A stretch of DNA of 64,000 nt, taken from contig OX638323.1 in assembly GCA_951812715.1 (NCBI GenBank), positions 3,266,577 through 3,330,576 of the forward strand. Reading direction: 5' to 3'. A model generated the notes under the pieces. The model worked only from the letters and a program-made list of their open reading frames with translations, did not search any database and was not told the origin of the DNA. Shown here one piece after another: positions 1 through 64,000 of the stretch. The DNA comes from an uncultured Pseudohongiella sp. (GTDB lineage: Bacteria; Pseudomonadota; Gammaproteobacteria; Pseudomonadales; Pseudohongiellaceae). The position numbers and the translations under genes were made by a program. The first letter of the stretch is position 1, and every line of letters begins with the position of its first letter.

Positions 1-59
1 CGTCTTTGCCACAGAGAAAGGCCCGCCGGACACACCGGGAGACGCAATGGTAGTAGGGT

Positions 60-827
60 GTGTCCGCCAGCGAGACGATTTGGGAACGGGGCCGGGTCAT
101 GCTTTGCCTGCAGGTCTTTTGGATCCTTGCAGATAGGTATAGTCAATATTCTCCGGAAGGCTATATCTTGGGAGAGTTTAGGGTGGGTGTCCCATGGAGC
201 CGCCGCAGCGTCACCATCGTGCTCGAACCGGCGGACGAGCGCGGCATCGGTTTGCTCAGTTATGTCTATGACGATGCCGCGCGGCAGAACGAGTCCTGGA
301 TCTATCTTTCCGCTCTTGGGCGGGTAAAACGCATTGCCAGCGGCAATTCGGACGAAGAATCCGAGGCCGCGTCGCTGTTCGGCTCCGAGTTCACTACCGA
401 GGACATGGACACCGGCAAGCTTGAGCAATATGAGATCAATGTGCTTGAAGAGACTGTCGAAGGCGGCAGGGAAGTATGGGTCATCGAACTCATTCCCAAC
501 GAGGAGCGCGCTCGGGAAACGCGTTACGGCCGCATCGTCAACTACATCGACAAGGAACGTTATGTGAGCTTGCGCTCGGACATGTACGATCACTACGGCA
601 ATGCGGTAAAGCGGATGCTTGCGTCCAGGGTGGAACTGATTGACGATGTCTGGATGGCGCGGTCCGCGACGATGATGAATCTGGTCACCAACCGGCTGTC
701 GAATATGGCGGTTCTCGAGATTTATACGGGCATCGATGTCGAAGACGAAGTTCTCACGCAACGCACTTTGACTGATGCTGCGTTTCGCGAGACGCAGCTA
801 CAATCCATCCGGTCGCAGGTTGAGTAA
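60..827 (+). pseudogene. LolA-like outer-membrane lipoprotein-sorting protein, 5'-truncated
   Basis: The body of the protein, from about residue 43 (after GVPWSRR) to the end, reads like the LolA-like family (PF17131) found beside RND exporters. It has the ERGIGLLSY strand, WIYLSALGRVKRI and a GSEFTTEDMD segment. Family members begin with a signal peptide and about 40 further residues; here those are replaced by unrelated sequence. The only start is a GTG directly after in-frame stop TAG (54-56), and no signal peptide is visible. The foreign part seems to end near 194, where GTGGGTGTCCCA matches the end of a short repeat also present near 19.84 and 20.50 kb. The usual partner, a DUF1302-type outer-membrane protein, lies at 2427. 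I infer a 5'-disrupted gene; a non-canonical N-terminus is the alternative. Confidence 0.6.
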
Positions 828-1127
828 ACCGGACGGTGTGGCTTCGAGCGGGGCTGCGGGCGGGAGCGCCTTTTCGCTGAATCTCCGCCTTTTCATCGGA
901 CAGCTTCCCAATGTGCGTAGACTACCTTAACAGACTGTCCAAATTTGGCCGACCACTTCTTTAATAAGGGGGAACGGTCACTGTTTCTACAGAGAACCAC
1001 CGCACGACTCAACTCATTCGTACACCGGGTTCGAGCATAGCTCCAAGCGCTCGGCAAACTTGTTGGTGACAATTCGAGTTATCTCACCTAGAATTTGTTT
1101 TATGCTTATACACACAAGAGAGTCAAC
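828..1127. other. Intergenic region with an orphan IS end
   Basis: No gene is visible. The stretch holds a 53-bp copy of the right terminal repeat of the IS256-type element of 62.2-63.6 kb (annotated separately). It ends in the ribosome-binding region of the antitoxin gene, where AGAG precedes the ATG at 1128. Confidence 0.5.
991..1043. repeat. Orphan terminal repeat of the IS256-family element
   Basis: The bases from AGAGAACCACCGCACGACTC to GAGCATAGCTC match 63520-63572, the right end of the IS256-type element, with only about two differences. No transposase lies next to it here. It is probably what remains of an earlier insertion or a deletion end-point, and it sits just upstream of the toxin-antitoxin pair. 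Confidence 0.75.
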
Positions 1128-1364
1128 ATGACTCGCTGGAATCTCGTCATTTCCGATGACACGGATCGCTCTGTGAGGGGCTACCTTGCTAGAACCGGCG
1201 GCAAGAAAGGAGATTTGTCGCGATTTGTCGACCGTGCGGTTCGGCAGGCGATATTCTGGGAAACGCTCGACTCTGTCTGGCAGCGCAACAAGGACCTTAC
1301 CCAGAACGAGGTTCAGGCCCTGGCTGATGAGGCGGTGGCGCAAGTCCGTGCGAGTCGTTCTTGA
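1128..1364 (+). CDS. Ribbon-helix-helix antitoxin of a PIN toxin
   Basis: A 78-residue protein that starts MTRWNLVISDDTDRSVRGYL, has the basic/acidic pattern of a CopG-like DNA-binding antitoxin (RFVDRAVRQAIF helix) and a C-terminal helix likely to bind the toxin. I start it at the ATG at 1128, preceded by AGAG, rather than at the upstream in-frame ATG at 1095. It overlaps the PIN gene by 17 bases, the usual coupling of antitoxin to toxin. Such antitoxins repress their own promoter and neutralise the RNase; this is family knowledge. The pair lies between two genes that normally adjoin, so it looks acquired. Confidence 0.75.
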   Translation: MTRWNLVISDDTDRSVRGYLARTGGKKGDLSRFVDRAVRQAIFWETLDSVWQRNKDLTQNEVQALADEAVAQVRASRS

Positions 1365-1770
1365 TACGAATGTCCTGATCAGCGCCTTGATCTCAAGCTC
1401 CGGCCCGCCCGGACAACTGCTCTCCGCGGTCAAGCGCGGTGACTTGACGCTCGTGACGTCTGAGTATCAGCTAGAAGAATTGCGGAATGTTCTCGGGCGC
1501 GAAAGATTGCGGTCATATATCAGGCCCGAGGAAGCGCAGGACCTGATAGACAATCTGGAGACGATTGGATCATTGATCTCCGACTTGCCCGAGTGTGGGC
1601 TTTCGCCTGACCCTGCTGACAACCCAATACTCGCCACTGCAATAGCCGGGAAAGCGGATCTGATTGTTTCAGGAGACAAGGCGGACATGCTCGCCTTGGG
1701 ATATGTGGACGATATCCAGATCGTACCTCCAGCTTCGGCTATGGCGAAGCTCGGTCGCGTCAGCGACTAA
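1348..1770 (+). CDS. PIN-domain toxin (putative RNase, VapC-like)
   Basis: A 140-residue PIN protein starting at GTG 1348 (MRVVLDTNVLISAL). Visible acidic residues are the Asp in VLDTNVL near residue 6, a Glu in SEYQLEELRNVL, and the pair in SPDPADNPILATAIA; the end reads ADLIVSGDKADML. These fit the metal-binding Asp/Glu of PIN endoribonucleases in the COG1569 type of toxin. A longer frame upstream (1186) only reads through the antitoxin and is not needed. Translation is probably coupled to the antitoxin through the 17-base overlap. RNA targets cannot be read from sequence. Confidence 0.85.
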   Translation: MRVVLDTNVLISALISSSGPPGQLLSAVKRGDLTLVTSEYQLEELRNVLGRERLRSYIRPEEAQDLIDNLETIGSLISDLPECGLSPDPADNPILATAIAGKADLIVSGDKADMLALGYVDDIQIVPPASAMAKLGRVSD

Positions 1771-2426
1771 CGGTATCGAGGGCTCGGGCAACTCTGGTTT
1801 CTGCGTCGTAGTTGACGCCATTCTTGCAGAGATGGCGCAGCTTCTGGAAAATGGTTCCTGTCAGCCTTTTGATGCCCTTGGAACCCATTGGCAGGCAAGT
1901 TATTGGCTCCGGATGGACCCATGTCGACACCACTCAGGGACGTGGTCGCTACGATCAGTTTAAGCAGTTCACCAAACCCAAGAATGACATCTGGTTGCGC
2001 CCCCTCAGAAAAGACTGGAAACGCAGGCTGGATCCGTAAATTTCTGCGCGGAGGGTCCACTAGATACAATTCCTTCCCACGACAGAACCAATTGCGAACG
2101 ACATCCCCGCGATTCTCTGCGCTACAATTGGATTCAATCCGCTTTCGATTTGCTTTCCAACTTAGATTGAGCCAATTAGATCATTTGACGAAGACGAAAA
2201 ATATTGTTTTATAACAAAGAGTTGTATAATTTCAATTGTATTAAAACTTGGGTAAGTAGTAGCTTTTCGTTAAATCTCGCCTCGTCATCCGTGACAAGGT
2301 TCGAATCGGGTCGTCTTCGCTTTGGGCCATCCCTGGCACGCAACGACTCCCACGACGCGAAAAGGCCCATCCGCCCACGGCTCCTTGCTTTGTGCAGGAC
2401 TCGTTGATCCAGGGTTCGATGCCAAA
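1771..2426. other. Intergenic region without a recognisable gene
   Basis: About 650 bases with no open frame resembling a protein I know. From about 2165 to 2275 the sequence is markedly AT-rich against the GC-rich background, suggesting foreign DNA or a promoter region. Nothing else is supported. Confidence 0.4.
2185..2230 (+). promoter_or_regulatory. Possible promoter in an AT-rich patch
   Basis: TTGACG (2185-2190) is followed by TATAAC (2210-2215, 19-base spacer), and a perfect TATAAT lies at 2225-2230. This AT-rich patch is the best promoter candidate for the outer-membrane gene at 2427, but the first spacer is long and no transcript evidence exists. Confidence 0.3.
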
Positions 2427-3863
2427 ATGAGAAATGCTGCTTTGCGACCGAGGCGGTGGACTGTCCTGCCCCTATTGCTCTGCTTGCTGCCATTGACGGC
2501 CTTGGCTCAGCCTGCGGACGATTCGCCGCCGAGTGACGAATTCGAGCTTGATCTCGGATTCGACGATGACTTGTTTGCGGATGCCTTCGAGGAAGACGAG
2601 GAAGAGCGGGAAGCGTCCTGGCTTGACGATTTTACGGTTCGCATCAGCCAGCAGGTTTTCGGTCAGGTTAACCGGCACACGCTGGAACTCTTGCCGGGCT
2701 TCAGTTTTCCGCGAGAGCCGACGATCGAAAACAATCGGCTTGGAGTGAATGTCCGCTACCAGAATCTTTTTTCGAACAGCTGGCTGTTGCAGGCCAGTGC
2801 GCAGACTCGGGTCTACTGGAACGAGGATTACGAATACGTCGCCCACGGCAACGAGATCGAAACCGAATCGCGGGTCAACGAGTTTTTCATCCAGCGCAGT
2901 TTTGGCGCGCACAGCGTAAAAGTCGGCAACCAGACCGTGGTCTGGGGCGAAACCGTTGGCAATTCGGTGCTCGATGTAATCAATATCTCCGAGTTTCGCG
3001 ATTTCACGATCATCGATATCGAGGACGCTCGCCTTAACCAGCCCATGCTGGTCTGGGATTACTTCTCGGAAAATTCCGGCAGCTTTTCCACTTTCCTCAC
3101 TCTCTATCCCGAATTCAATCCGGCGCCGGTGCGCGGCAGTCCGCTGTTTTTCGACCCCGGTTATCACCTGCCGGATTTCGACCGCAACGGGGACATCCTG
3201 TTCGAAGTGGGCAGCCAATGGCGCTATTCGATCGAGCGCAGCGATTTCGCCGTGATGGCGGCATACCTTATCGAGAACCAGTTGCGCTGGGAGCCGCCGC
3301 CGTCCGGCAGTCTCGACTCCCTGGCGAAGAAAAACGACTTCATGCTGCTCGGTTTCAGCGCCAATCGCGCCATCGGAGATATGTTGCTCAATTTTGATCT
3401 GGCCTACAGTCACGGCATCCTGGCCAACAGTTTCAGTCTGCCGGGCACCACGGGTCTGTCGATTCCGGTGGATCTGGAAAAAAATCAGATCGCCACTTCC
3501 TTCGGACTTGAATACAACATCAACAACGAACAGAACGTGAGCTTCGGCGTGGCGGCGCAAAAACTGCTGGATTTGAACGAAGGACTGCCCCCGGGCCAGC
3601 AAATGCTGAACGACGACATTTTCGGCAATTGGCTGGTGCGTTACAGCAACAGTCTGCTCGACGGCGATCTGGTGCTGTCTTCCACGGTTTTCGGCGATCT
3701 GGAAGGGGATTCCCTGCTCGGACAGTTCGGCGCCGACTACACGATAGACGACAATTGGTCGATCAGCAGCCAGATCGTCGCCATCAGCGGAAAGATTCCC
3801 TCGCCGATGGTGTTCTTCGACGAGGACGTGCGCCTCGGCGCCACGATAAGTTATTCATTCTGA
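2427..3863 (+). CDS. DUF1302-like outer-membrane beta-barrel protein
   Basis: 478 residues with a clear signal peptide (hydrophobic LPLLLCLLPLTALA, cleavage after ALA), then a very acidic linker (residues about 25-60) and alternating amphipathic strands ending in a terminal Phe (ISYSF), the usual C-terminus of outer-membrane barrels. The pattern, including the VKVGNQTVVWGET segment, resembles DUF1302 proteins, which are encoded with LolA-like proteins and MMPL-type RND exporters. A longer frame begins at 2322, but the signal peptide places the start at ATG 2427. The 3' end overlaps that of convergent cobD by 13 bases. Its function, probably envelope lipid or hydrophobic-compound traffic, is inferred from family context only. 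Confidence 0.75.
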   Translation: MRNAALRPRRWTVLPLLLCLLPLTALAQPADDSPPSDEFELDLGFDDDLFADAFEEDEEEREASWLDDFTVRISQQVFGQVNRHTLELLPGFSFPREPTIENNRLGVNVRYQNLFSNSWLLQASAQTRVYWNEDYEYVAHGNEIETESRVNEFFIQRSFGAHSVKVGNQTVVWGETVGNSVLDVINISEFRDFTIIDIEDARLNQPMLVWDYFSENSGSFSTFLTLYPEFNPAPVRGSPLFFDPGYHLPDFDRNGDILFEVGSQWRYSIERSDFAVMAAYLIENQLRWEPPPSGSLDSLAKKNDFMLLGFSANRAIGDMLLNFDLAYSHGILANSFSLPGTTGLSIPVDLEKNQIATSFGLEYNINNEQNVSFGVAAQKLLDLNEGLPPGQQMLNDDIFGNWLVRYSNSLLDGDLVLSSTVFGDLEGDSLLGQFGADYTIDDNWSISSQIVAISGKIPSPMVFFDEDVRLGATISYSF

Positions 3864-4876
3864 GTGTATGCAGGTCGACGACAAGGCATCAAGGCCAGTG
3901 CTTTCGCGAGCCGCTCTTCGGCGGTTACATCCGGAGGAATACCGATTCGCAGGTTGCGCCGGGACCATGGGAAGCGGCGAACGTAGATGCCGTTGTTTGC
4001 AAGATGCGTCCAGACTTCCCGGGCGTCTTCGGTTTCTACGTATTTGAAGAGGTCCGTGCCGCCCACTACCCGGCATACCCCTTGGTTCAGCAAGTCCTGC
4101 AAGCCCCGCGCGGCCGTGGCAAGCCGAACGCGCGTCTCGGATTGCCAGCAAAAATCCGAATAAGCGGCGGCGCCAATGGACAGCGCCGGCGCGGAAACGC
4201 TCCACCATCCCAGCCGATCCGCCATCTTTTGGCGAACATCGGCCGGGGCCAGCAGGGCGCCCAGGCGCAATCCCGCCAAACCGAAGAATTTGCCGATGGA
4301 TCGAAGCACGAGCAAGTTGCCGCTGCCAACCATCGGCGCCAGACTCAGTCCGGGCTCGAGATCGGCGAAGGCTTCGTCGACGATCAGCCAGCCGCCGCGA
4401 GCCGACAAGCGGTTCAGAGCCTCAGTCAGTTCAGGTTTTCCGAAGCGTCTGCCATCAGGATTGTTCGGATTGCAGATCACTACGGCGTCAGCCTCGGTGT
4501 CGATGAGCGGGTCGCAAGTTTCGACTACTTCGCAACCCGCATTTTTCCAGACATGCGCATGGTCGCCATAGCTCGGCGCCAGAACTGCAACGCGTCGGAG
4601 TTTCAGTACGGTTGGCAACAGGCGGATCAGCAATTCGCTGCCGGGCGCGACAAGCACGGACTCGCACGGAGCGCCGAATGTCGCGGCCATGGCTGTGGCG
4701 CACGAGGCAAGGTTCAATTCTCCGGGCAGCCGGTGCAGACTCCTGAAATGGGTTTCAGATACCGGCCATGGCCACGGATTGATTCCGGTGGAAAGGTCTA
4801 TCCAGGGCACGGGTGCTTCAGGGAAGCAGCGCCGCATTGAATCGAGCGCTCCTCCGTGTCTGTTGCTGACGTTCAT
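3851..4876 (-). CDS. cobD: L-threonine-O-3-phosphate decarboxylase / cobalamin aminotransferase-like protein
   Basis: 341-residue fold-type I PLP enzyme. HGGALDSM and DLSTGINPWPWP at the N-terminus are typical of the CobD/CobC family, NPNNPDGR is the aminotransferase core, and SIGKFFGLAGLR holds the PLP lysine. The family decarboxylates L-threonine-phosphate to (R)-1-aminopropan-2-yl phosphate, the linker joining the corrin ring to the lower ligand. The start at 4876 overlaps the stop of cbiB as ATGA, so the two are translationally coupled; the in-frame ATG at 4906 is upstream of that junction and less likely. It is the last gene of the B12 operon. The name cobC is used for the same enzyme in alphaproteobacteria. 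Confidence 0.88.
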   Translation of the reverse strand: MNVSNRHGGALDSMRRCFPEAPVPWIDLSTGINPWPWPVSETHFRSLHRLPGELNLASCATAMAATFGAPCESVLVAPGSELLIRLLPTVLKLRRVAVLAPSYGDHAHVWKNAGCEVVETCDPLIDTEADAVVICNPNNPDGRRFGKPELTEALNRLSARGGWLIVDEAFADLEPGLSLAPMVGSGNLLVLRSIGKFFGLAGLRLGALLAPADVRQKMADRLGWWSVSAPALSIGAAAYSDFCWQSETRVRLATAARGLQDLLNQGVCRVVGGTDLFKYVETEDAREVWTHLANNGIYVRRFPWSRRNLRIGIPPDVTAEERLAKALALMPCRRPAYTQNE

Positions 4877-5805
4877 CGCATGAATTCCGCCAGCACTGGA
4901 ACACACAGGAGCGCGCAGCCAAGCGCCATTGCCTTGCGGTAAAGCGCCAATGCGCCACGCAGATCCGTAGGCTCCGGTGACCTGGCGTTTGCATTCAGCC
5001 AGGGTTCGTCGGCAATAGTTTCTCCATAGGCGCGTGGTCCCGACAATCTGACGCCAAGCGATCCTGCCGCCGCACTTTCAGGCCAACCTGCATTGGGTGA
5101 TCGATGCTTTCTGGCGTCCCGCCACATAACGCGAAAAGCCTCAGGCTTGAGGCTGGCCGCGGCAACTAGCATTCCCGATAGCCGGGCCGGTACAAAATTC
5201 GCGACATCGTCCAGGCGCGCGGCGAATTTGCCGAAAGCCGCATAACGCGCATCGCGATGGCCCAGCATCGAGTCCAGGGTGTTGATGGCCTTGTAAGCAG
5301 CAATGCCGGGAAGGCCAAGCAGCGCGCCCCAGAACAAGGGTGCGATTACGCCATCGGATGCATTCTCGAAAAGACTCTCGGTGGAAGCGCTGGTGATTCT
5401 TTCCTGAGAAAGCCCGCTCGTTTCGCGTCCCACGATTTTTCCCGCGGCAGTGCGCGCGGCGGCCAGATTTCCTTTCACAAGTGAATCGCGAACCGCGGCA
5501 ACGTGCTCATGGAGACCGCGGCAGCAGAGCAGGCTTGAAGCGATCATGGCCTCGACCCAAAAACCCATGGCAGATGCCGGCATGAGCAGGGACACGCATA
5601 TGCCGACAATGACGGCGAGCGCCACGGCGAACGTCGCGGTCGCCATACCCAATACGTAGCGAAGGTTTTTGCCGAATTGCGGTTTGTTGCATCTCAGTTC
5701 CAGACCGCCGATGACATTGCCCAGCCAGACCACTGGATGCCGGATTCTTCGGTAAAGCCATTCCGGATATCCGAACAGAACTTCAATGATCCAGGCTGCG
5801 AGCAT
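4873..5805 (-). CDS. cbiB: Adenosylcobinamide-phosphate synthase
   Basis: 310-residue integral membrane protein of the CbiB/CobD family. Family landmarks are HPVVWLGNVIG near the N-terminus, GRETSGLSQERITSASTESLFENASDGVIAPLFW in the middle (read in two parts) and AINTLDSMLGHRD. It attaches the aminopropanol-phosphate arm made by the next gene to adenosylcobyric acid. ATG 5805 is preceded by GGAA at a good distance and gives the usual family N-terminus; an upstream frame start at 5874 would run into cobQ. It follows cobQ by 26 bases and overlaps cobD by four. Confidence 0.92.
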   Translation of the reverse strand: MLAAWIIEVLFGYPEWLYRRIRHPVVWLGNVIGGLELRCNKPQFGKNLRYVLGMATATFAVALAVIVGICVSLLMPASAMGFWVEAMIASSLLCCRGLHEHVAAVRDSLVKGNLAAARTAAGKIVGRETSGLSQERITSASTESLFENASDGVIAPLFWGALLGLPGIAAYKAINTLDSMLGHRDARYAAFGKFAARLDDVANFVPARLSGMLVAAASLKPEAFRVMWRDARKHRSPNAGWPESAAAGSLGVRLSGPRAYGETIADEPWLNANARSPEPTDLRGALALYRKAMALGCALLCVPVLAEFMR

Positions 5806-5831
5806 GAGTTCCGCACCGCCCGGGAAAACGT

Positions 5832-7319
5832 TCACGCCGGCAAATTCCGCGGCAAGGTGGGCCGAGCCGCGCAAGCCAGCAGGGCTTCGATATCAACAGC
5901 CTTTTCCACTGCGTCGGCCAATTCGTCGAGGGACCGCTCAACCGCGGCCGGGTAATCAAGCCCGGTATCGCCTTCGGCGCCGCATTGGCGCAGCCATGCG
6001 CGGCGAAACGCGTTGCTTGCAAAGACTCCGTGCACGTAACTGCCCTGAATCAGACCATCCGCCGAAACAGCTCCTTCCGCACGGCCACTAAAATTGAACA
6101 TCGGACGTTCGGTATCCTTGCCACAGGTTCGGCCGACGTGGATTTCGTAGCCGCTTACCGGCAAGCTTGTGTTCGCGTAATGACCCTGAACGGAGCGCAC
6201 GGTTTTTCCCGCGGACATTTCCGTGTATACGTCGAGCAGACCGAGTCCGGAGGTTTCGCCGGGAGGGCCATCGGCGCCGTCCCGATCAACAATGCTTTTC
6301 CCCAGCATCTGAAAACCGCCGCATAGGCCCAGAACGCGCCCGCCCGAGCGTGCGTGCGCGAGAATGTCATGATCCCATCCCTGGGCGCGGAGAAATGACA
6401 AGTCGCCCACGGTTGACTTTGAGCCGAACAGAATAATGACGTCGGCATCCCTGGGCAGGGGTTTTCCCGGAGGCGCCCAGCGGAAATCCACGCCTGGTTC
6501 CATTCGCAATGGATCGGCATCGTCGAAGTTCGCGATTCTGGACAGTATGGGCGCCACGATCCGCGGGCCGCCCTTGGCATCGCGCCGGTCGCCTTGCAGT
6601 ACGACCGCGTCTTCCGCGGGCAGATTGTTGGCGCAGGTCAGCCAGGGAATTACGCCGAAACTCGGCCATCCGGTGCGCGATTCGATCGCGGCGATGCCCG
6701 CATCGAACAATCCCGGTTCGCCACGGAACTTGTTTATCAGGAAACCGCGAATCATTTCGGCGTCTTCCCGCGCCAGCACGGCTTGAGTGCCGACAATGCT
6801 GGCGATCACGCCGCCCTTGTCGATGTCGCCGATCAAAACTACCGGAATCGCGACTTTGTGGGCAAAACCCATATTGGCGATATCGCTGTCGCGCAGGTTG
6901 ATTTCCGCCGGACTGCCGGCGCCTTCGACGAGAATGAGCTCATAAGCCTCTGTCAGCCGTTTGAAGCTTCGCAGCACTTCGTTCATGAAATCGCCGCGCC
7001 GTGTCATATAGTCCGTGGCGTTCAAGCGATCGAAAACTTTGCCCCGAACGACGACTTGCGCTCCGCGGTCCGTTTCGGGTTTCAGCAAAATCGGATTAAA
7101 GTCCACCCGCGGCGCGAGTCCGGCCGCCTGGGCTTGCAGCGCCTGGGCGCGGCCGATTTCGCCTCCGGCACAGGCCGCCGCGTTGTTCGACATGTTCTGT
7201 GGTTTGAAGGGAGCGACCTTGAGTCCTCGCCGGCGCGCGATACGGCACAGCGCGGCAACGACCGCGGACTTTCCGACATCGGAGCCCGTGCCCTGGATCA
7301 TTAGCGCTTTAGCTTGCAT
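5832..7319 (-). CDS. cobQ: Cobyric acid synthase (glutamine-hydrolysing)
   Basis: 495 residues, the normal family length. The N-terminal ATP-binding domain carries GTGSDVGKSAVVAAL and FKPQNMSNNA; the C-terminal glutamine amidotransferase domain carries the nucleophile motif LGLCGGFQMLG and the histidine in GSYVHGVF. It amidates four peripheral carboxylates of adenosylcobyrinic a,c-diamide. It is the third-last gene of the riboswitch-led operon, 41 bases after the ABC ATPase gene. CbiP is the name in the anaerobic pathway, and the sequence does not tell which route this organism uses. Confidence 0.95.
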   Translation of the reverse strand: MQAKALMIQGTGSDVGKSAVVAALCRIARRRGLKVAPFKPQNMSNNAAACAGGEIGRAQALQAQAAGLAPRVDFNPILLKPETDRGAQVVVRGKVFDRLNATDYMTRRGDFMNEVLRSFKRLTEAYELILVEGAGSPAEINLRDSDIANMGFAHKVAIPVVLIGDIDKGGVIASIVGTQAVLAREDAEMIRGFLINKFRGEPGLFDAGIAAIESRTGWPSFGVIPWLTCANNLPAEDAVVLQGDRRDAKGGPRIVAPILSRIANFDDADPLRMEPGVDFRWAPPGKPLPRDADVIILFGSKSTVGDLSFLRAQGWDHDILAHARSGGRVLGLCGGFQMLGKSIVDRDGADGPPGETSGLGLLDVYTEMSAGKTVRSVQGHYANTSLPVSGYEIHVGRTCGKDTERPMFNFSGRAEGAVSADGLIQGSYVHGVFASNAFRRAWLRQCGAEGDTGLDYPAAVERSLDELADAVEKAVDIEALLACAARPTLPRNLPA

Positions 7320-7360
7320 AGCCGAAAGAAACGTCTAACCTGCCGCGAATCGGCAATAGC

Positions 7361-8140
7361 TCATAGCGGTCCCTCCAAATCAACACGATCGCCTTCAACT
7401 CGCCCGCGCACGCCATAGATCTCGCCGAGTCGGAATGCGCTAAGCGTTTCGGAACGCGATCCATCGGCGACGACGCGGCCGTCCTTCATCCAGATGAGCC
7501 GGTCGGCAAAGCGCGCGGCAAGCGACACATCGTGCAGAACGACCAGCGCGCCGGCGCCCGCCAGTACATGACCGCGGATCAATTCCATGATCCGGAATCG
7601 GTGCCGCGGATCGAGGGAGGCCACCGGTTCATCCGCGAACAGCAATGGCGCCTCGGTGGCAAACGCCCGTGCGCAATGCATCCGGGCCAATTCACCGCCG
7701 GACAGGGTATCGGCGCGCCGGCCGGCCAAACCCCGTAGATCGCAAGCGGCAATTGCCGAATCCACAGCCCTGGCGTCCTCGGCGTCAAGCCGGCCGGGAG
7801 CGCAGCCCCAGGCATAGCGGCCGAGGCTGACCACATCGCGCACCGGACTCGGCCAGGCCAGTGGACGCCGCTGGGGCAGATAGGAAAGTTTGCGCGCGCG
7901 TTGCGCTGGATCGAGTTCGGCAAGTTTTTGCCCTTGCAGTCGCACGGCTCCGGACGTATCCGCCGTAAGACCCAGGATCCCGCGCAGCAGACTGGTCTTG
8001 CCGGCGCCATTGGGGCCAAGTAGCGCGGTAAACTCGCCGCGGCGCAAACCCAGGCAAGCATTCTCTACCAGCAGCCTGCCGCCGGCGCGCACGCACAGGT
8101 TTTCAACAGTCAATTCAAAGGTTTGTTCACTGCTGTGCAT
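7361..8140 (-). CDS. btuD: Cobalamin/corrinoid ABC transporter ATP-binding protein
   Basis: ABC ATPase with Walker A LLGPNGAGKTSLL, Q-loop region SYLPQRRPLAWP, signature TLSGGELARM, Walker B LLFADEPVASLD and switch histidine VVLHDVSLA. It belongs to the FecE/BtuD group. I take ATG 8140 (MHSSEQTF) as the start, giving 259 residues; the alternative at 8197 would put a strong inverted repeat inside the coding region. Gene order btuB-btuF-btuC-btuD and the upstream B12 riboswitch point to cobalamin rather than iron-siderophore as substrate. Confidence 0.88.
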   Translation of the reverse strand: MHSSEQTFELTVENLCVRAGGRLLVENACLGLRRGEFTALLGPNGAGKTSLLRGILGLTADTSGAVRLQGQKLAELDPAQRARKLSYLPQRRPLAWPSPVRDVVSLGRYAWGCAPGRLDAEDARAVDSAIAACDLRGLAGRRADTLSGGELARMHCARAFATEAPLLFADEPVASLDPRHRFRIMELIRGHVLAGAGALVVLHDVSLAARFADRLIWMKDGRVVADGSRSETLSAFRLGEIYGVRGRVEGDRVDLEGPL

Positions 8141-8175
8141 GATCGCTTTACGTCCTCTCTGAACAATTTCATCCA

Positions 8176-8228
8176 GTCGCGGAGCGCGACTCCGCATCGT
8201 TACGGCCGCGCTCGAAGCCGCGCTTCGA
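8176..8228. repeat. Two perfect triloop hairpins between btuC and btuD
   Basis: GTCGCG-GAG-CGCGAC (8176-8190, 6-bp stem) and TCGAAGC-CGC-GCTTCGA (8212-8228, 7-bp stem) stand in the gap between btuC and btuD. They could act as RNA processing or attenuation sites inside the operon. The same short-stem, three-base-loop style occurs in the hairpin elements near 27, 29 and 42 kb. Confidence 0.6.
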
Positions 8229-8245
8229 AAACGCTTGCCTCAACT

Positions 8246-9241
8246 CTAGTCCGCGCTGATAGTCCGGCGTTGCATGGCGATCCAGACAAAGGCCGGGGCG
8301 CCGAAGAGTGCCGCGACCACCCCCAGTTTCAGCTCGATTTCGGTCGGCAACAAGCGTACGCCGATATCCGCCAGCACCAGGATCAGTCCGGCAAGCAAGG
8401 CCGATGGGATCAGCGAGCGGGCCGGATCATGGTTGACCAGCGGTCGAACGATATGGGGTGTAACGATGCCGACGAATCCGATCGTTCCGGCAAGCGCTAC
8501 CGCGCCGCCGGTGGCCAGGCCCGTACCGGTCACCACCAGCAATCGCTGCCGCCGCAGATTGAGGCCGACGCCCGCGGCCGCTTCATCGCCCAAGGTCAGC
8601 GCCGTCAAGCCCTTGCGCGCCACATATAGTATGCAAAGGCCGATGGCAATGAACGGCGCGGAGAATGCAATGTCGGGAAAACTCCGATTCGCTACTGATC
8701 CCAGCAACCAGTTGATCATGTCGGCCAGCGAAAACGGGTTCGGGGCGAGGTTCATCAACAGGCTCATGGCGGCGCCGGCGAAACTCGACAGACCGACGCC
8801 GATCAGAATCAGGGTAACCACGGAAGAAGTGCGGATGGCGGCGGCTGCGATCAGCATGGTGGCAAGCAGGGCGCCGGTTACCGCGGCAACGGGAAGCAGC
8901 CAGGCGCTGAGCGCGATGAAGCCATAGTACAAGGCAAAAGTCGCGCCGAGAGCAGCAGACGCGGAGACGCCCAGCACGCCGGGTTCGGCCAGGGGGTTGC
9001 GTAGCATGCCCTGCAAGGCAGCGCCGCTGCCGCCCAGCGCCAATCCGACGATGAAGGCCGCAAGCGCGCGAGGCAAGCGAATTTGCCAGACGACGGTGCG
9101 CTCCGCGACTTCCGCCATGCCGGCCAGCGCCGCCAGCACTCGCGGCAACTCCATCGGTGTCGAGCCCAATAGCAGAGCCCCGAAAATCGCCAGCAAGCTG
9201 GCCAGCGCCAATGCGGGGATCAACAGCGCGCGAACAGTCAT
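8246..9241 (-). CDS. btuC: Cobalamin/corrinoid ABC transporter permease (FecCD family)
   Basis: 331 residues with about ten hydrophobic segments. Family landmarks include LPRALAAFIVGLALGGSGAA, MLRNPLAEPGVLGVSA near the middle and GFVGIVTPHIVRPLVNHD towards the end. As a dimer it forms the inner-membrane channel driven by the ATPase encoded next. Its start overlaps the btuF stop as ATGA, so these are translationally coupled. Confidence 0.92.
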   Translation of the reverse strand: MTVRALLIPALALASLLAIFGALLLGSTPMELPRVLAALAGMAEVAERTVVWQIRLPRALAAFIVGLALGGSGAALQGMLRNPLAEPGVLGVSASAALGATFALYYGFIALSAWLLPVAAVTGALLATMLIAAAAIRTSSVVTLILIGVGLSSFAGAAMSLLMNLAPNPFSLADMINWLLGSVANRSFPDIAFSAPFIAIGLCILYVARKGLTALTLGDEAAAGVGLNLRRQRLLVVTGTGLATGGAVALAGTIGFVGIVTPHIVRPLVNHDPARSLIPSALLAGLILVLADIGVRLLPTEIELKLGVVAALFGAPAFVWIAMQRRTISAD

Positions 9242-10161
9242 TGCGGAGCGCCCCGGGCCAGCGCTTCGACGGCATCAAGCAGAAACCATCCGCCACAGGC
9301 GGTCCAGGCGCCTTGCAATGGCACTACTTCGCGATCCGCGAGTTGATTGCGGGCCAGCGGATGGCGCATTGCGCTCCAGGCGTCCCGGTGTCCGGCGCTG
9401 GCGCCGAAAGATGCGAAGGCGACAAGTTCCGGCGCTTCATGAGCAAGCAATTCCAGGGGGATGGGACGCCAGCCTGGAACTTGCTGGTAGTTTTGCAGGC
9501 CCGCGGCGAGCAGCATTTCATGCACCAGCGACCCCGGCCCGGTAGTAACGCCGGCGGGTGTCATGTACAAGGTTCGCGTGTCCATCGCCGTTTCGGGCAG
9601 GGCAGTGAGCCGCTGTCGCGTTGCTTCGATCACTGCCTGGCCGCGCGTGGATTCGCCAAGGCCGGACGCGACATCTGCCATTACCGACAGTACTTCGTCT
9701 ATGGTGTTGGCATTGCCGACATTGAGTACCGCGACTCCGGCGCGGGCATAGAAGGCCGCCGCGTTGGGGCCGCCTCCATAAGAGCGAATCACCAGATCCG
9801 GTCCAAGCACGAGTACGTCTTCCGCTACCGGGCGCACCGTCGGCAGCCCGGCCGCCAGTTCGCGCAGATAGGAGAAATCTCTTTCCGCGTCTCGGGAAAG
9901 CGCCAGAATGCGCTCGGGTTCGACGAGTTGGAGAACGTACTGGTCCGCGCAATAATCCAGACTGACGATGCGCATGGGGCGAAAATCCCCCGTCCGCGGC
10001 GCCGTGCCTGGCGCCGCGTCACAGGCCGCCAGCGAGAACAGCAAGCAAACCAGTACCGTTCTGATCGCGGGCGCACTCAATTGTGCTGACTTGCTGGATT
10101 TTTGCTTGCCGCCGTGAGCGTGAGATGGGTGACGGCAAGCGCTTGCGAAGCGAAGCTTCAT
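9238..10161 (-). CDS. btuF: Cobalamin-binding lipoprotein, BtuF-like
   Basis: A periplasmic binding protein of the BtuF/FhuD type (PF01497). The core begins PMRIVSLDYCADQYVLQL and contains VLGPDLVIRSYGGG. A lipobox, FSLAAC, indicates a lipid-anchored protein. The start is uncertain: ATG 10161 gives 307 residues with an unusually long tail before the signal sequence, while TTG 10080 would place the signal sequence at the N-terminus (SAPAIRTVLVCLLFSLAAC). The DNA between those two starts is rich in short inverted repeats, which favours non-coding sequence. It delivers the ligand to BtuCD. Confidence 0.82.
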   Translation of the reverse strand: MKLRFASACRHPSHAHGGKQKSSKSAQLSAPAIRTVLVCLLFSLAACDAAPGTAPRTGDFRPMRIVSLDYCADQYVLQLVEPERILALSRDAERDFSYLRELAAGLPTVRPVAEDVLVLGPDLVIRSYGGGPNAAAFYARAGVAVLNVGNANTIDEVLSVMADVASGLGESTRGQAVIEATRQRLTALPETAMDTRTLYMTPAGVTTGPGSLVHEMLLAAGLQNYQQVPGWRPIPLELLAHEAPELVAFASFGASAGHRDAWSAMRHPLARNQLADREVVPLQGAWTACGGWFLLDAVEALARGAPQ

Positions 10162-10300
10162 GCTCCACGCCAACGGCGCCAAGCCGTGGCTGGTGGCTGG
10201 ACGACTGAAAGGGATCCGGCGCAAGCCGGCAAAGAATTCAGTCACCGGCCGCAAGCACTCGGTGGTCAGCGCAACCGCGAGATGGAGTCTCATGTTTTTC

Positions 10301-12178
10301 TCAAAAGCTCATGCGCGCGCCGATGCTGCCGGAGCGACCTGGCGTACCGTAGCCGAGAATCTGCTGGTAGTGTTGGTCCAGCAGATTTTCCAGGCGGGCG
10401 TATACTTCCACACGCTCGGATATTCGATAGCGACCGCTCAGGTCCAGGCGGGTCCAGTTTTCGATGCCGCCGCCCCCGAAGCTCGCTTCGGAGCCATTAT
10501 GGCGCAATAGCAGCCGACCCGAGACGGCGCCTCCCGCGTTGAAATCCAGGCTCAGGTCGCCACTATGCCGCGGAACCTTGGTCAGCGGATTGCCGTCACC
10601 GTCAGTTGCGTCGATGAAAGCGTAATTCGCATTCAGTCTGAGCAAGGCGGAAAGTTCGACGCCGCCCTGGATTTCGATACCCGTCGAATCGACCATGGCG
10701 ATATTCTCATATCTGCCTTCGGCGAAAGCGTAATTAATCATGTTTTCGGTCGATTGGCTGAATGCGGTCAGGCCGAATATGGCTCCGCCGTCAGCGGCGC
10801 GCCATTCAAAGCCGGCATCAATTGCCGCGGACGATTCGGGCTCGAGGCTGGAGTTTGGCTCGGTAGCGCCGCAGCAGAAAAAAGTCGACTGGAACAGGGT
10901 CGGCGCCTTGAAACCATTGCCCCAACTTGCCCGCAATATGAGATTCGGATTCAGGTTGACGGCCGCCCCGAGGCGCCCGGTCAACTCCGAGCCCAACCGC
11001 TCGTGGCGGTCGGAACGCAGTCCGCCGGTCAAGGTGACGTTGGCGGCGGGCTTGAATTCGTGCACCGCGAACAGGCCATCCAGGGAAAGATCCTCATTGG
11101 ATGATTCGAACTGTTCACGCTCGGCGCCGAAGGCAAGCCTGTTGTTTTCGTCAATGGACCAGGTGCCCTGATAGCGATAGACCGCGCGTCGGCCCTCGGC
11201 GCCGAATGTGCTCGCGCCAGCGTTGAAATTTCGCCGATCGATAGCCGAATAGCCCGTCAGGAAGAGGTGTTCGAGTCTGCCGTCAAGCGCCGGCAAGGTA
11301 AGCGAGATATTGGCGGCGATTTCTTCGACTTCGCTGTTTTCGTCGCCGTCCGCAATGCTGCCTTGCGCGCCGAAACTGTAACTGTCGAAATCCGCGTCCG
11401 CCGTCGTAGTCAGCAAGCCCGCTTGCAAACGTGCGCCCCTGGCAAGATTGAGACCGCCCTTCGCCGACAAGCCGCGCGACTCAAAGCCATCTTTTTCGCT
11501 GTTGCCATTGGCCGCGTCAGCCTTGGATATACCATCGCTGGACATGGCGGTCGCGGTCAGCCGGAAATCGCCGGCCGCGCTTGCCCGAGCGACAGACGCG
11601 CCGCCATGACGCGTTGCGAAAGAGCCGTAATCCGCGTACACGCTGCCGCCGATTCCGGGTTCGGGCTGGCGGGTAACGATAGAAACCACGCCGCCGATGG
11701 CGTCCGAACCCCAAAGCGATGATTGTGGTCCTTTCAGAATCTCGATGCGTTCGATCAAGCCGCTATCGATGCGGGCGAAATTGTAACCGCCGCCGGGCGA
11801 CGACGGATCATTCACGGGTATCCCGTCTACCAGCACAATAGTTTGTTCGCTGGCCGCGCCGCGTATGCGTACGCTCGCCAGTCCGCCGAAAGCCCCGTTC
11901 TGGTTCACGGTAACCCCGGGCGCGGCGGCGAGTGCGTCGACGGCAAAATTGAAACCGAGCGCCTGCAGTTCATCGGCATCGATGATGCTGACGCTGGTGC
12001 CGGTCTCGGTGGCAAGCTGACCGAGACGTGTGCCATCGACGACGATCTCGCCGATGACTTCGGCGTTACCGCCGGAATCGCCCTGGGCAAAAACGAATGC
12101 AATAGCGAATGAATGAAATGTAAAGGCGGCGAACGCCCAGAACACCTTTGTTTGTGGAACGAATTTCAACTGTCGCAC
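10301..12178 (-). CDS. btuB: TonB-dependent vitamin B12 receptor
   Basis: About 625 residues, near the usual BtuB length. After a signal segment (FAAFTFHSFAIAFVFAQ) comes a TonB-box-like stretch EIVVDGTRL, a plug domain (SVSIIDADELQALGF, VLVDGIPVNDPSSPGG, IERIEILKGPQSSLWGSDAI) and a beta-barrel ending in ARMSF with terminal Phe. The frame is open up to 12370, but that part lies in the riboswitch; GTG 12178 with GAGGAG eight bases upstream is the likely start. It imports corrinoids across the outer membrane and heads the B12 operon. Confidence 0.9.
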   Translation of the reverse strand: MRQLKFVPQTKVFWAFAAFTFHSFAIAFVFAQGDSGGNAEVIGEIVVDGTRLGQLATETGTSVSIIDADELQALGFNFAVDALAAAPGVTVNQNGAFGGLASVRIRGAASEQTIVLVDGIPVNDPSSPGGGYNFARIDSGLIERIEILKGPQSSLWGSDAIGGVVSIVTRQPEPGIGGSVYADYGSFATRHGGASVARASAAGDFRLTATAMSSDGISKADAANGNSEKDGFESRGLSAKGGLNLARGARLQAGLLTTTADADFDSYSFGAQGSIADGDENSEVEEIAANISLTLPALDGRLEHLFLTGYSAIDRRNFNAGASTFGAEGRRAVYRYQGTWSIDENNRLAFGAEREQFESSNEDLSLDGLFAVHEFKPAANVTLTGGLRSDRHERLGSELTGRLGAAVNLNPNLILRASWGNGFKAPTLFQSTFFCCGATEPNSSLEPESSAAIDAGFEWRAADGGAIFGLTAFSQSTENMINYAFAEGRYENIAMVDSTGIEIQGGVELSALLRLNANYAFIDATDGDGNPLTKVPRHSGDLSLDFNAGGAVSGRLLLRHNGSEASFGGGGIENWTRLDLSGRYRISERVEVYARLENLLDQHYQQILGYGTPGRSGSIGARMSF

Positions 12179-12344
12179 TTCCGGTTCTCCTCGCGCACCA
12201 ATGCAATCACGGTGCGCATCAACGACATTTACATCAAGCCGGGTTCTACTCCCGGACTTGGACTCATGAAAGTCGTTTCTGGAAAAGCCTGCGAAGCGCA
12301 AACTTTCCGCCTGCGGAAGACTGGTCCCGGTCTTCGGGCGAACG

Positions 12345-12540
12345 ACGCGATGGCAGGTCTCCTGGCTCACCGATCCTTACTTGCGGCCGCCTTCCCGGAG
12401 CGCGCTCCAGTGGCATTCAGGCCGGAAGTTCCCGGTTTACAGTTGCGGGCACAGCCACGGATTTACACCGTGTTCCCAATGCCGCCGAGGCTGGCGGCTC
12501 CATCTGCCCGGCAGTGTGCCGGGCTCGCGGCGCGGAGTCA
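12345..12540 (-). promoter_or_regulatory. Cobalamin (adenosylcobalamin) riboswitch
   Basis: Read on the minus strand, the conserved core occurs in the right order: GGGAACACGGTGTAAATCC (about 12461-12479), GCTG and CCCGCAACTGTAAA (about 12436-12450), GCCACTG (12408-12414), GGGAAGGC, and AGCCAGGAGACCTGCC (about 12352-12367). This matches the RF00174 consensus. The 5' boundary at the first paired stem is approximate. It lies about 170 bases before the btuB start and should lower expression of the seven-gene operon when B12 is plentiful. Whether it works by termination or by blocking translation is not clear from sequence. Confidence 0.95.
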
Positions 12541-12707
12541 ACCGGCGCCGTTCGCGCTGCAAGCGCCATACGGTAGTGTCCGCTCTGCATTAAGCGGATG
12601 TTCGGCACTGGAGATGATCAAGTTGAGCAAGCTGGAACTGGATTGCGCGGCGATGATATCGATAGCGCCAATTTGCCTCGCTCGGCAAATCTCATGCAAC
12701 CCCGGCG

Positions 12708-13304
12708 CTAGAGCCATCCTCTTTGTCGCGCGATGCGAGCGGCTTCTACCCGGTTGGACGCGCCGAGCTTGCTGATCGCTTCGGATAGATAGTTGCGGAC
12801 CGTTCCTTCCGATAAACGCAATTCCGCCGCGATGCCGGCGCCCGACATTCCCTCTCCGGCCAGTCGCAGCACCTCCCGCTCGCGCCCGGTCAGCGGATCG
12901 GCCTCGCACCAGGCCTCGGCAGCCAACTCCGGTGCGATCGCCCGTCCCCCGGCATGCACTTCACGCACCGCGCGCGCAAGTTCCCGCGCCGGCGAATCCT
13001 TCAGCAGGTAGCCCCGAACGCCCGCGTCCAGCGCGCGGCGCAGATAGCCGGGACGCGCGAAAGTGGTGACAATGATCACGCGCACGTCCCGCTTGACCAG
13101 CTTGGCCGCAAGTTCCAACCCGGTTAGCCGCGGCATCTCGATGTCCGTGACCACCACATCGAGTTCCATGCCTTCCGCGAGTCGCAGCGCCTCCGCGCCG
13201 TCCCGCGCCCGGGCGATCACTTTGATATCGTCTTCCAGATCAAGGAGCGCGGATAGCGCTCCGAGCACCATCTTCTGATCTTCGGCGACAAGAACTCGTA
13301 TCAA
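12708..13304 (-). CDS. DesR/NarL-type response regulator
   Basis: 198 residues. The receiver domain (1-118) shows the acidic pocket VAEDQ, the phospho-acceptor Asp in VVVTDIEMP, and Lys in YLLKDSPA. The C-terminal LuxR-type helix-turn-helix reads LTGREREVLRLAGEGM through SEGTVRNYLSEAISKL. It overlaps the kinase gene by four bases. It is the last gene of the ABC-amidohydrolase-kinase operon and probably controls that operon. A candidate site, TGACG-AA-CGTCA, lies upstream of the first gene at 18248. Confidence 0.92.
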   Translation of the reverse strand: MIRVLVAEDQKMVLGALSALLDLEDDIKVIARARDGAEALRLAEGMELDVVVTDIEMPRLTGLELAAKLVKRDVRVIIVTTFARPGYLRRALDAGVRGYLLKDSPARELARAVREVHAGGRAIAPELAAEAWCEADPLTGREREVLRLAGEGMSGAGIAAELRLSEGTVRNYLSEAISKLGASNRVEAARIARQRGWL

Positions 13305-14464
13305 GCGACTGCCTCCCCGGAAGCCGACAGCGGCGATGTCAGATGCCCCGAGCCGGCTGGCAGGCGCACCGTGAGGGTCACTCCCCGCGATGCCTCAATC
13401 TCGATCTCGCCCCCGGCCTGCTCGACCCGATCGCGCATGCCAGCCAGACCGGCGCCTTCGCGGATTGTCCCACCGCGCCCGTCGTCCTCTACCGTAAGAC
13501 GCGCCCACTGGCCATCGCGGACCAGACTCGCCCGGCACTGGCTGGCGTCGGCATGGCGGACGACGTTGGTTATCGCCTCGCGCAGGCACATCGCCATTAC
13601 CTTCTCTTGGTCCAGCGGCAAGTCCATGCCCGATCTTTCGACCGCAAGTCGTATATCGGCCGCCTGGCAGGCGAGTTGGGCACTGGCCAGTTCGGCTTGC
13701 AAATCCGTCCGCCGAAATCCGGTAACCGCTTCGCGAATCTCCCGCAGCGCGCCGCGCGAAATTCGCTCTACCTCGCGAATCTCCTGTTCGGCGCGGCGAT
13801 CCCCCAACGCGGTGAGCTTGGCGGCAAGTTCGGCCTTGATAATGATGAGCGACAGTGTGTGTCCAAGCAGGTCATGCAGGTCACGACCTATCCGTTCGCG
13901 CTCCGCGATGGTGGCGAGGCGCCGCACTTCGGCCTGCGAGAGCCGCAGCGCCGCCCCTTGACGATCGAGCTCTTCGAAATAGATGGTCGAGGAGCCAATG
14001 ATCGTGGTGATTGCTCCGCCAAATAGCAGAACCCAATTGGACAAGTCCAACAGCAGCCATTCGACAGCGATCAGCAATACCATGCCCGCGAGCCAGAAGT
14101 AAGCGCGTGGCGGCCGCGTCGCCGTGCCGACAAACGCGCCCGCAAATACGAAGAAGGTGATCGCGCCCGGGTTGAACGGCGTCCATACCAGGGCGATTAA
14201 TAGGATGCCGAAGATGTTGACGAAGACACGCGGGCCGGAGTGCCAGTAGCCGTTGAAGTACAGACCCAGAAACACCGGCAATGTGAGCAGGGCAAGGGAA
14301 AACTCGACGGGCTCTATCGGCGCGAAGAACCATTTGAAGGCAAAGCTGATCAGCCAGAACAGCCACAGGTAGGGTATCCAGCCGACGCGCGGCGTCGCGG
14401 GCAGGAGGCGCCGGTGTACGGCAACAATCGCCCGGCGCGCGGCGCGCGCCAAGTCTGCGGACAT
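13301..14464 (-). CDS. DesK-type sensor histidine kinase
   Basis: 387 residues. About five hydrophobic segments (roughly residues 27-160) form a membrane sensor without a large periplasmic loop. The HisKA_3 dimerisation segment has ERERIGRDLHDLLGHTLSL with the phospho-accepting His. The HATPase domain has an N-box in EAITNVVRHADAS and glycine loops in DDGRGGTIREGAGLAGM. It belongs to the DesK group, whose members often sense membrane state or membrane-active compounds; the signal here is unknown. It starts directly after the amidohydrolase stop. Confidence 0.92.
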   Translation of the reverse strand: MSADLARAARRAIVAVHRRLLPATPRVGWIPYLWLFWLISFAFKWFFAPIEPVEFSLALLTLPVFLGLYFNGYWHSGPRVFVNIFGILLIALVWTPFNPGAITFFVFAGAFVGTATRPPRAYFWLAGMVLLIAVEWLLLDLSNWVLLFGGAITTIIGSSTIYFEELDRQGAALRLSQAEVRRLATIAERERIGRDLHDLLGHTLSLIIIKAELAAKLTALGDRRAEQEIREVERISRGALREIREAVTGFRRTDLQAELASAQLACQAADIRLAVERSGMDLPLDQEKVMAMCLREAITNVVRHADASQCRASLVRDGQWARLTVEDDGRGGTIREGAGLAGMRDRVEQAGGEIEIEASRGVTLTVRLPAGSGHLTSPLSASGEAVA

Positions 14465-16342
14465 CTAGCGGATCTCCACGTCGTCAATCTCGAACAAGAA
14501 GCTTCCAAGCGGAGGAGCCTGCGCTACGAAGGCAAGCCCAGCGATAAGGCCAGGCGTCGCCGTCGGGAACCGCGCGAGTGGAATCTCAATCTCGCTCCAT
14601 TGCGCGGATGTGGTGAACGGCACGCTGGGAGGCGCGCTTGCGCCCGCGTCGGCGCCAAACAGCATTACGTGATAGGTTCGGCCATCGCCGCGCGCGCGAA
14701 AACGCAGCGTGTCTCTGTCCGAGAAATCAACCGGTTGCATCGGTTGCGCATTCGGGAAATAGATGGCGCCGGCCCACGAAAACGCGAGCCCGGCCGCGAC
14801 CTCGCCCTCGACTCGCAATACCGCGTTTTCGGCGGACAGCCGGGCCGTGGACGATCCGCCCTGAAATTGGTCCGACGTTACCTGCCAGCCGAAACCGAAA
14901 TTGGCGCGGACGCCATTCTCGAAGTCGGCTATCACAGTCGTCTCGGGTGCGGCCGATGGCGCGGGCGTGGTCTGCTGCCGTTCCTGATCCAGCCGGTAGC
15001 GATCGATCGGGTAGCCGTCCTTCCACACGGCGAGGATTCGCGTGCTCAATGACAGGTCGCTCTCAAGGTCGCCGTCTACCAGAATCAGGTCTGCGATCCG
15101 GCCCTCGCTGATACGACCGCGATCGTCGATCCCGAAGGCTTCGGCCCCGGTCGATGTCGCCGCCGAGAGCGCTTCGGCGGTACTCAGCCCAGCGCGTTGC
15201 AGGAGCCGCAACTCCCCATGCATGGAAAGGCCGAAAGCAGTGCCTGGATTGGGAGCGTCGGTGCCGGCAAGCAGCCGCACGCCGGCTTCGCGCAGACGGC
15301 GCACGTTCTCCAGCGCCACACTTGACGTTGTCTCGCCGCTTGAGTTGGAGAAAGTGCTCGCCAGGGTTTGCCGCTGCATGGGCGATAGTGGCGCGCCACC
15401 GGCGGCCTCCAACAATTCCGGCGCCATCGAATTTTCGCCGAAGGAGGCCGTCACCGACAGCGTCGGGACGACGAACACGCCCGCGGCGGCGATGCGCGCG
15501 GCCTGAACTTCATCGATGATTGCGTCGCGCCAGACATGCATGAACCCGTCGGCGCCGAGTGCGACTGCTTCCAGCGCGTGTTCCAGCGTGCTCACGTGCA
15601 GCACCGCGAGTAAATCTTCTTCATGGGCGGCCGCAATGAGAGCCCCGACCGTGTCTTGATCCAGGGTCGGGATGTCCCGGCCGACAGTGCTGCCGTCCTC
15701 GCGGATAATCTTGATCCAGTCCGAACCCTCTGCCTTGCGCGCGCGCACCCAGGCCGAGGCATCGTCCGGGCCGCTCAGCGGTTCTACTGGAATTCCGAAC
15801 TGCGTGCCGTGCCCTCCATTTGCGGTGGCCAGCATTCCCGCGGAGAACAGGTCGGCCTCGTTGCCGGGAGCCAGGGTGTCGCGCGCCGCGCGCTTCGAAG
15901 CCGCGAGCCGCGGGTCAGTGAATTGATCGAGTACGGTAGTCACCCCGAAGCGCGCGGCATCGCTCAGCGTGCCGTAAAAGGTATGCACATGGCCATCGAT
16001 AAGCCCCGGCAGGAGAGTTCGCCCGCGCCCGTCGACGCGAGCGAGATCCGTCGGCACGTCCAGTTCCCGGCCGATGCGGTGGATGCGGCCGTTCTCCACC
16101 CACACGTCCTGGTTCGGCAGGAAGCTCTCGCCGTCGAATACCTTCGCGCCAACGATCGCGAAGGAGACTTCGGGAGGTGGATTTTCAAGGGTCTCGGCGG
16201 TTACCGGGGGAGTCGGCTCGGGAAGCGCCAGGAGAAAGCTCACGAATACCGCGAACCCCACGGCCAGGTACATCAGGGTTCGTGCGACGGTGTTCTCGGC
16301 TCCAAATCGTTTGACAAGCCTGGTGCTGACTATTCGCGACAT
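14465..16342 (-). CDS. Membrane-anchored amidohydrolase with C-terminal CIA30-like domain
   Basis: About 625 residues. A transmembrane anchor (YLAVGFAVFVSFLLAL) precedes an imidazolonepropionase-like amidohydrolase: metal motif GLIDGHVHTF, a His in AVLHVSTLEHA and the Asp in LLAGTDAPNPG; the barrel ends near IADLILVDGDLESD. From about residue 470, ADFENGVRANFGFGWQ starts a CIA30-like beta domain (NDUFAF1 type) found fused to some periplasmic amidohydrolases. ATG 16342 is chosen because GAGGTAG precedes it closely; 16363 is an in-frame alternative. Its place between an ABC exporter and the kinase that probably controls it suggests a periplasmic hydrolase of the same response, perhaps degrading an amide compound. 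The substrate is unknown. Confidence 0.85.
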   Translation of the reverse strand: MSRIVSTRLVKRFGAENTVARTLMYLAVGFAVFVSFLLALPEPTPPVTAETLENPPPEVSFAIVGAKVFDGESFLPNQDVWVENGRIHRIGRELDVPTDLARVDGRGRTLLPGLIDGHVHTFYGTLSDAARFGVTTVLDQFTDPRLAASKRAARDTLAPGNEADLFSAGMLATANGGHGTQFGIPVEPLSGPDDASAWVRARKAEGSDWIKIIREDGSTVGRDIPTLDQDTVGALIAAAHEEDLLAVLHVSTLEHALEAVALGADGFMHVWRDAIIDEVQAARIAAAGVFVVPTLSVTASFGENSMAPELLEAAGGAPLSPMQRQTLASTFSNSSGETTSSVALENVRRLREAGVRLLAGTDAPNPGTAFGLSMHGELRLLQRAGLSTAEALSAATSTGAEAFGIDDRGRISEGRIADLILVDGDLESDLSLSTRILAVWKDGYPIDRYRLDQERQQTTPAPSAAPETTVIADFENGVRANFGFGWQVTSDQFQGGSSTARLSAENAVLRVEGEVAAGLAFSWAGAIYFPNAQPMQPVDFSDRDTLRFRARGDGRTYHVMLFGADAGASAPPSVPFTTSAQWSEIEIPLARFPTATPGLIAGLAFVAQAPPLGSFLFEIDDVEIR

Positions 16343-16462
16343 GACTACCTCGATGGATTGCATTGGTTAAAGTATGGCAGGCGCAACAAGGAATTGGCGC
16401 GCCAAACATGCGACCGATACACGTCAAGCGCATGACCAGCGGGCTTGGAATATTGCGTCATC

Positions 16463-17245
16463 TTAACGCTGGCTGACGCGGCGGAATCCGGCTGCCGCAA
16501 TGACAAGAAAAATCACCGTGAAGATGCCGATGATCAGCACGTGGCCCCCGGCGGACCCGCCTTGGTCCATATTGATCACCTTAAGCGTGAGCTGCGCCTG
16601 ATGGTAGGCGGGAAAGACGATTGCCAGCTTTTGCAGGAATGACGGCAACAGGGCGATCGGCATCCACAACCCGGAGAGAAACGCCATCGGCAAGTAGACG
16701 ATGTTCACGATGGCGACGGCGGACTGTGCTTTCACCCAGGCGCCGATCGCCAGACCGAGCGCGCAGAACGGAATCACGCTTGCGAGCACGATGCCGGCCA
16801 GGGCAAACCACTGCCAACGGTACAATGTCACGTCCGCGGCGTAAGCCCCAAGCAGGAACAGGCTGATAACGATGGCCATGCCAAAGACGAGGGCCGTCGC
16901 TATCCGCGCCGCCAGATAGGCAGCCACCGGCATTGGCGTGGTCTGTTTCAACAAAAGCTGACCGCTATCGCGTGCGTTTGCGAACCCGACTCCAAACCCG
17001 TACAGGGAAGGTCCCATGAGCCCGAACACGCCGTAGGTCGCCAGCAGGTAGGTTGGCGCGCTCGGCGAGAACTTCATCACGACACCGAAGAAGGCGTAAA
17101 ACATGAGCGGAAACAACAGTGTCGGGACGGTAAATGCCGGCATTCGCGCCAGGGTGAGGAACTCGGCTCTTGCCTCCAGCACATAGATGGACGCGCGCCG
17201 GCTGAGTGGCGGACGCGGCGCGCCGGCGTTAGTCGCTTGCATCAC
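16463..17245 (-). CDS. ABC-2 type transporter permease
   Basis: 260 residues with six hydrophobic segments and the layout of ABC-2 permeases. It contains TLLFPLMFYAFFGVVM, RIATALVFGMAIVISLFL and YLPMAFLSGLWMPIALLP, the last being a common sequence before the final helices. Its start overlaps the ATPase stop as ATGA. It forms an exporter with that ATPase; such pairs with DesK/DesR regulators often export antibiotics or membrane-active molecules, but the cargo cannot be read here. Confidence 0.88.
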   Translation of the reverse strand: MMQATNAGAPRPPLSRRASIYVLEARAEFLTLARMPAFTVPTLLFPLMFYAFFGVVMKFSPSAPTYLLATYGVFGLMGPSLYGFGVGFANARDSGQLLLKQTTPMPVAAYLAARIATALVFGMAIVISLFLLGAYAADVTLYRWQWFALAGIVLASVIPFCALGLAIGAWVKAQSAVAIVNIVYLPMAFLSGLWMPIALLPSFLQKLAIVFPAYHQAQLTLKVINMDQGGSAGGHVLIIGIFTVIFLVIAAAGFRRVSQR

Positions 17246-18147
17246 GCCGCCTTCGCCTGGTCGTCGTCGCGGATCAGCGCAAGGAAGGCGTCTTCAAGCG
17301 CGGCTCCCGTTACCTGCAGGTCGCGAAGCTCGGAATCCAGGGCGAACAGCTCGCGTAGCAGTTCCTCGGGCCGCGCGGTCAAAACCTCCAGGTGCTGACC
17401 GCTAACCTCCACTCGGGCAACGCCAGGCATGGCGGCGATTTCGTCGCGGTTTACCGAGGTGATGCAGCGGATGCGCCGACCCGCGGCGCGTGACTTGATT
17501 TCCGCCGACGTTCCTTCGGCGACGACCCGTCCCTGGTGGAAAACCGCGATACGGTCCGCAAGCGCGTCCGCCTCCTCCAGGTTGTGCGTGGTGAGCACCG
17601 CGGTGCGACCCGTCGCCTTGAGACCCCGGATCTCGTTCCATAGACTGCGGCGAGCTTCGACGTCGAGCCCGGTCGTCGGCTCGTCGAGGAAGACCAGTTC
17701 CGGATCGCCGGCCAGCGCCAGCGCGAACATGACTCGCTGTTTCTGGCCCCCGGAGAGCCGGCCATAGCGCCGGTCGCCCAGTTTCTCAAGCCCGGCCATC
17801 GTCAGCAGCCTTAAGACCGGCAGCGGAGCGGGGTAGTAGCTGGAGAACAACTCCAGGTTCTCGGCGACGGTCAATGTATCGGGAACGCCCGAGACTTGCA
17901 GCATCGCGCCACGGCGTAGTCGCACCGCCGTGGCTCCCGGTTCGTGTCCGAATACCCGCACCGTTCCCTGCTGTGCGCGCAGACTCCCGAGCAGCAGACC
18001 TATCGCCGTGGTCTTCCCGGCGCCGTTCGGCCCGAGGATCGCCAGCACTTCGCCGGTCCGAATCTCCAGGTTCAATCCGTCGAGGGCGACGACATCGCCA
18101 TAGCGATGAGTAATGGCTGACATCGTCGCGAGGAGTCGATCCGTCAT
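17242..18147 (-). CDS. ABC transporter ATP-binding protein
   Basis: 301 residues from ATG 18147 (MTDRLLATMSAITHRYG). Walker A ILGPNGAGKTTAIG, signature RLSGGQKQRVMFALAL, Walker B LVFLDEPTTGLD and switch TTHNLEEADALAD are complete. The region after residue 215 is the usual C-terminal extension of the CcmA/DrrA group of exporters. An upstream in-frame start at 18270 adds no family sequence. First gene of a unit running to 12708. Confidence 0.92.
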   Translation of the reverse strand: MTDRLLATMSAITHRYGDVVALDGLNLEIRTGEVLAILGPNGAGKTTAIGLLLGSLRAQQGTVRVFGHEPGATAVRLRRGAMLQVSGVPDTLTVAENLELFSSYYPAPLPVLRLLTMAGLEKLGDRRYGRLSGGQKQRVMFALALAGDPELVFLDEPTTGLDVEARRSLWNEIRGLKATGRTAVLTTHNLEEADALADRIAVFHQGRVVAEGTSAEIKSRAAGRRIRCITSVNRDEIAAMPGVARVEVSGQHLEVLTARPEELLRELFALDSELRDLQVTGAALEDAFLALIRDDDQAKAA

Positions 18148-18247
18148 GTTTGGCGCCTTCTTCAGCGAACAATCATGTTCCAGTAAGAATAACGATGATA
18201 CGCACCGGGATCGATTCCCGGTAGTGCGGATCGTCACCGGCGACTTG

Positions 18248-18259
18248 TGACGAACGTCA
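18248..18259. promoter_or_regulatory. Inverted repeat, possible response-regulator site
   Basis: TGACG-AA-CGTCA lies about 100 bases before the ABC ATPase start, in the only sizeable gap upstream of the operon. NarL/DesR-type regulators bind short inverted repeats of this kind. I infer that it may be the operator for the regulator encoded at 12708; chance occurrence is possible. Confidence 0.4.
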
Positions 18260-18404
18260 TGAATCTGCAAAGATCCGGGAAAATTAAAATGGAAATGCGC
18301 TGAATCGTTGATTTTTCAGGATTGGTATAGTCAAGACGGATTTGGATTGCGTAATTTTCCGCCCAAAGCCAGTGTCGCGCGGCGGTAGCGCTTCCCTTGC
18401 CGGA

Positions 18405-19661
18405 TCAGCTTGCCGAAGGTTTGTCGAAGACTTCCTGGTCGAATTCGTCTTCCCATTTCGCCACCATGGTGGATACCGCCAGGTCGCCGCAGATGTTTAC
18501 CACGGTGCGCCACATGTCGAGCGGGCGGTCAAAGGCCAGGATGAAACCGACGACGATGGCGATCTGTTCCGGCGCCATGCCAAAAGTTTCCATGACCACC
18601 GCCATCAGGAACAGCGACCCGCTCGGCACGGTCGGCGTGGCGATCGAAACCAGCGCCCCGGTGAAAACGATCACCAGGTAGTCGGCCGCGGTCAGATCGA
18701 AGCCGAAGACCTGGGCGCCGAACAGCGAGACGATGCCGACGTAAATCGCGGTGCCGTCCATATTGACCGTCGCGCCAACGGGCAATACGGTCGAGGCGAC
18801 GACGGGGCGAACGCCGAGATTGTTTTCGGCGACGGTCAAGGTGACGGGCAAGGTGGAAGTGCTCGAGGAAGTGGAGAAAGCCACCAGCAAGGCTTCGCGG
18901 ATGCCGAGGATGAATTTCAGCGGCGACAGCTTGAGCGAGAAGCGCAAGATGAGCGCGCCATAAACGAAGACCATGTGAATCAGGCTGCCGATGAGCAGGG
19001 CGGCGGCCACGGCGAAGACGTCGAGAAAGGCGGTCAGGCCGAGCGTGCCTGAAACCCAGGCGATCAACGCGAACACGCCGAAAGGCGCGATTTCCAGCAC
19101 CCAGCCGGTAATGCGCAACACCACCGTAACGCCGACTTCGAATAAGTCGGTCAAGGGTCTGGCGGCCTCGCCGGCGGCGATCAGGCCGACGCCGAGCAGA
19201 ACGGCAAAAAAGATGATCGCCAATACATTGCCTTCGGCCAGCGCGGCAATGGGATTGGCAGGGATGATCGACATCAGCCGGTCGCCGATCGGCACGGCTT
19301 GCTGCACCGTGCCGGGCACGGCATTCGACAGATCGGCGCCCACTCCAGGCTGCATGATGACCGCGAGCGCCACGCCGAGGCTGATTGCGGCTATCGAAGT
19401 CGCCAGAAATAGCAACAGGGTCTTGATGCCAAGCGAGCCCAGCTTGGCGGGGTCGCCCATCGACGCCACGCCGCTAATCACGGTAAGGAACACGATGGGG
19501 ACGATCAACATGCGGATCAATCGAATAAACAGGTCGCCGATCCACAAGATACTCTCGGTTCCCGGACCCCAGAGCGAGCCGACGATCACGCCCAGCGCCA
19601 TGGCGCCGACTATTCTTTTCCACAATGCGATACCAAACCAGGCTGCAAACGCGTTTGCCAT
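18405..19661 (-). CDS. Dicarboxylate/amino acid:cation symporter (DAACS family)
   Basis: 418 residues, normal length for GltP/DctA-type proteins. Landmarks are LFIRLIRMLIVPIVFLTVISG (TM2-3 region), the re-entrant loop serines STSSSTSTLPVT, the substrate-binding NMDGTAIYVG in TM7, and PTVPSGSLFLMAVV in the second hairpin loop. It imports glutamate, aspartate or C4-dicarboxylates with H+ or Na+; which one is not decidable here. GGAG six bases before ATG 19661 supports the start. A decayed partial copy of this gene and its upstream DNA lies at 21703-22210. Confidence 0.93.
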   Translation of the reverse strand: MANAFAAWFGIALWKRIVGAMALGVIVGSLWGPGTESILWIGDLFIRLIRMLIVPIVFLTVISGVASMGDPAKLGSLGIKTLLLFLATSIAAISLGVALAVIMQPGVGADLSNAVPGTVQQAVPIGDRLMSIIPANPIAALAEGNVLAIIFFAVLLGVGLIAAGEAARPLTDLFEVGVTVVLRITGWVLEIAPFGVFALIAWVSGTLGLTAFLDVFAVAAALLIGSLIHMVFVYGALILRFSLKLSPLKFILGIREALLVAFSTSSSTSTLPVTLTVAENNLGVRPVVASTVLPVGATVNMDGTAIYVGIVSLFGAQVFGFDLTAADYLVIVFTGALVSIATPTVPSGSLFLMAVVMETFGMAPEQIAIVVGFILAFDRPLDMWRTVVNICGDLAVSTMVAKWEDEFDQEVFDKPSAS

Positions 19662-19961
19662 GAGTTACTCCTTGAATGTCGTCTTTCGCCCGAGGCAGGA
19701 CTATGGGAAATGGCCGCGGCCGGGCCAGCATATCAGAGTCGGCCGGAAACTGGATTCTCACGATCCAATACGACTATTGTTCCAGTCACCTGGCAATCGA
19801 CCGGGATAGCCTGCCAATGCGCAATGAAATGCATTGCTGGGACACCCACTGTCAATCCTCCGAGAGACTCCATTTTCCGTATCGGCCCGAAAGAAAGTTG
19901 GGGAATCACGATGGCACCCATCGTGGCATGGTCAACCGGCGCATCAGCGGGAATGCGACGA
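19662..19961. other. Intergenic region with duplicated upstream DNA and a dispersed repeat
   Basis: No gene seen. Bases 19662 to about 19830 resemble 22053-22210, upstream of the decayed symporter copy. The start of a dispersed repeat (TGGGACACCCACTGTC) lies at 19838. Confidence 0.5.
19838..19880. repeat. Short dispersed repeat, copy 1
   Basis: Starts TGGGACACCCACTGTCAATC and continues to CTCCATTTTCCG. It is near-identical to 20503-20546, and its outermost 12 bases recur reversed at 183-194. It looks like one end of a small mobile element, but no partner end or transposase was found. Confidence 0.5.
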
Positions 19962-20270
19962 TCAATCCTGATCGGGCAGAGTCAATTGTCCAGTCTGCGT
20001 TATCCGCTCAAGAGAAGTTTCGATTCGGGTAAATCGACTGTCCATTTCGCCAAATCGGCGTTCGATTGAAGTTTCCAATTCGCCAAACCGACGTTCGAGC
20101 AGGACTTCAATGCGGGCAATCTGTTCCTTGGTATCAAGCTGATATGTGGAAATTTCCTGACGAATCGTTGTCGATTCGGTATCGATACGATCTTGCAGGT
20201 ACCAGGCGACCAGGAGCAAGCCTATGACAACAAAGGAATTTTCTTTGGCGAGAGAGATCAGTTCATGCAT
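19962..20270 (-). CDS. Small membrane-anchored coiled-coil protein
   Basis: 102 residues of unknown function. An N-terminal transmembrane helix (FVVIGLLLVAWYL) is followed by a charged helix with repeating RRFGELETSIERRFGEMDSRF units, each about 11 residues apart. The start is supported by AAGGA nine bases upstream of ATG 20270. Such t-SNARE-like coiled coils occur in small phage or accessory proteins; no function can be assigned. Its 3' end adjoins the dispersed repeat near 19.84 kb. Confidence 0.55.
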   Translation of the reverse strand: MHELISLAKENSFVVIGLLLVAWYLQDRIDTESTTIRQEISTYQLDTKEQIARIEVLLERRFGELETSIERRFGEMDSRFTRIETSLERITQTGQLTLPDQD

Positions 20271-20458
20271 GGTTGGAATCCTTTCTCCATTCGTCGGAGA
20301 TTACGCTACCACCAGTTTGGTGGGCAATCAAAATTTCGGGGAAATTATCCGCCCGCTCATGTGCCGCGAGCGCTGCAAGCTCCCTGCATACGGGAGTTGA
20401 ATCGGGCAAAAAAGTTATAGTCCGTGATTTTCGGATTGCGTGATTCTCCAGCGAAAAT

Positions 20459-21615
20459 TCATGTCCGACCGGTAGCCGGCATCCAACTCATCGATGCATC
20501 GATGGGACACCCACTGTCGATCCCCTGGGAGACCCCATTTTCCGCCTCCCCGTCAATCAGTGACGAGAGTCGAGAAAAGAGGGCAATTGATGGAACGGAA
20601 TAACCGATTGTCCATTTTCGTCCCTTCTGGCATTGGCGCCCGTGTAGGCGGCCGCGCCGGTAAAGCAGGTCAACCTCGTTGCCGTTGCTATCCCGGAAGA
20701 AGAACAATTCCGCGGGCCGATTCCGATTCAGATCGAACTTCATGATTTCGTTTACCACTGCGTTCTCGAACAGAGCCCCGCGTAGCGGCTGGCGTTCGAC
20801 ATGCTCCGGACTGGTGAGGCCAAGCAAATAGCAGGCTACGCCCGTATCGTGGAAATAGAGCTTGGGACGTTTGACGAGACGCTTGCGGATATTGCTGAAC
20901 CAGGGTTTGAGCCGAAATAGGACATAGCTCGCTTCCATGAGATTCAGCCAGTCGCCTGCCGCAGTCTGGCTGATGCCGCAGTCTTTCGCCAACTGGTTCA
21001 GATTGAGTATTTGCCCGATATTGGCCGCGCATAGCTGCAACAACGTTTGAAATCGCGAAGTATCCCGTACCGCGCTCAACTGGCGCACATCGCGCTCCAG
21101 ATAAGTGTCGACGTAATCACGATAGAAATTGGTTGGTTCGAGTCCTGCATCGAAAATTCGTGGATAACCGCCAGTGAACGTATGATCGAACCAGTTTTCC
21201 GGGGCCGCATCGGCGCGCGCAAGCTCTTCGCGGGAAAACGGCAACAGGGTGAGCAAGGCAGTTCGCCCCGCGAGCGACTGACTCAGAAGCTGTCGCGCGG
21301 AAAAGTTGTGACTTCCGGTCAGCAGGAATTGTCCGGAGCGGCCGGATTCGTCAGTTCTGACCTGGATCTAGGAGGTCAATTCCGGCGCGCGTTGAATTTC
21401 ATCGATTATGGCGCCGTCCGCGTACGCGGCAAGAAAGCCGCGGGGTCGCCGGTCGCGAACTCGCGCTCGTCCGGCGCTTCAAGGTTGACATAGGGAAGAT
21501 CGAACGCGCCGCGGGCCAGCGTGGTTTTGCCGGACTGCCGCGGCCCGGTCAGTGTCACGAAGGGATATTGTTTAAAAGCCGCCAGAGCGGCTTCGGCAAG
21601 AATCCGGGGAATCAT
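20459..21615 (-). pseudogene. AAA ATPase with DUF4143 domain, multiply disrupted
   Basis: The N-terminus (from ATG 21615) has Walker A TLTGPRQSGKTTLA. A one-base deletion near 21430 shifts the frame; the next part, DGAIIDEIQRAPEL, continues in another frame and meets a TAG near 21369 where family members have a tyrosine codon. The DUF4143 half (20650-21256) is well preserved: FTGGYPRIFDAG, YVDTYLERDVRQL, YFHDTGVACYLLGL and FFRDSNGNEVDLLYRRG. After that the C-terminus is replaced by unrelated sequence containing the dispersed repeat of 20503. Three separate lesions make it a pseudogene. Intact members are ATPases of unclear role, often horizontally spread. Confidence 0.85.
20503..20546. repeat. 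Short dispersed repeat, copy 2
   Basis: Starts TGGGACACCCACTGTCGATC and continues to ACCCCATTTTCCG, matching 19838-19880. It lies where the DUF4143 gene loses its normal C-terminus, which suggests the element truncated the gene. Confidence 0.5.
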
Positions 21616-21702
21616 GCCTTCGAAAATAGATCAAAAATTATGTAATTTCATAGTTCAATCTGGAAATTACATAGTTCAAATCTTGACCAAACTGCTGTCG
21701 CT

Positions 21703-22052
21703 TTACGAGTTTTCGCAAATTTCCTCGTCGAATTCGTCTTCCCATTTCTCCACCAAGGTGGCAACCGCGAGGTTGCCGCGGACGTTTACCAGGGTGCGCC
21801 ACATGTCCAGCGGGAGGTCGAAGGCCAGGGTAAAACCGACCACCAGGGCGATCTGTTCCGGCGTCGCGCCGTTGATAACGGTCACTAACACGACCGGAAG
21901 GATCAGCATGCGAATCAGGCGTATGGACAGATCGCCCAGCCACAAGATGCTTTCCGCCTTCAAAGCGAGCCGACGATCACGCCGAGCGTCATGGCGCCTA
22001 CGATTATCTTGCGCAATACGATTCTGAACCAGCCGGTGAGCGCGTCCGCCAT
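21703..22052 (-). pseudogene. Decayed partial copy of the dicarboxylate symporter gene
   Basis: Starts at ATG 22052 as MADALTGWFRIVLRKIIVGA, matching the intact symporter's MANAFAAWFGIALWKRIVGA. A frameshift with stop follows GVIVGSL. It resumes as SILWLGDLSIRLIRMLILPV, then jumps from VTVING straight to ATPEQIALVVGF and the C-terminus (WEDEFDEEICENS). About 290 internal residues are missing, including the substrate-binding helices. Upstream bases to about 22210 also match those before 19661, so a block of DNA was copied. The remnant cannot transport. Confidence 0.9.
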
Positions 22053-22206
22053 GAATTGCTGCTGGAATGTCCTGTCACGCCTCGGGCAAGACTATGGAAG
22101 TTACCGCGGCCGGGCCGGCGTTTCCGAGCCGGCATGAAACTGGACTCCCGCCGGTCATTGCGGCTATTGTTCAAGATACTTGCCAATCATTCGGTACAGC
22201 CTGCAA

Positions 22207-22641
22207 ATGGGCGATGACATTCCCGCAAAAGCCGCCGCCGAGGCCGCGACGGTCCATTCCCTGGAAAGCCTCATGATCTGGGGGGAAGTGCTTGAGCTTT
22301 ACGCCCTGGATTGGGACGAAACCTTTGGTTATGCGCCGCATTATTTCACCCAGGAATACTGGTATCTGCTCGTGCGCGTTACTTTCGCCGCACTGAAGGG
22401 TCACCCGCTCACCGTCACCAGCGCCACCCAGGGCATGAAATCAGGCTCGAACCGGACTCGGGAGAATCGCCTGCAAAAGGCGGTAACGGACGGCTACCTG
22501 CTCAAGCAACGCAGCGAAGAAGACATGCGCAATGTCTGTCTGCTGCCGACTGACCGCCTGGTCAAGCTGATTCTCGGCCATATGGACCGCACCCTGGAGA
22601 TGACGCTCAAACGCCTCGGGAACATCGCCGGGAACGAATGA
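22207..22641 (+). CDS. Winged-helix (MarR-like) protein, function unknown
   Basis: 144 residues from ATG 22207. The C-terminal half (HPLTVTSATQGMKSGSNRTR, then KAVTDGYLLKQRSEEDMRNV and LLPTDRLVKLIL) has the recognition helix and wing pattern of MarR-type regulators. The N-terminal half is helical. No strong ribosome-binding site is visible. Its 3' end overlaps the end of the convergent hydrolase gene by 35 bases. The sequence just upstream is part of the copied symporter block, so its promoter may have changed. Target genes are unknown. Confidence 0.6.
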   Translation: MGDDIPAKAAAEAATVHSLESLMIWGEVLELYALDWDETFGYAPHYFTQEYWYLLVRVTFAALKGHPLTVTSATQGMKSGSNRTRENRLQKAVTDGYLLKQRSEEDMRNVCLLPTDRLVKLILGHMDRTLEMTLKRLGNIAGNE

Positions 22642-23650
22642 AGTCGCGCACGAGACGCGCGCATTGTTCCGGAAACTGGATATGTGGAGCATGGCCACAA
22701 CCCGGCAGCCTGTTGTCTTCGGCAAGGCCGCCCCTGCTCCGGTAAGTTTCCAGCAGGTGCGTCATCTGGCTGACCATCGGTTGCGGCCGCGATCCCGGCC
22801 AGCCTGGAATCACGCCCAACATTCCGAGAGTGGCGGCATCGAACTGGGAAGCGTCGCTGATAATTACATCGCTGTCCCCCTGAATGCGCAGGATCGGCGG
22901 TTTTTGCTCCAGTTCGACCAGTGGCCAGGCATTGAAGTACTTCGGGCTGATCGCGTTCATCGGCCCCCAGTCTCCGGGCGCAACGCCGGGCCAGTTTTCG
23001 GACTTCCGTGAGTCTCCCGGCCAGGCCCGATCTCCGCAATGCTGCCGATATAGAGAGTCAAGCAGTTCCTCTTCGTCTTCTTTCCGTGCGCCTGTTCCGA
23101 ATCGGCCGAGTATCGAATGACGCATGATTCCGCGCACGAGATCGATATTGCCGCCCTTGCGGCCCCCGGCCACGGCGGCGGCATAGTCGGCGCCGACTAT
23201 GCCGCCGCCGGAACCGGCGAAATCCGCGTGATTGGGCTTGCCGGCAAGATCAAGGGTTCCACCGTATCCGAACGGGCTTACCGGCGCCAGCAGCACTAGC
23301 GATCGAGCCCGGCGCGGCTCCCGCAAGGCAGCCGCCATGGCGACCGCGCCGCCGAGCGACCAACCGAGCAAGTGGCAGCTTTCGATTCCGAGAGCATCGA
23401 GCAAGGCAAACAGATCGTCGACCCAGTCGCGGGCGCCACGACTAGCCTCGACCAGCTTGCGTTCCGTATGTCCGTAACCGCGCAGGTCCGGCAGGATGAG
23501 AAGGAAATCGTCTTGCAAGCGCGCCGCAAGCCCGAGCATGGCCGCGGAATCGCTGCCATTGCCATGGATCAGGACCAGGGGCTCCCGGTTCTCGTCTCCC
23601 AGTCTGCGCAGGCTTTGCCGGAGCCTGCGAGTCTCGATGATTTCGAACAA
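22607..23650 (-). CDS. Alpha/beta hydrolase
   Basis: About 347 residues. The fold is shown by PLVLIHGNGSDSAAM (oxyanion region), the nucleophile elbow LLGWSLGGAVAMA, the Asp in ILRIQGDSDVII and the His in LPGCGHAPHIQFPEQ. A cap insertion lies between about residues 160 and 270. No ATG starts the core; TTG 23650, just after the receptor gene's stop, is my best choice, although the frame is open to 23752. It follows the TonB receptor by about ten bases and is probably co-transcribed, so it may hydrolyse the ligand that the receptor brings in. The substrate is unknown. Confidence 0.82.
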   Translation of the reverse strand: MFEIIETRRLRQSLRRLGDENREPLVLIHGNGSDSAAMLGLAARLQDDFLLILPDLRGYGHTERKLVEASRGARDWVDDLFALLDALGIESCHLLGWSLGGAVAMAAALREPRRARSLVLLAPVSPFGYGGTLDLAGKPNHADFAGSGGGIVGADYAAAVAGGRKGGNIDLVRGIMRHSILGRFGTGARKEDEEELLDSLYRQHCGDRAWPGDSRKSENWPGVAPGDWGPMNAISPKYFNAWPLVELEQKPPILRIQGDSDVIISDASQFDAATLGMLGVIPGWPGSRPQPMVSQMTHLLETYRSRGGLAEDNRLPGCGHAPHIQFPEQCARLVRDFIRSRRCSRGV

Positions 23651-23660
23651 GTGACCGGTC

Positions 23661-25913
23661 TCAGAAGCGTTTACCGACGGTGAAGCTGACGCCGCGCGGC
23701 GGTCCGTAATAGGACAGCGCCACGCCGGGATACGAGAGCAGGTCGAAACCATGCACGATGTAGGCCTCGTCGGTGATATTGGTGACAGCGAGGCGGGCGT
23801 GGAATCCGCTCGCGAAATGCTCCCACCAGGCGGTGAAATTGGCGATGTAGTAATCGTCCTGCATCAATGAAGGCTCGTTCATGATCGTGGTGAAATAGCT
23901 TGAACTGCCTCGCACCTGGCCGCTCAGGGTCAACGACCAGTCAGCCGTACCGTAGGCATTCCAGCTCGCGCCGGCGCCCCAGGTGAAATCCGGCGCCTGG
24001 ATCAGATCGAAGTGGCTGAGATCCTGGATTTCGCCGCTAGCGAGATTGGGCGCGTTGTACTCCTGGTACTCGGCGTCGAGCACGCCGGCAAAGGCGCTCA
24101 GCCGCAGATCGGAATTCGGCGCCGCGCTGAGTTCGAATTCGAGGCCCTGGGTCACGGCTGCGCCGGCATTGGAAAAAATGGCGATGAAACTGGCGTTGGC
24201 CGAACCGAAACTCGACAGTTGCATGTCTTCGTAGTCATTGCGAAAAGCCGCCGCGTGCAGGCTGAACCGGCCGTTCCGCCAGTTCCGTTTCAGGCCCGCT
24301 TCGATGGAAGTGACAAATTCTTCATCGTAGGGGTCGGCCTCGTTGTCGTCGCGCGAGCGACCATTGAATCCGCCGCTCTTGAAGCCGCGAGTAGCGTTCA
24401 GATAAAGCAGCAATTCATCGTTTGGCTGATAGCTGATGCCGAGCTTGGGGGAGAATGCGCTAAAGGTTTTTTCGCCGACCGTGGCGAAACTGAAGGGCAG
24501 CGCGGCCGCGTCGGCAAGATCGGCAAGCGTGATTCCGGGGTTGCCGAAGCCGATCGCGCCGTTATAGACCCGGTTCAGGCGCTTGTCATCGCTGGTATAG
24601 CGGGCGCCGGCGGTCAGTTCGAGATTTTCCCCCATCGGCAAGGTCAATTCACCGAACACCGCCCGGCTTTTCGTTTCCAGGTCATTGGTCGATGCCGTGG
24701 AAAGACCGTAATCGAACCCCGGAATGCCAAAAAAGGAGATATTCGCCTCCGGTCCGAAAACGCCGTCGGGAGTGATATCGGCTTCGTCGAAGTAGTACAA
24801 GCCGGTGACCAGGGTGGCGCCATTGTCGAATTCGAACAATGCCTGTAGTTCCTGGCTGAATTGTTCCTGTTGCTGATGCACGAAAACGCCGAAGGCCGCC
24901 ACGTCGTCCCCGTCGAGATCGAGAAATGAGTCGTGTTCGATTTCCCGCCAGGAAGAAATTGATTTCAAGCTCAGAACATCATTGATCCGCCAACTCGGTA
25001 TGATGGAAAAGCCACGCGTGGTCAGCCGCTCTTCATGATTGAAATCGGCATTGACCTTGAAGGGTCCCGGATTGGCGTCCTCAAGGCCGAGCAGTTGCCC
25101 GACTATCGATACCGCTTCCACTGATGGCGTCACGGAAGTATCCGGATCATTGTCCGAGTAGTCGATGCTCAGTTGCAGATCGAAGTCGCCGCCATCGTCG
25201 AACAGCAACTGGCCGCGGAACACGGAAAGCGCCTTGTCGCCGTCGTCGGCGCCGTCTGCGAGATTTTCCGACCAGCCATCCCGACTCAGGCGTCCAAGGC
25301 TCAACCGACTGGACACGTTTTCGCTCAGAGGCAGGTTCAGCACCGCGCTTAGCTCGCGCTGCCCGTAGTTGCCTATGCCGGCTTCAATGTCGGCGGAAAA
25401 CTCCGCCTCGGGCCGAATCGAAACGTACTTGATTGCGCCGCCAATGGTGTTGCGCCCGTACAAGGTGCCTTGTGGGCCGCGCAACACTTCAATGTGATTG
25501 ACGTCGAACAGTTCAAGAAAGGAACCCTGGGCTCGGCCGAGATAGACGTCGTCGAGATAAACCGCGACGCCCGGGTCGGCGAATGAAAGCGAATCGCGCT
25601 GGCCGATGCCACGCACATAGATCACGGCGTTGGAAGCATCGCCGACATCCAGGCTCAGGTTGGGAGTCAGCATTTCGAGTGATCCGAGGTCGGCCGCGCC
25701 GATTCGTTCGAGATCGTCGCCGGTGACCGCGGTTACCGCCAGGGGAGTTTCCCCGATGGGCTCGGCGAAACGCCGGGCTTCCACAATGATACTTTCGATG
25801 GCCGGGTCATCCGGCGGCGCCTGGGCCAATACAACGGAGCCAGGCAGCCCGGAAGCGGTAATGGCCAGTAAGGCAGCCATTCCTGTTGCGGGGTAACTAT
25901 CTGGAACTTTCAC
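23661..25913 (-). CDS. TonB-dependent receptor of unknown substrate
   Basis: About 750 residues. Signal peptide (MAALLAITASGLPGSVVLAQ), plug domain (ETPLAVTAVTGDDLERIG, YVRGIGQRDSLSFADPGVAV, IEVLRGPQGTLYGRNTIGG) and a barrel ending VGKRF. It belongs to the large receptor group, common in sphingomonads and marine gammaproteobacteria, with SFADPGVAVYLDDVYLGR. GTG 25913, preceded by GGAGG seven bases away, is chosen over the upstream frame start at 26111. It is divergent from fpr and runs into the alpha/beta hydrolase gene. Iron complexes or small organic ligands are possible; the sequence does not decide. Confidence 0.92.
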   Translation of the reverse strand: MKVPDSYPATGMAALLAITASGLPGSVVLAQAPPDDPAIESIIVEARRFAEPIGETPLAVTAVTGDDLERIGAADLGSLEMLTPNLSLDVGDASNAVIYVRGIGQRDSLSFADPGVAVYLDDVYLGRAQGSFLELFDVNHIEVLRGPQGTLYGRNTIGGAIKYVSIRPEAEFSADIEAGIGNYGQRELSAVLNLPLSENVSSRLSLGRLSRDGWSENLADGADDGDKALSVFRGQLLFDDGGDFDLQLSIDYSDNDPDTSVTPSVEAVSIVGQLLGLEDANPGPFKVNADFNHEERLTTRGFSIIPSWRINDVLSLKSISSWREIEHDSFLDLDGDDVAAFGVFVHQQQEQFSQELQALFEFDNGATLVTGLYYFDEADITPDGVFGPEANISFFGIPGFDYGLSTASTNDLETKSRAVFGELTLPMGENLELTAGARYTSDDKRLNRVYNGAIGFGNPGITLADLADAAALPFSFATVGEKTFSAFSPKLGISYQPNDELLLYLNATRGFKSGGFNGRSRDDNEADPYDEEFVTSIEAGLKRNWRNGRFSLHAAAFRNDYEDMQLSSFGSANASFIAIFSNAGAAVTQGLEFELSAAPNSDLRLSAFAGVLDAEYQEYNAPNLASGEIQDLSHFDLIQAPDFTWGAGASWNAYGTADWSLTLSGQVRGSSSYFTTIMNEPSLMQDDYYIANFTAWWEHFASGFHARLAVTNITDEAYIVHGFDLLSYPGVALSYYGPPRGVSFTVGKRF

Positions 25914-26109
25914 GGCAATTCCTCCGGACAAGCCAATATCCGGAAATTCTAGAAATGCCACAACTGCATAACAATACGAGATATTTCCGAAGAAATTGCA
26001 CGGAAATTCTGCCGCAAATATTGCGCATTTGTGTTGAACGATGGCATTGATGCGACCAGTTAAATTATCATGACGCCACTTTCCGAAAAGCAATTCCGCA
26101 GCGAAAAGC

Positions 26110-26853
26110 ATGGCTCAATGGATTGAAGGCACCATAGTTTCAAACCAGCGCTGGACCGAAAACCTGTTTTCCATAAAGGTGGAGGCCGACGCCGAGCAGT
26201 TCATCGCCGGGCAATTCACCAGCCTGGCGCTCGATATCGACGGTCAACGCGTGGCGCGGCCGTACTCCTATCTCAACTCCCCGGGCGAGCGGCCGCTGGA
26301 ATTCTTCATGTACCGGATTGTCGGGGGAGCGCTCACCAGCGCCCTGATCGATATGCAGCCGGGCGAGAATGTCTGGGTAAAGAATCCGGCCAACGGCTTC
26401 TTCGTCTTGCGGGAAGTGCCGCCTTGCGAAGACATGTGGATGCTCGCAACGGGCACCGGGATTTCTCCGTACTTTTCGATTCTGAATACCGATGAGCCCT
26501 GGGAGAGATTCAAGCGAATCGTACTTGTGCACGCGGTGCGGTGGGAGGTGGATCTTCGCTATCGGGAAATAATCGATTCGCTGAAGCACCAGTACGGCGA
26601 CCGTTTCGCGTTTCAGGCATTCATTAGTCGAGAACAGGTGCCGGAGACAATCCACGGCCGGATTCCCGCATCGATTATCGACGGTGAACTCGAACGCCGC
26701 ACCGGAATCGAAGCTACTGCGGAAAAATCGCATTTCATGCTTTGCGGCAATCCGGATATGGTCCGGGATACCACTGAAGCGCTGAAAGCGCGAGGTTTCG
26801 CCAAGAATCGGCGGCGCACGCCAGGGCAGATCACCACCGAGAACTATTGGTAG
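26110..26853 (+). CDS. fpr: Ferredoxin-NADP+ reductase
   Basis: 247 residues of the bacterial FPR type. FAD-binding RPYSYLNSP near residue 56, GGALTSAL, the NADP-binding ATGTGISPYFSIL near 114, CGNPDMVRDT, and a C-terminal TTENYW typical of the family. It moves electrons between NADPH and ferredoxin or flavodoxin. It stands alone, divergent from the TonB receptor, and its stop is only about 10 bases from the first hairpin element. Confidence 0.93.
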   Translation: MAQWIEGTIVSNQRWTENLFSIKVEADAEQFIAGQFTSLALDIDGQRVARPYSYLNSPGERPLEFFMYRIVGGALTSALIDMQPGENVWVKNPANGFFVLREVPPCEDMWMLATGTGISPYFSILNTDEPWERFKRIVLVHAVRWEVDLRYREIIDSLKHQYGDRFAFQAFISREQVPETIHGRIPASIIDGELERRTGIEATAEKSHFMLCGNPDMVRDTTEALKARGFAKNRRRTPGQITTENYW

Positions 26854-26863
26854 CCGGCGGGGT

Positions 26864-27412
26864 GAGGCCCGGTCGGCGCAGCCGACGAAAAGCGCAGCTT
26901 TTCGAGGGCCGAACGACTTGCCAAGGACTGGCAAGGCTGGAGATTGGAGAAACCCAAATATTCGCGCCAGGGATGGCATGCACAAACCTAATAGAGGACA
27001 AATTGCCCGGTCGGCGCAGCCGACGAAAAGCGCAGCTTTTCGAGGGCCGAACGACTTGCCAAGGGCGAGGACAAGCGATTACGAAACATCAGTTTCGTGC
27101 GCAGGCCGAGCGCCATCAAGCTGTGCTTGATGGCCGGACTGGCAAGGCTGGAGATTGGAGAAACCCAAATATTCGCGCCAGGGATGGCATGCACAAACCT
27201 AATAGAGGACAAATTGCCCGGTCGGCGCAGCCGACGAAAAGCGCAGCTTTTCGAGGGCCGAACGACTTGCCAAGGGCGAGGACAAGCGATCACGAAACAT
27301 CAGTTTCGTGCGCAGGCCGAGCGCCATCAAGCTGTGCTTGATGGCCGGACTGGCAAGGCTGGGGGTCGGAGAATCCGCCGAACTCGCGCCAGGGACGGCA
27401 TGCGCAATCCCG
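26864..27412. repeat. Multi-hairpin element, three tandem copies (family A)
   Basis: Three copies start near 26868, 27006 and 27217 with CCCGGTCGGCGCAGCCGAC. Each has GTCGGC-GCA-GCCGAC, then GAAAAGC-GCA-GCTTTTC, closed by GGCCC/GGGCC, then CTTGCCA...TGGCAAG. Copies 2 and 3 (211 bases apart) carry about 75 extra bases between the last two arms, holding CGAAAC-ATCA-GTTTCG and a perfect 10-bp hairpin GCCATCAAGC-TGT-GCTTGATGGC; copy 1 lacks them. They fill the convergent gap between fpr and the amidase gene. No gene is visible. Role unknown: a REP/MITE-like element, a 3' RNA stabiliser or a structured RNA are all possible. Confidence 0.85.
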
Positions 27413-29056
27413 TCACCGATAATCCGTGGGTGTAATTCGCGCCTGGGTCAGGCGTTCGAATTCCGCGCCCACATCGATCAGGTCCTGATCCCGGAACGAC
27501 GGCGCGATCAGCGTGAGACCCACTGGCCGGCCATTGTCTCGATAGCCAATGGGAATGGTCAGGGCCGGAAAATTGGCCAGCGCCGCGACGCCCGCATGAA
27601 AATTGTTCAAGGACAGCAGCACGTCAAGGTCATGCTGATCGAACAGGTTCTGCATTTGCAGGCGGGCGTAGGACTGCAATTCGGCGCGCAAGGCTTCGAG
27701 TTCTTCCGCGCTGTAGTCGAGTTCTGCCATCATGTCCACGAGAGATTGACCGTAAGGCGCCCTGCTTGCCGCATCTTCAAGATTGAACGCCTGTAATTCG
27801 CCAATTGACGCGATGACTACTTCGTCGCCGGCGAATATTTCGAGATACCCGGCAAGATCTCGCACCATTTCCGCTCCCAGAAACTCGTTGAATTGTTCCG
27901 GGCTCTCCCAGACAAAGGATACCGGTTCAGTAACCGCGCCGTTGTCGGCAAGGATTTCGCCAGCCTGCTGGTAAAATTCGTCCTCAGCCATCGATTCGAA
28001 CATTCCCAGGCGCTTGTCGGCGAGTTCTCCCAGGCGATAGCTGAGCGCATAGTCTTCAGCCAGACGCGGCATGGCGGCATCGTTTTCGTCATAGCCGGTC
28101 ATGCCGTTGAAAAGCGTGACAGCGTCCGCCACGTTACGGGCGATCGGACCGGTCGTGTCCAGCGAGGCCGAGATCGGAACCACGCCGGAACGACTCAAGC
28201 TGCCCGTAGTCGGTTTCAGCCCTACCAGCGAATTGGCGCTGGCGGGGGAGAGAATCGACCCCGAAGTTTCCGAGCCCACCGCCGCCACGGCGTAGTCCGC
28301 GGCGATAGCCGCGCCGCTGCCGGAGCTTGAGCCGCCGGTGCCAAATACCAGCCGGCCATGGGGATTGAGCGTCTGGCCGCCCATCGCGCTCCAGCCCGAC
28401 GGACAATCACGGCAGAAGAAATAGGCCCATTCGCTGAGATTGGCCTTGCCCAGAATCACCGCGCCGCGCTGCAGCAGCCGATCGGTGATGAAAGCGTCAT
28501 CGGTTTCATTGCCGGATAACGCATAAGCGCCAGCCGTTGTCGGCAAGCCAGCCATGCCGACATTGTCCTTGAGCAGGATCGGCATGCCGAAAATCGGATC
28601 GTGATTTTCCCGGTGGCCGGCATCGCGCTCACGGGCCTGCTCCAGCGCCGCCGGATTCAGGGAAATCACCGCATTCAAATAACGCGCCGGATCATTCTCG
28701 ATCTCGCGAATGCGATAAAGATAGAATTTGACCAGAGTTTCGTAACTCAGTTCGCCAGCGTCTATCGCCGCTTGCAGGCTTGCAATCGGAGCGCCGAGAA
28801 CCAAAGGCTTAAGCGTCTCGTATTGCTCTGCCTCAAAGTTCGCCAGTTCCCCTTCAAACTTCGCCCACAGCGCGGCGCCCCGCTGATGCGGCGAGCGCAA
28901 CAGTCGGTAATGCATGTTCTCGTTTTCCAACTGCGCCAGCACGGCAAGATCCGCGGCCTCGTCATAGTTCGCCCAAGGATCGGCGTCTTCATGGGCATAA
29001 CAGGAAACGAAGCCGCAGACCAACAGCAGCAGGCAGGACAATCTTGAATTTTTCAT
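27413..29056 (-). CDS. Secreted amidase (amidase signature family)
   Basis: 547 residues with a signal peptide (LSCLLLLVCGFVSCYA). The Ser-cisSer-Lys triad is present: Lys in PILLKDNVGMAG, then FGTGGSSSGSGAAIAADYA and GSETSGSILSPA. The family hydrolyses amide bonds in the periplasm or outside the cell; the substrate is unknown. It is on the same strand as the MacB exporter operon. An old MacB stop codon (29073-29075) sits 16 bases before its ATG, so it was probably the next gene in that operon before the 202-bp array inserted. Confidence 0.9.
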   Translation of the reverse strand: MKNSRLSCLLLLVCGFVSCYAHEDADPWANYDEAADLAVLAQLENENMHYRLLRSPHQRGAALWAKFEGELANFEAEQYETLKPLVLGAPIASLQAAIDAGELSYETLVKFYLYRIREIENDPARYLNAVISLNPAALEQARERDAGHRENHDPIFGMPILLKDNVGMAGLPTTAGAYALSGNETDDAFITDRLLQRGAVILGKANLSEWAYFFCRDCPSGWSAMGGQTLNPHGRLVFGTGGSSSGSGAAIAADYAVAAVGSETSGSILSPASANSLVGLKPTTGSLSRSGVVPISASLDTTGPIARNVADAVTLFNGMTGYDENDAAMPRLAEDYALSYRLGELADKRLGMFESMAEDEFYQQAGEILADNGAVTEPVSFVWESPEQFNEFLGAEMVRDLAGYLEIFAGDEVVIASIGELQAFNLEDAASRAPYGQSLVDMMAELDYSAEELEALRAELQSYARLQMQNLFDQHDLDVLLSLNNFHAGVAALANFPALTIPIGYRDNGRPVGLTLIAPSFRDQDLIDVGAEFERLTQARITPTDYR

Positions 29057-29072
29057 GGCAAACTCGTTCGGT

Positions 29073-29678
29073 TTATTCGTGGCGCAACGCTTCTACGGGA
29101 TGCATATCGGCAGCGCGTATGGAAGGGTGAGGCCCGGTCGGCGCAGCCGACAAGAAGCACAGCTTCTTGAGGGCCGAACGACTTGCCATGAATGGCAAGG
29201 CCGGGGCCAGTCGGAGCCAATACACCCGCGCCATGGATGGCGAGTAGGATACGAACAGGAACCATACCCGTACGTCATTCATGCCGCAAGGCCTCGACTG
29301 GGTCCATATCCGCCGCTCGCATGGAAGGGTGAGGCCCGGTCGGCGCAGCCGACAAGAAGCGCAGCTTCTTGAGGGCCGAACGACTTGCCATGGAAGGCAA
29401 GGCCGGGGCCAGTCGGAGCCAATACACCCGCGCCATGGATGGCGAGTACGATACGAACAGGAACCATACCCGTGCGTCATTCATGCCGCAAAGCCTCGAC
29501 TGGGTCCATATCCGCCGCTCGTATCGAAGGGTGAGGCCGGGTCGGCGCAGCCGACAAGAAGCACAGCTTCTTGAGGGCCGAACGACTTGCCATGAATGGC
29601 AAGGCCGGGGCCAGTCAGAGCCAATACACCCGCGCCATGGATGGCGAGTACGATACGAACAGGAACCATACCCGTACG
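29073..29678. repeat. 202-bp tandem array: hairpin element plus macB tail, three units
   Basis: Units begin at 29073, 29275 and 29477; the next copy of the tail, at 29679, belongs to the intact permease gene. Each unit reads, on the minus strand, as the last 16-17 MacB codons (PSIRAADMDPVEALRHE or close variants) plus stop. The family A element follows (GTCGGC-GCA-GCCGAC; AAGAAGC-RCA-GCTTCTT; CTTGCCA...GGCAAG). The leftmost tail (29073) differs from its neighbour at about 12 of 48 bases yet keeps nearly the same protein sequence (DMHPVEALRHE, stop TAA). The other units are nearly identical to each other. Confidence 0.92.
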
Positions 29679-31014
29679 TCATTCATGCCGCAAGGCCTCG
29701 ACTGGGTCCATATCTGCCGCTCGTATCGAAGGGTATATCCCAAAGATCACACCAATCATGGCGGAAATGGAAAACGCCAGGATCGGCGCCACCGGGGTGA
29801 CGATCGTGGTCATGCCCCAGAAAGTCGAAATGAAGAAGGGGATGGTAATGCCAAGCACCACGCCGATCAGCCCGCCAACCGCGGACAGAATCACCGCCTC
29901 CACCAAAAACTGGGTAATGATGTCGGACTTTCGCGCGCCAAGCGCGCGGCGAATGCCGATCTCGCGAGTGCGCTCGGTGACGCTGGCGAGCATGATGTTC
30001 ATAATGCCGATGCCGCCTACCAGTAGTGAAATGCCGGCTATGGCGCCGGCCACGATTTGGTCGCGCAACGCGCTTTCCTCAGCCTGGCGCAGCAGCGCCA
30101 GGGGAATTTCGATGGTGTAGTCCACATTCTTGTGGCGGCGTTGCAAAATCTGATCGATAACCTCGCCGACATTGATCACCGTTTCCTGATTGTCGACCTG
30201 GATCACCGCTTCGTGCAGCTCAACGGTTTCCGATTCCATACCGCCCGCGGTTTGCCGGGTCGTCGTTTCGCCGAATCGGCTGCGGGACGCGGTTAACGGA
30301 ATGAATACCCGGGCAGGGGCCGAGTTGGACGCGCCGGCCTGATTTTGTCCAAGGTTGGAAAAACCTTCGGATTCCATGATGCCGACCACATCGTAATAAT
30401 CACTGTCGATACGAACCGACTGGCCGAGAGGATTTTCGAATGGGAACAGCGCATCGGCCGCTTCCTGACTCAATACCACGACGTTTCCGTGATCGCGCAT
30501 TTCCGATTCGCTGAAAAAGCGGCCGTCTCGCAGTCCGTAATTGCGTGAGGTGGGGTAGTCGACCGCGGTGCCCACCACGTCTACATTCATGCTGTTGCCG
30601 AGATTCCAGATGTTTTTCTTGACGATGCGTGAGGAAATAACATTGCTGACGCCAGGTATGGTGTCACTAATCGTCTGAATATCAGCGTGGGTCAAGCCGT
30701 AGACGATGGCCTGGGGCGGGCCGAATCCCAGGCGCGAGGATTCCTCGACTGCCACCGGCTTGACGCTTTTTACGAGAATATTGTTTGCGCCGAGGTCGCG
30801 GAATTGTTGTTGCGCCTCGAAGCTGGCGCCTTCGCTTACCGCCAGCATCGCGATCACCGCCGCCACGCCGATGACGATGCCGAGCACGGTGAGCATGGAG
30901 CGCAGGCCGTGGGAAAAAATACTCTTAACGCCCAGACGGGTGATCTGGCTGATGCGCCAGCCGAACCGGGACCGCCGGTCGCGTTGCCGGCTTTCGGGCG
31001 CCGGCGGCAGAGAG

Positions 31015-31034
<20 letters not shown>
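29679..31034 (-). CDS. MacB-type ABC transporter permease
   Basis: 451 residues without a fused ATPase. N-terminal helix (LRSMLTVLGIVIGVAAVIAM), a large periplasmic domain (about 70-320), then three helices including GGIGIMNIMLASVTERTREI and IGIRRALGARKSDIITQFL, ending PSIRAADMDPVEALRHE. This is the MacB/FtsX layout (mechanotransmission rather than transport through the membrane, by family knowledge). It overlaps the ATPase gene by 20 bases. Its last codons are repeated three times downstream in the hairpin array, so the present 3' end may be a restored one. Confidence 0.92.
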
Positions 31035-31755
<721 letters not shown>

Positions 31756-31766
31756 GACCGAAGCGC

Positions 31767-33917
31767 TCAGCTCGCGGCGCTTTCGAGAGATTGGCGCGGG
31801 GGCAACAGCAACACTTCCTCCCCTTCTTCAAGACCGCTTTCGATCTCGATGAATGAGTCGGAGAAATCGCCGACTTCGACGACGCGTCTTTCCACTGAGC
31901 CGCCGCGGCGTACATAGACCACCTGGTCGCTGCCGAAATAGCTGACCGACTGCACCGGCGCGTAGACCACGTCTTCAAGGCTTGCCACGAGGATTTCGAC
32001 CTGCGCGCTCATGCCGGGCCGCAGCCAGTCATGGGTGCCGTCGATGCGGACCTGGGACGGATATACCTTGAGGTCGGGATTCAGGAAGGAATTGGCCGAA
32101 TCCGCCACGACCGCGACCTTGATCACTTCGCCGGTGAGGCGCACGTCAGGGTATGCATCTATGAGAATGATCGCCGGCTGGCCGACTGCGACCCTTTGCA
32201 CCGCGGATTCATGAATATCGACGCTGACGGCCATCTCGCGCATGTCGGGAATAGTAAGGATCGGCTGGCGCTCGCGCACGGTGGCGCCTTCCTGGATCGC
32301 TTCCTGGCTGCTGCTGCGATAGCGGCTGGATCCCTGGTCGGAGCCGCCATAGACCACGAGTCCAGGCAGTTCCGCTTCGATGGTGGCGGCGTCGATCTGG
32401 GCTTCAATGTCGGCAAGCTTATATTGTTCGAGATTTAGTTTGCGTTGCGCGGAACTGTAGTTGGCAAGCTCCAGTGCCTCCTTGGCGATATTCTCCTTGG
32501 CCTGGCGCTGATAGGCCATGACTGCGTTTTCGTAGTTGGAAAGGAATTCCTCGGCTTCCTTGGGGAAGGTGTACTGAATGTACAGTCGCAAGGCGGTTTC
32601 TTTTTCCTGCTGTTTGTTGGCCGCCTTGTTCAGGTTCAATTCTTCGGCTTCCAGTTCGGTAGGCGTGATGAAGCCGCGTGCTTCCAGCCGGCGCTGGCCT
32701 TCAATGCGATCCTGGGCGAGCAGGTATTCTTCCTGCGCCACCTGTAATTCGTCGAGCAGGAAGCGCAGGCGTTGCTTGGCTTCGCCGTCCGCGAGCTTGT
32801 CGAAATCTGCGTATTGCGTGAAATCGATCCGGTCGCGAGTCACCATGTAGGACTCATCCATGAGCAAGGTCACTTCGGGAGGCTCAGGATCGAAATCCGA
32901 GGGAGGCAGTTCGAGTACGGCAACTTCCTCGATTCGCTCCCCGATTTCGAGCGCCGGGGCGGATTCTTCCACGGGCGCGCCGTCACCCAATCCTCCGGCG
33001 AATCCGCCACCGCCCGGACCACCCTGAAAGCCGCTGCCCGGTCGGCCCCGGCCGCCTCCCGGAAACTCGCCCGAGGCAAAGCTCTGCATGCGTTTGACCA
33101 GCTCCGGCGGCAGTTGGCCGCCGTTCTCCGCCATCATCTGGCGAATGCGGTTCTGCATCTGTGGAGGCAAGGATTCGATTTCAATGCCTTCCGGCAGTCC
33201 CGAAGGCGCCGCTTCGGGCTCCTGCGCTTCGGCGAGAACCGGTTCCGCATGCTCAAGTACCGCGCGGTCGGCCGCTTCCGAGGCCGCCAATCGCTCCTCG
33301 ATCTCCAGCCTGGAAATGATGTCGTTGACGATATCCGCGCCGAGGAATTTCTCGAAATCCAGCCGCGCGAAGCGCATTTGCTGACGGGCGTCGTTCAACT
33401 GGGTCATGTTGGTGTTCAGTTGAATTTCGTATGCCGCCCTGCGTTCGATAAAACTCGCCTCGGAGGTTTCCACCGCGATCTCCTGGCTGAGTTGCTCGTC
33501 GATGAGGGTAGAGGTATCGAGCTCCACCAGGATCATGCCCGCGGCCACGTCTTCATCGGTCACCCGGTAGCCTTCTTCGACGATGCTGAGAATCTTCACA
33601 CCGCTGCGGTCGCGCACCCGCGAGCGGATTTCCTGGGATTGCAGGGCTTCGAGAGCGCCGCCTTCGAGCACCGTGATATCGAGGTTGCCCCGGCGCGCGG
33701 CAAAGGTCAGGCCGTTATTCTCATCTCCAGAACCGCCACCGGCGAGCAGCAGGGCCAGGATCAGCACACCGGCGCCGGCGCCAATGCCGATCTGCAATTT
33801 CCGGTCGAGCGCCAGATAACGGTCGCGCAGCATCGCCAGCCAGGGCAGGGCGGACGCCCTGGCGCGGTCGGCCAGCGCCTTCAGCTGATCGGTCGGCCTG
33901 TCTTCAGCGGGGCTCAT
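31767..33917 (-). CDS. Periplasmic adaptor protein (HlyD/MacA family) with a Gly-rich insertion
   Basis: 716 residues, against 380-450 for common members. One membrane helix (IGIGAGAGVLILALLLAG, residues about 43-62), a lipoyl-like part (ITVLEGGALEALQSQEIRSR), a long helical hairpin and a beta-barrel part (LPGLVVYGG, PILTIPDMREMAVSVDIHES, VRLTGEVIKVAVVAD). Between about residues 205 and 345 the hairpin is interrupted by an acidic and Gly-rich stretch (GRGRPGSGFQGGPGGGGFAG). The protein should bridge the MacB-type pump and the TolC-like channel encoded beside it. It overlaps the TolC gene by 14 bases. Confidence 0.9.
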   Translation of the reverse strand: MSPAEDRPTDQLKALADRARASALPWLAMLRDRYLALDRKLQIGIGAGAGVLILALLLAGGGSGDENNGLTFAARRGNLDITVLEGGALEALQSQEIRSRVRDRSGVKILSIVEEGYRVTDEDVAAGMILVELDTSTLIDEQLSQEIAVETSEASFIERRAAYEIQLNTNMTQLNDARQQMRFARLDFEKFLGADIVNDIISRLEIEERLAASEAADRAVLEHAEPVLAEAQEPEAAPSGLPEGIEIESLPPQMQNRIRQMMAENGGQLPPELVKRMQSFASGEFPGGGRGRPGSGFQGGPGGGGFAGGLGDGAPVEESAPALEIGERIEEVAVLELPPSDFDPEPPEVTLLMDESYMVTRDRIDFTQYADFDKLADGEAKQRLRFLLDELQVAQEEYLLAQDRIEGQRRLEARGFITPTELEAEELNLNKAANKQQEKETALRLYIQYTFPKEAEEFLSNYENAVMAYQRQAKENIAKEALELANYSSAQRKLNLEQYKLADIEAQIDAATIEAELPGLVVYGGSDQGSSRYRSSSQEAIQEGATVRERQPILTIPDMREMAVSVDIHESAVQRVAVGQPAIILIDAYPDVRLTGEVIKVAVVADSANSFLNPDLKVYPSQVRIDGTHDWLRPGMSAQVEILVASLEDVVYAPVQSVSYFGSDQVVYVRRGGSVERRVVEVGDFSDSFIEIESGLEEGEEVLLLPPRQSLESAAS

Positions 33918-35616
33918 CTATACCTTCCTCCCATTGACCGGAGTCGTCGACGTACAGCAAACCTACGTCACGCCAGAACTCCAGCTTGGAAATATTGTAG
34001 TCCACGATACTTCGCACGAGGTCTGTGCGCGCGGCGGTCAGGTCGTTTTGGGAATCGACCGTATCCTGCACATTGCCGAGTCCGAGTTCGGCCCGCAATT
34101 CCGCTTCCTCAACGCGGCGTTCGTTGATTTCCACGCTCGCCAGATTGATGTCGTAGCCCTTGCCGGCCTCGTCCATGCGCCGCCAAGCGTCGATAACCTC
34201 CAATTTAACGTTATCCAACGCCAATGTATATGCGCGGGTCGCCGCTTCGTAGTCGATCAGCGCGCGGCGATAGGTATTGCGTTCAGCCTTGCTGTCGAGC
34301 GGCATTTCCACGTCGAGTCCGGCGCCGTATACGGCGTTGTCGAAATCGATGTCGCCGAACTCGCCGCTGCCGGAGGCCGGCACGGAAGCGCTCAAGGTGA
34401 AGCCGAGCGAGGGTTTGAGCGCGTTGGCGGCGACATCGATGCGGCGCGAGGCGTCCTGCACCCGGTCGAGTTCGATATACAGGTCGAGCCGGGTTTGAAC
34501 CGACAGGTCGAGCGCCCGGTCGAGATCGAGTTCGGGGGCAGACATGCCGGTTTCGGTGATCAGCGTCATCTCGTTGTCGTCGAGAATGATGGCGTCTTCG
34601 GCATTCAGACCGATCAGGATTTTCAATGCATCGAGACTGCGCTGGTAGCGCGCGATCGAAGTCGTCCAGCGCAGATCCTGCTGCAAGGTGGCCTGTTCCA
34701 GCCGTCCGACGTCAAGCAGCGTGCGCAGACCCTCGGCCTGGAAAGCGCGTTCGCGTTCCAGCGAGAGGTTGTTCGCGAGCAGGCCGGCAAAGTTGTTCTT
34801 GGCGGCTTCGCGATTGAGCAGCACGTTGTAATAACTGGAAGCCACCTGTACGGCGAAGGACTTGCGGAAGCGAGTGAAATCGCGCAATTCGTAGAGCAGG
34901 TCGCGCTCGGCCTGCAATAGCGCCTCGGTTTCGATGGCCGAGCCGAAATCCCGCAGCAGCGGCTGGGTGATCGAACCGATGAGGGCGCCGCTGCTTAATT
35001 CGCTGACATCGCCGCCGAGGAAACGCCGCAGATTGTTGGTCAGATTCAGCGCTACCGAGCCGCCTCCGCGCAGCAGGTAGCGCACGCCGAGGCTGGTGTC
35101 GGCCTGGTACATCTCCGAACTCGACACCGTGGCGCGCTGGGTCGGGGTATCGATTCCGGTCAAGTTTTCCATGTCGGTGACGAACTGATCGTCCATGTCC
35201 CACTGGTATTCGCCGCCGCTGTTAAAGGAAAAGATCGGCGCGTAGCGATACCGGTCCAGGGTGAGCGAAAGGGCTTCGAGGTATAGCCGTTCCTTGCGCG
35301 TCTGGTAGTCCTTGCTATGGCGGAATGCAATGTCAAGTGCGTCGTTGAGGCTCAGGACGCTCGAATTTATCTCGCTTTCGGCGCTGTCGCCGAGAAATTC
35401 AAAACTGAGGGAGTTGACCGGCAGGCCATCGAGATTGGCGACTGGTTGCTCGTCCACCGCGATCTGTTCGGTCATGCCGGGCACGAGATCGGTCTTGCCG
35501 ACGATGGCGGCATAGGTTTCGCTATCGGCGCTGTTGCGATAGGCGTTGCCGGAACATGCCGCGAGCAGCAGCCCCGCCGCCGACAGCGCGAAACAGGTCA
35601 ATCCCGGTTTGTGCAT
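33904..35616 (-). CDS. TolC-family outer-membrane efflux lipoprotein
   Basis: 570 residues with lipobox LLLAACSG and two outer-membrane efflux repeats (from about 85 and about 330), each with the long coiled-coil segments typical of TolC (for example VASSYYNVLLNREAAKNNFA and VIDAWRRMDEAGKGYDIN). It forms the outer-membrane exit duct. It is the first gene of the operon TolC-adaptor-ATPase-permease, with all junctions overlapping or within 12 bases. Cargo unknown; MacAB-type pumps export macrolides, peptides or lipids. Confidence 0.93.
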   Translation of the reverse strand: MHKPGLTCFALSAAGLLLAACSGNAYRNSADSETYAAIVGKTDLVPGMTEQIAVDEQPVANLDGLPVNSLSFEFLGDSAESEINSSVLSLNDALDIAFRHSKDYQTRKERLYLEALSLTLDRYRYAPIFSFNSGGEYQWDMDDQFVTDMENLTGIDTPTQRATVSSSEMYQADTSLGVRYLLRGGGSVALNLTNNLRRFLGGDVSELSSGALIGSITQPLLRDFGSAIETEALLQAERDLLYELRDFTRFRKSFAVQVASSYYNVLLNREAAKNNFAGLLANNLSLERERAFQAEGLRTLLDVGRLEQATLQQDLRWTTSIARYQRSLDALKILIGLNAEDAIILDDNEMTLITETGMSAPELDLDRALDLSVQTRLDLYIELDRVQDASRRIDVAANALKPSLGFTLSASVPASGSGEFGDIDFDNAVYGAGLDVEMPLDSKAERNTYRRALIDYEAATRAYTLALDNVKLEVIDAWRRMDEAGKGYDINLASVEINERRVEEAELRAELGLGNVQDTVDSQNDLTAARTDLVRSIVDYNISKLEFWRDVGLLYVDDSGQWEEGIDEPR

Positions 35617-35673
35617 GGATTCGCTTGCTCTCGTGATTTACTGGTTTATACGGGTGGTTCGCCGGTAACAGTC

Positions 35674-35679
35674 TATAAT
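35674..35679 (+). promoter_or_regulatory. Candidate -10 box before the ATPase gene
   Basis: A perfect TATAAT lies 45 bases before ATG 35724, in the gap between the divergent TolC and ATPase genes. No good TTGACA is seen 16-18 bases upstream, so this is weak support for a promoter of the ATPase-nuclease pair. Confidence 0.35.
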
Positions 35680-35723
35680 GATCCGCGCAAAGCAATCAGT
35701 TCATTTTGAGTGGAAGTACGGCT

Positions 35724-37262
35724 ATGCGTAACGAATCGCTGAACCTGGAAGTGCGCGACTTCGGCCCGATCGGGGAGGCCAAACTAGAGTTGCGCCCGCT
35801 GACCGTGTTCGTCGGACCGAGCAACACCGGCAAGTCGTACCTTGCCATGCTGATTTATGCGCTGCACAAGCATTTCAGCCAGTTTGACAGCAACAACTGG
35901 TGGCATGCGGAAGAAGAAGTCCGCCGGGTGTTGCTGGAAAGAGGGGAACAACTCGCTCTGGACGTAAAAAAAACCCGCGAAAGCTGGGTGAAGGAAGACG
36001 AAAAGATTCAGTCGAGCGGAAGAAGCGTCGATGTCAAGCGACCCCGTCCTTGGGAGCTTTCCGAAGCGTTTAGGGAGCTGGTAAAGGGAGCAATCGATAC
36101 TCAGGGAGCAATGCTTCGAATGGAGATCGAGCGCTGTTTCGGGTCCAGGATCGAAGAGCTAGCCAGAAGAGCGGAGAATACGAATTTCGCAGTGGAGATT
36201 TGCCGTCAGATCAAGCCGCTTGCCGGAGACAATTCGAATAGCATTGAGCTGAATTACTCGAACGCCACGCTGGGTGTTTCGATCCCTGACGGGTTTGGCA
36301 TTGAGGTGGAAGGGGGCAGAAGGCGGCTCGCGGATCTTGAGATGGAGTTAGGACGATTCAGTGCCCGGGTTAAAACTGAACCGGAACTTGCTGAAACGTT
36401 CGAGTTGCCGGTACTGCAGACAGTTTTGCAGGAAATCGTAGTACCGGGTTTGTTCGGACGGATTGGATGGCCCGGGCATTATCTGCCGGCCGGCAGGGCC
36501 GTGCTGCTCGATTCTTTCGACACCGTGGTGGGATCGCTCATCGATAAGGCTTCGACTCTTTCCGAAGTTCCGCCGTCAGTCTCCGGTGTAAGTGCCGATT
36601 TTCTTCGGCAACTAGTGGGTTTAGCAAGACTGAAGCCCGAAAAGCGCGATTCACCACCTTCAGAAATTGAACAGGAAATCTTGAAAGGCTCAATTTCTAT
36701 AAATACGGGAGACAAGGTTAAGTTTCCTCTATTCAGCTACAAGCCCGAAAACTGGACAGGGCAAGAATTGCCGTTGAAGAATGCCTCCTCAATGGTTTCC
36801 GAAGTTGCGCCAATTGCCATTTACGACAAGCATGTAGTCTCATCCAATCAATTGTTGATCGTGGACGAACCCGAATCGCATCTGCATCCGGCGTTGCAAG
36901 TACAACTCTTCAGACAGTTGGCCAGGCTTGTCAGTGAAGGCAAGCGAGTGCTCGTTACAACGCACAGCGAATGGGTCGCTGAGGAGTTGTCAAATATCGT
37001 ACGTCGCTCAAAAATCAAAAAATCACTGGATCGTGTCGCTGAGCCAAGGCCGGGTATGGAGAAAATTTCATTGTCAGAAGCTGATGTAGGTGTTTGGCTG
37101 TTTAACATGGATAAAAACTCAAATGGATCGACCGTGAAAAGGGTTGACATGGAAGACACAGGGCTTTACGCCACTGAATTCGACAATGTGGCGATTTCTC
37201 TCCACAACGAGTGGGCAGGAATTACAGACAAGCTTGGGGAAAAGAATGACGGGGATTGTTGA
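35724..37262 (+). CDS. AAA family ATPase (OLD/AAA_21-like), candidate defence component
   Basis: 512 residues. It starts EVRDFGPIGEAKLELRPLTV, followed by Walker A FVGPSNTGKSYLAM, as in RecF/SMC-like AAA_15/AAA_21 ATPases; YLPAGRAVLLDSF in the middle is also typical. The C-terminal half has Walker B LLIVDEPESHLHPALQ and the switch LVTTHSEWVAEEL. No TOPRIM domain is present, so it is not a classic OLD nuclease. ATG 35724, with GGAAG eight bases upstream, is preferred to TTG 35706. It overlaps the next gene by 17 bases. Related ATPases act in several anti-phage systems with a separate effector; that role is inference here. Confidence 0.82.
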   Translation: MRNESLNLEVRDFGPIGEAKLELRPLTVFVGPSNTGKSYLAMLIYALHKHFSQFDSNNWWHAEEEVRRVLLERGEQLALDVKKTRESWVKEDEKIQSSGRSVDVKRPRPWELSEAFRELVKGAIDTQGAMLRMEIERCFGSRIEELARRAENTNFAVEICRQIKPLAGDNSNSIELNYSNATLGVSIPDGFGIEVEGGRRRLADLEMELGRFSARVKTEPELAETFELPVLQTVLQEIVVPGLFGRIGWPGHYLPAGRAVLLDSFDTVVGSLIDKASTLSEVPPSVSGVSADFLRQLVGLARLKPEKRDSPPSEIEQEILKGSISINTGDKVKFPLFSYKPENWTGQELPLKNASSMVSEVAPIAIYDKHVVSSNQLLIVDEPESHLHPALQVQLFRQLARLVSEGKRVLVTTHSEWVAEELSNIVRRSKIKKSLDRVAEPRPGMEKISLSEADVGVWLFNMDKNSNGSTVKRVDMEDTGLYATEFDNVAISLHNEWAGITDKLGEKNDGDC

Positions 37263-37731
37263 CGCTTTCCGGAAGAAATTTTCTAATGCTGAATTATCCA
37301 GAGGCAAATTAACCAAGGATGGCTGCAAGGTGAGTCTGGCAGGCGCCCCAAGAAAGCGTATTGTTCTGAATCTAGATAGCTGTGAGTTGTCTTTTGCCGG
37401 ACATGAGACCCGGTGCGACTTTCTTTTGATCGCCGAAAATGAGTGTGGTACTAATCTCGTCGTTCCTATGGAATTGAAGAGAGGCGAGTTTAAGGCAGGC
37501 AAAATTGTAGAACAACTACAGGCAGGGACTAAGTTTGCGGAAGAGCATTTGCCTAATGATGTATCTCCCCACCTAATTCCAGTAGCAGCGACCGGTAGTA
37601 TTTCTACCGCAATGGGAATGGCCCTTAAGAGCAATCAAATTTGTGTCTCATTCCTTGGGAAAAAGTTAGCGGTTCGCCGAATTAGGTGTGGAGCATCGCT
37701 AATGACCGCTTGGGCAGAATTTTCTGCCTAA
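37246..37731 (+). CDS. Small protein with PD-(D/E)XK-like residues, partner of the ATPase
   Basis: 161 residues starting at ATG 37246, inside the end of the ATPase gene. I do not recognise the family. Asp58 in ETRCDFLLIAE, Glu76 and Lys78 in VVPMELKRGEF, and Gln90/Gln92 in KIVEQLQAG follow the order and spacing of a PD-(D/E)XK nuclease core (beta-hairpin D, then ExK, then a helix with Q). The frame continues upstream to 37144 but that part only shadows the ATPase. The sequence here is more AT-rich than the neighbouring metabolic genes. I infer a nuclease effector; a DNA-binding adaptor is the alternative. Confidence 0.6.
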   Translation: MTGIVDAFRKKFSNAELSRGKLTKDGCKVSLAGAPRKRIVLNLDSCELSFAGHETRCDFLLIAENECGTNLVVPMELKRGEFKAGKIVEQLQAGTKFAEEHLPNDVSPHLIPVAATGSISTAMGMALKSNQICVSFLGKKLAVRRIRCGASLMTAWAEFSA

Positions 37732-37903
37732 TTTTTGCGCCTCACAAAGAGTCGCCAAATTGCCTGAAACCCCTTTTTGCAACTAACGCTACCCTCCTCC
37801 CATATACCTGTGTAGGTCACATTGCTCGGCCAGTTCAGAATATGCGATCTTTGCTTATCGGGGTTGTCGCAACGCCTATACTGGCGTCGAAATGGGGCAA
37901 GTA

Positions 37904-39598
37904 ATGAGTGAATCAATCAGTTATGCCAGCGGCGCCAGCGAGCGGCCCTTGCTCGGTACGACGATCCCGCGGTTCTTTGACCGCATCGCCGCCGAATATG
38001 GGCGTCGTGAAGCCCTGGTCAGCGTGCACCAGAACATTCGTCTTACCTATTCTCAACTCGCCGAACGCGTCAACGAACTTGGCCGGGCCTTTATCGCCGC
38101 CGGCTTCGCCAAAGGCGACCGGGTCGGCATCTGGTCGCCGAACAATGTCGAATGGGCGCTGGTCCAATACGCCACGGCGAAGGCCGGGCTGATACTTGTC
38201 AACATCAATCCCGCCTATCGTGTGCACGAACTGGCCTATGTGCTGGAACAGTCGGGCTGCAAGGGGCTGGTGCTTCAGAATCGTTTCAAGATTTCGGACT
38301 ACGCCGCCATGCTCGGCGAAGTTTGCCCGGAACTGAAAAGCGCCACGCCGGGCGCCTTGCGCTCGGAAAAATTTCCGCAACTCAACACGGTCATTTCGAC
38401 AACTGAAGCGGAAACGAAGGGGATTTTCGGCTGGCGGGAATTCCTGGCTCTGGCGGACGGCTGTAGCGAGGAAGAACTCGCGGCGCGGCAGGCGAATCAG
38501 GACATGGACGATCCGATCAACATCCAGTACACCAGCGGCACCACCGGCTTTCCCAAGGGCGCGACGCTGTCGCATCACAATATTCTCAACAACGCCCGGT
38601 TCGTGGCGTCGATCATGAATTTCAGCGAGGACGACCGGCTGGTGATTCCGGTGCCGCTTTACCATTGCTTCGGCATGGTGATGGGCAATCTCGGCTGTCT
38701 TACTCATGCCGCCTGCGCCATCTATCCCGCGGAAAGCTTCGAGCCGGCTTCGGTGCTGCGGACAGTGCAGCAGGAGCAGGCGACGGCACTTTTCGGCGTG
38801 CCGACCATGTTCATCGCCGAACTCGCGCTGCCGGATTTCGCCGATTACGATCTGAGCAGCCTGCGCACCGGCATCATGGCCGGTTCGCCCTGTCCGGTCG
38901 AGACCATGAAACAGGTTAATGAACTGATGCACATGACCGAGGTCGAGATCGCTTACGGCATGACCGAAACGAGCCCGGTCAGTTTCCAGACCAGGGTCGA
39001 TTCGCCTCTCGACAAACGCGTCGGCACCGTGGGTCTGGTGCATCCGCATCTCGAGGTCAAGATCATCGATTCCGAAACCGGCGCCATCCAGCCGGCCGGC
39101 GTCATGGGCGAGCTTTGCACTCGCGGCTATTCGGTGATGCTTGGCTACTGGAATAACGAAGCCGCCACCCGGGCCGCCATCGACCGCGACGGCTGGATGC
39201 ATACCGGCGACATCGCGGTCATGGACGAGGCGGGATACGTCAATATCGTCGGCCGCATCAAGGACATGATCGTGCGCGGCGGCGAGAACGTTTATCCCCG
39301 CGAGATCGAGGAATTCCTGATGACCCACGAAGCCATAGAGGCGGTGCAGGTGACCGGCGTTCCCGACCTGAAATACGGCGAGGAAATCATCGCCTGGGTG
39401 CGGCTTCGGGAAGGCGCGGGCGCGGCGGAAGAAGAAATCCGCGATTTCTGCCGCGGCCGCATCGCCCATTACAAGGTGCCGCGCTATATCCGCTTTTGTG
39501 ACGACTTCCCCATGACCGTCACCGGCAAGGTGCAGAAATTCCGCATGCGCGAAATCAGCGTGGCCGAACTCGGCCTGCAAGAAATCCAGACCGCCTGA
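37904..39598 (+). CDS. Fatty acyl-CoA synthetase (AMP-binding)
   Basis: 564 residues from ATG 37904. ANL-superfamily motifs are complete: [20 protein letters not shown] (P-loop), [48 protein letters not shown] (hinge) and the catalytic Lys in [13 protein letters not shown]. It activates medium or long fatty acids (or a similar carboxylic acid) to the CoA ester. It stands alone between the ATPase pair and the convergent PQQ dehydrogenase gene. The exact chain-length preference cannot be read. Confidence 0.93.
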
Positions 39599-39613
39599 GG
39601 TGATCTTCGCGGT

Positions 39614-41773
39614 TTATGGCAACCGCAGCGCCACGAGTTGGCCGGGCAGGCCGCGGCGGACGCTGCCGGCTTGCATGAGCAGGTACTGCGCGCCGTCGTG
39701 CATGTAGGTCATCATGCCGTACTGGCCCGGCACGGGGACTTCAAGGCTCGCCAGGATTTCGCCGGTTTGCTTGTCCCTGGCATGCAACAGCGGCAGTCCG
39801 TTCGAGCCCGATTCCGCCTGGCCGCGCAAGTCTTCCGTGGTCTGCACGAGCAAGTCGCCCATCACCATCTGGATCGAATGGCCGGCGCCGCCAGTCCGCG
39901 GTATCTCCACGCCCTCCAGCAATGGATTATTGGCGATGTTCGGCGGAGTTTTACCGACCGGGATATCCCAGAGTTTCTCTCCCGTGTTCATGTCGTAGGC
40001 CGCCAGTCCCATCAATAACGGCTTATATACCGGTAATCCCTGGATATTGGGCAGGAATTCCCGGCCCATGCCCGGTGCCCAGGCTGCAACCGTGGCGCCG
40101 GTAGTCGGCGTATGCCGTTCACGCCCGCGCCAGGCTTCCTCCGAGTAGCCCGGCAGGCCGCGTTCCTCGTCGACGCCATTGGTCGGCTCCATGAAACGCG
40201 GCGCGCTGCAAGTGCGCCGGTGGGAGGCGTACATGATTCCCGTGGTCGGATCGGCCACGGGCGGGTGGTAGATGTTCAGCCCGCCGACACAGCCCACATT
40301 GTTGCGGTAATCATTGTCATGGGGCCATGGCAATGGCGGCACGTAGAGGCCGCCGACTCGAAATTCAGCCAGGATTTCCCGCGCTTGCCGCCTCAGTTCC
40401 GGGGTGTAGTCGATGATGAATTCTTCGGTGATGCCGTCGATCACGATGCGGTCAAGCGGCTCGGGACGCGTGGGATAAGGTTGCGTGGCGGCGGTGTAAT
40501 TGCGCGGCACCTGGGTTTGAAACACCGGGCGGTCCTCGATCGGCCAGATCGGCTCGCCGGTAGCGCGGTTGAAGGCGAAGATCAGTCCCTGCTTGGTGTT
40601 CTGGATCAGCGCGGGCACCGCCTCGCCATCCACGATCAGATCCAGCAATATCGGCGCGGTCGGAATATCGTAATTCCACTGGTCGCTGCGATGAATCTGG
40701 AAATGCCAGCGCCGTTCTCCGGTGGCGACATCAAGCGCGAGCACGCTGCCGCCGAACAGGTTATGGCCGGGCCGATGACCGGCATAGGACTGCACGGTGG
40801 AAGCATTGGTGACGATGTAGACCAGACCCAACTCAGGGTCGGCGGAAGCGGGGGCCCAGGAAGACATGTCGCCGGACCATTGCCAGGCGTCGTTTTCCCA
40901 GGTTTCGTGTCCGTACTCGCCGGGCCGCGGAATGACGTGAAACTTCCACAGGCGCTCTCCCGTGCGCAGGTCATAGCCCATGATGTCGCCGGGCACGTTT
41001 TCGATGCGGGTTTGGTCGTAACTCGGTTCGTGCCCCACGAGTACAACGGCCACGCCGTTGACGACGATGGGCGGCGAAGAAGCGGTGACCATGCCGAGTT
41101 CACGCGGAATGCCATGGTCGGGATCGTAGACGCCGCCCTCAAGGCGCCAGTCAATCCAGCGCTGCCAGTCGTCCACCAGGGGCGGAATCAGATCGACGAC
41201 GCCGGTTGCGGAGAATTCCGCAATTCCGGTCGGAGCGCCCCAGTTTTCCAGCGGCCGGCCGGTTCGGGCGTCCAGCGCCCAGAGGAAGAAAGCGGGGGAG
41301 GTATAGAGAATCACGCCGCGTCCGTCGAGTTCGGCCCAGGCGACGCCCTTGCCGAAGTCGGTGCGCGGCGAGCGCAGATAGCGCATGGTTTCCGGCTCGC
41401 GGAAGGTCCACAGAGTTTCGCCGGTAGCCGGTTCGATGGCTACCACTTGTCGGCGTTGGCCGACCACGGTGTACAGGATTCCATCGGCATATACCGGCGT
41501 CGAGCGAAAAGTGTATTCGACCCGTGGACCGAAGTTGTCGCCGCGCCAGGACCAGGCGACTTCGAGTTCGGAGAAGTTCCCGGCGTTGATCTGCGTCAGA
41601 TGGGGAGAGGAGCGCGTATGTCCAGCGTCGCCGCCGAGAAAGCGCCATTCGCCCTGTTCGACGCCGGTTAACTGGGCGGATGCCGGCAAGGCCGCGGCCA
41701 GCGCTGCGGCCGCGAGCCAGCGCATAATGTCAGATCCCCGAATTGCGCGACTTCTGAATGTGCCGTTGTGCAT
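39614..41773 (-). CDS. PQQ-dependent dehydrogenase (quinoprotein glucose dehydrogenase-like)
   Basis: About 719 residues. A signal peptide (MRWLAAAALAAALPASAQ) precedes an eight-bladed propeller with repeated GE(K/R)LW blades: TGETLWTFREPETMRYLRSP, TGERLWKFHVIPRPGEYGHE, TGERRWHFQIHRSDQWNYDI and TGEKLWDIPVGKTPPN. It lacks the membrane domain of Gcd. It oxidises a sugar or alcohol in the periplasm with PQQ as cofactor; the substrate is unknown. Start: ATG 41773 has GAGG ten bases upstream; ATG 41725, directly before the signal peptide, is an alternative. No PQQ synthesis genes are in the window. The family A element lies just upstream. Confidence 0.88.
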   Translation of the reverse strand: MHNGTFRSRAIRGSDIMRWLAAAALAAALPASAQLTGVEQGEWRFLGGDAGHTRSSPHLTQINAGNFSELEVAWSWRGDNFGPRVEYTFRSTPVYADGILYTVVGQRRQVVAIEPATGETLWTFREPETMRYLRSPRTDFGKGVAWAELDGRGVILYTSPAFFLWALDARTGRPLENWGAPTGIAEFSATGVVDLIPPLVDDWQRWIDWRLEGGVYDPDHGIPRELGMVTASSPPIVVNGVAVVLVGHEPSYDQTRIENVPGDIMGYDLRTGERLWKFHVIPRPGEYGHETWENDAWQWSGDMSSWAPASADPELGLVYIVTNASTVQSYAGHRPGHNLFGGSVLALDVATGERRWHFQIHRSDQWNYDIPTAPILLDLIVDGEAVPALIQNTKQGLIFAFNRATGEPIWPIEDRPVFQTQVPRNYTAATQPYPTRPEPLDRIVIDGITEEFIIDYTPELRRQAREILAEFRVGGLYVPPLPWPHDNDYRNNVGCVGGLNIYHPPVADPTTGIMYASHRRTCSAPRFMEPTNGVDEERGLPGYSEEAWRGRERHTPTTGATVAAWAPGMGREFLPNIQGLPVYKPLLMGLAAYDMNTGEKLWDIPVGKTPPNIANNPLLEGVEIPRTGGAGHSIQMVMGDLLVQTTEDLRGQAESGSNGLPLLHARDKQTGEILASLEVPVPGQYGMMTYMHDGAQYLLMQAGSVRRGLPGQLVALRLP

Positions 41774-41881
41774 GCTTTTCGCTCCTCGTTCGGGCAGCCG
41801 CAAAACATTGCGTTCCGCAAGGCGCTTCATCGTATCAACTAGCCGCCGGGGCGCAAGCGCGAGCGATCCAACCGCCTACAG

Positions 41882-42129
41882 CCGTCGTCATCAAGCGACA
41901 GCAATTCCGCGTTGCCGCCGGTGGGTGAGGCCCGGTCGGTGTAGCCGACAGCAAGCATGGCTTCGAGGGCCGAACGACTTGCCAAGGGCGAGGACAAGCG
42001 TCAGTTTCGTGCGCGGGCCGAGTGTCATCAAGCTGTGCTTGACGGCCGCAGTGGCAAGGCTGGGGAGTTGGAGAATCCGCGAGAGCCGCGCCAGGGATGG
42101 CCTGCGCGATTACAAACAGATCGTCGACA
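41882..42129. repeat. Multi-hairpin element (family A) with a second copy of the putA tail
   Basis: The element starts at about 41927 (GGTGAGGCCCGGTCGG) and has GTCGGT-GTA-GCCGAC, a partly decayed second hairpin (AAGC-ATG-GCTT), CTTGCCA...TGGCAAG and the inner CATCAAGC-TGT-GCTTGA arm. Left of it, 41890-41925 encodes on the minus strand TGGNAELLSLDD, the same residues as the true PutA end at 42137-42172. The two DNA copies differ at three bases, all third codon positions. No gene is otherwise visible between putA and the dehydrogenase. Confidence 0.85.
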
Positions 42130-45100
42130 TCAGGCGCTGTCATCGAGCGAGAGCAATTCCGCGTTACCGCCGGTAGCGACGGTATTGACGGTGACTACCC
42201 GTTCCGTGGCAAAGCGCGGCAGATAATTCGGACCCCCCGCCTTCGGCCCCGTGCCCGACAGTCCCCGGCCGCCGAAGGGCTGGGAGCCCACCACGGCGCC
42301 GGTCATGTTGCGGTTGGCGTAGAAATTGCCCGCGCCCACCATGGCGGCGGCTTGTTCCATGCGCGACTGGATGCGGGTGTGAATGCCGAAGGTGAGGCCG
42401 TAACCGGAACGGTCTACCTCCAGCAGCACGCTGGAAAAATCTCGCTCCTTGAATCGGATGACATGGAGGATGGGACCGAAATGTTCCCGTTCCAATTCGC
42501 CGATGTTGTCGATCAGCGCCAGACTCGGCGCGAGGAAACAGCCGTTTTCGCATTCCCCGGAAAGCGCCGCCTGATGCAACAATCGCCCGCGTTCGCGTAG
42601 CTTGTCGATATGCGATTGCAGGTCGGCGGCGGCGGATTGCGAAATGATCGGCCCTATGTCGGTTTCGATTTGCGACGGGTCGCCGACGTGAAGCTCGTCC
42701 ATCGCGCCGCGAATCAGGGCGATGGCTTGATCCGCGATTTCCTCTTGCAGATAAAGGACGCGCAGGGCCGAGCAGCGCTGGCCGGCGCTAAGAAAAGCCG
42801 AGCGGATCACGTCGTCGGCAACCTGTTCGAGCAAGGCTGTCGAATCGACGATCATGGCGTTCTGTCCGCCGGTTTCGGCGATCAGCGGGGCAATCGGCCC
42901 TTCCTTGTCCGCCATGGCCCGATTGATCCTGCGCGCGGTTTCGGTGCTGCCGGTGAAAGCGACGCCGGCGCTTAGCGGATGCCGCACCAGGCGCTCGCCC
43001 AGGGCGCCATCGCCGATCAGCAGGTTACAGACGGCATCCGGCACTCCCGCCGCGTGCAACAGCCGCACGGCCTCGCAGGCGATGATCGGAGTTTCCTCGG
43101 CCGGCTTGGCGACCACCGCATTGCCCGCCGCCAGGGCGGCGCAGATCTGACCGCAAAAAATCGCCAGTGGAAAATTCCACGGGCTGATACAGACGAATAC
43201 GCCGCGTCCGCCGAGTTTCAATTCGTTGCTTTCACCAGTGGGGCCGGGAAGGGCAATTCCTGCCGTGAATTCATCCCGCGCCTGGGCCGCGTAGTAGCGG
43301 CAGAAGTCCACGGCTTCGCGCACTTCGTCCACGGCGTCCGGAATCGTCTTGCCCGCCTCGCGGCAGAGAATCGCGATCAACTCAGGTCGCGCCGCTTCGA
43401 GATTGTCGGCAAAGCGTTCGAGCAGGCTCGCGCGGTCATCGCCGCCGGCTTTGTTCCAGTTCGGCTGTGCCGCCGCGGCGCGCCGGAGCGCGATCTCGAC
43501 ATCGGCCTCGGAGCTAGAATCAATATCGCCGAGGACATCGCCGCGATCGGCGGGACTTGAAGCCGGCTCGGCGATGGTTTCAGCGGCTTCCGTGACGGGC
43601 AGACCAGTCGCGGTATAGCGCCGTCGGCGTGATTTTTCCCAGGCGTTTCGCAATTCAGCCACAACAGCATCGTTGGTCAGATCGGCGCCGCTGGAATTTT
43701 GTCTTGGCTCGAAGATCTTGGCCGGCGGGGCAATGCGCGGATGCGCCGCGGGGCTCGCCTTGCGCACCGCATCGATCGGGTCGCGCACCAGCTCTCCGGC
43801 ATCGAGCCGGGTATCGAGCAGACGATGCACGAAAGAACTGTTGGCGCCGTTTTCCAGCAGCCGGCGCACCAGGTAGGGCAGCAAATCGTCATAATTGCCG
43901 ACGGGAGCATAAGTGCGGAGCGCGGGGAAGTCGTCGTATTCGCGTTCGGCGGCGGCGTAAAGCGCCGTGCCCATGCCATATAGCCGCTGAAACTCAAACT
44001 CGCGGCTATCGCCGGCAAGATGCATGAGCGCCGCGATACTGTGAGCGTTATGGGTGGCGAATTGCCCATAAAGCGTTTCGGGCCGCTCCAATATTCTGGC
44101 GGCGCATATCAGCCAGGAGAGATCGGTGGCGCATTTGCGGGTGTAGACCGGAAAACCCGGATATCCATGCTCCTGGGAGTGCTTGATTTCCGCATCCCAG
44201 TACGCCCCCTTCACCAGGCGCACGGGTATGCGGCGGCCATGGGCGCGCGCGCGCATGGACAGCCAGTCGAGCAGCGGCAAGGCGCGCTTGCCATAGGCCT
44301 GCACCACGAACCCGAGTTGAGCGGCAGCGGCGCCGGCGTCCTCAAGCAGATGTTCGAACACTTCCAGCGACAGTTCCAGCCGGTCGGCTTCTTCCGCGTC
44401 GATGGTGATGGCGACGCCGCCGGCGGCCGCGGCCCGGCACAGTTCCACGGCGATCGGAACGAGTTCATCGATAACCCGCCCGCGCTGACTGTGCTCGTAA
44501 CGCGGATGCAAGGCCGAAAGTTTGATCGATATCGACGGATCGACTATTCCCGCGTCCTTGCCGCGGTTGGCAACGGTGTCGATGGCGTAGCGGTAGGCCT
44601 GCCGGTAACGTTTCGCGGCGGCGGCGTCCCTGGCCGCTTCCCCGAGCATGTCCCAGGAATGCCGTTCGCCTCGCCGGCCGCGTTGCAGCGCCTTTTCGAT
44701 GGTGGAGCCGACCACGAATTCCCGGCCGAGGATGCCCATGGCCGCGCGCATGGCGGTTTCCACGACAGGTTCGCCCAGACGATGACTCAGACCGCCAAGC
44801 CAGGACTTCGGGTCAGTGGAAAATTCGCGCTCCGGCTCGACCAGCTTGCTGCCGAGCATCAGGGCCCAGGTGGAAGCGTTCACCAGCAGCGAGCCCGATT
44901 TGCCGGCATGTGCGGTCCAGTCCGCAAACCCGATCCGGTCCGCGATCAGCCGCTCGGCGGTGGCGCGATCCGGAATGCGCAACAGGCTTTCGGCCAGGCA
45001 CATCAAGGCGATGCCTTCCTTGTTGCTGAGTCCGTACTCGACGAGAAAAGTATCGAGCAGTGAATGGTTGGCCGTGTCGGCCCGCGCCGCGCGCACCAGT

Positions 45101-45240
45101 GTCGCCGCGCGCGACTCGATCCGTTTCGCGTCGTCCGCGGCATATGGCGCCAGGTGCAGCAAATGCTCCACCATCTTGTCTTCTTCGCGGAATTTCCAGC
45201 CGGCAATCTTCCGGCGGATTGTGTCGGGATTAAACTCCAT
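42130..45240 (-). CDS. putA: Bifunctional proline dehydrogenase / L-glutamate gamma-semialdehyde dehydrogenase
   Basis: About 1036 residues. The N-terminal part is the arm and the FAD-dependent proline dehydrogenase barrel (SIKLSALHPRYEHSQRGRV, RIPVRLVKGAYWDAEIKHSQ, QFATHNAHSIAA). From about residue 520 comes the NAD-dependent aldehyde dehydrogenase with VFVCISPWNFPLAIFCGQI, the Glu in LIAETGGQNAMIVDS and catalytic Cys in FLSAGQRCSALRVL. It converts proline to glutamate. The ribbon-helix-helix DNA-binding domain of enterobacterial PutA is absent, so it should not repress its own gene. ATG 45240 (MEFNPDTIRRKI) is preferred to a TTG at 45288. Its last codons are duplicated beyond the hairpin element. 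Confidence 0.95.
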   Translation of the reverse strand: MEFNPDTIRRKIAGWKFREEDKMVEHLLHLAPYAADDAKRIESRAATLVRAARADTANHSLLDTFLVEYGLSNKEGIALMCLAESLLRIPDRATAERLIADRIGFADWTAHAGKSGSLLVNASTWALMLGSKLVEPEREFSTDPKSWLGGLSHRLGEPVVETAMRAAMGILGREFVVGSTIEKALQRGRRGERHSWDMLGEAARDAAAAKRYRQAYRYAIDTVANRGKDAGIVDPSISIKLSALHPRYEHSQRGRVIDELVPIAVELCRAAAAGGVAITIDAEEADRLELSLEVFEHLLEDAGAAAAQLGFVVQAYGKRALPLLDWLSMRARAHGRRIPVRLVKGAYWDAEIKHSQEHGYPGFPVYTRKCATDLSWLICAARILERPETLYGQFATHNAHSIAALMHLAGDSREFEFQRLYGMGTALYAAAEREYDDFPALRTYAPVGNYDDLLPYLVRRLLENGANSSFVHRLLDTRLDAGELVRDPIDAVRKASPAAHPRIAPPAKIFEPRQNSSGADLTNDAVVAELRNAWEKSRRRRYTATGLPVTEAAETIAEPASSPADRGDVLGDIDSSSEADVEIALRRAAAAQPNWNKAGGDDRASLLERFADNLEAARPELIAILCREAGKTIPDAVDEVREAVDFCRYYAAQARDEFTAGIALPGPTGESNELKLGGRGVFVCISPWNFPLAIFCGQICAALAAGNAVVAKPAEETPIIACEAVRLLHAAGVPDAVCNLLIGDGALGERLVRHPLSAGVAFTGSTETARRINRAMADKEGPIAPLIAETGGQNAMIVDSTALLEQVADDVIRSAFLSAGQRCSALRVLYLQEEIADQAIALIRGAMDELHVGDPSQIETDIGPIISQSAAADLQSHIDKLRERGRLLHQAALSGECENGCFLAPSLALIDNIGELEREHFGPILHVIRFKERDFSSVLLEVDRSGYGLTFGIHTRIQSRMEQAAAMVGAGNFYANRNMTGAVVGSQPFGGRGLSGTGPKAGGPNYLPRFATERVVTVNTVATGGNAELLSLDDSA

Positions 45241-45439
45241 GGTCTTGGCTTTACTTCCTATATTGAGAGAATTGGCGTTGGCGAACAAAGTTCAGTGGCA
45301 ACGTAATTCCAGGCAGGTAAAAAAGCGAGTTGAATGCAGGTTGCGAAACATGCCGCGGTTCCGGGGTTCGATCCCGAAAGCTGACAGGAATGCTCGCGCG
45401 TGATAGGATTCGCGCCCTTATTTGCCCTGTTTACCCGTC

Positions 45440-46453
45440 TTGAAAAAAAGTTTGCTCATTATCGCATTACTGGCGGTTTTCGGCTCGATGGCTTACGCCC
45501 TGGTGGCGATGCACGACGAAAATGCGCGCCTGCGGGCGGACGTATCCGACTATCAGCGGCAATTGCGCGAACAGATCGAGATCGCCAACCAGCGCAGGCG
45601 GGAACTTAGCCAACGCGCCGATGATCTGCAACAGTATCTGGTGGACGCCAGAAACCAACTCAGCAGCTTGGGCGCTGAACTGGCGAATGCCCGCGATATG
45701 ATCAGCCCGGACTACGAGCGCCTGTTGCGGCAAGCGCGGGAGGAGGCTGCCAGGGAACTGCAAGCGGCGCCATCCCCGGGCGCGGCGCGGGTCATGACAG
45801 TGGACCCGGAAACCGCGAGAGCGGAAGCGGTTGCCCGAGTGCCGGAGCTGTATGGCGATTTCATGACCGATCTTGGCCTCGATGCGGACGAGCAGGAGCA
45901 GGTGATGTCCGCCCTGGTGGATTTTGAGGCCATGCGCTCACGGATGCGAGCCGATCTGCTTGCCGGCAATCTGACGCCGCAACAGGCGCTTGACCTGTTC
46001 GGCAGCGATGCCTTGCGGACAAATTTGGCCAATTTACTCGGCGCTGAGCAACTGGCCGAGTTGCAGCAATACAATCGTTTCCTGAATCAAGATTCGGCTC
46101 GCCTGCTCTATGGCGAGATGCTATCGCGCATGGGCGCCGCCCTGACCGGCGACGCCCAGCAACTGGCGCTGCAAACGCTGCTCGACGAACTCTATTCGGA
46201 AGCGAACAATTTCGGCGCCCTGGTAGGCCCCGACGGCAGCATGAGAACCGCATACAACAGTCAGTTGGCGGCCTATGATCGCGCTCGCGAGCAATTGCGG
46301 GGCCAACTCGGCCCGGAGCAATTGAACCAGCTTGATCGTTTCATCGATTCCCGTCGCAATGGCGTTGACCTGGTGCTCGAAGCTACCGTCGCGGAATCCG
46401 GCGGTCTGCGTCTGCGCAACGAGCGCGTCGCAGCCGAAAATCTGCCCAATTGA
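45440..46453 (+). CDS. Membrane-anchored periplasmic coiled-coil protein
   Basis: About 337 residues from TTG 45440 (MKKSLLIIALLAVFGSMAYA). One N-terminal membrane helix is followed by a coiled coil (residues about 30-90), then a helical domain rich in Leu and Gln (DLGLDADEQEQVMSALVDFE, LLGAEQLAELQQYNRFL, LDELYSEANNFGALVGPDG). The helical part resembles the many proteobacterial proteins with repeating helix-loop-helix units counted as unknown. It is divergent from putA and precedes the M16 protease gene by about 55 bases. Function unknown. Confidence 0.75.
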   Translation: MKKSLLIIALLAVFGSMAYALVAMHDENARLRADVSDYQRQLREQIEIANQRRRELSQRADDLQQYLVDARNQLSSLGAELANARDMISPDYERLLRQAREEAARELQAAPSPGAARVMTVDPETARAEAVARVPELYGDFMTDLGLDADEQEQVMSALVDFEAMRSRMRADLLAGNLTPQQALDLFGSDALRTNLANLLGAEQLAELQQYNRFLNQDSARLLYGEMLSRMGAALTGDAQQLALQTLLDELYSEANNFGALVGPDGSMRTAYNSQLAAYDRAREQLRGQLGPEQLNQLDRFIDSRRNGVDLVLEATVAESGGLRLRNERVAAENLPN

Positions 46454-46508
46454 GCCGGCGCCCAAACGCCACCGAACCTTTTCCAATTGATACCTTGAGA
46501 GCTAATTC

Positions 46509-49478
46509 ATGAATATTTTCAGTTACTTTGCGCGGTCCATCCTGCTTGGACCTGGACTGCTAGCGCTTGCCGCCTGCGGCGATCCGGCTTCAGCGCCGGA
46601 AACTTCCGCGCCGGCGGTGGAAACCGGCGTCGATTCGCCGGGCTATACGCGCATCAACGAAGCCAATCCGCTCGACCAGATGGATACCCATATCTATAGT
46701 CTGGACAACGGCCTGCTGGTCTATCTGACGGAGAATCACGAGGAGCCGCGATTCTACGCCGAAATCGCGGTGCGGGCGGGCAGCAAGCACGATCCCGCCG
46801 ACGCCACCGGTCTGGCGCATTATCTGGAGCACCTGCTGTTCAAGGGCAACCGCAACCTCGGTTCACTCGACTATGAAGCCGAGGCGCCGCACCTTGAGCG
46901 CATAGTAGAGCTATACGAAGAACATTTCGCGACCGAGGATCCCGAGCAGCGCGCGGCGATCTATGCCGAAATCAACGCTACCGCCCAGCAGGCGGCGCAA
47001 TACGCGGCCCCCAACGAACTCGACAAGCTGTATAACAGCATGGGCGCCAACGGTCTCAACGCGCATACTTCCAACGAAGAAACCGTTTACAAGGTCGGCC
47101 TGCCTGCAAACCGCTTGCGTCAGTGGGCGGAAATCGAATCCGACCGCTTCGTCAATCCGGTATTCCGCCTGTTTCACACCGAACTCGAAACGGTTTACGA
47201 AGAGAAGAATCGATCGCTCGATAATCGCGGCTTCATCATCTACGCCGCTCTGAACGAACTGTTGTTTCCGGAACACCCTTACGGTCAGCAGCCCACCATC
47301 GGCACGGTCGAGCATCTGAAGAACCCCTCCCTGGTCTACATCCAGGACTATTTCGATACCTGGTATGTGCCGAACAACATGGGCATCTTCATCAGCGGCG
47401 ATATCGACATTCCGTCCACGATCGAACTGATCGCCGAAAAGTTCGGCCACTGGGAGCCAAAAGACCTGCCCGAGGCCGGATCGTGGAACGATCCGCCCCT
47501 GGCCGGCACGCGCCGCGCCACCGTGCAATATCCCGGCGAGGAACAGGTACGGATCGCTTTCCCTACCGTGCCGTACGGCCATCCGGACATGGAGACCCTG
47601 GTGCTGGTCGATATGATTCTCAGCAATAGCACCGCCGGGCTCATCGACCTCAACCTGAACCAGCAGCAGCGGGTTTCCCAGGCTGGATCGTTCCCGACTT
47701 TCCTCAATGACGCGGGATATCAAGTGCTATATGGCGTACCCAAGCAGGAGCAGACTTTGGAAGAAGTCGAGCAATTGCTGCTCGAACAGATCGACATCGT
47801 CAAGGCGGGGGATTTCGAAGACTGGATAATACCGGCCATCGTCAACGACTTTGCCAGGTACGAGAAAGTCGAGCTCGAATACAACGAACTTCGGGTGGCG
47901 CAAATGCGCGACTCCTTCATTCGCGGCGTGGACTGGGATTACCAGGTAGCCGGACTTGAGCGCTTGAGCCAGTTGAACCGCGATGATGTCGTCGAAGTGG
48001 CCAACCGTTATTTCGGCGGCGATTTCGTGGCCGTGCGGCAGATCAACGCGCAGCACGAAGTGCCGTCGGTGGAGAAGCCGGTTATCGATCCGGTGGAAAT
48101 CGATTCCACCCGGCAGTCGGAATTCTTCGCGCGAGTGATGGCGATGGAATTCGATAGCATCGAGCCGGTATTCGTCGAGGCGGACCAGGACTATCGCATC
48201 CTCGACCTGGCCGATGGCGTGCAATTGTATTACGCGCCGAATCCGCTCAACGATTTGTTTGCCTTTTCCATCGATGTCGATACGGGCTCGGAAGAAAACG
48301 GCAAGTTGAACCTCGCGGCGGCGCTGATGGATGTCGCCGGCAGCGCCAGCATGAGCAACGAGGAGCTGCAAAAGGAATGGTATCGCATGGGCACCGATTT
48401 CGGTTTCCAGGTGGGGGAGAACTCTTCCAGTTTCAACCTGTCAGGCCTCGACGATCAGTTCGAGGACAGTCTGGCGCTGATGTTGGAACTCGTTCGCGCC
48501 CCGACCTCCGATGACAACACGCTGGAACAATTGAAAGGCATTATTCTCAAGGCGCGCCAGGATCAAAAACAGTCGCCGCCGGCTATTGCCCGCGCATTGT
48601 ATCTGTACAACCGCTACGGCGAGGAATCGCCCCTGCTGGAATCGCCGACCAGCGAGGAAATCCTGCAGTCCGGCCTGGATGAACTGCTGGACCTTCCCTC
48701 CGGCCTGCTTGATTATCAACAGACCATCGCCTATACCGGCTCGCTGCCGCTGGAAGACGTCGCCGAAATCCTGCGCCGCCATCTCCAGCTCGATAGGGAA
48801 TTGCAGGCGCCGCCCGAATATCGCTTTCGCCGGGTGCGCGAAATCGAAGAGAACGAACTCTACGTAGTCGATCAGCAAACGGCCCAGGCCCAGGTGCGGA
48901 TCGAGTTCGCCGACGGGGTATACGATGCGGACGACGACGTGCTGTCTTCGCTGTATACGAATTATTTCGGCAGCGGCATGTCCAGCGTGGTGTTCCAGGA
49001 ATTGCGCGAGGCGCGGGCGCTGGCGTATTCGGCCGCGGCGTTTTACTCCCAGGGCGGCCGCCTCAACAACCAGAACATCATGCTTGGCGTAATCGGCACC
49101 CAGACCGACAAGACCGCGGACGCCCTGACAGCCTTTGTCGACCTGATCGATAACATGCCGATCTCGAGCGAGCGCTTCGATGAGTCGCTGAATTCAGCGC
49201 TCAATCGCTACCGCACTTCCAAGTTGGGCTTTCGGCAAGTGCTTCGCGCGATTCGCGGCTGGGAACGGCTGGGTTTCGATGTTGATCCTCGGCGGCAGCG
49301 CTACGCGGAATTGCAGCAGGCGACCATCGACGACCTGGTGCAATTCCAGCAAGAGCATGTCAGGGATCGGGCCAAGCTGATCTCCATTGTCGGCGACCTT
49401 TCCGTTATTGACTTGGCGGAACTTGAACAATTCGGCCGGGTCCAACAGGTTCAGGTCGATGAACTGTTCGTGGACTGA
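46509..49478 (+). CDS. M16 family zinc metalloprotease, lipoprotein
   Basis: 989 residues with lipobox LLALAACGD. The inverted zinc motif HYLEHLLFKGN (HxxEH) and the downstream Glu in AEIESDRFVNPVFRL lie in the first of two M16 halves; the second half (from about 570) has no zinc motif, as usual for pitrilysin-type proteases. VYEEKNRSLDNRGF and LAYSAAAFYSQGG fit the family. It should cleave short peptides in the periplasm, tethered to a membrane. A 235-base gap separates it from the ABC operon. Confidence 0.93.
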   Translation: MNIFSYFARSILLGPGLLALAACGDPASAPETSAPAVETGVDSPGYTRINEANPLDQMDTHIYSLDNGLLVYLTENHEEPRFYAEIAVRAGSKHDPADATGLAHYLEHLLFKGNRNLGSLDYEAEAPHLERIVELYEEHFATEDPEQRAAIYAEINATAQQAAQYAAPNELDKLYNSMGANGLNAHTSNEETVYKVGLPANRLRQWAEIESDRFVNPVFRLFHTELETVYEEKNRSLDNRGFIIYAALNELLFPEHPYGQQPTIGTVEHLKNPSLVYIQDYFDTWYVPNNMGIFISGDIDIPSTIELIAEKFGHWEPKDLPEAGSWNDPPLAGTRRATVQYPGEEQVRIAFPTVPYGHPDMETLVLVDMILSNSTAGLIDLNLNQQQRVSQAGSFPTFLNDAGYQVLYGVPKQEQTLEEVEQLLLEQIDIVKAGDFEDWIIPAIVNDFARYEKVELEYNELRVAQMRDSFIRGVDWDYQVAGLERLSQLNRDDVVEVANRYFGGDFVAVRQINAQHEVPSVEKPVIDPVEIDSTRQSEFFARVMAMEFDSIEPVFVEADQDYRILDLADGVQLYYAPNPLNDLFAFSIDVDTGSEENGKLNLAAALMDVAGSASMSNEELQKEWYRMGTDFGFQVGENSSSFNLSGLDDQFEDSLALMLELVRAPTSDDNTLEQLKGIILKARQDQKQSPPAIARALYLYNRYGEESPLLESPTSEEILQSGLDELLDLPSGLLDYQQTIAYTGSLPLEDVAEILRRHLQLDRELQAPPEYRFRRVREIEENELYVVDQQTAQAQVRIEFADGVYDADDDVLSSLYTNYFGSGMSSVVFQELREARALAYSAAAFYSQGGRLNNQNIMLGVIGTQTDKTADALTAFVDLIDNMPISSERFDESLNSALNRYRTSKLGFRQVLRAIRGWERLGFDVDPRRQRYAELQQATIDDLVQFQQEHVRDRAKLISIVGDLSVIDLAELEQFGRVQQVQVDELFVD

Positions 49479-49713
49479 TACGGATTCCGCCGCGCCGCGG
49501 TAGCGCAAGCCCGGATCCTATTTTCGGCGAAATGATCGGTTTGTTCGCCGGCGCGGCGGAATGCGGTATTTCCTTTGCTGATGTCGGAAGCCGCGATGCT
49601 GGAGGATGAGCCTCGGGTCCGTGCCTGTAACCATGTTTCGCCGTATAGCGTTTCATCCTGGAAGAACTTCGGAAGGCGGCGTTTTTTACTGACCATGCAG
49701 CCGGGATTTCAAT

Positions 49714-50634
49714 ATGAATGAAGCAAATCCCGCGTTGCGCGTGCGCGGGCTGCGCAAACGCTATGGCGACGTTCCCGTGCTGCATGGAGTAGATCTGGAA
49801 CTGTCGGCGGCGGCCGTGTTGGGTCTGGTTGGCCTGAATGGCTCCGGCAAGACCACGACTATCGAATGCATCCTCGGCTTGCAGCGCTTTCAGGAAGGGG
49901 AGGTATCCGTGCTTGGGCGCGGACCGGCTGATCTGTTCCGCTTGCAAGGCGACGTGGTGGCAATTTTCGACAGCCCGAGCGTGCCGCCCCACCTGACCGT
50001 GCGCCAATGCCTCGAACACGCGCGCCGGCTTTGTCCGAGGCCGGTGCGCGACTGCGCCGAGGTCGAGCGTATGCTCGGCATCGAATCCTATACCCGCTAT
50101 CGTATCCGGCAACTATCGCTGGGCAACCGTCGGCGGGTCTCGATCGCCCAGGCGCTGCTTGGCGAACCGCGACTGATTCTGCTCGACGAGCCATTCAATG
50201 GTCTCGATGCCAGCGGCGTTGACCGGGTGCTCGAATTGATCGCCGATCTGAACCGGGAAACCGGCGCCGGTTTCCTGCTTTCCAGCCACCAGTTGCCTTA
50301 TCTGGAGCGGGTATGCAGCCATGTCGCCATTCTGCACGGCGGCCGCATTGCCGCGGCGGGAAAATTGCACGACCTGCTGGCGGATGTGGGCTCGCGGGTG
50401 ATCCTGCATAGCACCGAGCCCGATCTGGCATTGAAACTACTGGAAAACGACGCTCGCGTCATGGTGCTGGAAAATCACTCCGCCACCCATCTGATGTTGC
50501 GCTTGCGGGACTGGCGCAGCGATGAGCTCGTGGCTCACCTGGTGCAACACGAGATTCCGGTCTGCGAACTGGTCCAGCAGCGCGCATCGCTCGACAACCT
50601 GTTTCGGGAACTGACCGCCGGAGAGCGGAAATGA
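49714..50634 (+). CDS. ABC transporter ATP-binding protein
   Basis: 306 residues. Walker A LVGLNGSGKTTTIECILG, signature QLSLGNRRRVSIAQALLG (LSLGN instead of the common LSGGQ), Walker B LILLDEPFNGLD and switch SSHQLPYLERV. The C-terminal 80 residues are the extension common in ABC-2 exporters. The stop overlaps the permease start as ATGA. It heads a unit with a permease, a PDZ lipoprotein and an FG-GAP protein. Confidence 0.92.
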   Translation: MNEANPALRVRGLRKRYGDVPVLHGVDLELSAAAVLGLVGLNGSGKTTTIECILGLQRFQEGEVSVLGRGPADLFRLQGDVVAIFDSPSVPPHLTVRQCLEHARRLCPRPVRDCAEVERMLGIESYTRYRIRQLSLGNRRRVSIAQALLGEPRLILLDEPFNGLDASGVDRVLELIADLNRETGAGFLLSSHQLPYLERVCSHVAILHGGRIAAAGKLHDLLADVGSRVILHSTEPDLALKLLENDARVMVLENHSATHLMLRLRDWRSDELVAHLVQHEIPVCELVQQRASLDNLFRELTAGERK

Positions 50635-51488
50635 GCAATCTGCTGGCGATTCTGCGGCTGGAACTGTTCTTGTCCCGCTTCAGTCTCACGGCGAAAATCC
50701 TGGTTCTGGCGCCGGCGCTCGTTTGTCTGGCGCGATTTGCGCTGGTCTGGCTGAACCAGGCCGGACAACAGGCCCGCGCCAGCTTGATCGGCGCCGACGA
50801 GTTTGCTCTTGCCCAGGCGCAGAATGCCTATGGTCAATTCGTCGATGGCGTCAACACGGGCCTCACGATTCTGGCCCTGCTGCTGGCGGCGGCGGCCGCT
50901 TACGATTTCAGCAGCGAGCGCGATATCGGCTCGATCCGCCATGTGCTGATCCGGCGCGCCGGACGCGCCAGCATCGTACTGGCGAAATTGCTAAGACTGC
51001 ATATTCTGGGCGTACTTTCCCTGGGCCTGCTCGGTCTGGCGGCCTGGGCCGGCAGCGCGCTCATATGGGACTTTGGCCCGGTGGTCGAAGACGGTTTCGA
51101 GTTGATCAGCGAGCAAGAGATTCTTTATGAAATTCATCTTGGACTGCTGATGGCCGTCATTCCGCTGCCGGCCGTGATCGGCTTCGGCGTGCTGGTATCG
51201 GTGGCGGCCCAATCGGCGACCCAGGCAGTGACGGTGGCGCTCGGCGCCACTTTGGCCATGGATATCTTCAAGGCGCTGCTTGGGGAGCGCGCCTGGTATC
51301 TGTATGCGACATTTCATCCATCGGTGCTCGATCAATCGTATCTGCGGGAAGTATCGAGACTGGTGCGGGGATTCTCGGACGTGCTGGTGGAAGATCGGTT
51401 TTTTATCTACAACGGCTGGATACCCTTGGTCTCGGTGGTAGTATTTGTCGCTGCCGCCTTGCTGCTAGTCTCGCGGCGCGGGTTGTAG
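50631..51488 (+). CDS. ABC-2 type transporter permease
   Basis: 285 residues with about six membrane helices: an N-terminal one (TAKILVLAPALVCLARFALV), then LTILALLLAAAAAYDFSSER followed by DIGSIRHVLIRRAGR, as in ABC-2 permeases, and a C-terminal helix (WIPLVSVVVFVAAALLL). Between the first helices lies a short periplasmic loop. The PDZ gene starts three bases after its stop, so export and the PDZ protein are probably linked. Cargo unknown. Confidence 0.85.
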   Translation: MSNLLAILRLELFLSRFSLTAKILVLAPALVCLARFALVWLNQAGQQARASLIGADEFALAQAQNAYGQFVDGVNTGLTILALLLAAAAAYDFSSERDIGSIRHVLIRRAGRASIVLAKLLRLHILGVLSLGLLGLAAWAGSALIWDFGPVVEDGFELISEQEILYEIHLGLLMAVIPLPAVIGFGVLVSVAAQSATQAVTVALGATLAMDIFKALLGERAWYLYATFHPSVLDQSYLREVSRLVRGFSDVLVEDRFFIYNGWIPLVSVVVFVAAALLLVSRRGL

Positions 51489-51491
51489 GTC

Positions 51492-52433
51492 ATGTTGCGA
51501 TCGCTGACAATCATGTTTGCTGGTCTGGCCAGCGCTTGCGCGGTTTACGAGCCGGCGCGGCTGGCGCCGGCCATCAATCTGTCGCCGGAACAACTCAGCG
51601 TGCGGCCCGGCGATGCTCAACTGCTGGTGGATTTCGGTCTGGAAGTCGCGATCAATGAAAGCGATTCCCTCGCACAGGTAGAATTGCTGCCTGGCGTGCG
51701 CGTGGTCGACGCCGCGGCGAATGGCCCGGCCGATTCAGCCGGCATTCAGGCTGGCGACATCATTCTCGCTATCGACGAAATGGAGACCAATAGTCCCGAC
51801 GCCGTGCTTGCGATTCAGCGAATGCCGCACCGAAGCGAACCGTATACATTCACATTGCGGCGCAACACCGTTGTGCTTTCAGCCGACGTCAACGGCCGCG
51901 AAATCGTGGCCGTTGCCGGTCCTGGCGAACTGTACCGGGTCGATCCGATCGCGACCCGGGCTGGCTATGTCACGGAAATGATCGACGTCGCGGGGGAACC
52001 GTCCCGGGCCGGCGCCAGAGTAGTGAAACTCTTCCCCGGCAGTCCGCTGCCCGCCGCAGGCGTTAGCGAAGGGGAATGGATTCTGGCGCTTGACGGCGAT
52101 GGATTCGGTTCGGCCCAGGAACTGATCAACCGCCTCATTCGCGATCATGAACTTGGCGGCAAAATTGTCGTTGATGTGTTCGACGGCCAGTCGCTGCGCC
52201 GGGCGGAAGTGGAATTGTGGGATCCGGGCCGGCGCATCAGCCGTATTTCACTGGGGCCGGTATTGCAATATCGCTCAAGTCTGAACCCTGAAACCGCCAG
52301 CCTGGACATTCTGGATTTCTGGCTGTTTTCAGTGTACTCGTATTCCCGTAACGATGGCGAGCGATCCCATTCGATATTGGGCCTGTTAAATTTCAGCTCG
52401 GGATACGGCGAGTTGACGGAAGAAGCGCAATGA
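51492..52433 (+). CDS. PDZ-domain lipoprotein
   Basis: 313 residues with a probable lipobox (AGLASAC). Two PDZ-like domains are visible: one at about 65-120 (VVDAAANGPADSAGIQAGDI then ILAIDEMETNSPDAVLAIQ) and one at about 155-245 (VVKLFPGSPLPAAGVSEGEW then ILALDGDGFGSAQELINRL). No protease domain is present. It overlaps the next gene by four bases. It may bind the C-termini of envelope proteins handled by the exporter; this is inference from the operon. Confidence 0.8.
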   Translation: MLRSLTIMFAGLASACAVYEPARLAPAINLSPEQLSVRPGDAQLLVDFGLEVAINESDSLAQVELLPGVRVVDAAANGPADSAGIQAGDIILAIDEMETNSPDAVLAIQRMPHRSEPYTFTLRRNTVVLSADVNGREIVAVAGPGELYRVDPIATRAGYVTEMIDVAGEPSRAGARVVKLFPGSPLPAAGVSEGEWILALDGDGFGSAQELINRLIRDHELGGKIVVDVFDGQSLRRAEVELWDPGRRISRISLGPVLQYRSSLNPETASLDILDFWLFSVYSYSRNDGERSHSILGLLNFSSGYGELTEEAQ

Positions 52434-53977
52434 TCCCAGGTGGAATTCACCGGCTCTCGCTGGCGCTCGCGACGGCCGGACTTTGCGGCGCGGCTACCGT
52501 GGCCGCACAGAATTACACGGCGTTCGAATTGCAACGCGCCGAGAACTGGGACGATCTGATTGTCGAAGACGTCGACGGCGATGGCCGCGCCGACCTGTTG
52601 CTGGCCGAGTTCCGGCCCGGTATCGGCAGGGAACTGCTAATCCATTATCAGCAGCCGGACGGCGGATTCAACCCTGAACCCGCGCGGATCGAAATCAAGA
52701 GTGAAATCATTGCCATCGGCTTTGCTGATCTGCGTCCCGAGCCGGGCAAGGAATTGCTGCTCTTCGCCGGCGACGGCGTCTACAGTCTGGCCACGGGAAT
52801 ACCGGGTTACGCCGGCAATATTCGCCAGTTGTTCGCCTGGGAACTGATTGCCGCGTTGCCGGATCGGGAACGCGTACAATTCGTCCGCGATGTGACCGAC
52901 CTCGACGGCGACGGCAATGTCGATCTGTTGGCGCCGGGCGCCGAAGGATTCGGTTATTTTCGCGGGCTCGGCGAGGAACGATTTGAATTGGCCGCGGTAA
53001 TCCCGACGGAAAACCCCGACGTGCCACGGGCGGTGCGGGAAAATTTTGAAACCGATCTCAATGCGCGTCTGGAAATCAATGAGCAGCAGGGGATCGTCCT
53101 GGAGTTCCGCGCCGACACGCCGCGCCGGTTCGGCGATTTTATCGAGCAATGGGACGGGCTGCCGCGCCAGGCGTTGTTTCAGGCCGAACAATGGACGCCC
53201 GGCGCGCTGATTGCCCGCGTTAACGGCGATTCGCTGCAGGATATCGTCTATGTGAACCAGGGCGTCGACGGGCTGGGCAGGATCAACGTCCATTATCAGC
53301 AGTCTGGCAACGGGTTTCACGAACAGCCGGACTGGACTGCCGCAGTGGATACAAGAGGCGACTGGCAATTGACGCATCTTGATGACGACGGCCGCATCGA
53401 CCTGCTGCAATTGCTGGAGCAGGGCGATGACTGGGATGCCCGGCTATATCTTAATCAGGAGGGGGAGTTCGATCTGGATCGCCCCGATCAGGTGCTGCGC
53501 TTCGGCGGCTACGATCCGCGGATCGAGGCAATCCGGCTGCATGGCGAACCCGCGCTGGCCGTTACCTATTATGCGGCGCCAGCCCTGGAAGCAATCCGCA
53601 ATACTGGCATACAGCGGGTAACCATGCTCTATAGCGGCGATGGCGCCGGGCAAGGCCAGTTGTTCGCGCGCCGGCCCGCCATGCGCCTGGAGGAATCGTT
53701 TTCCGTGGACAATGTGCGCGGGCTGGCCGAACCCATTACCCTGGGCCATGATCTCGACGGCGACGGCCGCTCGGACGCGCTTTATGTGACCGAACGGGGC
53801 ACGCTGGCGGCGCGGCGAATTAACGACCGATTGCAGATCGAAAGCGAGAATTTTTGGGAATACATCTCGCCGCGATCCGTGTTTCAACTGGATGTGGAGC
53901 GGCTGAATGGGGATTCCGTGCCGGATCTGATTCTGCGCCACGGCACGGCGACCACGGTATTGGTGTCCGCGCCATGA
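52430..53977 (+). CDS. Secreted FG-GAP/VCBS-repeat protein 1
   Basis: 515 residues with a signal peptide ending TVAAQ. FG-GAP calcium-binding motifs occur several times: VEDVDGDGRADLLLAEF (about 45), VTDLDGDGNVDLLAPGA (about 160), a weak one at THLDDDGRIDLLQL, and GHDLDGDGRSDALYVTE (about 440). The spacing suggests a beta-propeller in the periplasm or outside. It starts inside the PDZ gene's last codons, so translation is coupled. No enzyme domain is visible. Confidence 0.85.
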   Translation: MIPGGIHRLSLALATAGLCGAATVAAQNYTAFELQRAENWDDLIVEDVDGDGRADLLLAEFRPGIGRELLIHYQQPDGGFNPEPARIEIKSEIIAIGFADLRPEPGKELLLFAGDGVYSLATGIPGYAGNIRQLFAWELIAALPDRERVQFVRDVTDLDGDGNVDLLAPGAEGFGYFRGLGEERFELAAVIPTENPDVPRAVRENFETDLNARLEINEQQGIVLEFRADTPRRFGDFIEQWDGLPRQALFQAEQWTPGALIARVNGDSLQDIVYVNQGVDGLGRINVHYQQSGNGFHEQPDWTAAVDTRGDWQLTHLDDDGRIDLLQLLEQGDDWDARLYLNQEGEFDLDRPDQVLRFGGYDPRIEAIRLHGEPALAVTYYAAPALEAIRNTGIQRVTMLYSGDGAGQGQLFARRPAMRLEESFSVDNVRGLAEPITLGHDLDGDGRSDALYVTERGTLAARRINDRLQIESENFWEYISPRSVFQLDVERLNGDSVPDLILRHGTATTVLVSAP

Positions 53978-54159
53978 GACAGGGCAGGTTCGCCAGCCAT
54001 CTGCTGAACAGCGCGCGGATTCTGTTCGATCTCGCATGCCTTCGCTGGCGCGAATTTCGGGTCTTCGCCAAATTCCAGTCTCGACATCCCAGCCGAGCCG
54101 TTCGGGTCACATATAGCAATGCTTTTTGTCGGCTTTACCGATCGATCCTCACCCACGCC

Positions 54160-55818
54160 ATGAACCGCTGGCTGATGCTGCTTTTTGTCTTGCCGCCGCT
54201 TGGCGCATCGGCGAATGACTGGCGCTTTCAATCCCAATCCCTGCGCCTCCCCGCCGAGACCGAAAACCTGGTGCTGGCCGACCTGGACGGCGACCAAAAG
54301 CGCGAACTCATTGCCGTGGTCGAGGACGAGCTTCGTATCTACCCGCAAGGCCCGGGCGGGTTCGATTTCGAGCAAGGATTCTTGCGCCTGCGATTCGAGG
54401 CGCGCGCGGCCGGCTGGGACATTGCCGGCGGTTTCGATGTCAACGGTCGGGCATCGATCGTCGCCTTGCTCGATGGCGACCGGGTACAAGCCTGGCATCT
54501 GCGCGACGGCGTCCTGAGCGAGCCTGAAATCTTGCTCTCGGGTCTAGGCGGGTTTCTCAGCCGCGGGGTCAACCGGCTGCATTTCGCGCGGGACGTCAAT
54601 GCCGATGGTTTGATGGATCTTGTGACGCCGGCGCCTGGCGCCCTGAACATTCATTTGCGCCGGGATGACGGTGGTTTCAGACGCGCGTTGCCGGTGCAAT
54701 CGGACATGCGCCTGCGCACCAATCTGAATTCCCGCGGCCTGTTCTGGCGCTCCGGGCAGGCGATTACAATCCCCGCCTTGCGATTGCGCGATCTTAACTC
54801 CGATGGCCACCCCGATCTGATTTCTGAAACCGATGAACTGCTGGCCGTGTTTCTGGCGGATCCGTCAAGTCCGCAGTACTTTCCAACCAGCCCTAGTTAC
54901 AGCGTCGATATCGCGGAAATCGAAGAGCGTCTCGGCGAGTTCGACGTGGATAATCTCGATTTTTCCAACTTGACCGGCATTCTGGCGCTGACCCACCAGG
55001 AAATGCTGGAAGATGTCGACGCCGATGGCGTCGACGATCTCGTGCTACGCGAAGGCGGCAAGATTTCCCTGTTCAGCGGTACCTCCGACGGCATGAATCT
55101 GGCGAGCCCGCGCCAGGTACTGCGCTCCGGCGGTAATGTATACGGCAGCTTGCTGCATGACGAAAACGAAGACGGCTTGACGGACTTGTGGCTGTGGCGG
55201 GTGGAATCGATCTCCCTGGGCGATGTATTCCTTTGGCTGGTGCTTTCGAGCGACATCGCGATTGAAGCGCTGATCTATCCCAATGACGGCGAACGCTTCG
55301 CCCGCCGCCCCAGTCGCAGAATCACGGTTTCCTTGCAGATCCCCTCCCTGATAGGACTGGCGGGAGACGTTCGCGAACTAAGCGAAGCAGCGGAGGCAAC
55401 CCGCAGCGTTGACCTTGTCTCCTCGGATACCGCTCATCTCGACAGCGATTTCGACAACCTCGACCTGCTTGTGCTGATGGATCGCCAACTCCAGGTGTTT
55501 TTCAACAGCATCCGCCCAGAGCCCGAGGAAACAGAATTTCTTGGCTCGCTGAACTATAGCCGCGAACGGGATGATTATCGTATCGACTTGCGCGCGATGA
55601 TCGATGAAGTCTCCATCGGCGAAAACCGGCATCTGCGCGAAGTGGAAGGGCGTAATGCGGATCTGAGTATCGATATTGGCGCCACCGCGGACCAGGCAGA
55701 AGTGCTGACCGCCGATGTTAACGGCGATGCCGCGGCGGATGTTTTTGTGCTTTCGCGCGGCGATGCCGGGATCATCAACGGTATGTTGCTACTCTCGGAA
55801 CCGGCCGGGGCGAATTAA
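54160..55818 (+). CDS. Secreted FG-GAP/VCBS-repeat protein 2
   Basis: 552 residues, starting at ATG 54160, which gives a signal peptide (LMLLFVLPPLGASA). Motifs: LADLDGDQKRELIAVVE, ARDVNADGLMDLVTPAP, LRDLNSDGHPDLISETD, EDVDADGVDDLVLREGG, DENEDGLTDLWLWRV and TADVNGDAAADVFVLSR. It is a diverged paralogue of the previous protein in layout. A 180-base gap separates them, so it may have its own promoter. The frame stays open upstream to 53854, but that only shadows the previous gene. Function unknown. Confidence 0.85.
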   Translation: MNRWLMLLFVLPPLGASANDWRFQSQSLRLPAETENLVLADLDGDQKRELIAVVEDELRIYPQGPGGFDFEQGFLRLRFEARAAGWDIAGGFDVNGRASIVALLDGDRVQAWHLRDGVLSEPEILLSGLGGFLSRGVNRLHFARDVNADGLMDLVTPAPGALNIHLRRDDGGFRRALPVQSDMRLRTNLNSRGLFWRSGQAITIPALRLRDLNSDGHPDLISETDELLAVFLADPSSPQYFPTSPSYSVDIAEIEERLGEFDVDNLDFSNLTGILALTHQEMLEDVDADGVDDLVLREGGKISLFSGTSDGMNLASPRQVLRSGGNVYGSLLHDENEDGLTDLWLWRVESISLGDVFLWLVLSSDIAIEALIYPNDGERFARRPSRRITVSLQIPSLIGLAGDVRELSEAAEATRSVDLVSSDTAHLDSDFDNLDLLVLMDRQLQVFFNSIRPEPEETEFLGSLNYSRERDDYRIDLRAMIDEVSIGENRHLREVEGRNADLSIDIGATADQAEVLTADVNGDAAADVFVLSRGDAGIINGMLLLSEPAGAN

Positions 55819-55844
55819 GCAAGCTCTGAGTTATCAAAGTTTCC

Positions 55845-56015
55845 GCGTGGCGCCTGGATGCGCCGCCGACAGTCTTGCCGGAGCAAGACCGTACGCTTCG
55901 CTGAAACCGAAGCGCCCGCGAGGTCGCGCACTTTGATGTGCGCGATAAATTCGATGGCGCAAGCCATTGAATTCGGAAACAAGGCAGTACCACGCTCGTT
56001 TCGCGGCAACGAACG
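55845..56015 (-). repeat. Hairpin-rich element, family B, copy 1
   Basis: On the minus strand it starts TTCGTTGCCGCGAAACGAGC (to about 56015) and ends with GGCGGCGCATCCAGGCGCC (about 55850). Between lie at least four hairpins: AATTCAATGGC-TTGC-GCCATCGAATT, CGCGCAC/GTGCGCG, CGCTTCG/CGAAGCG and GTCTTGC-TCCG-GCAAGAC. The remaining bases of the 330-base gap hold no gene. It shares its ends with 60655-60745. Confidence 0.7.
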
Positions 56016-56148
56016 ATGCCAAGGATGGAATTGTTCGGAATACGTAAGGATTCCGCTCGTCAAGGAATGTTGCTAGTCTCAGGGGGCGCGGGACCGAACC
56101 GAGAATCCTGCCCGTTCCGGCAGGCGCCGGCCCCGTGGGGGGGGCGCC

Positions 56149-56640
56149 GTGAAAAAAGCAGTCTGGATTTCGTTTTTTGTCGCACTGGTGGTCGTTAATC
56201 TGGCGGCCGAGGCAGCGAATTACTTCGCTGGCGTCCAGGTCGACATGCTGTACCGTCTGACCCTGGTCTTGAGCATCACCGTAGTGGCCGCGATCTTTGC
56301 CGGATCTTCGATATTGGTAGGCAAGCTGGGCGCCGAGCGGCCAATGTCCGGCCAATTTCGCCCCCGGGAAGTTCTGGCCTGTCTGGAAATGCGCAAGACG
56401 CGTTGCACCTACGGTGCGGTGGCAAGCCTTCTGGGAATTAAATCGCAGGATGTCGACCGGATCCTCGGCCCAAGGCGCCCGTCAGCGTCCTGGGTTGTTT
56501 CCTCGTCTACGCACCGGCCCAACGGATTTCTCGATAGTGAGATACATCCCGATCTGTTTCGCAACGCGCGCGTAATCGACAGCGCCGAAGATCTGAAGCA
56601 GTTCATCTATGACTGCCGCGCGCCAGGCGGAAAAGGCTGA
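56149..56640 (+). CDS. Small inner-membrane protein, conserved hypothetical type
   Basis: 163 residues from GTG 56149 (MKKAVWISFFVALVV). Two membrane helices (5-25 and about 35-58) are followed by a soluble domain: TRCTYGAVASLLGIKSQDVD, ILGPRRPSASWVV and DSEIHPDLFRNARVI, ending EDLKQFI. The segment TYGAVASLLGI looks like a helix-turn-helix entry, but I cannot assign a function. Proteins with this layout are common as hypothetical proteins. A run of eight G bases lies just before the start. Confidence 0.65.
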   Translation: MKKAVWISFFVALVVVNLAAEAANYFAGVQVDMLYRLTLVLSITVVAAIFAGSSILVGKLGAERPMSGQFRPREVLACLEMRKTRCTYGAVASLLGIKSQDVDRILGPRRPSASWVVSSSTHRPNGFLDSEIHPDLFRNARVIDSAEDLKQFIYDCRAPGGKG

Positions 56641-56644
56641 TGCG

Positions 56645-57345
56645 TCAATCCAGCGTGATCGGCAAGCCCGGGACCGTCATTTCCGCCGCCGGCGCACTTT
56701 CCCCGGGAACGACGCTCAATCCAGCGTGATCAGTAAGCCCAGGACTGTCGCCGTTGGCGATTCGGCCGATTTCGATCTTGTCGTCAGCCTCGCGCCTGAC
56801 CGCATCGTTGGCGAGGCAATCGATTTCGGTCTTGTAGTCGGTCTCGCGTCTGGCCGCATCGTTGGCGATTCGGCCGATTTCGATCTTGTCGTCAGCCTCG
56901 CGCCTGACCGTATCGTTGGCGAGGCAATCGATTTCGGTCTTGTAGTCGGTCTCGCGCCTGGCCGCATCGTTGGCGAGGCGATCAATTTCGGTCTTGTAGT
57001 TGGTCTCGCGCTTGGCCGCATCGTTGGCGAGGCGACCAATTTCGGTCTTGTAGTTGGTCTCGCGTCTGGCCGCGCCGTTGGCGATTCGGCCGATTTCGAT
57101 CTTGTAGTCGATCTCGCGCCTGACCGCGTCCTTGGCGAGGCGACCAATTTTGGTCTTGTAGTTGGTCTCGCGCCTAACCACATCGTTGGCGAGGCGACCG
57201 ATTTCGGTTAGTAGTTGTCGGTCTCGCGTCTGGCCATATTCTGGGCAAGACGCGCGATATCGGTTTTGTACTCTGCCTGCCTGGTTGCCATGCGCCCATT
57301 CTGTGCCGCCACCGTCGTGGCCGGTTGTTGTAATTCCGTTGTCAT
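56645..57345 (-). pseudogene. Gene of 18-residue helical repeats, frameshifted
   Basis: ATG 57345 starts MTTELQQPATTVAAQNGRM, followed by a first repeat (EYKTDIARLAQNMARRETDN); a frameshift gives TAA at 57208-57210. In the next frame about nine units of 18 residues follow, of the type YKTEIGRLANDAARRET (54-base DNA repeats, 56753-57207). The end then reads LPITLD before the stop at 56645. Eighteen residues equal five turns of an alpha helix, so the units should form a long charged helix. The frameshift may be a mutation, a sequencing error or regulated. The plus strand has an open frame too, but it gives an unlikely Gly/Val repeat. Function unknown. Confidence 0.6.
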
Positions 57346-57574
57346 GGGTCAATTTCCGCGAATCCTGAATATCCTGATAACGACCACCAGAGTCGGCCCT
57401 TTCGTTCATCTGTCCCCATCGCGCTGATGTATTCTCCAAGACCTGGTAACCGCACGTTGTGCTTTCCAATTGAAAATGCTTTTATTTCCTTGCGCGTATC
57501 CCGAATCATGGTAAGCCGCTGGCGCCGCGGTCCGCGGGCCGCCACCGGGACGAATAACGGAAAAGCTGAAATAC

Positions 57575-58624
57575 TTGATCAGGCGCATACTATATTCCCT
57601 GGCCGCGCTGGCGGTGCTTGAGGCCTGCAGCGACGAGCTGAGCCGGGCGCGACCCTACGTGCTGACTACCGCTACCACGGGCGGGGTTTTCTATCCTGTG
57701 GGAGTGGCCATCGCCACCATTGCCCACGCGGAATTGTCCGAATCGGAAAACGTTTCGCTGACCGCCATCAGTTCGGCGGGGTCGATGGAAAATCTTAAAC
57801 TGCTGCGCGACAACCAGGCGCAGTTCGCCATCCTGCAAGGCCCATTCGGCGCCTGGTCCTGGACCGGCGAGGGGCCAGTGCGCGAACCTCAGACCCATAT
57901 CCGCTCGATCAGCGCGCTGTGGAAGAACGTCGAGCATTTCGTGTTGCGCACCGATCTCGTCACCACCGGCGACATCATGGATTTGAACGATCTCGACGGC
58001 GAACGCTATGTGCTGGGCGCGCGCAATTCCGGCGCCGAACAGACCGGCCGGTTCATTCTGGAAACTCTCGGGGTCGATTACGAAAGCAAGTTCTCCCTCG
58101 CCTACATGGGATATGGTCCGACCGTGGGGGCGATGCAGGACGGCAATATCGTCGGCATGAATATTCCCGCCGGCGCGCCGGTAAGTTCCATTACCCAGGC
58201 TTATGCCCTAATGGGCGAACGCATGACGATTCTGAACTGGTCCCAGCGAGCGCTCGATCAGATCAACGCCCGCTATCCGCTATGGGACTGGTATGATTTT
58301 CCGCCGCTGACGTATCCGAACCAGGCGGAGCCGGTTCGCACCGTGGCCTCACCGAATGTGCTGGTAACGCGAGTGGATATTCCAGAACACGCGGTGTATC
58401 ACATCACCCGGGTGATTTGGGAAAACCTGGCCACATTGCAGGAAATTCACGGCGCGACCAGGGATATGCGGCCGGAAATCGCGATTCAGGGTCTTGGCGC
58501 GCCGCTGCATGCCGGCGCCGTTCGCTTCTATCGTGAAGTGGGACTGGAAATACCGGATCGCCTGTTGCTGGAGGAGCCATTGTTAACCGCCGACACGATC
58601 GAAGAGCGAATTCCGGGTCTATGA
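57575..58624 (+). CDS. TRAP transporter solute-binding lipoprotein, TAXI family
   Basis: 349 residues from TTG 57575. Lipobox AVLEACSD. Family landmarks: TTATTGGVFYPVGVAIATI, ISSAGSMENLKLLRDNQAQF and YVLGARNSGAEQTGRFILE. It binds the ligand in the periplasm and hands it to the membrane part encoded next; the genes overlap as ATGA. The ligand (glutamate-like or other carboxylate) is not determined. Confidence 0.9.
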   Translation: MIRRILYSLAALAVLEACSDELSRARPYVLTTATTGGVFYPVGVAIATIAHAELSESENVSLTAISSAGSMENLKLLRDNQAQFAILQGPFGAWSWTGEGPVREPQTHIRSISALWKNVEHFVLRTDLVTTGDIMDLNDLDGERYVLGARNSGAEQTGRFILETLGVDYESKFSLAYMGYGPTVGAMQDGNIVGMNIPAGAPVSSITQAYALMGERMTILNWSQRALDQINARYPLWDWYDFPPLTYPNQAEPVRTVASPNVLVTRVDIPEHAVYHITRVIWENLATLQEIHGATRDMRPEIAIQGLGAPLHAGAVRFYREVGLEIPDRLLLEEPLLTADTIEERIPGL

Positions 58625-60633
58625 ATTCCGCGCCGCTGCGATGGGCCGCATTTTTTTTCGCCCTGTTTCACATTTACTGCAATGTGTTCGCCAGCATTTC
58701 CGAACTGTGGCTGTCCACAATCCATTTCGGCGGATTTGTAGCGATTTGCGCGCTGATGGGTAACGAGGCCGCGCATCTGAGCCGCCGGTCGCCGATCTAT
58801 TGGCTGAACATCGGTCTCGCGCTGCTGGCGGTTGCCACCTCGAGCTATTTGATCCTGTTCGAAAATGCCCTGTACGCGCGCGAGACCGAATACATCCCCA
58901 GCGACTATGTTTTCTCGATCATCGCCATCGGTCTCGCCGTCGAGTTCACGCGCCGCACCACCGGCTGGTTCATGCCGGTGCTGATCGCCATCAGCCTGTC
59001 CTACATCCTGTTCCTCGGGCGCTATATCAGCGGCGTATTCGCCTTTCCGGGGCTCAATCTGGAAACCGTGCTTTATCGCAGTTTCTTCACCAGCGAAGGC
59101 ATGTTCGGGCTGACCGCGCAGATCTCCTCGACATTCGTTTTCATGTTCATCATCTTCGGCTCTTTCCTGCTCAAGTCCGGCGCGGGAGACTTTATCGTGC
59201 GTCTGGCGCAATGCCTGGCGGGGCGCTTTACCGGCGGCGCCGGACTGGTGGCGGTGGCAGGTTCCGGCTTGATGGGTTCGGTATCGGGATCCGCGGTGGC
59301 GAATACGGTTTCCACCGGCGTCATTACTATTCCCATGATGCGCAAGTCCGGGTTTCAGCCCCGCTTCGCGGCCGGCGTGGAAGCCGCTTCGTCTACCGGC
59401 GGCGCGCTGATGCCGCCCGTCATGGGAGCAGGCGCCTTCGTACTTGCCAGCTATACCCAGATTCCTTACCTGACCGTAATCGGGGCTTCGATGCTGCCGG
59501 CAATTTTATATTTCCTGACGGTTTCCTTTTTTGTGCGCATCGAAGCGAAACGGATTGGACTGACGCCCGTGCTCGCGAAGGATGCGGAGAAAGTTGCTAC
59601 CGTGCTCAAGGAAGGCTGGCATTTCATTATCCCTATCGCGGCGCTGGTGGGATTCCTGGTCAGCGGCCGCACGCCGACGACTTCGGCGGCTTTCGCCACC
59701 ATCAGCGTGATCCTGGCGTCCTGGATTTCACCGCGCCGAATGCGCCTGATCGATATCTTCGACGCCGTGGTAAACGGGGTGAAGACCATGGTTTCCACCG
59801 CGCTGCTGCTGGTGGCGGTGGGCATTATCATCAATGTCGTCACGACCACGGGCGTCGGCAATGCCTTCTCCCTGATGATCGCCGAATGGGCCCAGGGCTC
59901 GCTGCTGATCACCCTGGCGCTGGTCGCATTGGCTTCCCTCGTGCTCGGCATGGGATTGCCGGTGACAGCGTCCTACATCGTTCTCGCCACCTTGTCGGCG
60001 CCGCTGATCTTCGATCTGATCAGTCAGTCGCAATTGCTGGAAGCGCTGCAAACCGCCGATATTCCGTCGAATGTAGCCGCCACCATCGGCCTCTTCGGCG
60101 GCGATGCCGCGGTCGCATTGCAGGAAATGCCGCTGGAAATGAAGCAATTGATCCGCGCCGAAATGTTGGCGCCGGAATTGCTCATGGGCATGTTGCTGAG
60201 CGCCCACCTGATTATTTTCTGGCTGTCCCAGGACAGCAACGTCACGCCGCCGGTTTGCCTGGTTTCCTTCGCCGCCGCGGGTATTGCCGGCACGCGGCCG
60301 ATCGCTACCGGATTCACCAGCTGGAAGATCGCCAAGGGTCTGTACCTGATCCCGGTGCTGTTCGCTTACTCGCCGTTGATTTCCGGCACTTGGGCCGAAC
60401 GCCTCGAAGTATTCATCTGGGCCTGCCCGGGACTTTACGCCTTGGCCGGGCTGCTGCAATGGCATCTGGAAAAGCCGATCAACGGGCTGATCGCGGTCTT
60501 GCTGGCGCTAAGCGCGGGCTTGCTGATGTGGATGCCCTTGCCGATTTATTATCACGCGGCCGGCGCGGCCTTGCTGGTCGGCATCGTCGTTTGGCAGCGC
60601 TCGTTTGCCGGCGTTAAACTGGCCATTCGCTGA
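58621..60633 (+). CDS. TRAP transporter fused permease (DctQM)
   Basis: 670 residues, an all-helix protein of the fused 4TM/12TM type that works with TAXI binding proteins. Landmarks: SGSAVANTVSTGVITIPMM, VEAASSTGGALMPPVMGAGA and LGMGLPVTASYIVLATL. It uses an ion gradient, not ATP. A stem with A/T flanks (60634-60658) directly follows its stop codon. Confidence 0.93.
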   Translation: MNSAPLRWAAFFFALFHIYCNVFASISELWLSTIHFGGFVAICALMGNEAAHLSRRSPIYWLNIGLALLAVATSSYLILFENALYARETEYIPSDYVFSIIAIGLAVEFTRRTTGWFMPVLIAISLSYILFLGRYISGVFAFPGLNLETVLYRSFFTSEGMFGLTAQISSTFVFMFIIFGSFLLKSGAGDFIVRLAQCLAGRFTGGAGLVAVAGSGLMGSVSGSAVANTVSTGVITIPMMRKSGFQPRFAAGVEAASSTGGALMPPVMGAGAFVLASYTQIPYLTVIGASMLPAILYFLTVSFFVRIEAKRIGLTPVLAKDAEKVATVLKEGWHFIIPIAALVGFLVSGRTPTTSAAFATISVILASWISPRRMRLIDIFDAVVNGVKTMVSTALLLVAVGIIINVVTTTGVGNAFSLMIAEWAQGSLLITLALVALASLVLGMGLPVTASYIVLATLSAPLIFDLISQSQLLEALQTADIPSNVAATIGLFGGDAAVALQEMPLEMKQLIRAEMLAPELLMGMLLSAHLIIFWLSQDSNVTPPVCLVSFAAAGIAGTRPIATGFTSWKIAKGLYLIPVLFAYSPLISGTWAERLEVFIWACPGLYALAGLLQWHLEKPINGLIAVLLALSAGLLMWMPLPIYYHAAGAALLVGIVVWQRSFAGVKLAIR

Positions 60634-60658
60634 AAAATTCCTTCGCTGGAATTTTTCG
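60634..60658 (+). terminator. Probable intrinsic terminator after the TRAP genes
   Basis: AAAAATTCC-TTCGCT-GGAATTTTT forms a 9-bp stem directly after the stop codon, ending in a run of T. The stem is AT-rich, so efficiency is uncertain; it could act in both directions. Confidence 0.6.
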
Positions 60659-60745
60659 TTGCCGCGAAACGGGCATGGTTTTGTTTTGCTCCCGAACACA
60701 ATGTCTCGCGCTCTTGTGTTCGGCGGCGCATCCATGCGCCGCACG
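60655..60745 (+). repeat. Hairpin-rich element, family B, copy 2
   Basis: It starts TTCGTTGCCGCGAAACGGGC and ends GGCGGCGCATCCATGCGCCG, the same two ends as the copy near 55.85-56.02 kb, on the other strand. Between lies one hairpin, CCGAACACAA...TTGTGTTCGG (10-bp stem). The final CGGCGCAT-CC-ATGCGCCG is itself a perfect 8-bp stem. Confidence 0.7.
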
Positions 60746-60762
60746 GACGATAAGGAGGTTTC

Positions 60763-61773
60763 ATGCGTTCTCGCATAGCACGGCAGATTCAAATGGTGAG
60801 CCGTCCGGCCGGAATGCCGGAACACGAACATTTCAGGATGGTGGAAGTGGAATTGCCCGCGCCGGCGCCAGGCGAGGTGCTGGTGCGGAACCGCTACGTG
60901 TCGGTAGACCCGTACATGCGCGGCCGTATGCGGGCCGAAGGCGTTTACGCCGCGCCTTATCCCTTGAACGCGCCCTTGTACGGCGGCGCTGTCGGTGAAG
61001 TGCTCGAAGCCAATGACGAAAGCCTGAAACCCGGTGACATCGTTCTCAACCAGGGCGCCTGGCAGGACCGGTTTGTGACCAAAGCCACCCGAGTGCAACG
61101 TCTGGAGCCATTCGATCCCGAGCGCATATCCCTTTATCTGGGGACGTTGGGCATGCCCGGAATGACCGCCTATGTCGGCCTGAACCGGTTCGGCGAAGCA
61201 AAAGCCGGTGAAACCGTCTTCGTATCGGCAGCTTCCGGCGCGGTCGGCGCCAATGTTTGCCAGATCGCGAAACTGAAAGGCTGCCAGGTCATCGGCAGCG
61301 TCGGCAGCGATGCCAAGGCCGCATGGCTGAAAAGCGAATGCGGAGTCGACCGGACCATCAACTATCGCACCTGCGGCGATCTGACCAACGCCTTGCGCGC
61401 CGCCGCCCCGGATGGCGTCGATGTCTATTTCGAAAATGTCGGCGGCGAACACCTGCAAGCGGCGATCAACGCGATGAACCCATTCGGCCGCATCGTCGCC
61501 TGCGGCATGATCTCAACCTATAACAACGCCGCGCCCGAACCCGGCCCCAACAACCTGATGCTGATCGTCGGCAAGAAGCTGCGCATCAACGGCTTCATCG
61601 TTTTCGACCACAACGACATGCGCGCGGCCTTCCTGAAAGATATGACCGCGTGGATCAAAGACGGCAAGATACGCACCCGCGAAACCGTCGTCGAAGGCCT
61701 CGAAAACGCTATCGACGCCTTTCTCGCCCTGTTCTCCGGCGACAATTTCGGCAAGATGGTGGTGAAGTTGTAG
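60763..61773 (+). CDS. NADP-dependent oxidoreductase, CurA/leukotriene B4 dehydrogenase-like (MDR)
   Basis: 336 residues, zinc-free MDR type. VSVDPYMRGRMRAEGVYAAP near residue 48, PGMTAYVGLNRFGEAKAGET, the Rossmann motif VSAASGAVGANVCQIAKLKG and the end LFSGDNFGKMVVKL are all typical. A perfect AAGGAGG lies five bases before ATG 60763. It reduces alpha,beta-unsaturated carbonyls with NADPH. It stands alone after the TRAP genes. Confidence 0.93.
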   Translation: MRSRIARQIQMVSRPAGMPEHEHFRMVEVELPAPAPGEVLVRNRYVSVDPYMRGRMRAEGVYAAPYPLNAPLYGGAVGEVLEANDESLKPGDIVLNQGAWQDRFVTKATRVQRLEPFDPERISLYLGTLGMPGMTAYVGLNRFGEAKAGETVFVSAASGAVGANVCQIAKLKGCQVIGSVGSDAKAAWLKSECGVDRTINYRTCGDLTNALRAAAPDGVDVYFENVGGEHLQAAINAMNPFGRIVACGMISTYNNAAPEPGPNNLMLIVGKKLRINGFIVFDHNDMRAAFLKDMTAWIKDGKIRTRETVVEGLENAIDAFLALFSGDNFGKMVVKL

Positions 61774-61813
61774 GTATTGGCGTAGGGAGGAATTTGGATA
61801 CGATCTTTTCGAC

Positions 61814-62101
61814 GTGCGTGGCGTTAACAAAGCTGGAGTGATCGACAACATCATGCGTCAGCAGATTCGAGGTGCGGTGTTTGTCTTAGTCGATCTAACA
61901 CATGATAATTTCGGAGCATACTGGGGAGCAGGTTATACGGCAGGTCTTGGCAAGCCTGTAGTCTCTCTTTGTGAAAGATCGAAGTTTGAAGTGCGGAAGA
62001 CGCATTTCGACACGAATCACTGTACTACCGTGCGGTGGAGTGAAAACGAAACAGTGGAATTTGGGAAACAGTTAATAGCTACATTACGACGTTCCTTATA
62101 A
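61814..62101 (+). pseudogene. Nucleoside 2-deoxyribosyltransferase-like fragment
   Basis: 95 residues. FVLVDLTHDNFGAYWGAGYT then AGLGKPVVSLCERSKFEVRK and THFDTNHCTTVRW match the C-terminal part of nucleoside 2-deoxyribosyltransferase-like proteins, which are 150 residues or more. The N-terminal half, with the substrate-binding strand, is missing because the oxidoreductase gene ends at 61773. The IS256-type element starts 53 bases downstream. I take it as the remnant of a gene cut by mobile DNA. Intact relatives sometimes belong to defence systems, which is only a side note here. Confidence 0.7.
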
Positions 62102-62187
62102 CTGTTCTCAAGAGTCAACAAAAGACCTGGTTAAGCAAACCACACCTAAGCGCGAGATATGGTCAAATCTGGTGTATGGCAAGTTAG

Positions 62188-63468
62188 TCATGCAGCCTCT
62201 CTGCTGTTTTCGTTGATCACTTCTTCGCCGTCCCTGAATTTCACTCCTTCGATGACTTTGCCGAGTTGCCGGAAGCCGCGTAGCCGCTTCCAGGATTTCT
62301 CGTCGCTTATCCCCATCTTGCAGATCATCGACAACATCGTCTTCCGCGTCACGCAACCCTTGGCCCGCAAACTCCGGTGGCGGATCGTCGCGAACGCCGA
62401 TTCGATCACGTTCGTCGTGCGCAAATGCGTCCAGTGTTTGGCCGGAAAGTCGTAAAACGAGAGCAGCTCCTCCCGGTCCCGGCTCAGGCAGCCCGCGGCC
62501 TTCGGATACTTGTCTTGATAACACGCCAGCCAGCGGTCGAAAACGCGCTCGGCCCGTTCCCGGGTTTCCGCCTTCCAGATCTCATGCGGGCCCTCCTTCG
62601 CCTTCGGCTGGCTCGACTTGGGCAAATAGTTCAGCACGTTGCCAGACTTGTGCATCCAGCAGCGCTGGCCGCGCGTCTCTGGATACACCGCCGACAGCGC
62701 CGCCCAAAATCCCAGCGCCCCGTCACCCACCGCCAGCTTCGGCGGCTTCTTCAACCCCCGGTCCTTCAGCCCCAATAACACTTCCCGCCAACTTTGCGTC
62801 GATTCCCGCACCCCGTCCTCGATCGCCAGAAAATGCTTCTCCCCATTGGCGTTCACGCCTATCACCACCAGCGCGCACAAGCGTTCTTCCTCGCCGCGCA
62901 GACCACTGTGGATACCGTCCACCCACAGATATACCCAGCCGTCTGTCAGCTCGCCGCTCCGTCAGGCCTGGTACTCCGCGTACCATGCACGCTTCAGACG
63001 GCTCACCACATTCGACGACAGACCCTAGGCAGTCTCTTCCCCCACCAGGGCCGACACCGCCTTGCCCATGTCCCCAGTCGAAATCCCCCGCAAATACAGC
63101 CACGGAATCGCCGCGTCCAGACTCGCGCAGCGACGCACATACCGCAGCGCCAACGAGGAATGAAACGGCTCCAGCTTGCCCGAACGTCCGCGCGCCTTCG
63201 GCACCGAAACTTCCCCCCCCCCCCCCCCCCCCCCCCCCCCGCCGATTCCGGTCAGAATCTCCCGTGCGGGAAGATAGCCATTGCGAACCACCCGACGACG
63301 CCCGTCCGGCAGCCGCTCTTCGCTGAAAGCAGACAGGTATACCTCAAACTCCGCCGCGACAGCGACTTCAACCAGACGTCTGGCGTTGCGGCGCAGCAGG
63401 TCGGTCAATGGATCGGCGGCGACTCCGGCCGCTGGCGCGGATAGGGAAACTATATTATCTTTACTCAT
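62188..63468 (-). pseudogene. IS256-family transposase with two in-frame stops and a 28-C tract
   Basis: From ATG 63468 (MSKDNIVSL) the frame is continuous but meets TAG at 63025-63027 and TGA at 62962-62964 (in a place where Trp, TGG, is expected). DDE residues are all visible: WVDGIHSGLR, LAVGDGALGFW and TTNVIESAFATIRHRS. Near residue 77 the plus strand has 28 consecutive C (63213-63240), read as a glycine run where relatives have a short GPV-like segment. The frame is kept on both sides of the run. Stop codons make it non-functional. Confidence 0.93.
63213..63240 (+). repeat. Homopolymer of 28 C
   Basis: An uninterrupted run of C inside the transposase gene. Such long G/C runs either slip in replication, giving length variants, or mark an assembly artefact. 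The window alone cannot tell. Confidence 0.95.
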
Positions 63469-63597
63469 GTGCGGTGCACTCCTCTTGCTGATAAATGGAT
63501 CGTCTAACCCAATTTCAGCAGAGAACCACCGCACGACTCAACTCATTCGTACACCAGATTCGAGCATAGCTCGAAAAATTGCAGCGAGGCGGTAACG

Positions 63598-63714
63598 ATG
63601 GAAGATAATCCCAGCTCGACGAAAACCCGAATCATCATCATCACCATTTCAGAGGCGCATCTGCTCGTATTAACTGCGGTCTTAACAGGTATTGTCTGTG
63701 CGCTAATTCTGTGA
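63598..63714 (+). CDS. Possible 38-residue small membrane protein
   Basis: ATG 63598 preceded by GAGGCGG at a good distance. The peptide starts MEDNPSSTKTRIIII and has a hydrophobic segment (LLVLTAVLTGIVCALIL) up to TGA at 63712-63714. A 7-bp stem, GTCCTGT-TTT-ACAGGAC, follows soon after (63720-63736). It could be a genuine small gene or the remnant start of a gene cut by insertion sequences. Confidence 0.35.
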   Translation: MEDNPSSTKTRIIIITISEAHLLVLTAVLTGIVCALIL

Positions 63715-63847
63715 GGTGGTCCTGTTTTACAGGACAGTCCGAGGGCCGATTTAAGGTGTGCCCGAGTTGAATTGCAGCCCCCGATGTTCGGAGCCTACGC
63801 TTGGTGCGGAATGCTGTCAACGGCGATGCGGCGAAGTTGAAATGTCT

Positions 63848-64000
63848 CCCTCGGCCTTGCGCATGTCCCCAGTCGAAATCCCCCACAAATACAGCCACGG
63901 AATCGCTGCGTCCAGACTCGCGCAGCGACGCACATACCGCGGCGCCAACGAGGAATGAAACGGCTCCAGCTTGCCCGAACGTCCGCGCGCCTTCGGCACC
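63848..64000 (-). pseudogene. Partial second copy of the IS256-family transposase
   Basis: The minus strand encodes MPKARGRSGKLEPFHSSLAP and WLYLWGISTGDMRKAEG, almost the same as the interior of the neighbouring transposase (63056-63210). The homology stops abruptly at about 63850, so the copy is cut at its 3' side; its 5' side runs past the end of the window. Confidence 0.85.

Follow-up and report, generated by a model that had tools for sequence, protein, structure and literature searches.

The YPAL (RU-2) repeats of Yersinia are about 168 bp long, not A+T-rich and built around internal inverted repeats; they are intergenic, are co-translated with upstream genes, and occupy sites that are empty in some relatives and filled in others, with target duplications of 3-26 bp (PMC2229807). 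Rickettsia palindromic elements (RPEs) are hairpin repeats of ~105-146 bp that enter protein genes and alter their coding sequence (PMC2229807), and the 3' ends of rayt genes were captured as inter-repeat segments in four BIMEs (PMC2817692). YPAL is the nearest described analog of the repeat analyzed here (hereafter, family A), which works like YPAL and echoes BIMEs. Our search of the literature on repeats of the Pseudohongiella-like clade, to which the bearers of family A belong, found nothing.

Family A is a GC-rich repeat whose unit spans about 130-200 bp and contains several hairpins. We started from its copies in a 64,000-bp stretch of an uncultured Pseudohongiella genome (hereafter, the window); 123 matches were detected in that genome as a whole. 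Single copies have a sharp 5' edge beginning GGGTGAGG and a ragged 3' edge that fades out; a middle module is optional, and tandem or nested arrays are frequent. In the arrays of L034, L041 and L045, copies were apparently inserted in the hairpin loops of other copies (GCCATGGAT followed by GGGTGAGG, and GAGCTATGCT followed by TGGGTGAG). The hairpins covary, with 93% of cells paired and 16 double changes compared to 4.9 in shuffles, and the covariation score was reached by 0 of 500 shuffles. An Rfam search of the window returned only chance-level matches at family A and none at the gathering score, by which a known structured RNA family was ruled out. The sole gathering-score match in the window was a cobalamin riboswitch (12335-12519, minus strand, 117.5 bits), and a run of 28 C is found at 63213-63240.

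In general, family A is located at gene 3' ends, and many upstream stop codons lie 8 bp or less from the element according to a mechanical gene call. In ~10 cases among 45 clusters the element's own TGA (GGGTGA, element positions 4-6) is the in-frame stop of the upstream gene (e.g., L049:14292, L060:3203, L051 and L056). One relative (G043, L105) has family A at the stop codon orthologous to L060:3203 while two others (G044 and G045) are empty there, indicating that an old insertion was lost on two occasions or that this position was used more than once.

The likeness to YPAL, drawn from its described features, covers size, a composition that is not A+T-rich, internal instead of terminal inverted repeats, an intergenic location, co-translation with upstream genes, empty and filled sites, and variable duplications. 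Family A differs in its modular build, tandem nesting and host clade, and in duplications that reach ~45-50 bp and are absent at most sites. With REPs and BIMEs it shares many copies, hairpins just after stop codons and tandem arrays, and the captured rayt ends are a close precedent for the macB array described below, although the tails captured by family A come from unrelated genes. Its 130-200 bp unit with several hairpins and the start GGGTGAGG is also unlike the short single hairpin with a GTRG-type head of REPs. Both RPEs and family A are hairpin repeats that enter protein genes; RPEs are read through in frame inside genes, whereas family A usually ends the gene, often supplying the stop codon. 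Like the MITEs of DDE transposons (Correia, RUP, ERIC), family A is small, non-coding and high in copy number, but it has neither a short fixed target duplication nor terminal inverted repeats (the best terminal 15-mer match was 9/15, no better than shuffled). The RAYT, terminal inverted repeat, fixed-duplication and reverse-transcriptase tests were all negative for family A as a REP/BIME, a MITE or a reverse-transcribed element (retron, group II, SINE-like).

The clade bearing family A consists of Pseudohongiella-like Pseudomonadales MAGs. The repeat is abundant in the window's genome (G000) and in G018, G021, G022, G043, G044 and G045. Only one or two matches were obtained in each of two further congeners, and none in the rest of the sampled genus. 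No match was obtained in phage and plasmid records, and no exact core match in viral contigs, which ruled out spread on phages, viruses or plasmids within those collections. Family A further departs from REPs and BIMEs in the enzymes of its hosts: neither Y1_Tnp (PF01797) nor the RVT_1 reverse transcriptase (PF00078) was matched in the seven element-rich genomes searched, several of which are incomplete MAGs and one, the window's own, a single contig, whereas Y1_Tnp was matched in all eleven element-poor or element-free congeners tested (once below the family cut-off). REPs typically form hairpins close to stop codons, and variable duplications are typical of target-primed reverse transcription. 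Family A is a hairpin repeat near stop codons with variable duplications, and a REP-type (RAYT/Y1) transposase or reverse transcription could be imagined to move it and to give it variable ends; given the outcome of the two enzyme searches, such a mover is very improbable.

At putA, one family A copy is flanked by two copies of the gene's tail (Table 1). The element reads GGGTGAGGCCCGGTCGG... on the plus strand, and its variable 3' extension reaches ~42124. On the minus strand, TGGNAELLSLDD is encoded at 42139-42174 (inner copy, the real PutA end) and at 41887-41922 (outer copy). The full repeat pairs 41879-41922 with 42131-42174 (44 bases, spacing 252, 86% identity), with an E-value of 1.9e-9 in the 64 kb window, and is therefore not due to chance. 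The sequence-only reading had placed the putA tail on both sides of the element, which was confirmed with a correction of 2-3 bases in the coordinates, and had described the copies as differing only at third codon positions. The latter is true of the 36 bases it chose (3 differences, all silent) but not over 45 bases, where the 7 differences are 3 silent codons, S/D, A/G, and a stop to Cys change that leaves the outer copy without a stop codon. Drift under protein selection, which it had also proposed, fits the inner copy only, as the outer one has lost its stop. This pattern is as expected with one tail under selection and the other untranslated and free to change, so nothing further has to be invoked for putA.

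Table 1 Features of the window at and around the family A copies.
Feature	Position	Strand	Basis or remark
putA, bifunctional proline dehydrogenase / glutamate-semialdehyde dehydrogenase	42130..45288	-	NCBIfam NF008869 PutA, 1419 bits; Pfam Pro_dh and Aldedh
Inner putA tail, the present functional 3' end, ending TGGNAELLSLDDSA and stop	42130..42174	-	Codon-level comparison of both copies
Single full-length family A copy with middle module, antisense to putA	41923..42112	+	blastn against other copies (window and genome); aligned with 20 other single copies
Outer putA tail, the ancestral end, stop codon lost, still joined to ancestral downstream DNA	41879..41922	-	Empty sites in L121 and L123
MacB-like permease gene, 3' end repeated	29679..31034	-	Pfam MacB_PCD and FtsX
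Four macB-tail copies split by three short-form family A elements, period 202	29075..29734		Ancestral end represented by the outermost copy (29075-29128)
Third family A cluster, with three units at a period of 211, located between convergent genes	26860..27408	+	No long flanking repeat; at most ~7 bp overlap
Degenerate single family A copy	54036..54154	-	No flanking repeat

To find the ancestral state of this gene end, we relied on relatives with an empty site. A single putA tail without the element was present in L121 (the same contig locus as G022; PutA 86% identical) and L123, and the region directly following it corresponds to the one that follows the outer copy in the window (TTGCGC...TTGATACGATGAA.CGCC), so the outer tail is the ancestral end. 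When aligned to the empty site of L121, the two putA flanks overlap by 45 bases; the overlap of 74 obtained with L123 includes a right-flank alignment that runs on into the element. The element at putA is thus lineage-specific, and its insertion duplicated about 45 bp, with the inner copy now ending the gene. The sequence-only reading had suggested a target duplication of about 40-50 bases, in good agreement with this value and with the single tails of the two relatives. A further relative (G044, L122) also has no family A at putA, and other DNA follows the gene. What follows there is an apparent insertion sequence (IS110-like by eye), which hints at repeated insertion behind this gene. Import of the inner tail from G044 was ruled out, as the body of putA contains no tract of raised identity to that genome. 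The fold of the putA copy alone is ordinary (z 0.05), and as that of a short-form copy is unusual (z -3.8), the putA copy has probably decayed.

The same arrangement, which had also been noted at macB from the letters alone, recurs there in the order tail-element-tail-element-tail-element-tail, and at one further locus, the gene for a 129-aa protein (L041:9779-10168). A family search with this protein gave no match; it may resemble YqfO/NIF3. At both genes, relatives have an empty site whose single tail is colinear with the outer copy, and the overlap is 49-50 bp for macB and 41 bp for the 129-aa gene. In each of the three long cases, the outer tail stops precisely where the 5' boundary of family A lies. 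An integrative element that captures gene ends through its own att site was ruled out, as each locus has a different tail and the majority have none.

Only at macB is silent-only divergence of the tails statistically striking. The outer and inner tails differ at 13/54 positions, about as much as between species (8-15), while the inner tails differ mutually by only 2-3 bases. Of the 13 differences, 11 are at third positions and one residue is changed; the third-position excess has a P of about 0.0002 under neutrality (differences spread evenly over codon positions), which overstates the surprise because those changes that arose in the inner copy should be silent anyway. The pattern suggests an exchange of one of the two tails for that of a diverged allele. 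Such an exchange of the gene end may have followed a recent insertion, or else the tails had their origin in two separate lineages from the outset.

This population clearly recombines often with its relatives: tracts 97-100% identical to one relative lie beside stretches of 77-85% identity, and two tracts end at an element. The window at 25001-26853 is up to 98-100% identical to OX638341.1 (G044), ends just before the family A array at 26860, and gives way to ~77% identity beyond; it is a tract of recent recombination, and its boundary falls at the element. A 99% tract to G044 at L055:2700-3226 ends at a family A copy as well. Exchange of this kind might itself have built the tail-element-tail order, if the element sat after the putA stop in one strain and ~45 bp upstream in another, and a crossover occurred inside it. 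Such a history accounts for the exact element boundaries at both tails, the rarity of the arrangement and the silent macB divergence, and draws on exchange that is evidently common. However, the element would have to have inserted twice independently within the population, both times in one orientation and close to the same gene end. In addition, the ends of putA, macB and the 129-aa gene are free of the element in all relatives examined, and the similar overlap lengths at three loci are left unexplained. We therefore consider it unlikely.

How general the duplication is was examined with two methods. The flanking-repeat screen, which detects only repeats of ~35 bp or longer at ~78% identity or better, covered 45 clusters from the window and selected genome stretches (a few copies near 2.22 Mb were left out), and found long flanking repeats at 3 of them, namely putA, macB and the 129-aa gene; none was found at 40 further clusters from related genomes. 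Because of the detection limit of this screen, an empty-site comparison of 14 clusters with three relatives was added, with the value taken from the best-preserved site where relatives disagreed. The overlaps were positive at five loci: about 50 (macB), 45 (putA), 41 (129-aa gene), 17 and 7 bp. The 17 bp overlap (L055:4377) is visible by the empty-site method only, and the one of about 7 bp is at window position 26860. The other nine comparisons showed no duplication, with 6-40 or more empty-site bases unaligned, and these negative overlaps may be due in part to intergenic DNA that fails to align and not to loss of bases. As the overlaps range from ~+50 to negative, a fixed target duplication is excluded, and duplication of the gene end is an occasional outcome.

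The expectation of the sequence-only reading that gene-end duplication is how the element generally inserts or spreads thus did not hold: family A copies carry flanking gene-end repeats at 3/45 clusters, a long repeat was undetected at 42/45 here and at 40/40 testable clusters in relatives, and most empty-site comparisons lacked a duplication. Its counter-hypothesis, coincidental tandem duplications of gene ends in which the element is uninvolved, does agree with most family A copies, which have none. Yet the duplicates abut the exact 5' edge of the element in three separate genes, and the empty sites lack both element and duplicate, leaving coincidence with almost no credibility. A 51-base direct repeat elsewhere in the window (19829-19879 and 20494-20544, 86% identity, 614 bases between) has no family A copy.

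A transposase that always makes a long target duplication, most of which have since decayed beyond recognition, might also be imagined. Its merits are the precise 5' end, the similar size of the three long duplications, and the existence of insertion sequences with 16-28 bp duplications (IS1202 group, PMC10132070). Empty-site alignment would reveal old duplications, yet none was seen at most loci although all of them are insertions when compared to the same relatives, and family A has no terminal inverted repeats; we regard this mover as quite improbable.

Beside what was directly observed (the duplicated tails, the empty sites in relatives, the ancestral status of the outer copy, the infrequency of such scars and the spread of overlap lengths), we favor, at a probability of roughly 60%, insertion of a non-autonomous hairpin-rich repeat, mostly at gene 3' ends, with a variable overlap between its two joints. 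Family A would enter mainly gene 3' ends, mostly at stop codons, and the extent to which its joints overlap the target would vary. A copy would have landed immediately behind the putA stop codon in this lineage alone, in antisense orientation, with its 5' end joined ~45 bp upstream of the 3'-end joint, so that the stretch in between was made twice. The inner tail would keep the gene intact and stay under selection, and the outer tail, as the old end, would decay. The same event at macB may have been followed by tandem amplification via exchange between the repeated tails. The variable overlap could come from copying and rejoining, e.g., a switch of template during replication or the repair of a break with widely staggered ends. 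Scars may have been kept by selection since the gene end was saved. Against a variable joint, the three long overlaps are alike in size (~39-52 bp), which is not required of a random joint, and simple insertion plus drift does not account for the near-silent divergence at macB unless allele exchange is added. More speculatively, and doubtful as it stands, family A may spread without a transposase or reverse transcriptase of its own kind: host replication would switch template at hairpins near gene ends, each jump would re-enter at a variable distance, sometimes copying and sometimes trimming the gene tail, and a captured tail would become part of the repeat in tandem arrays.

These loci clearly document the states before and after insertion of a highly abundant hairpin repeat, whose element-rich hosts gave no Y1 transposase or reverse transcriptase matches, and make the spread of such repeats a testable question. 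They are also a warning for annotation, since a conserved fragment that looks coding and lies next to a repeat can be the scar of an insertion. For the host, the repeat can enter a gene end and yet leave the gene working, through tail duplication or through its own stop codon.
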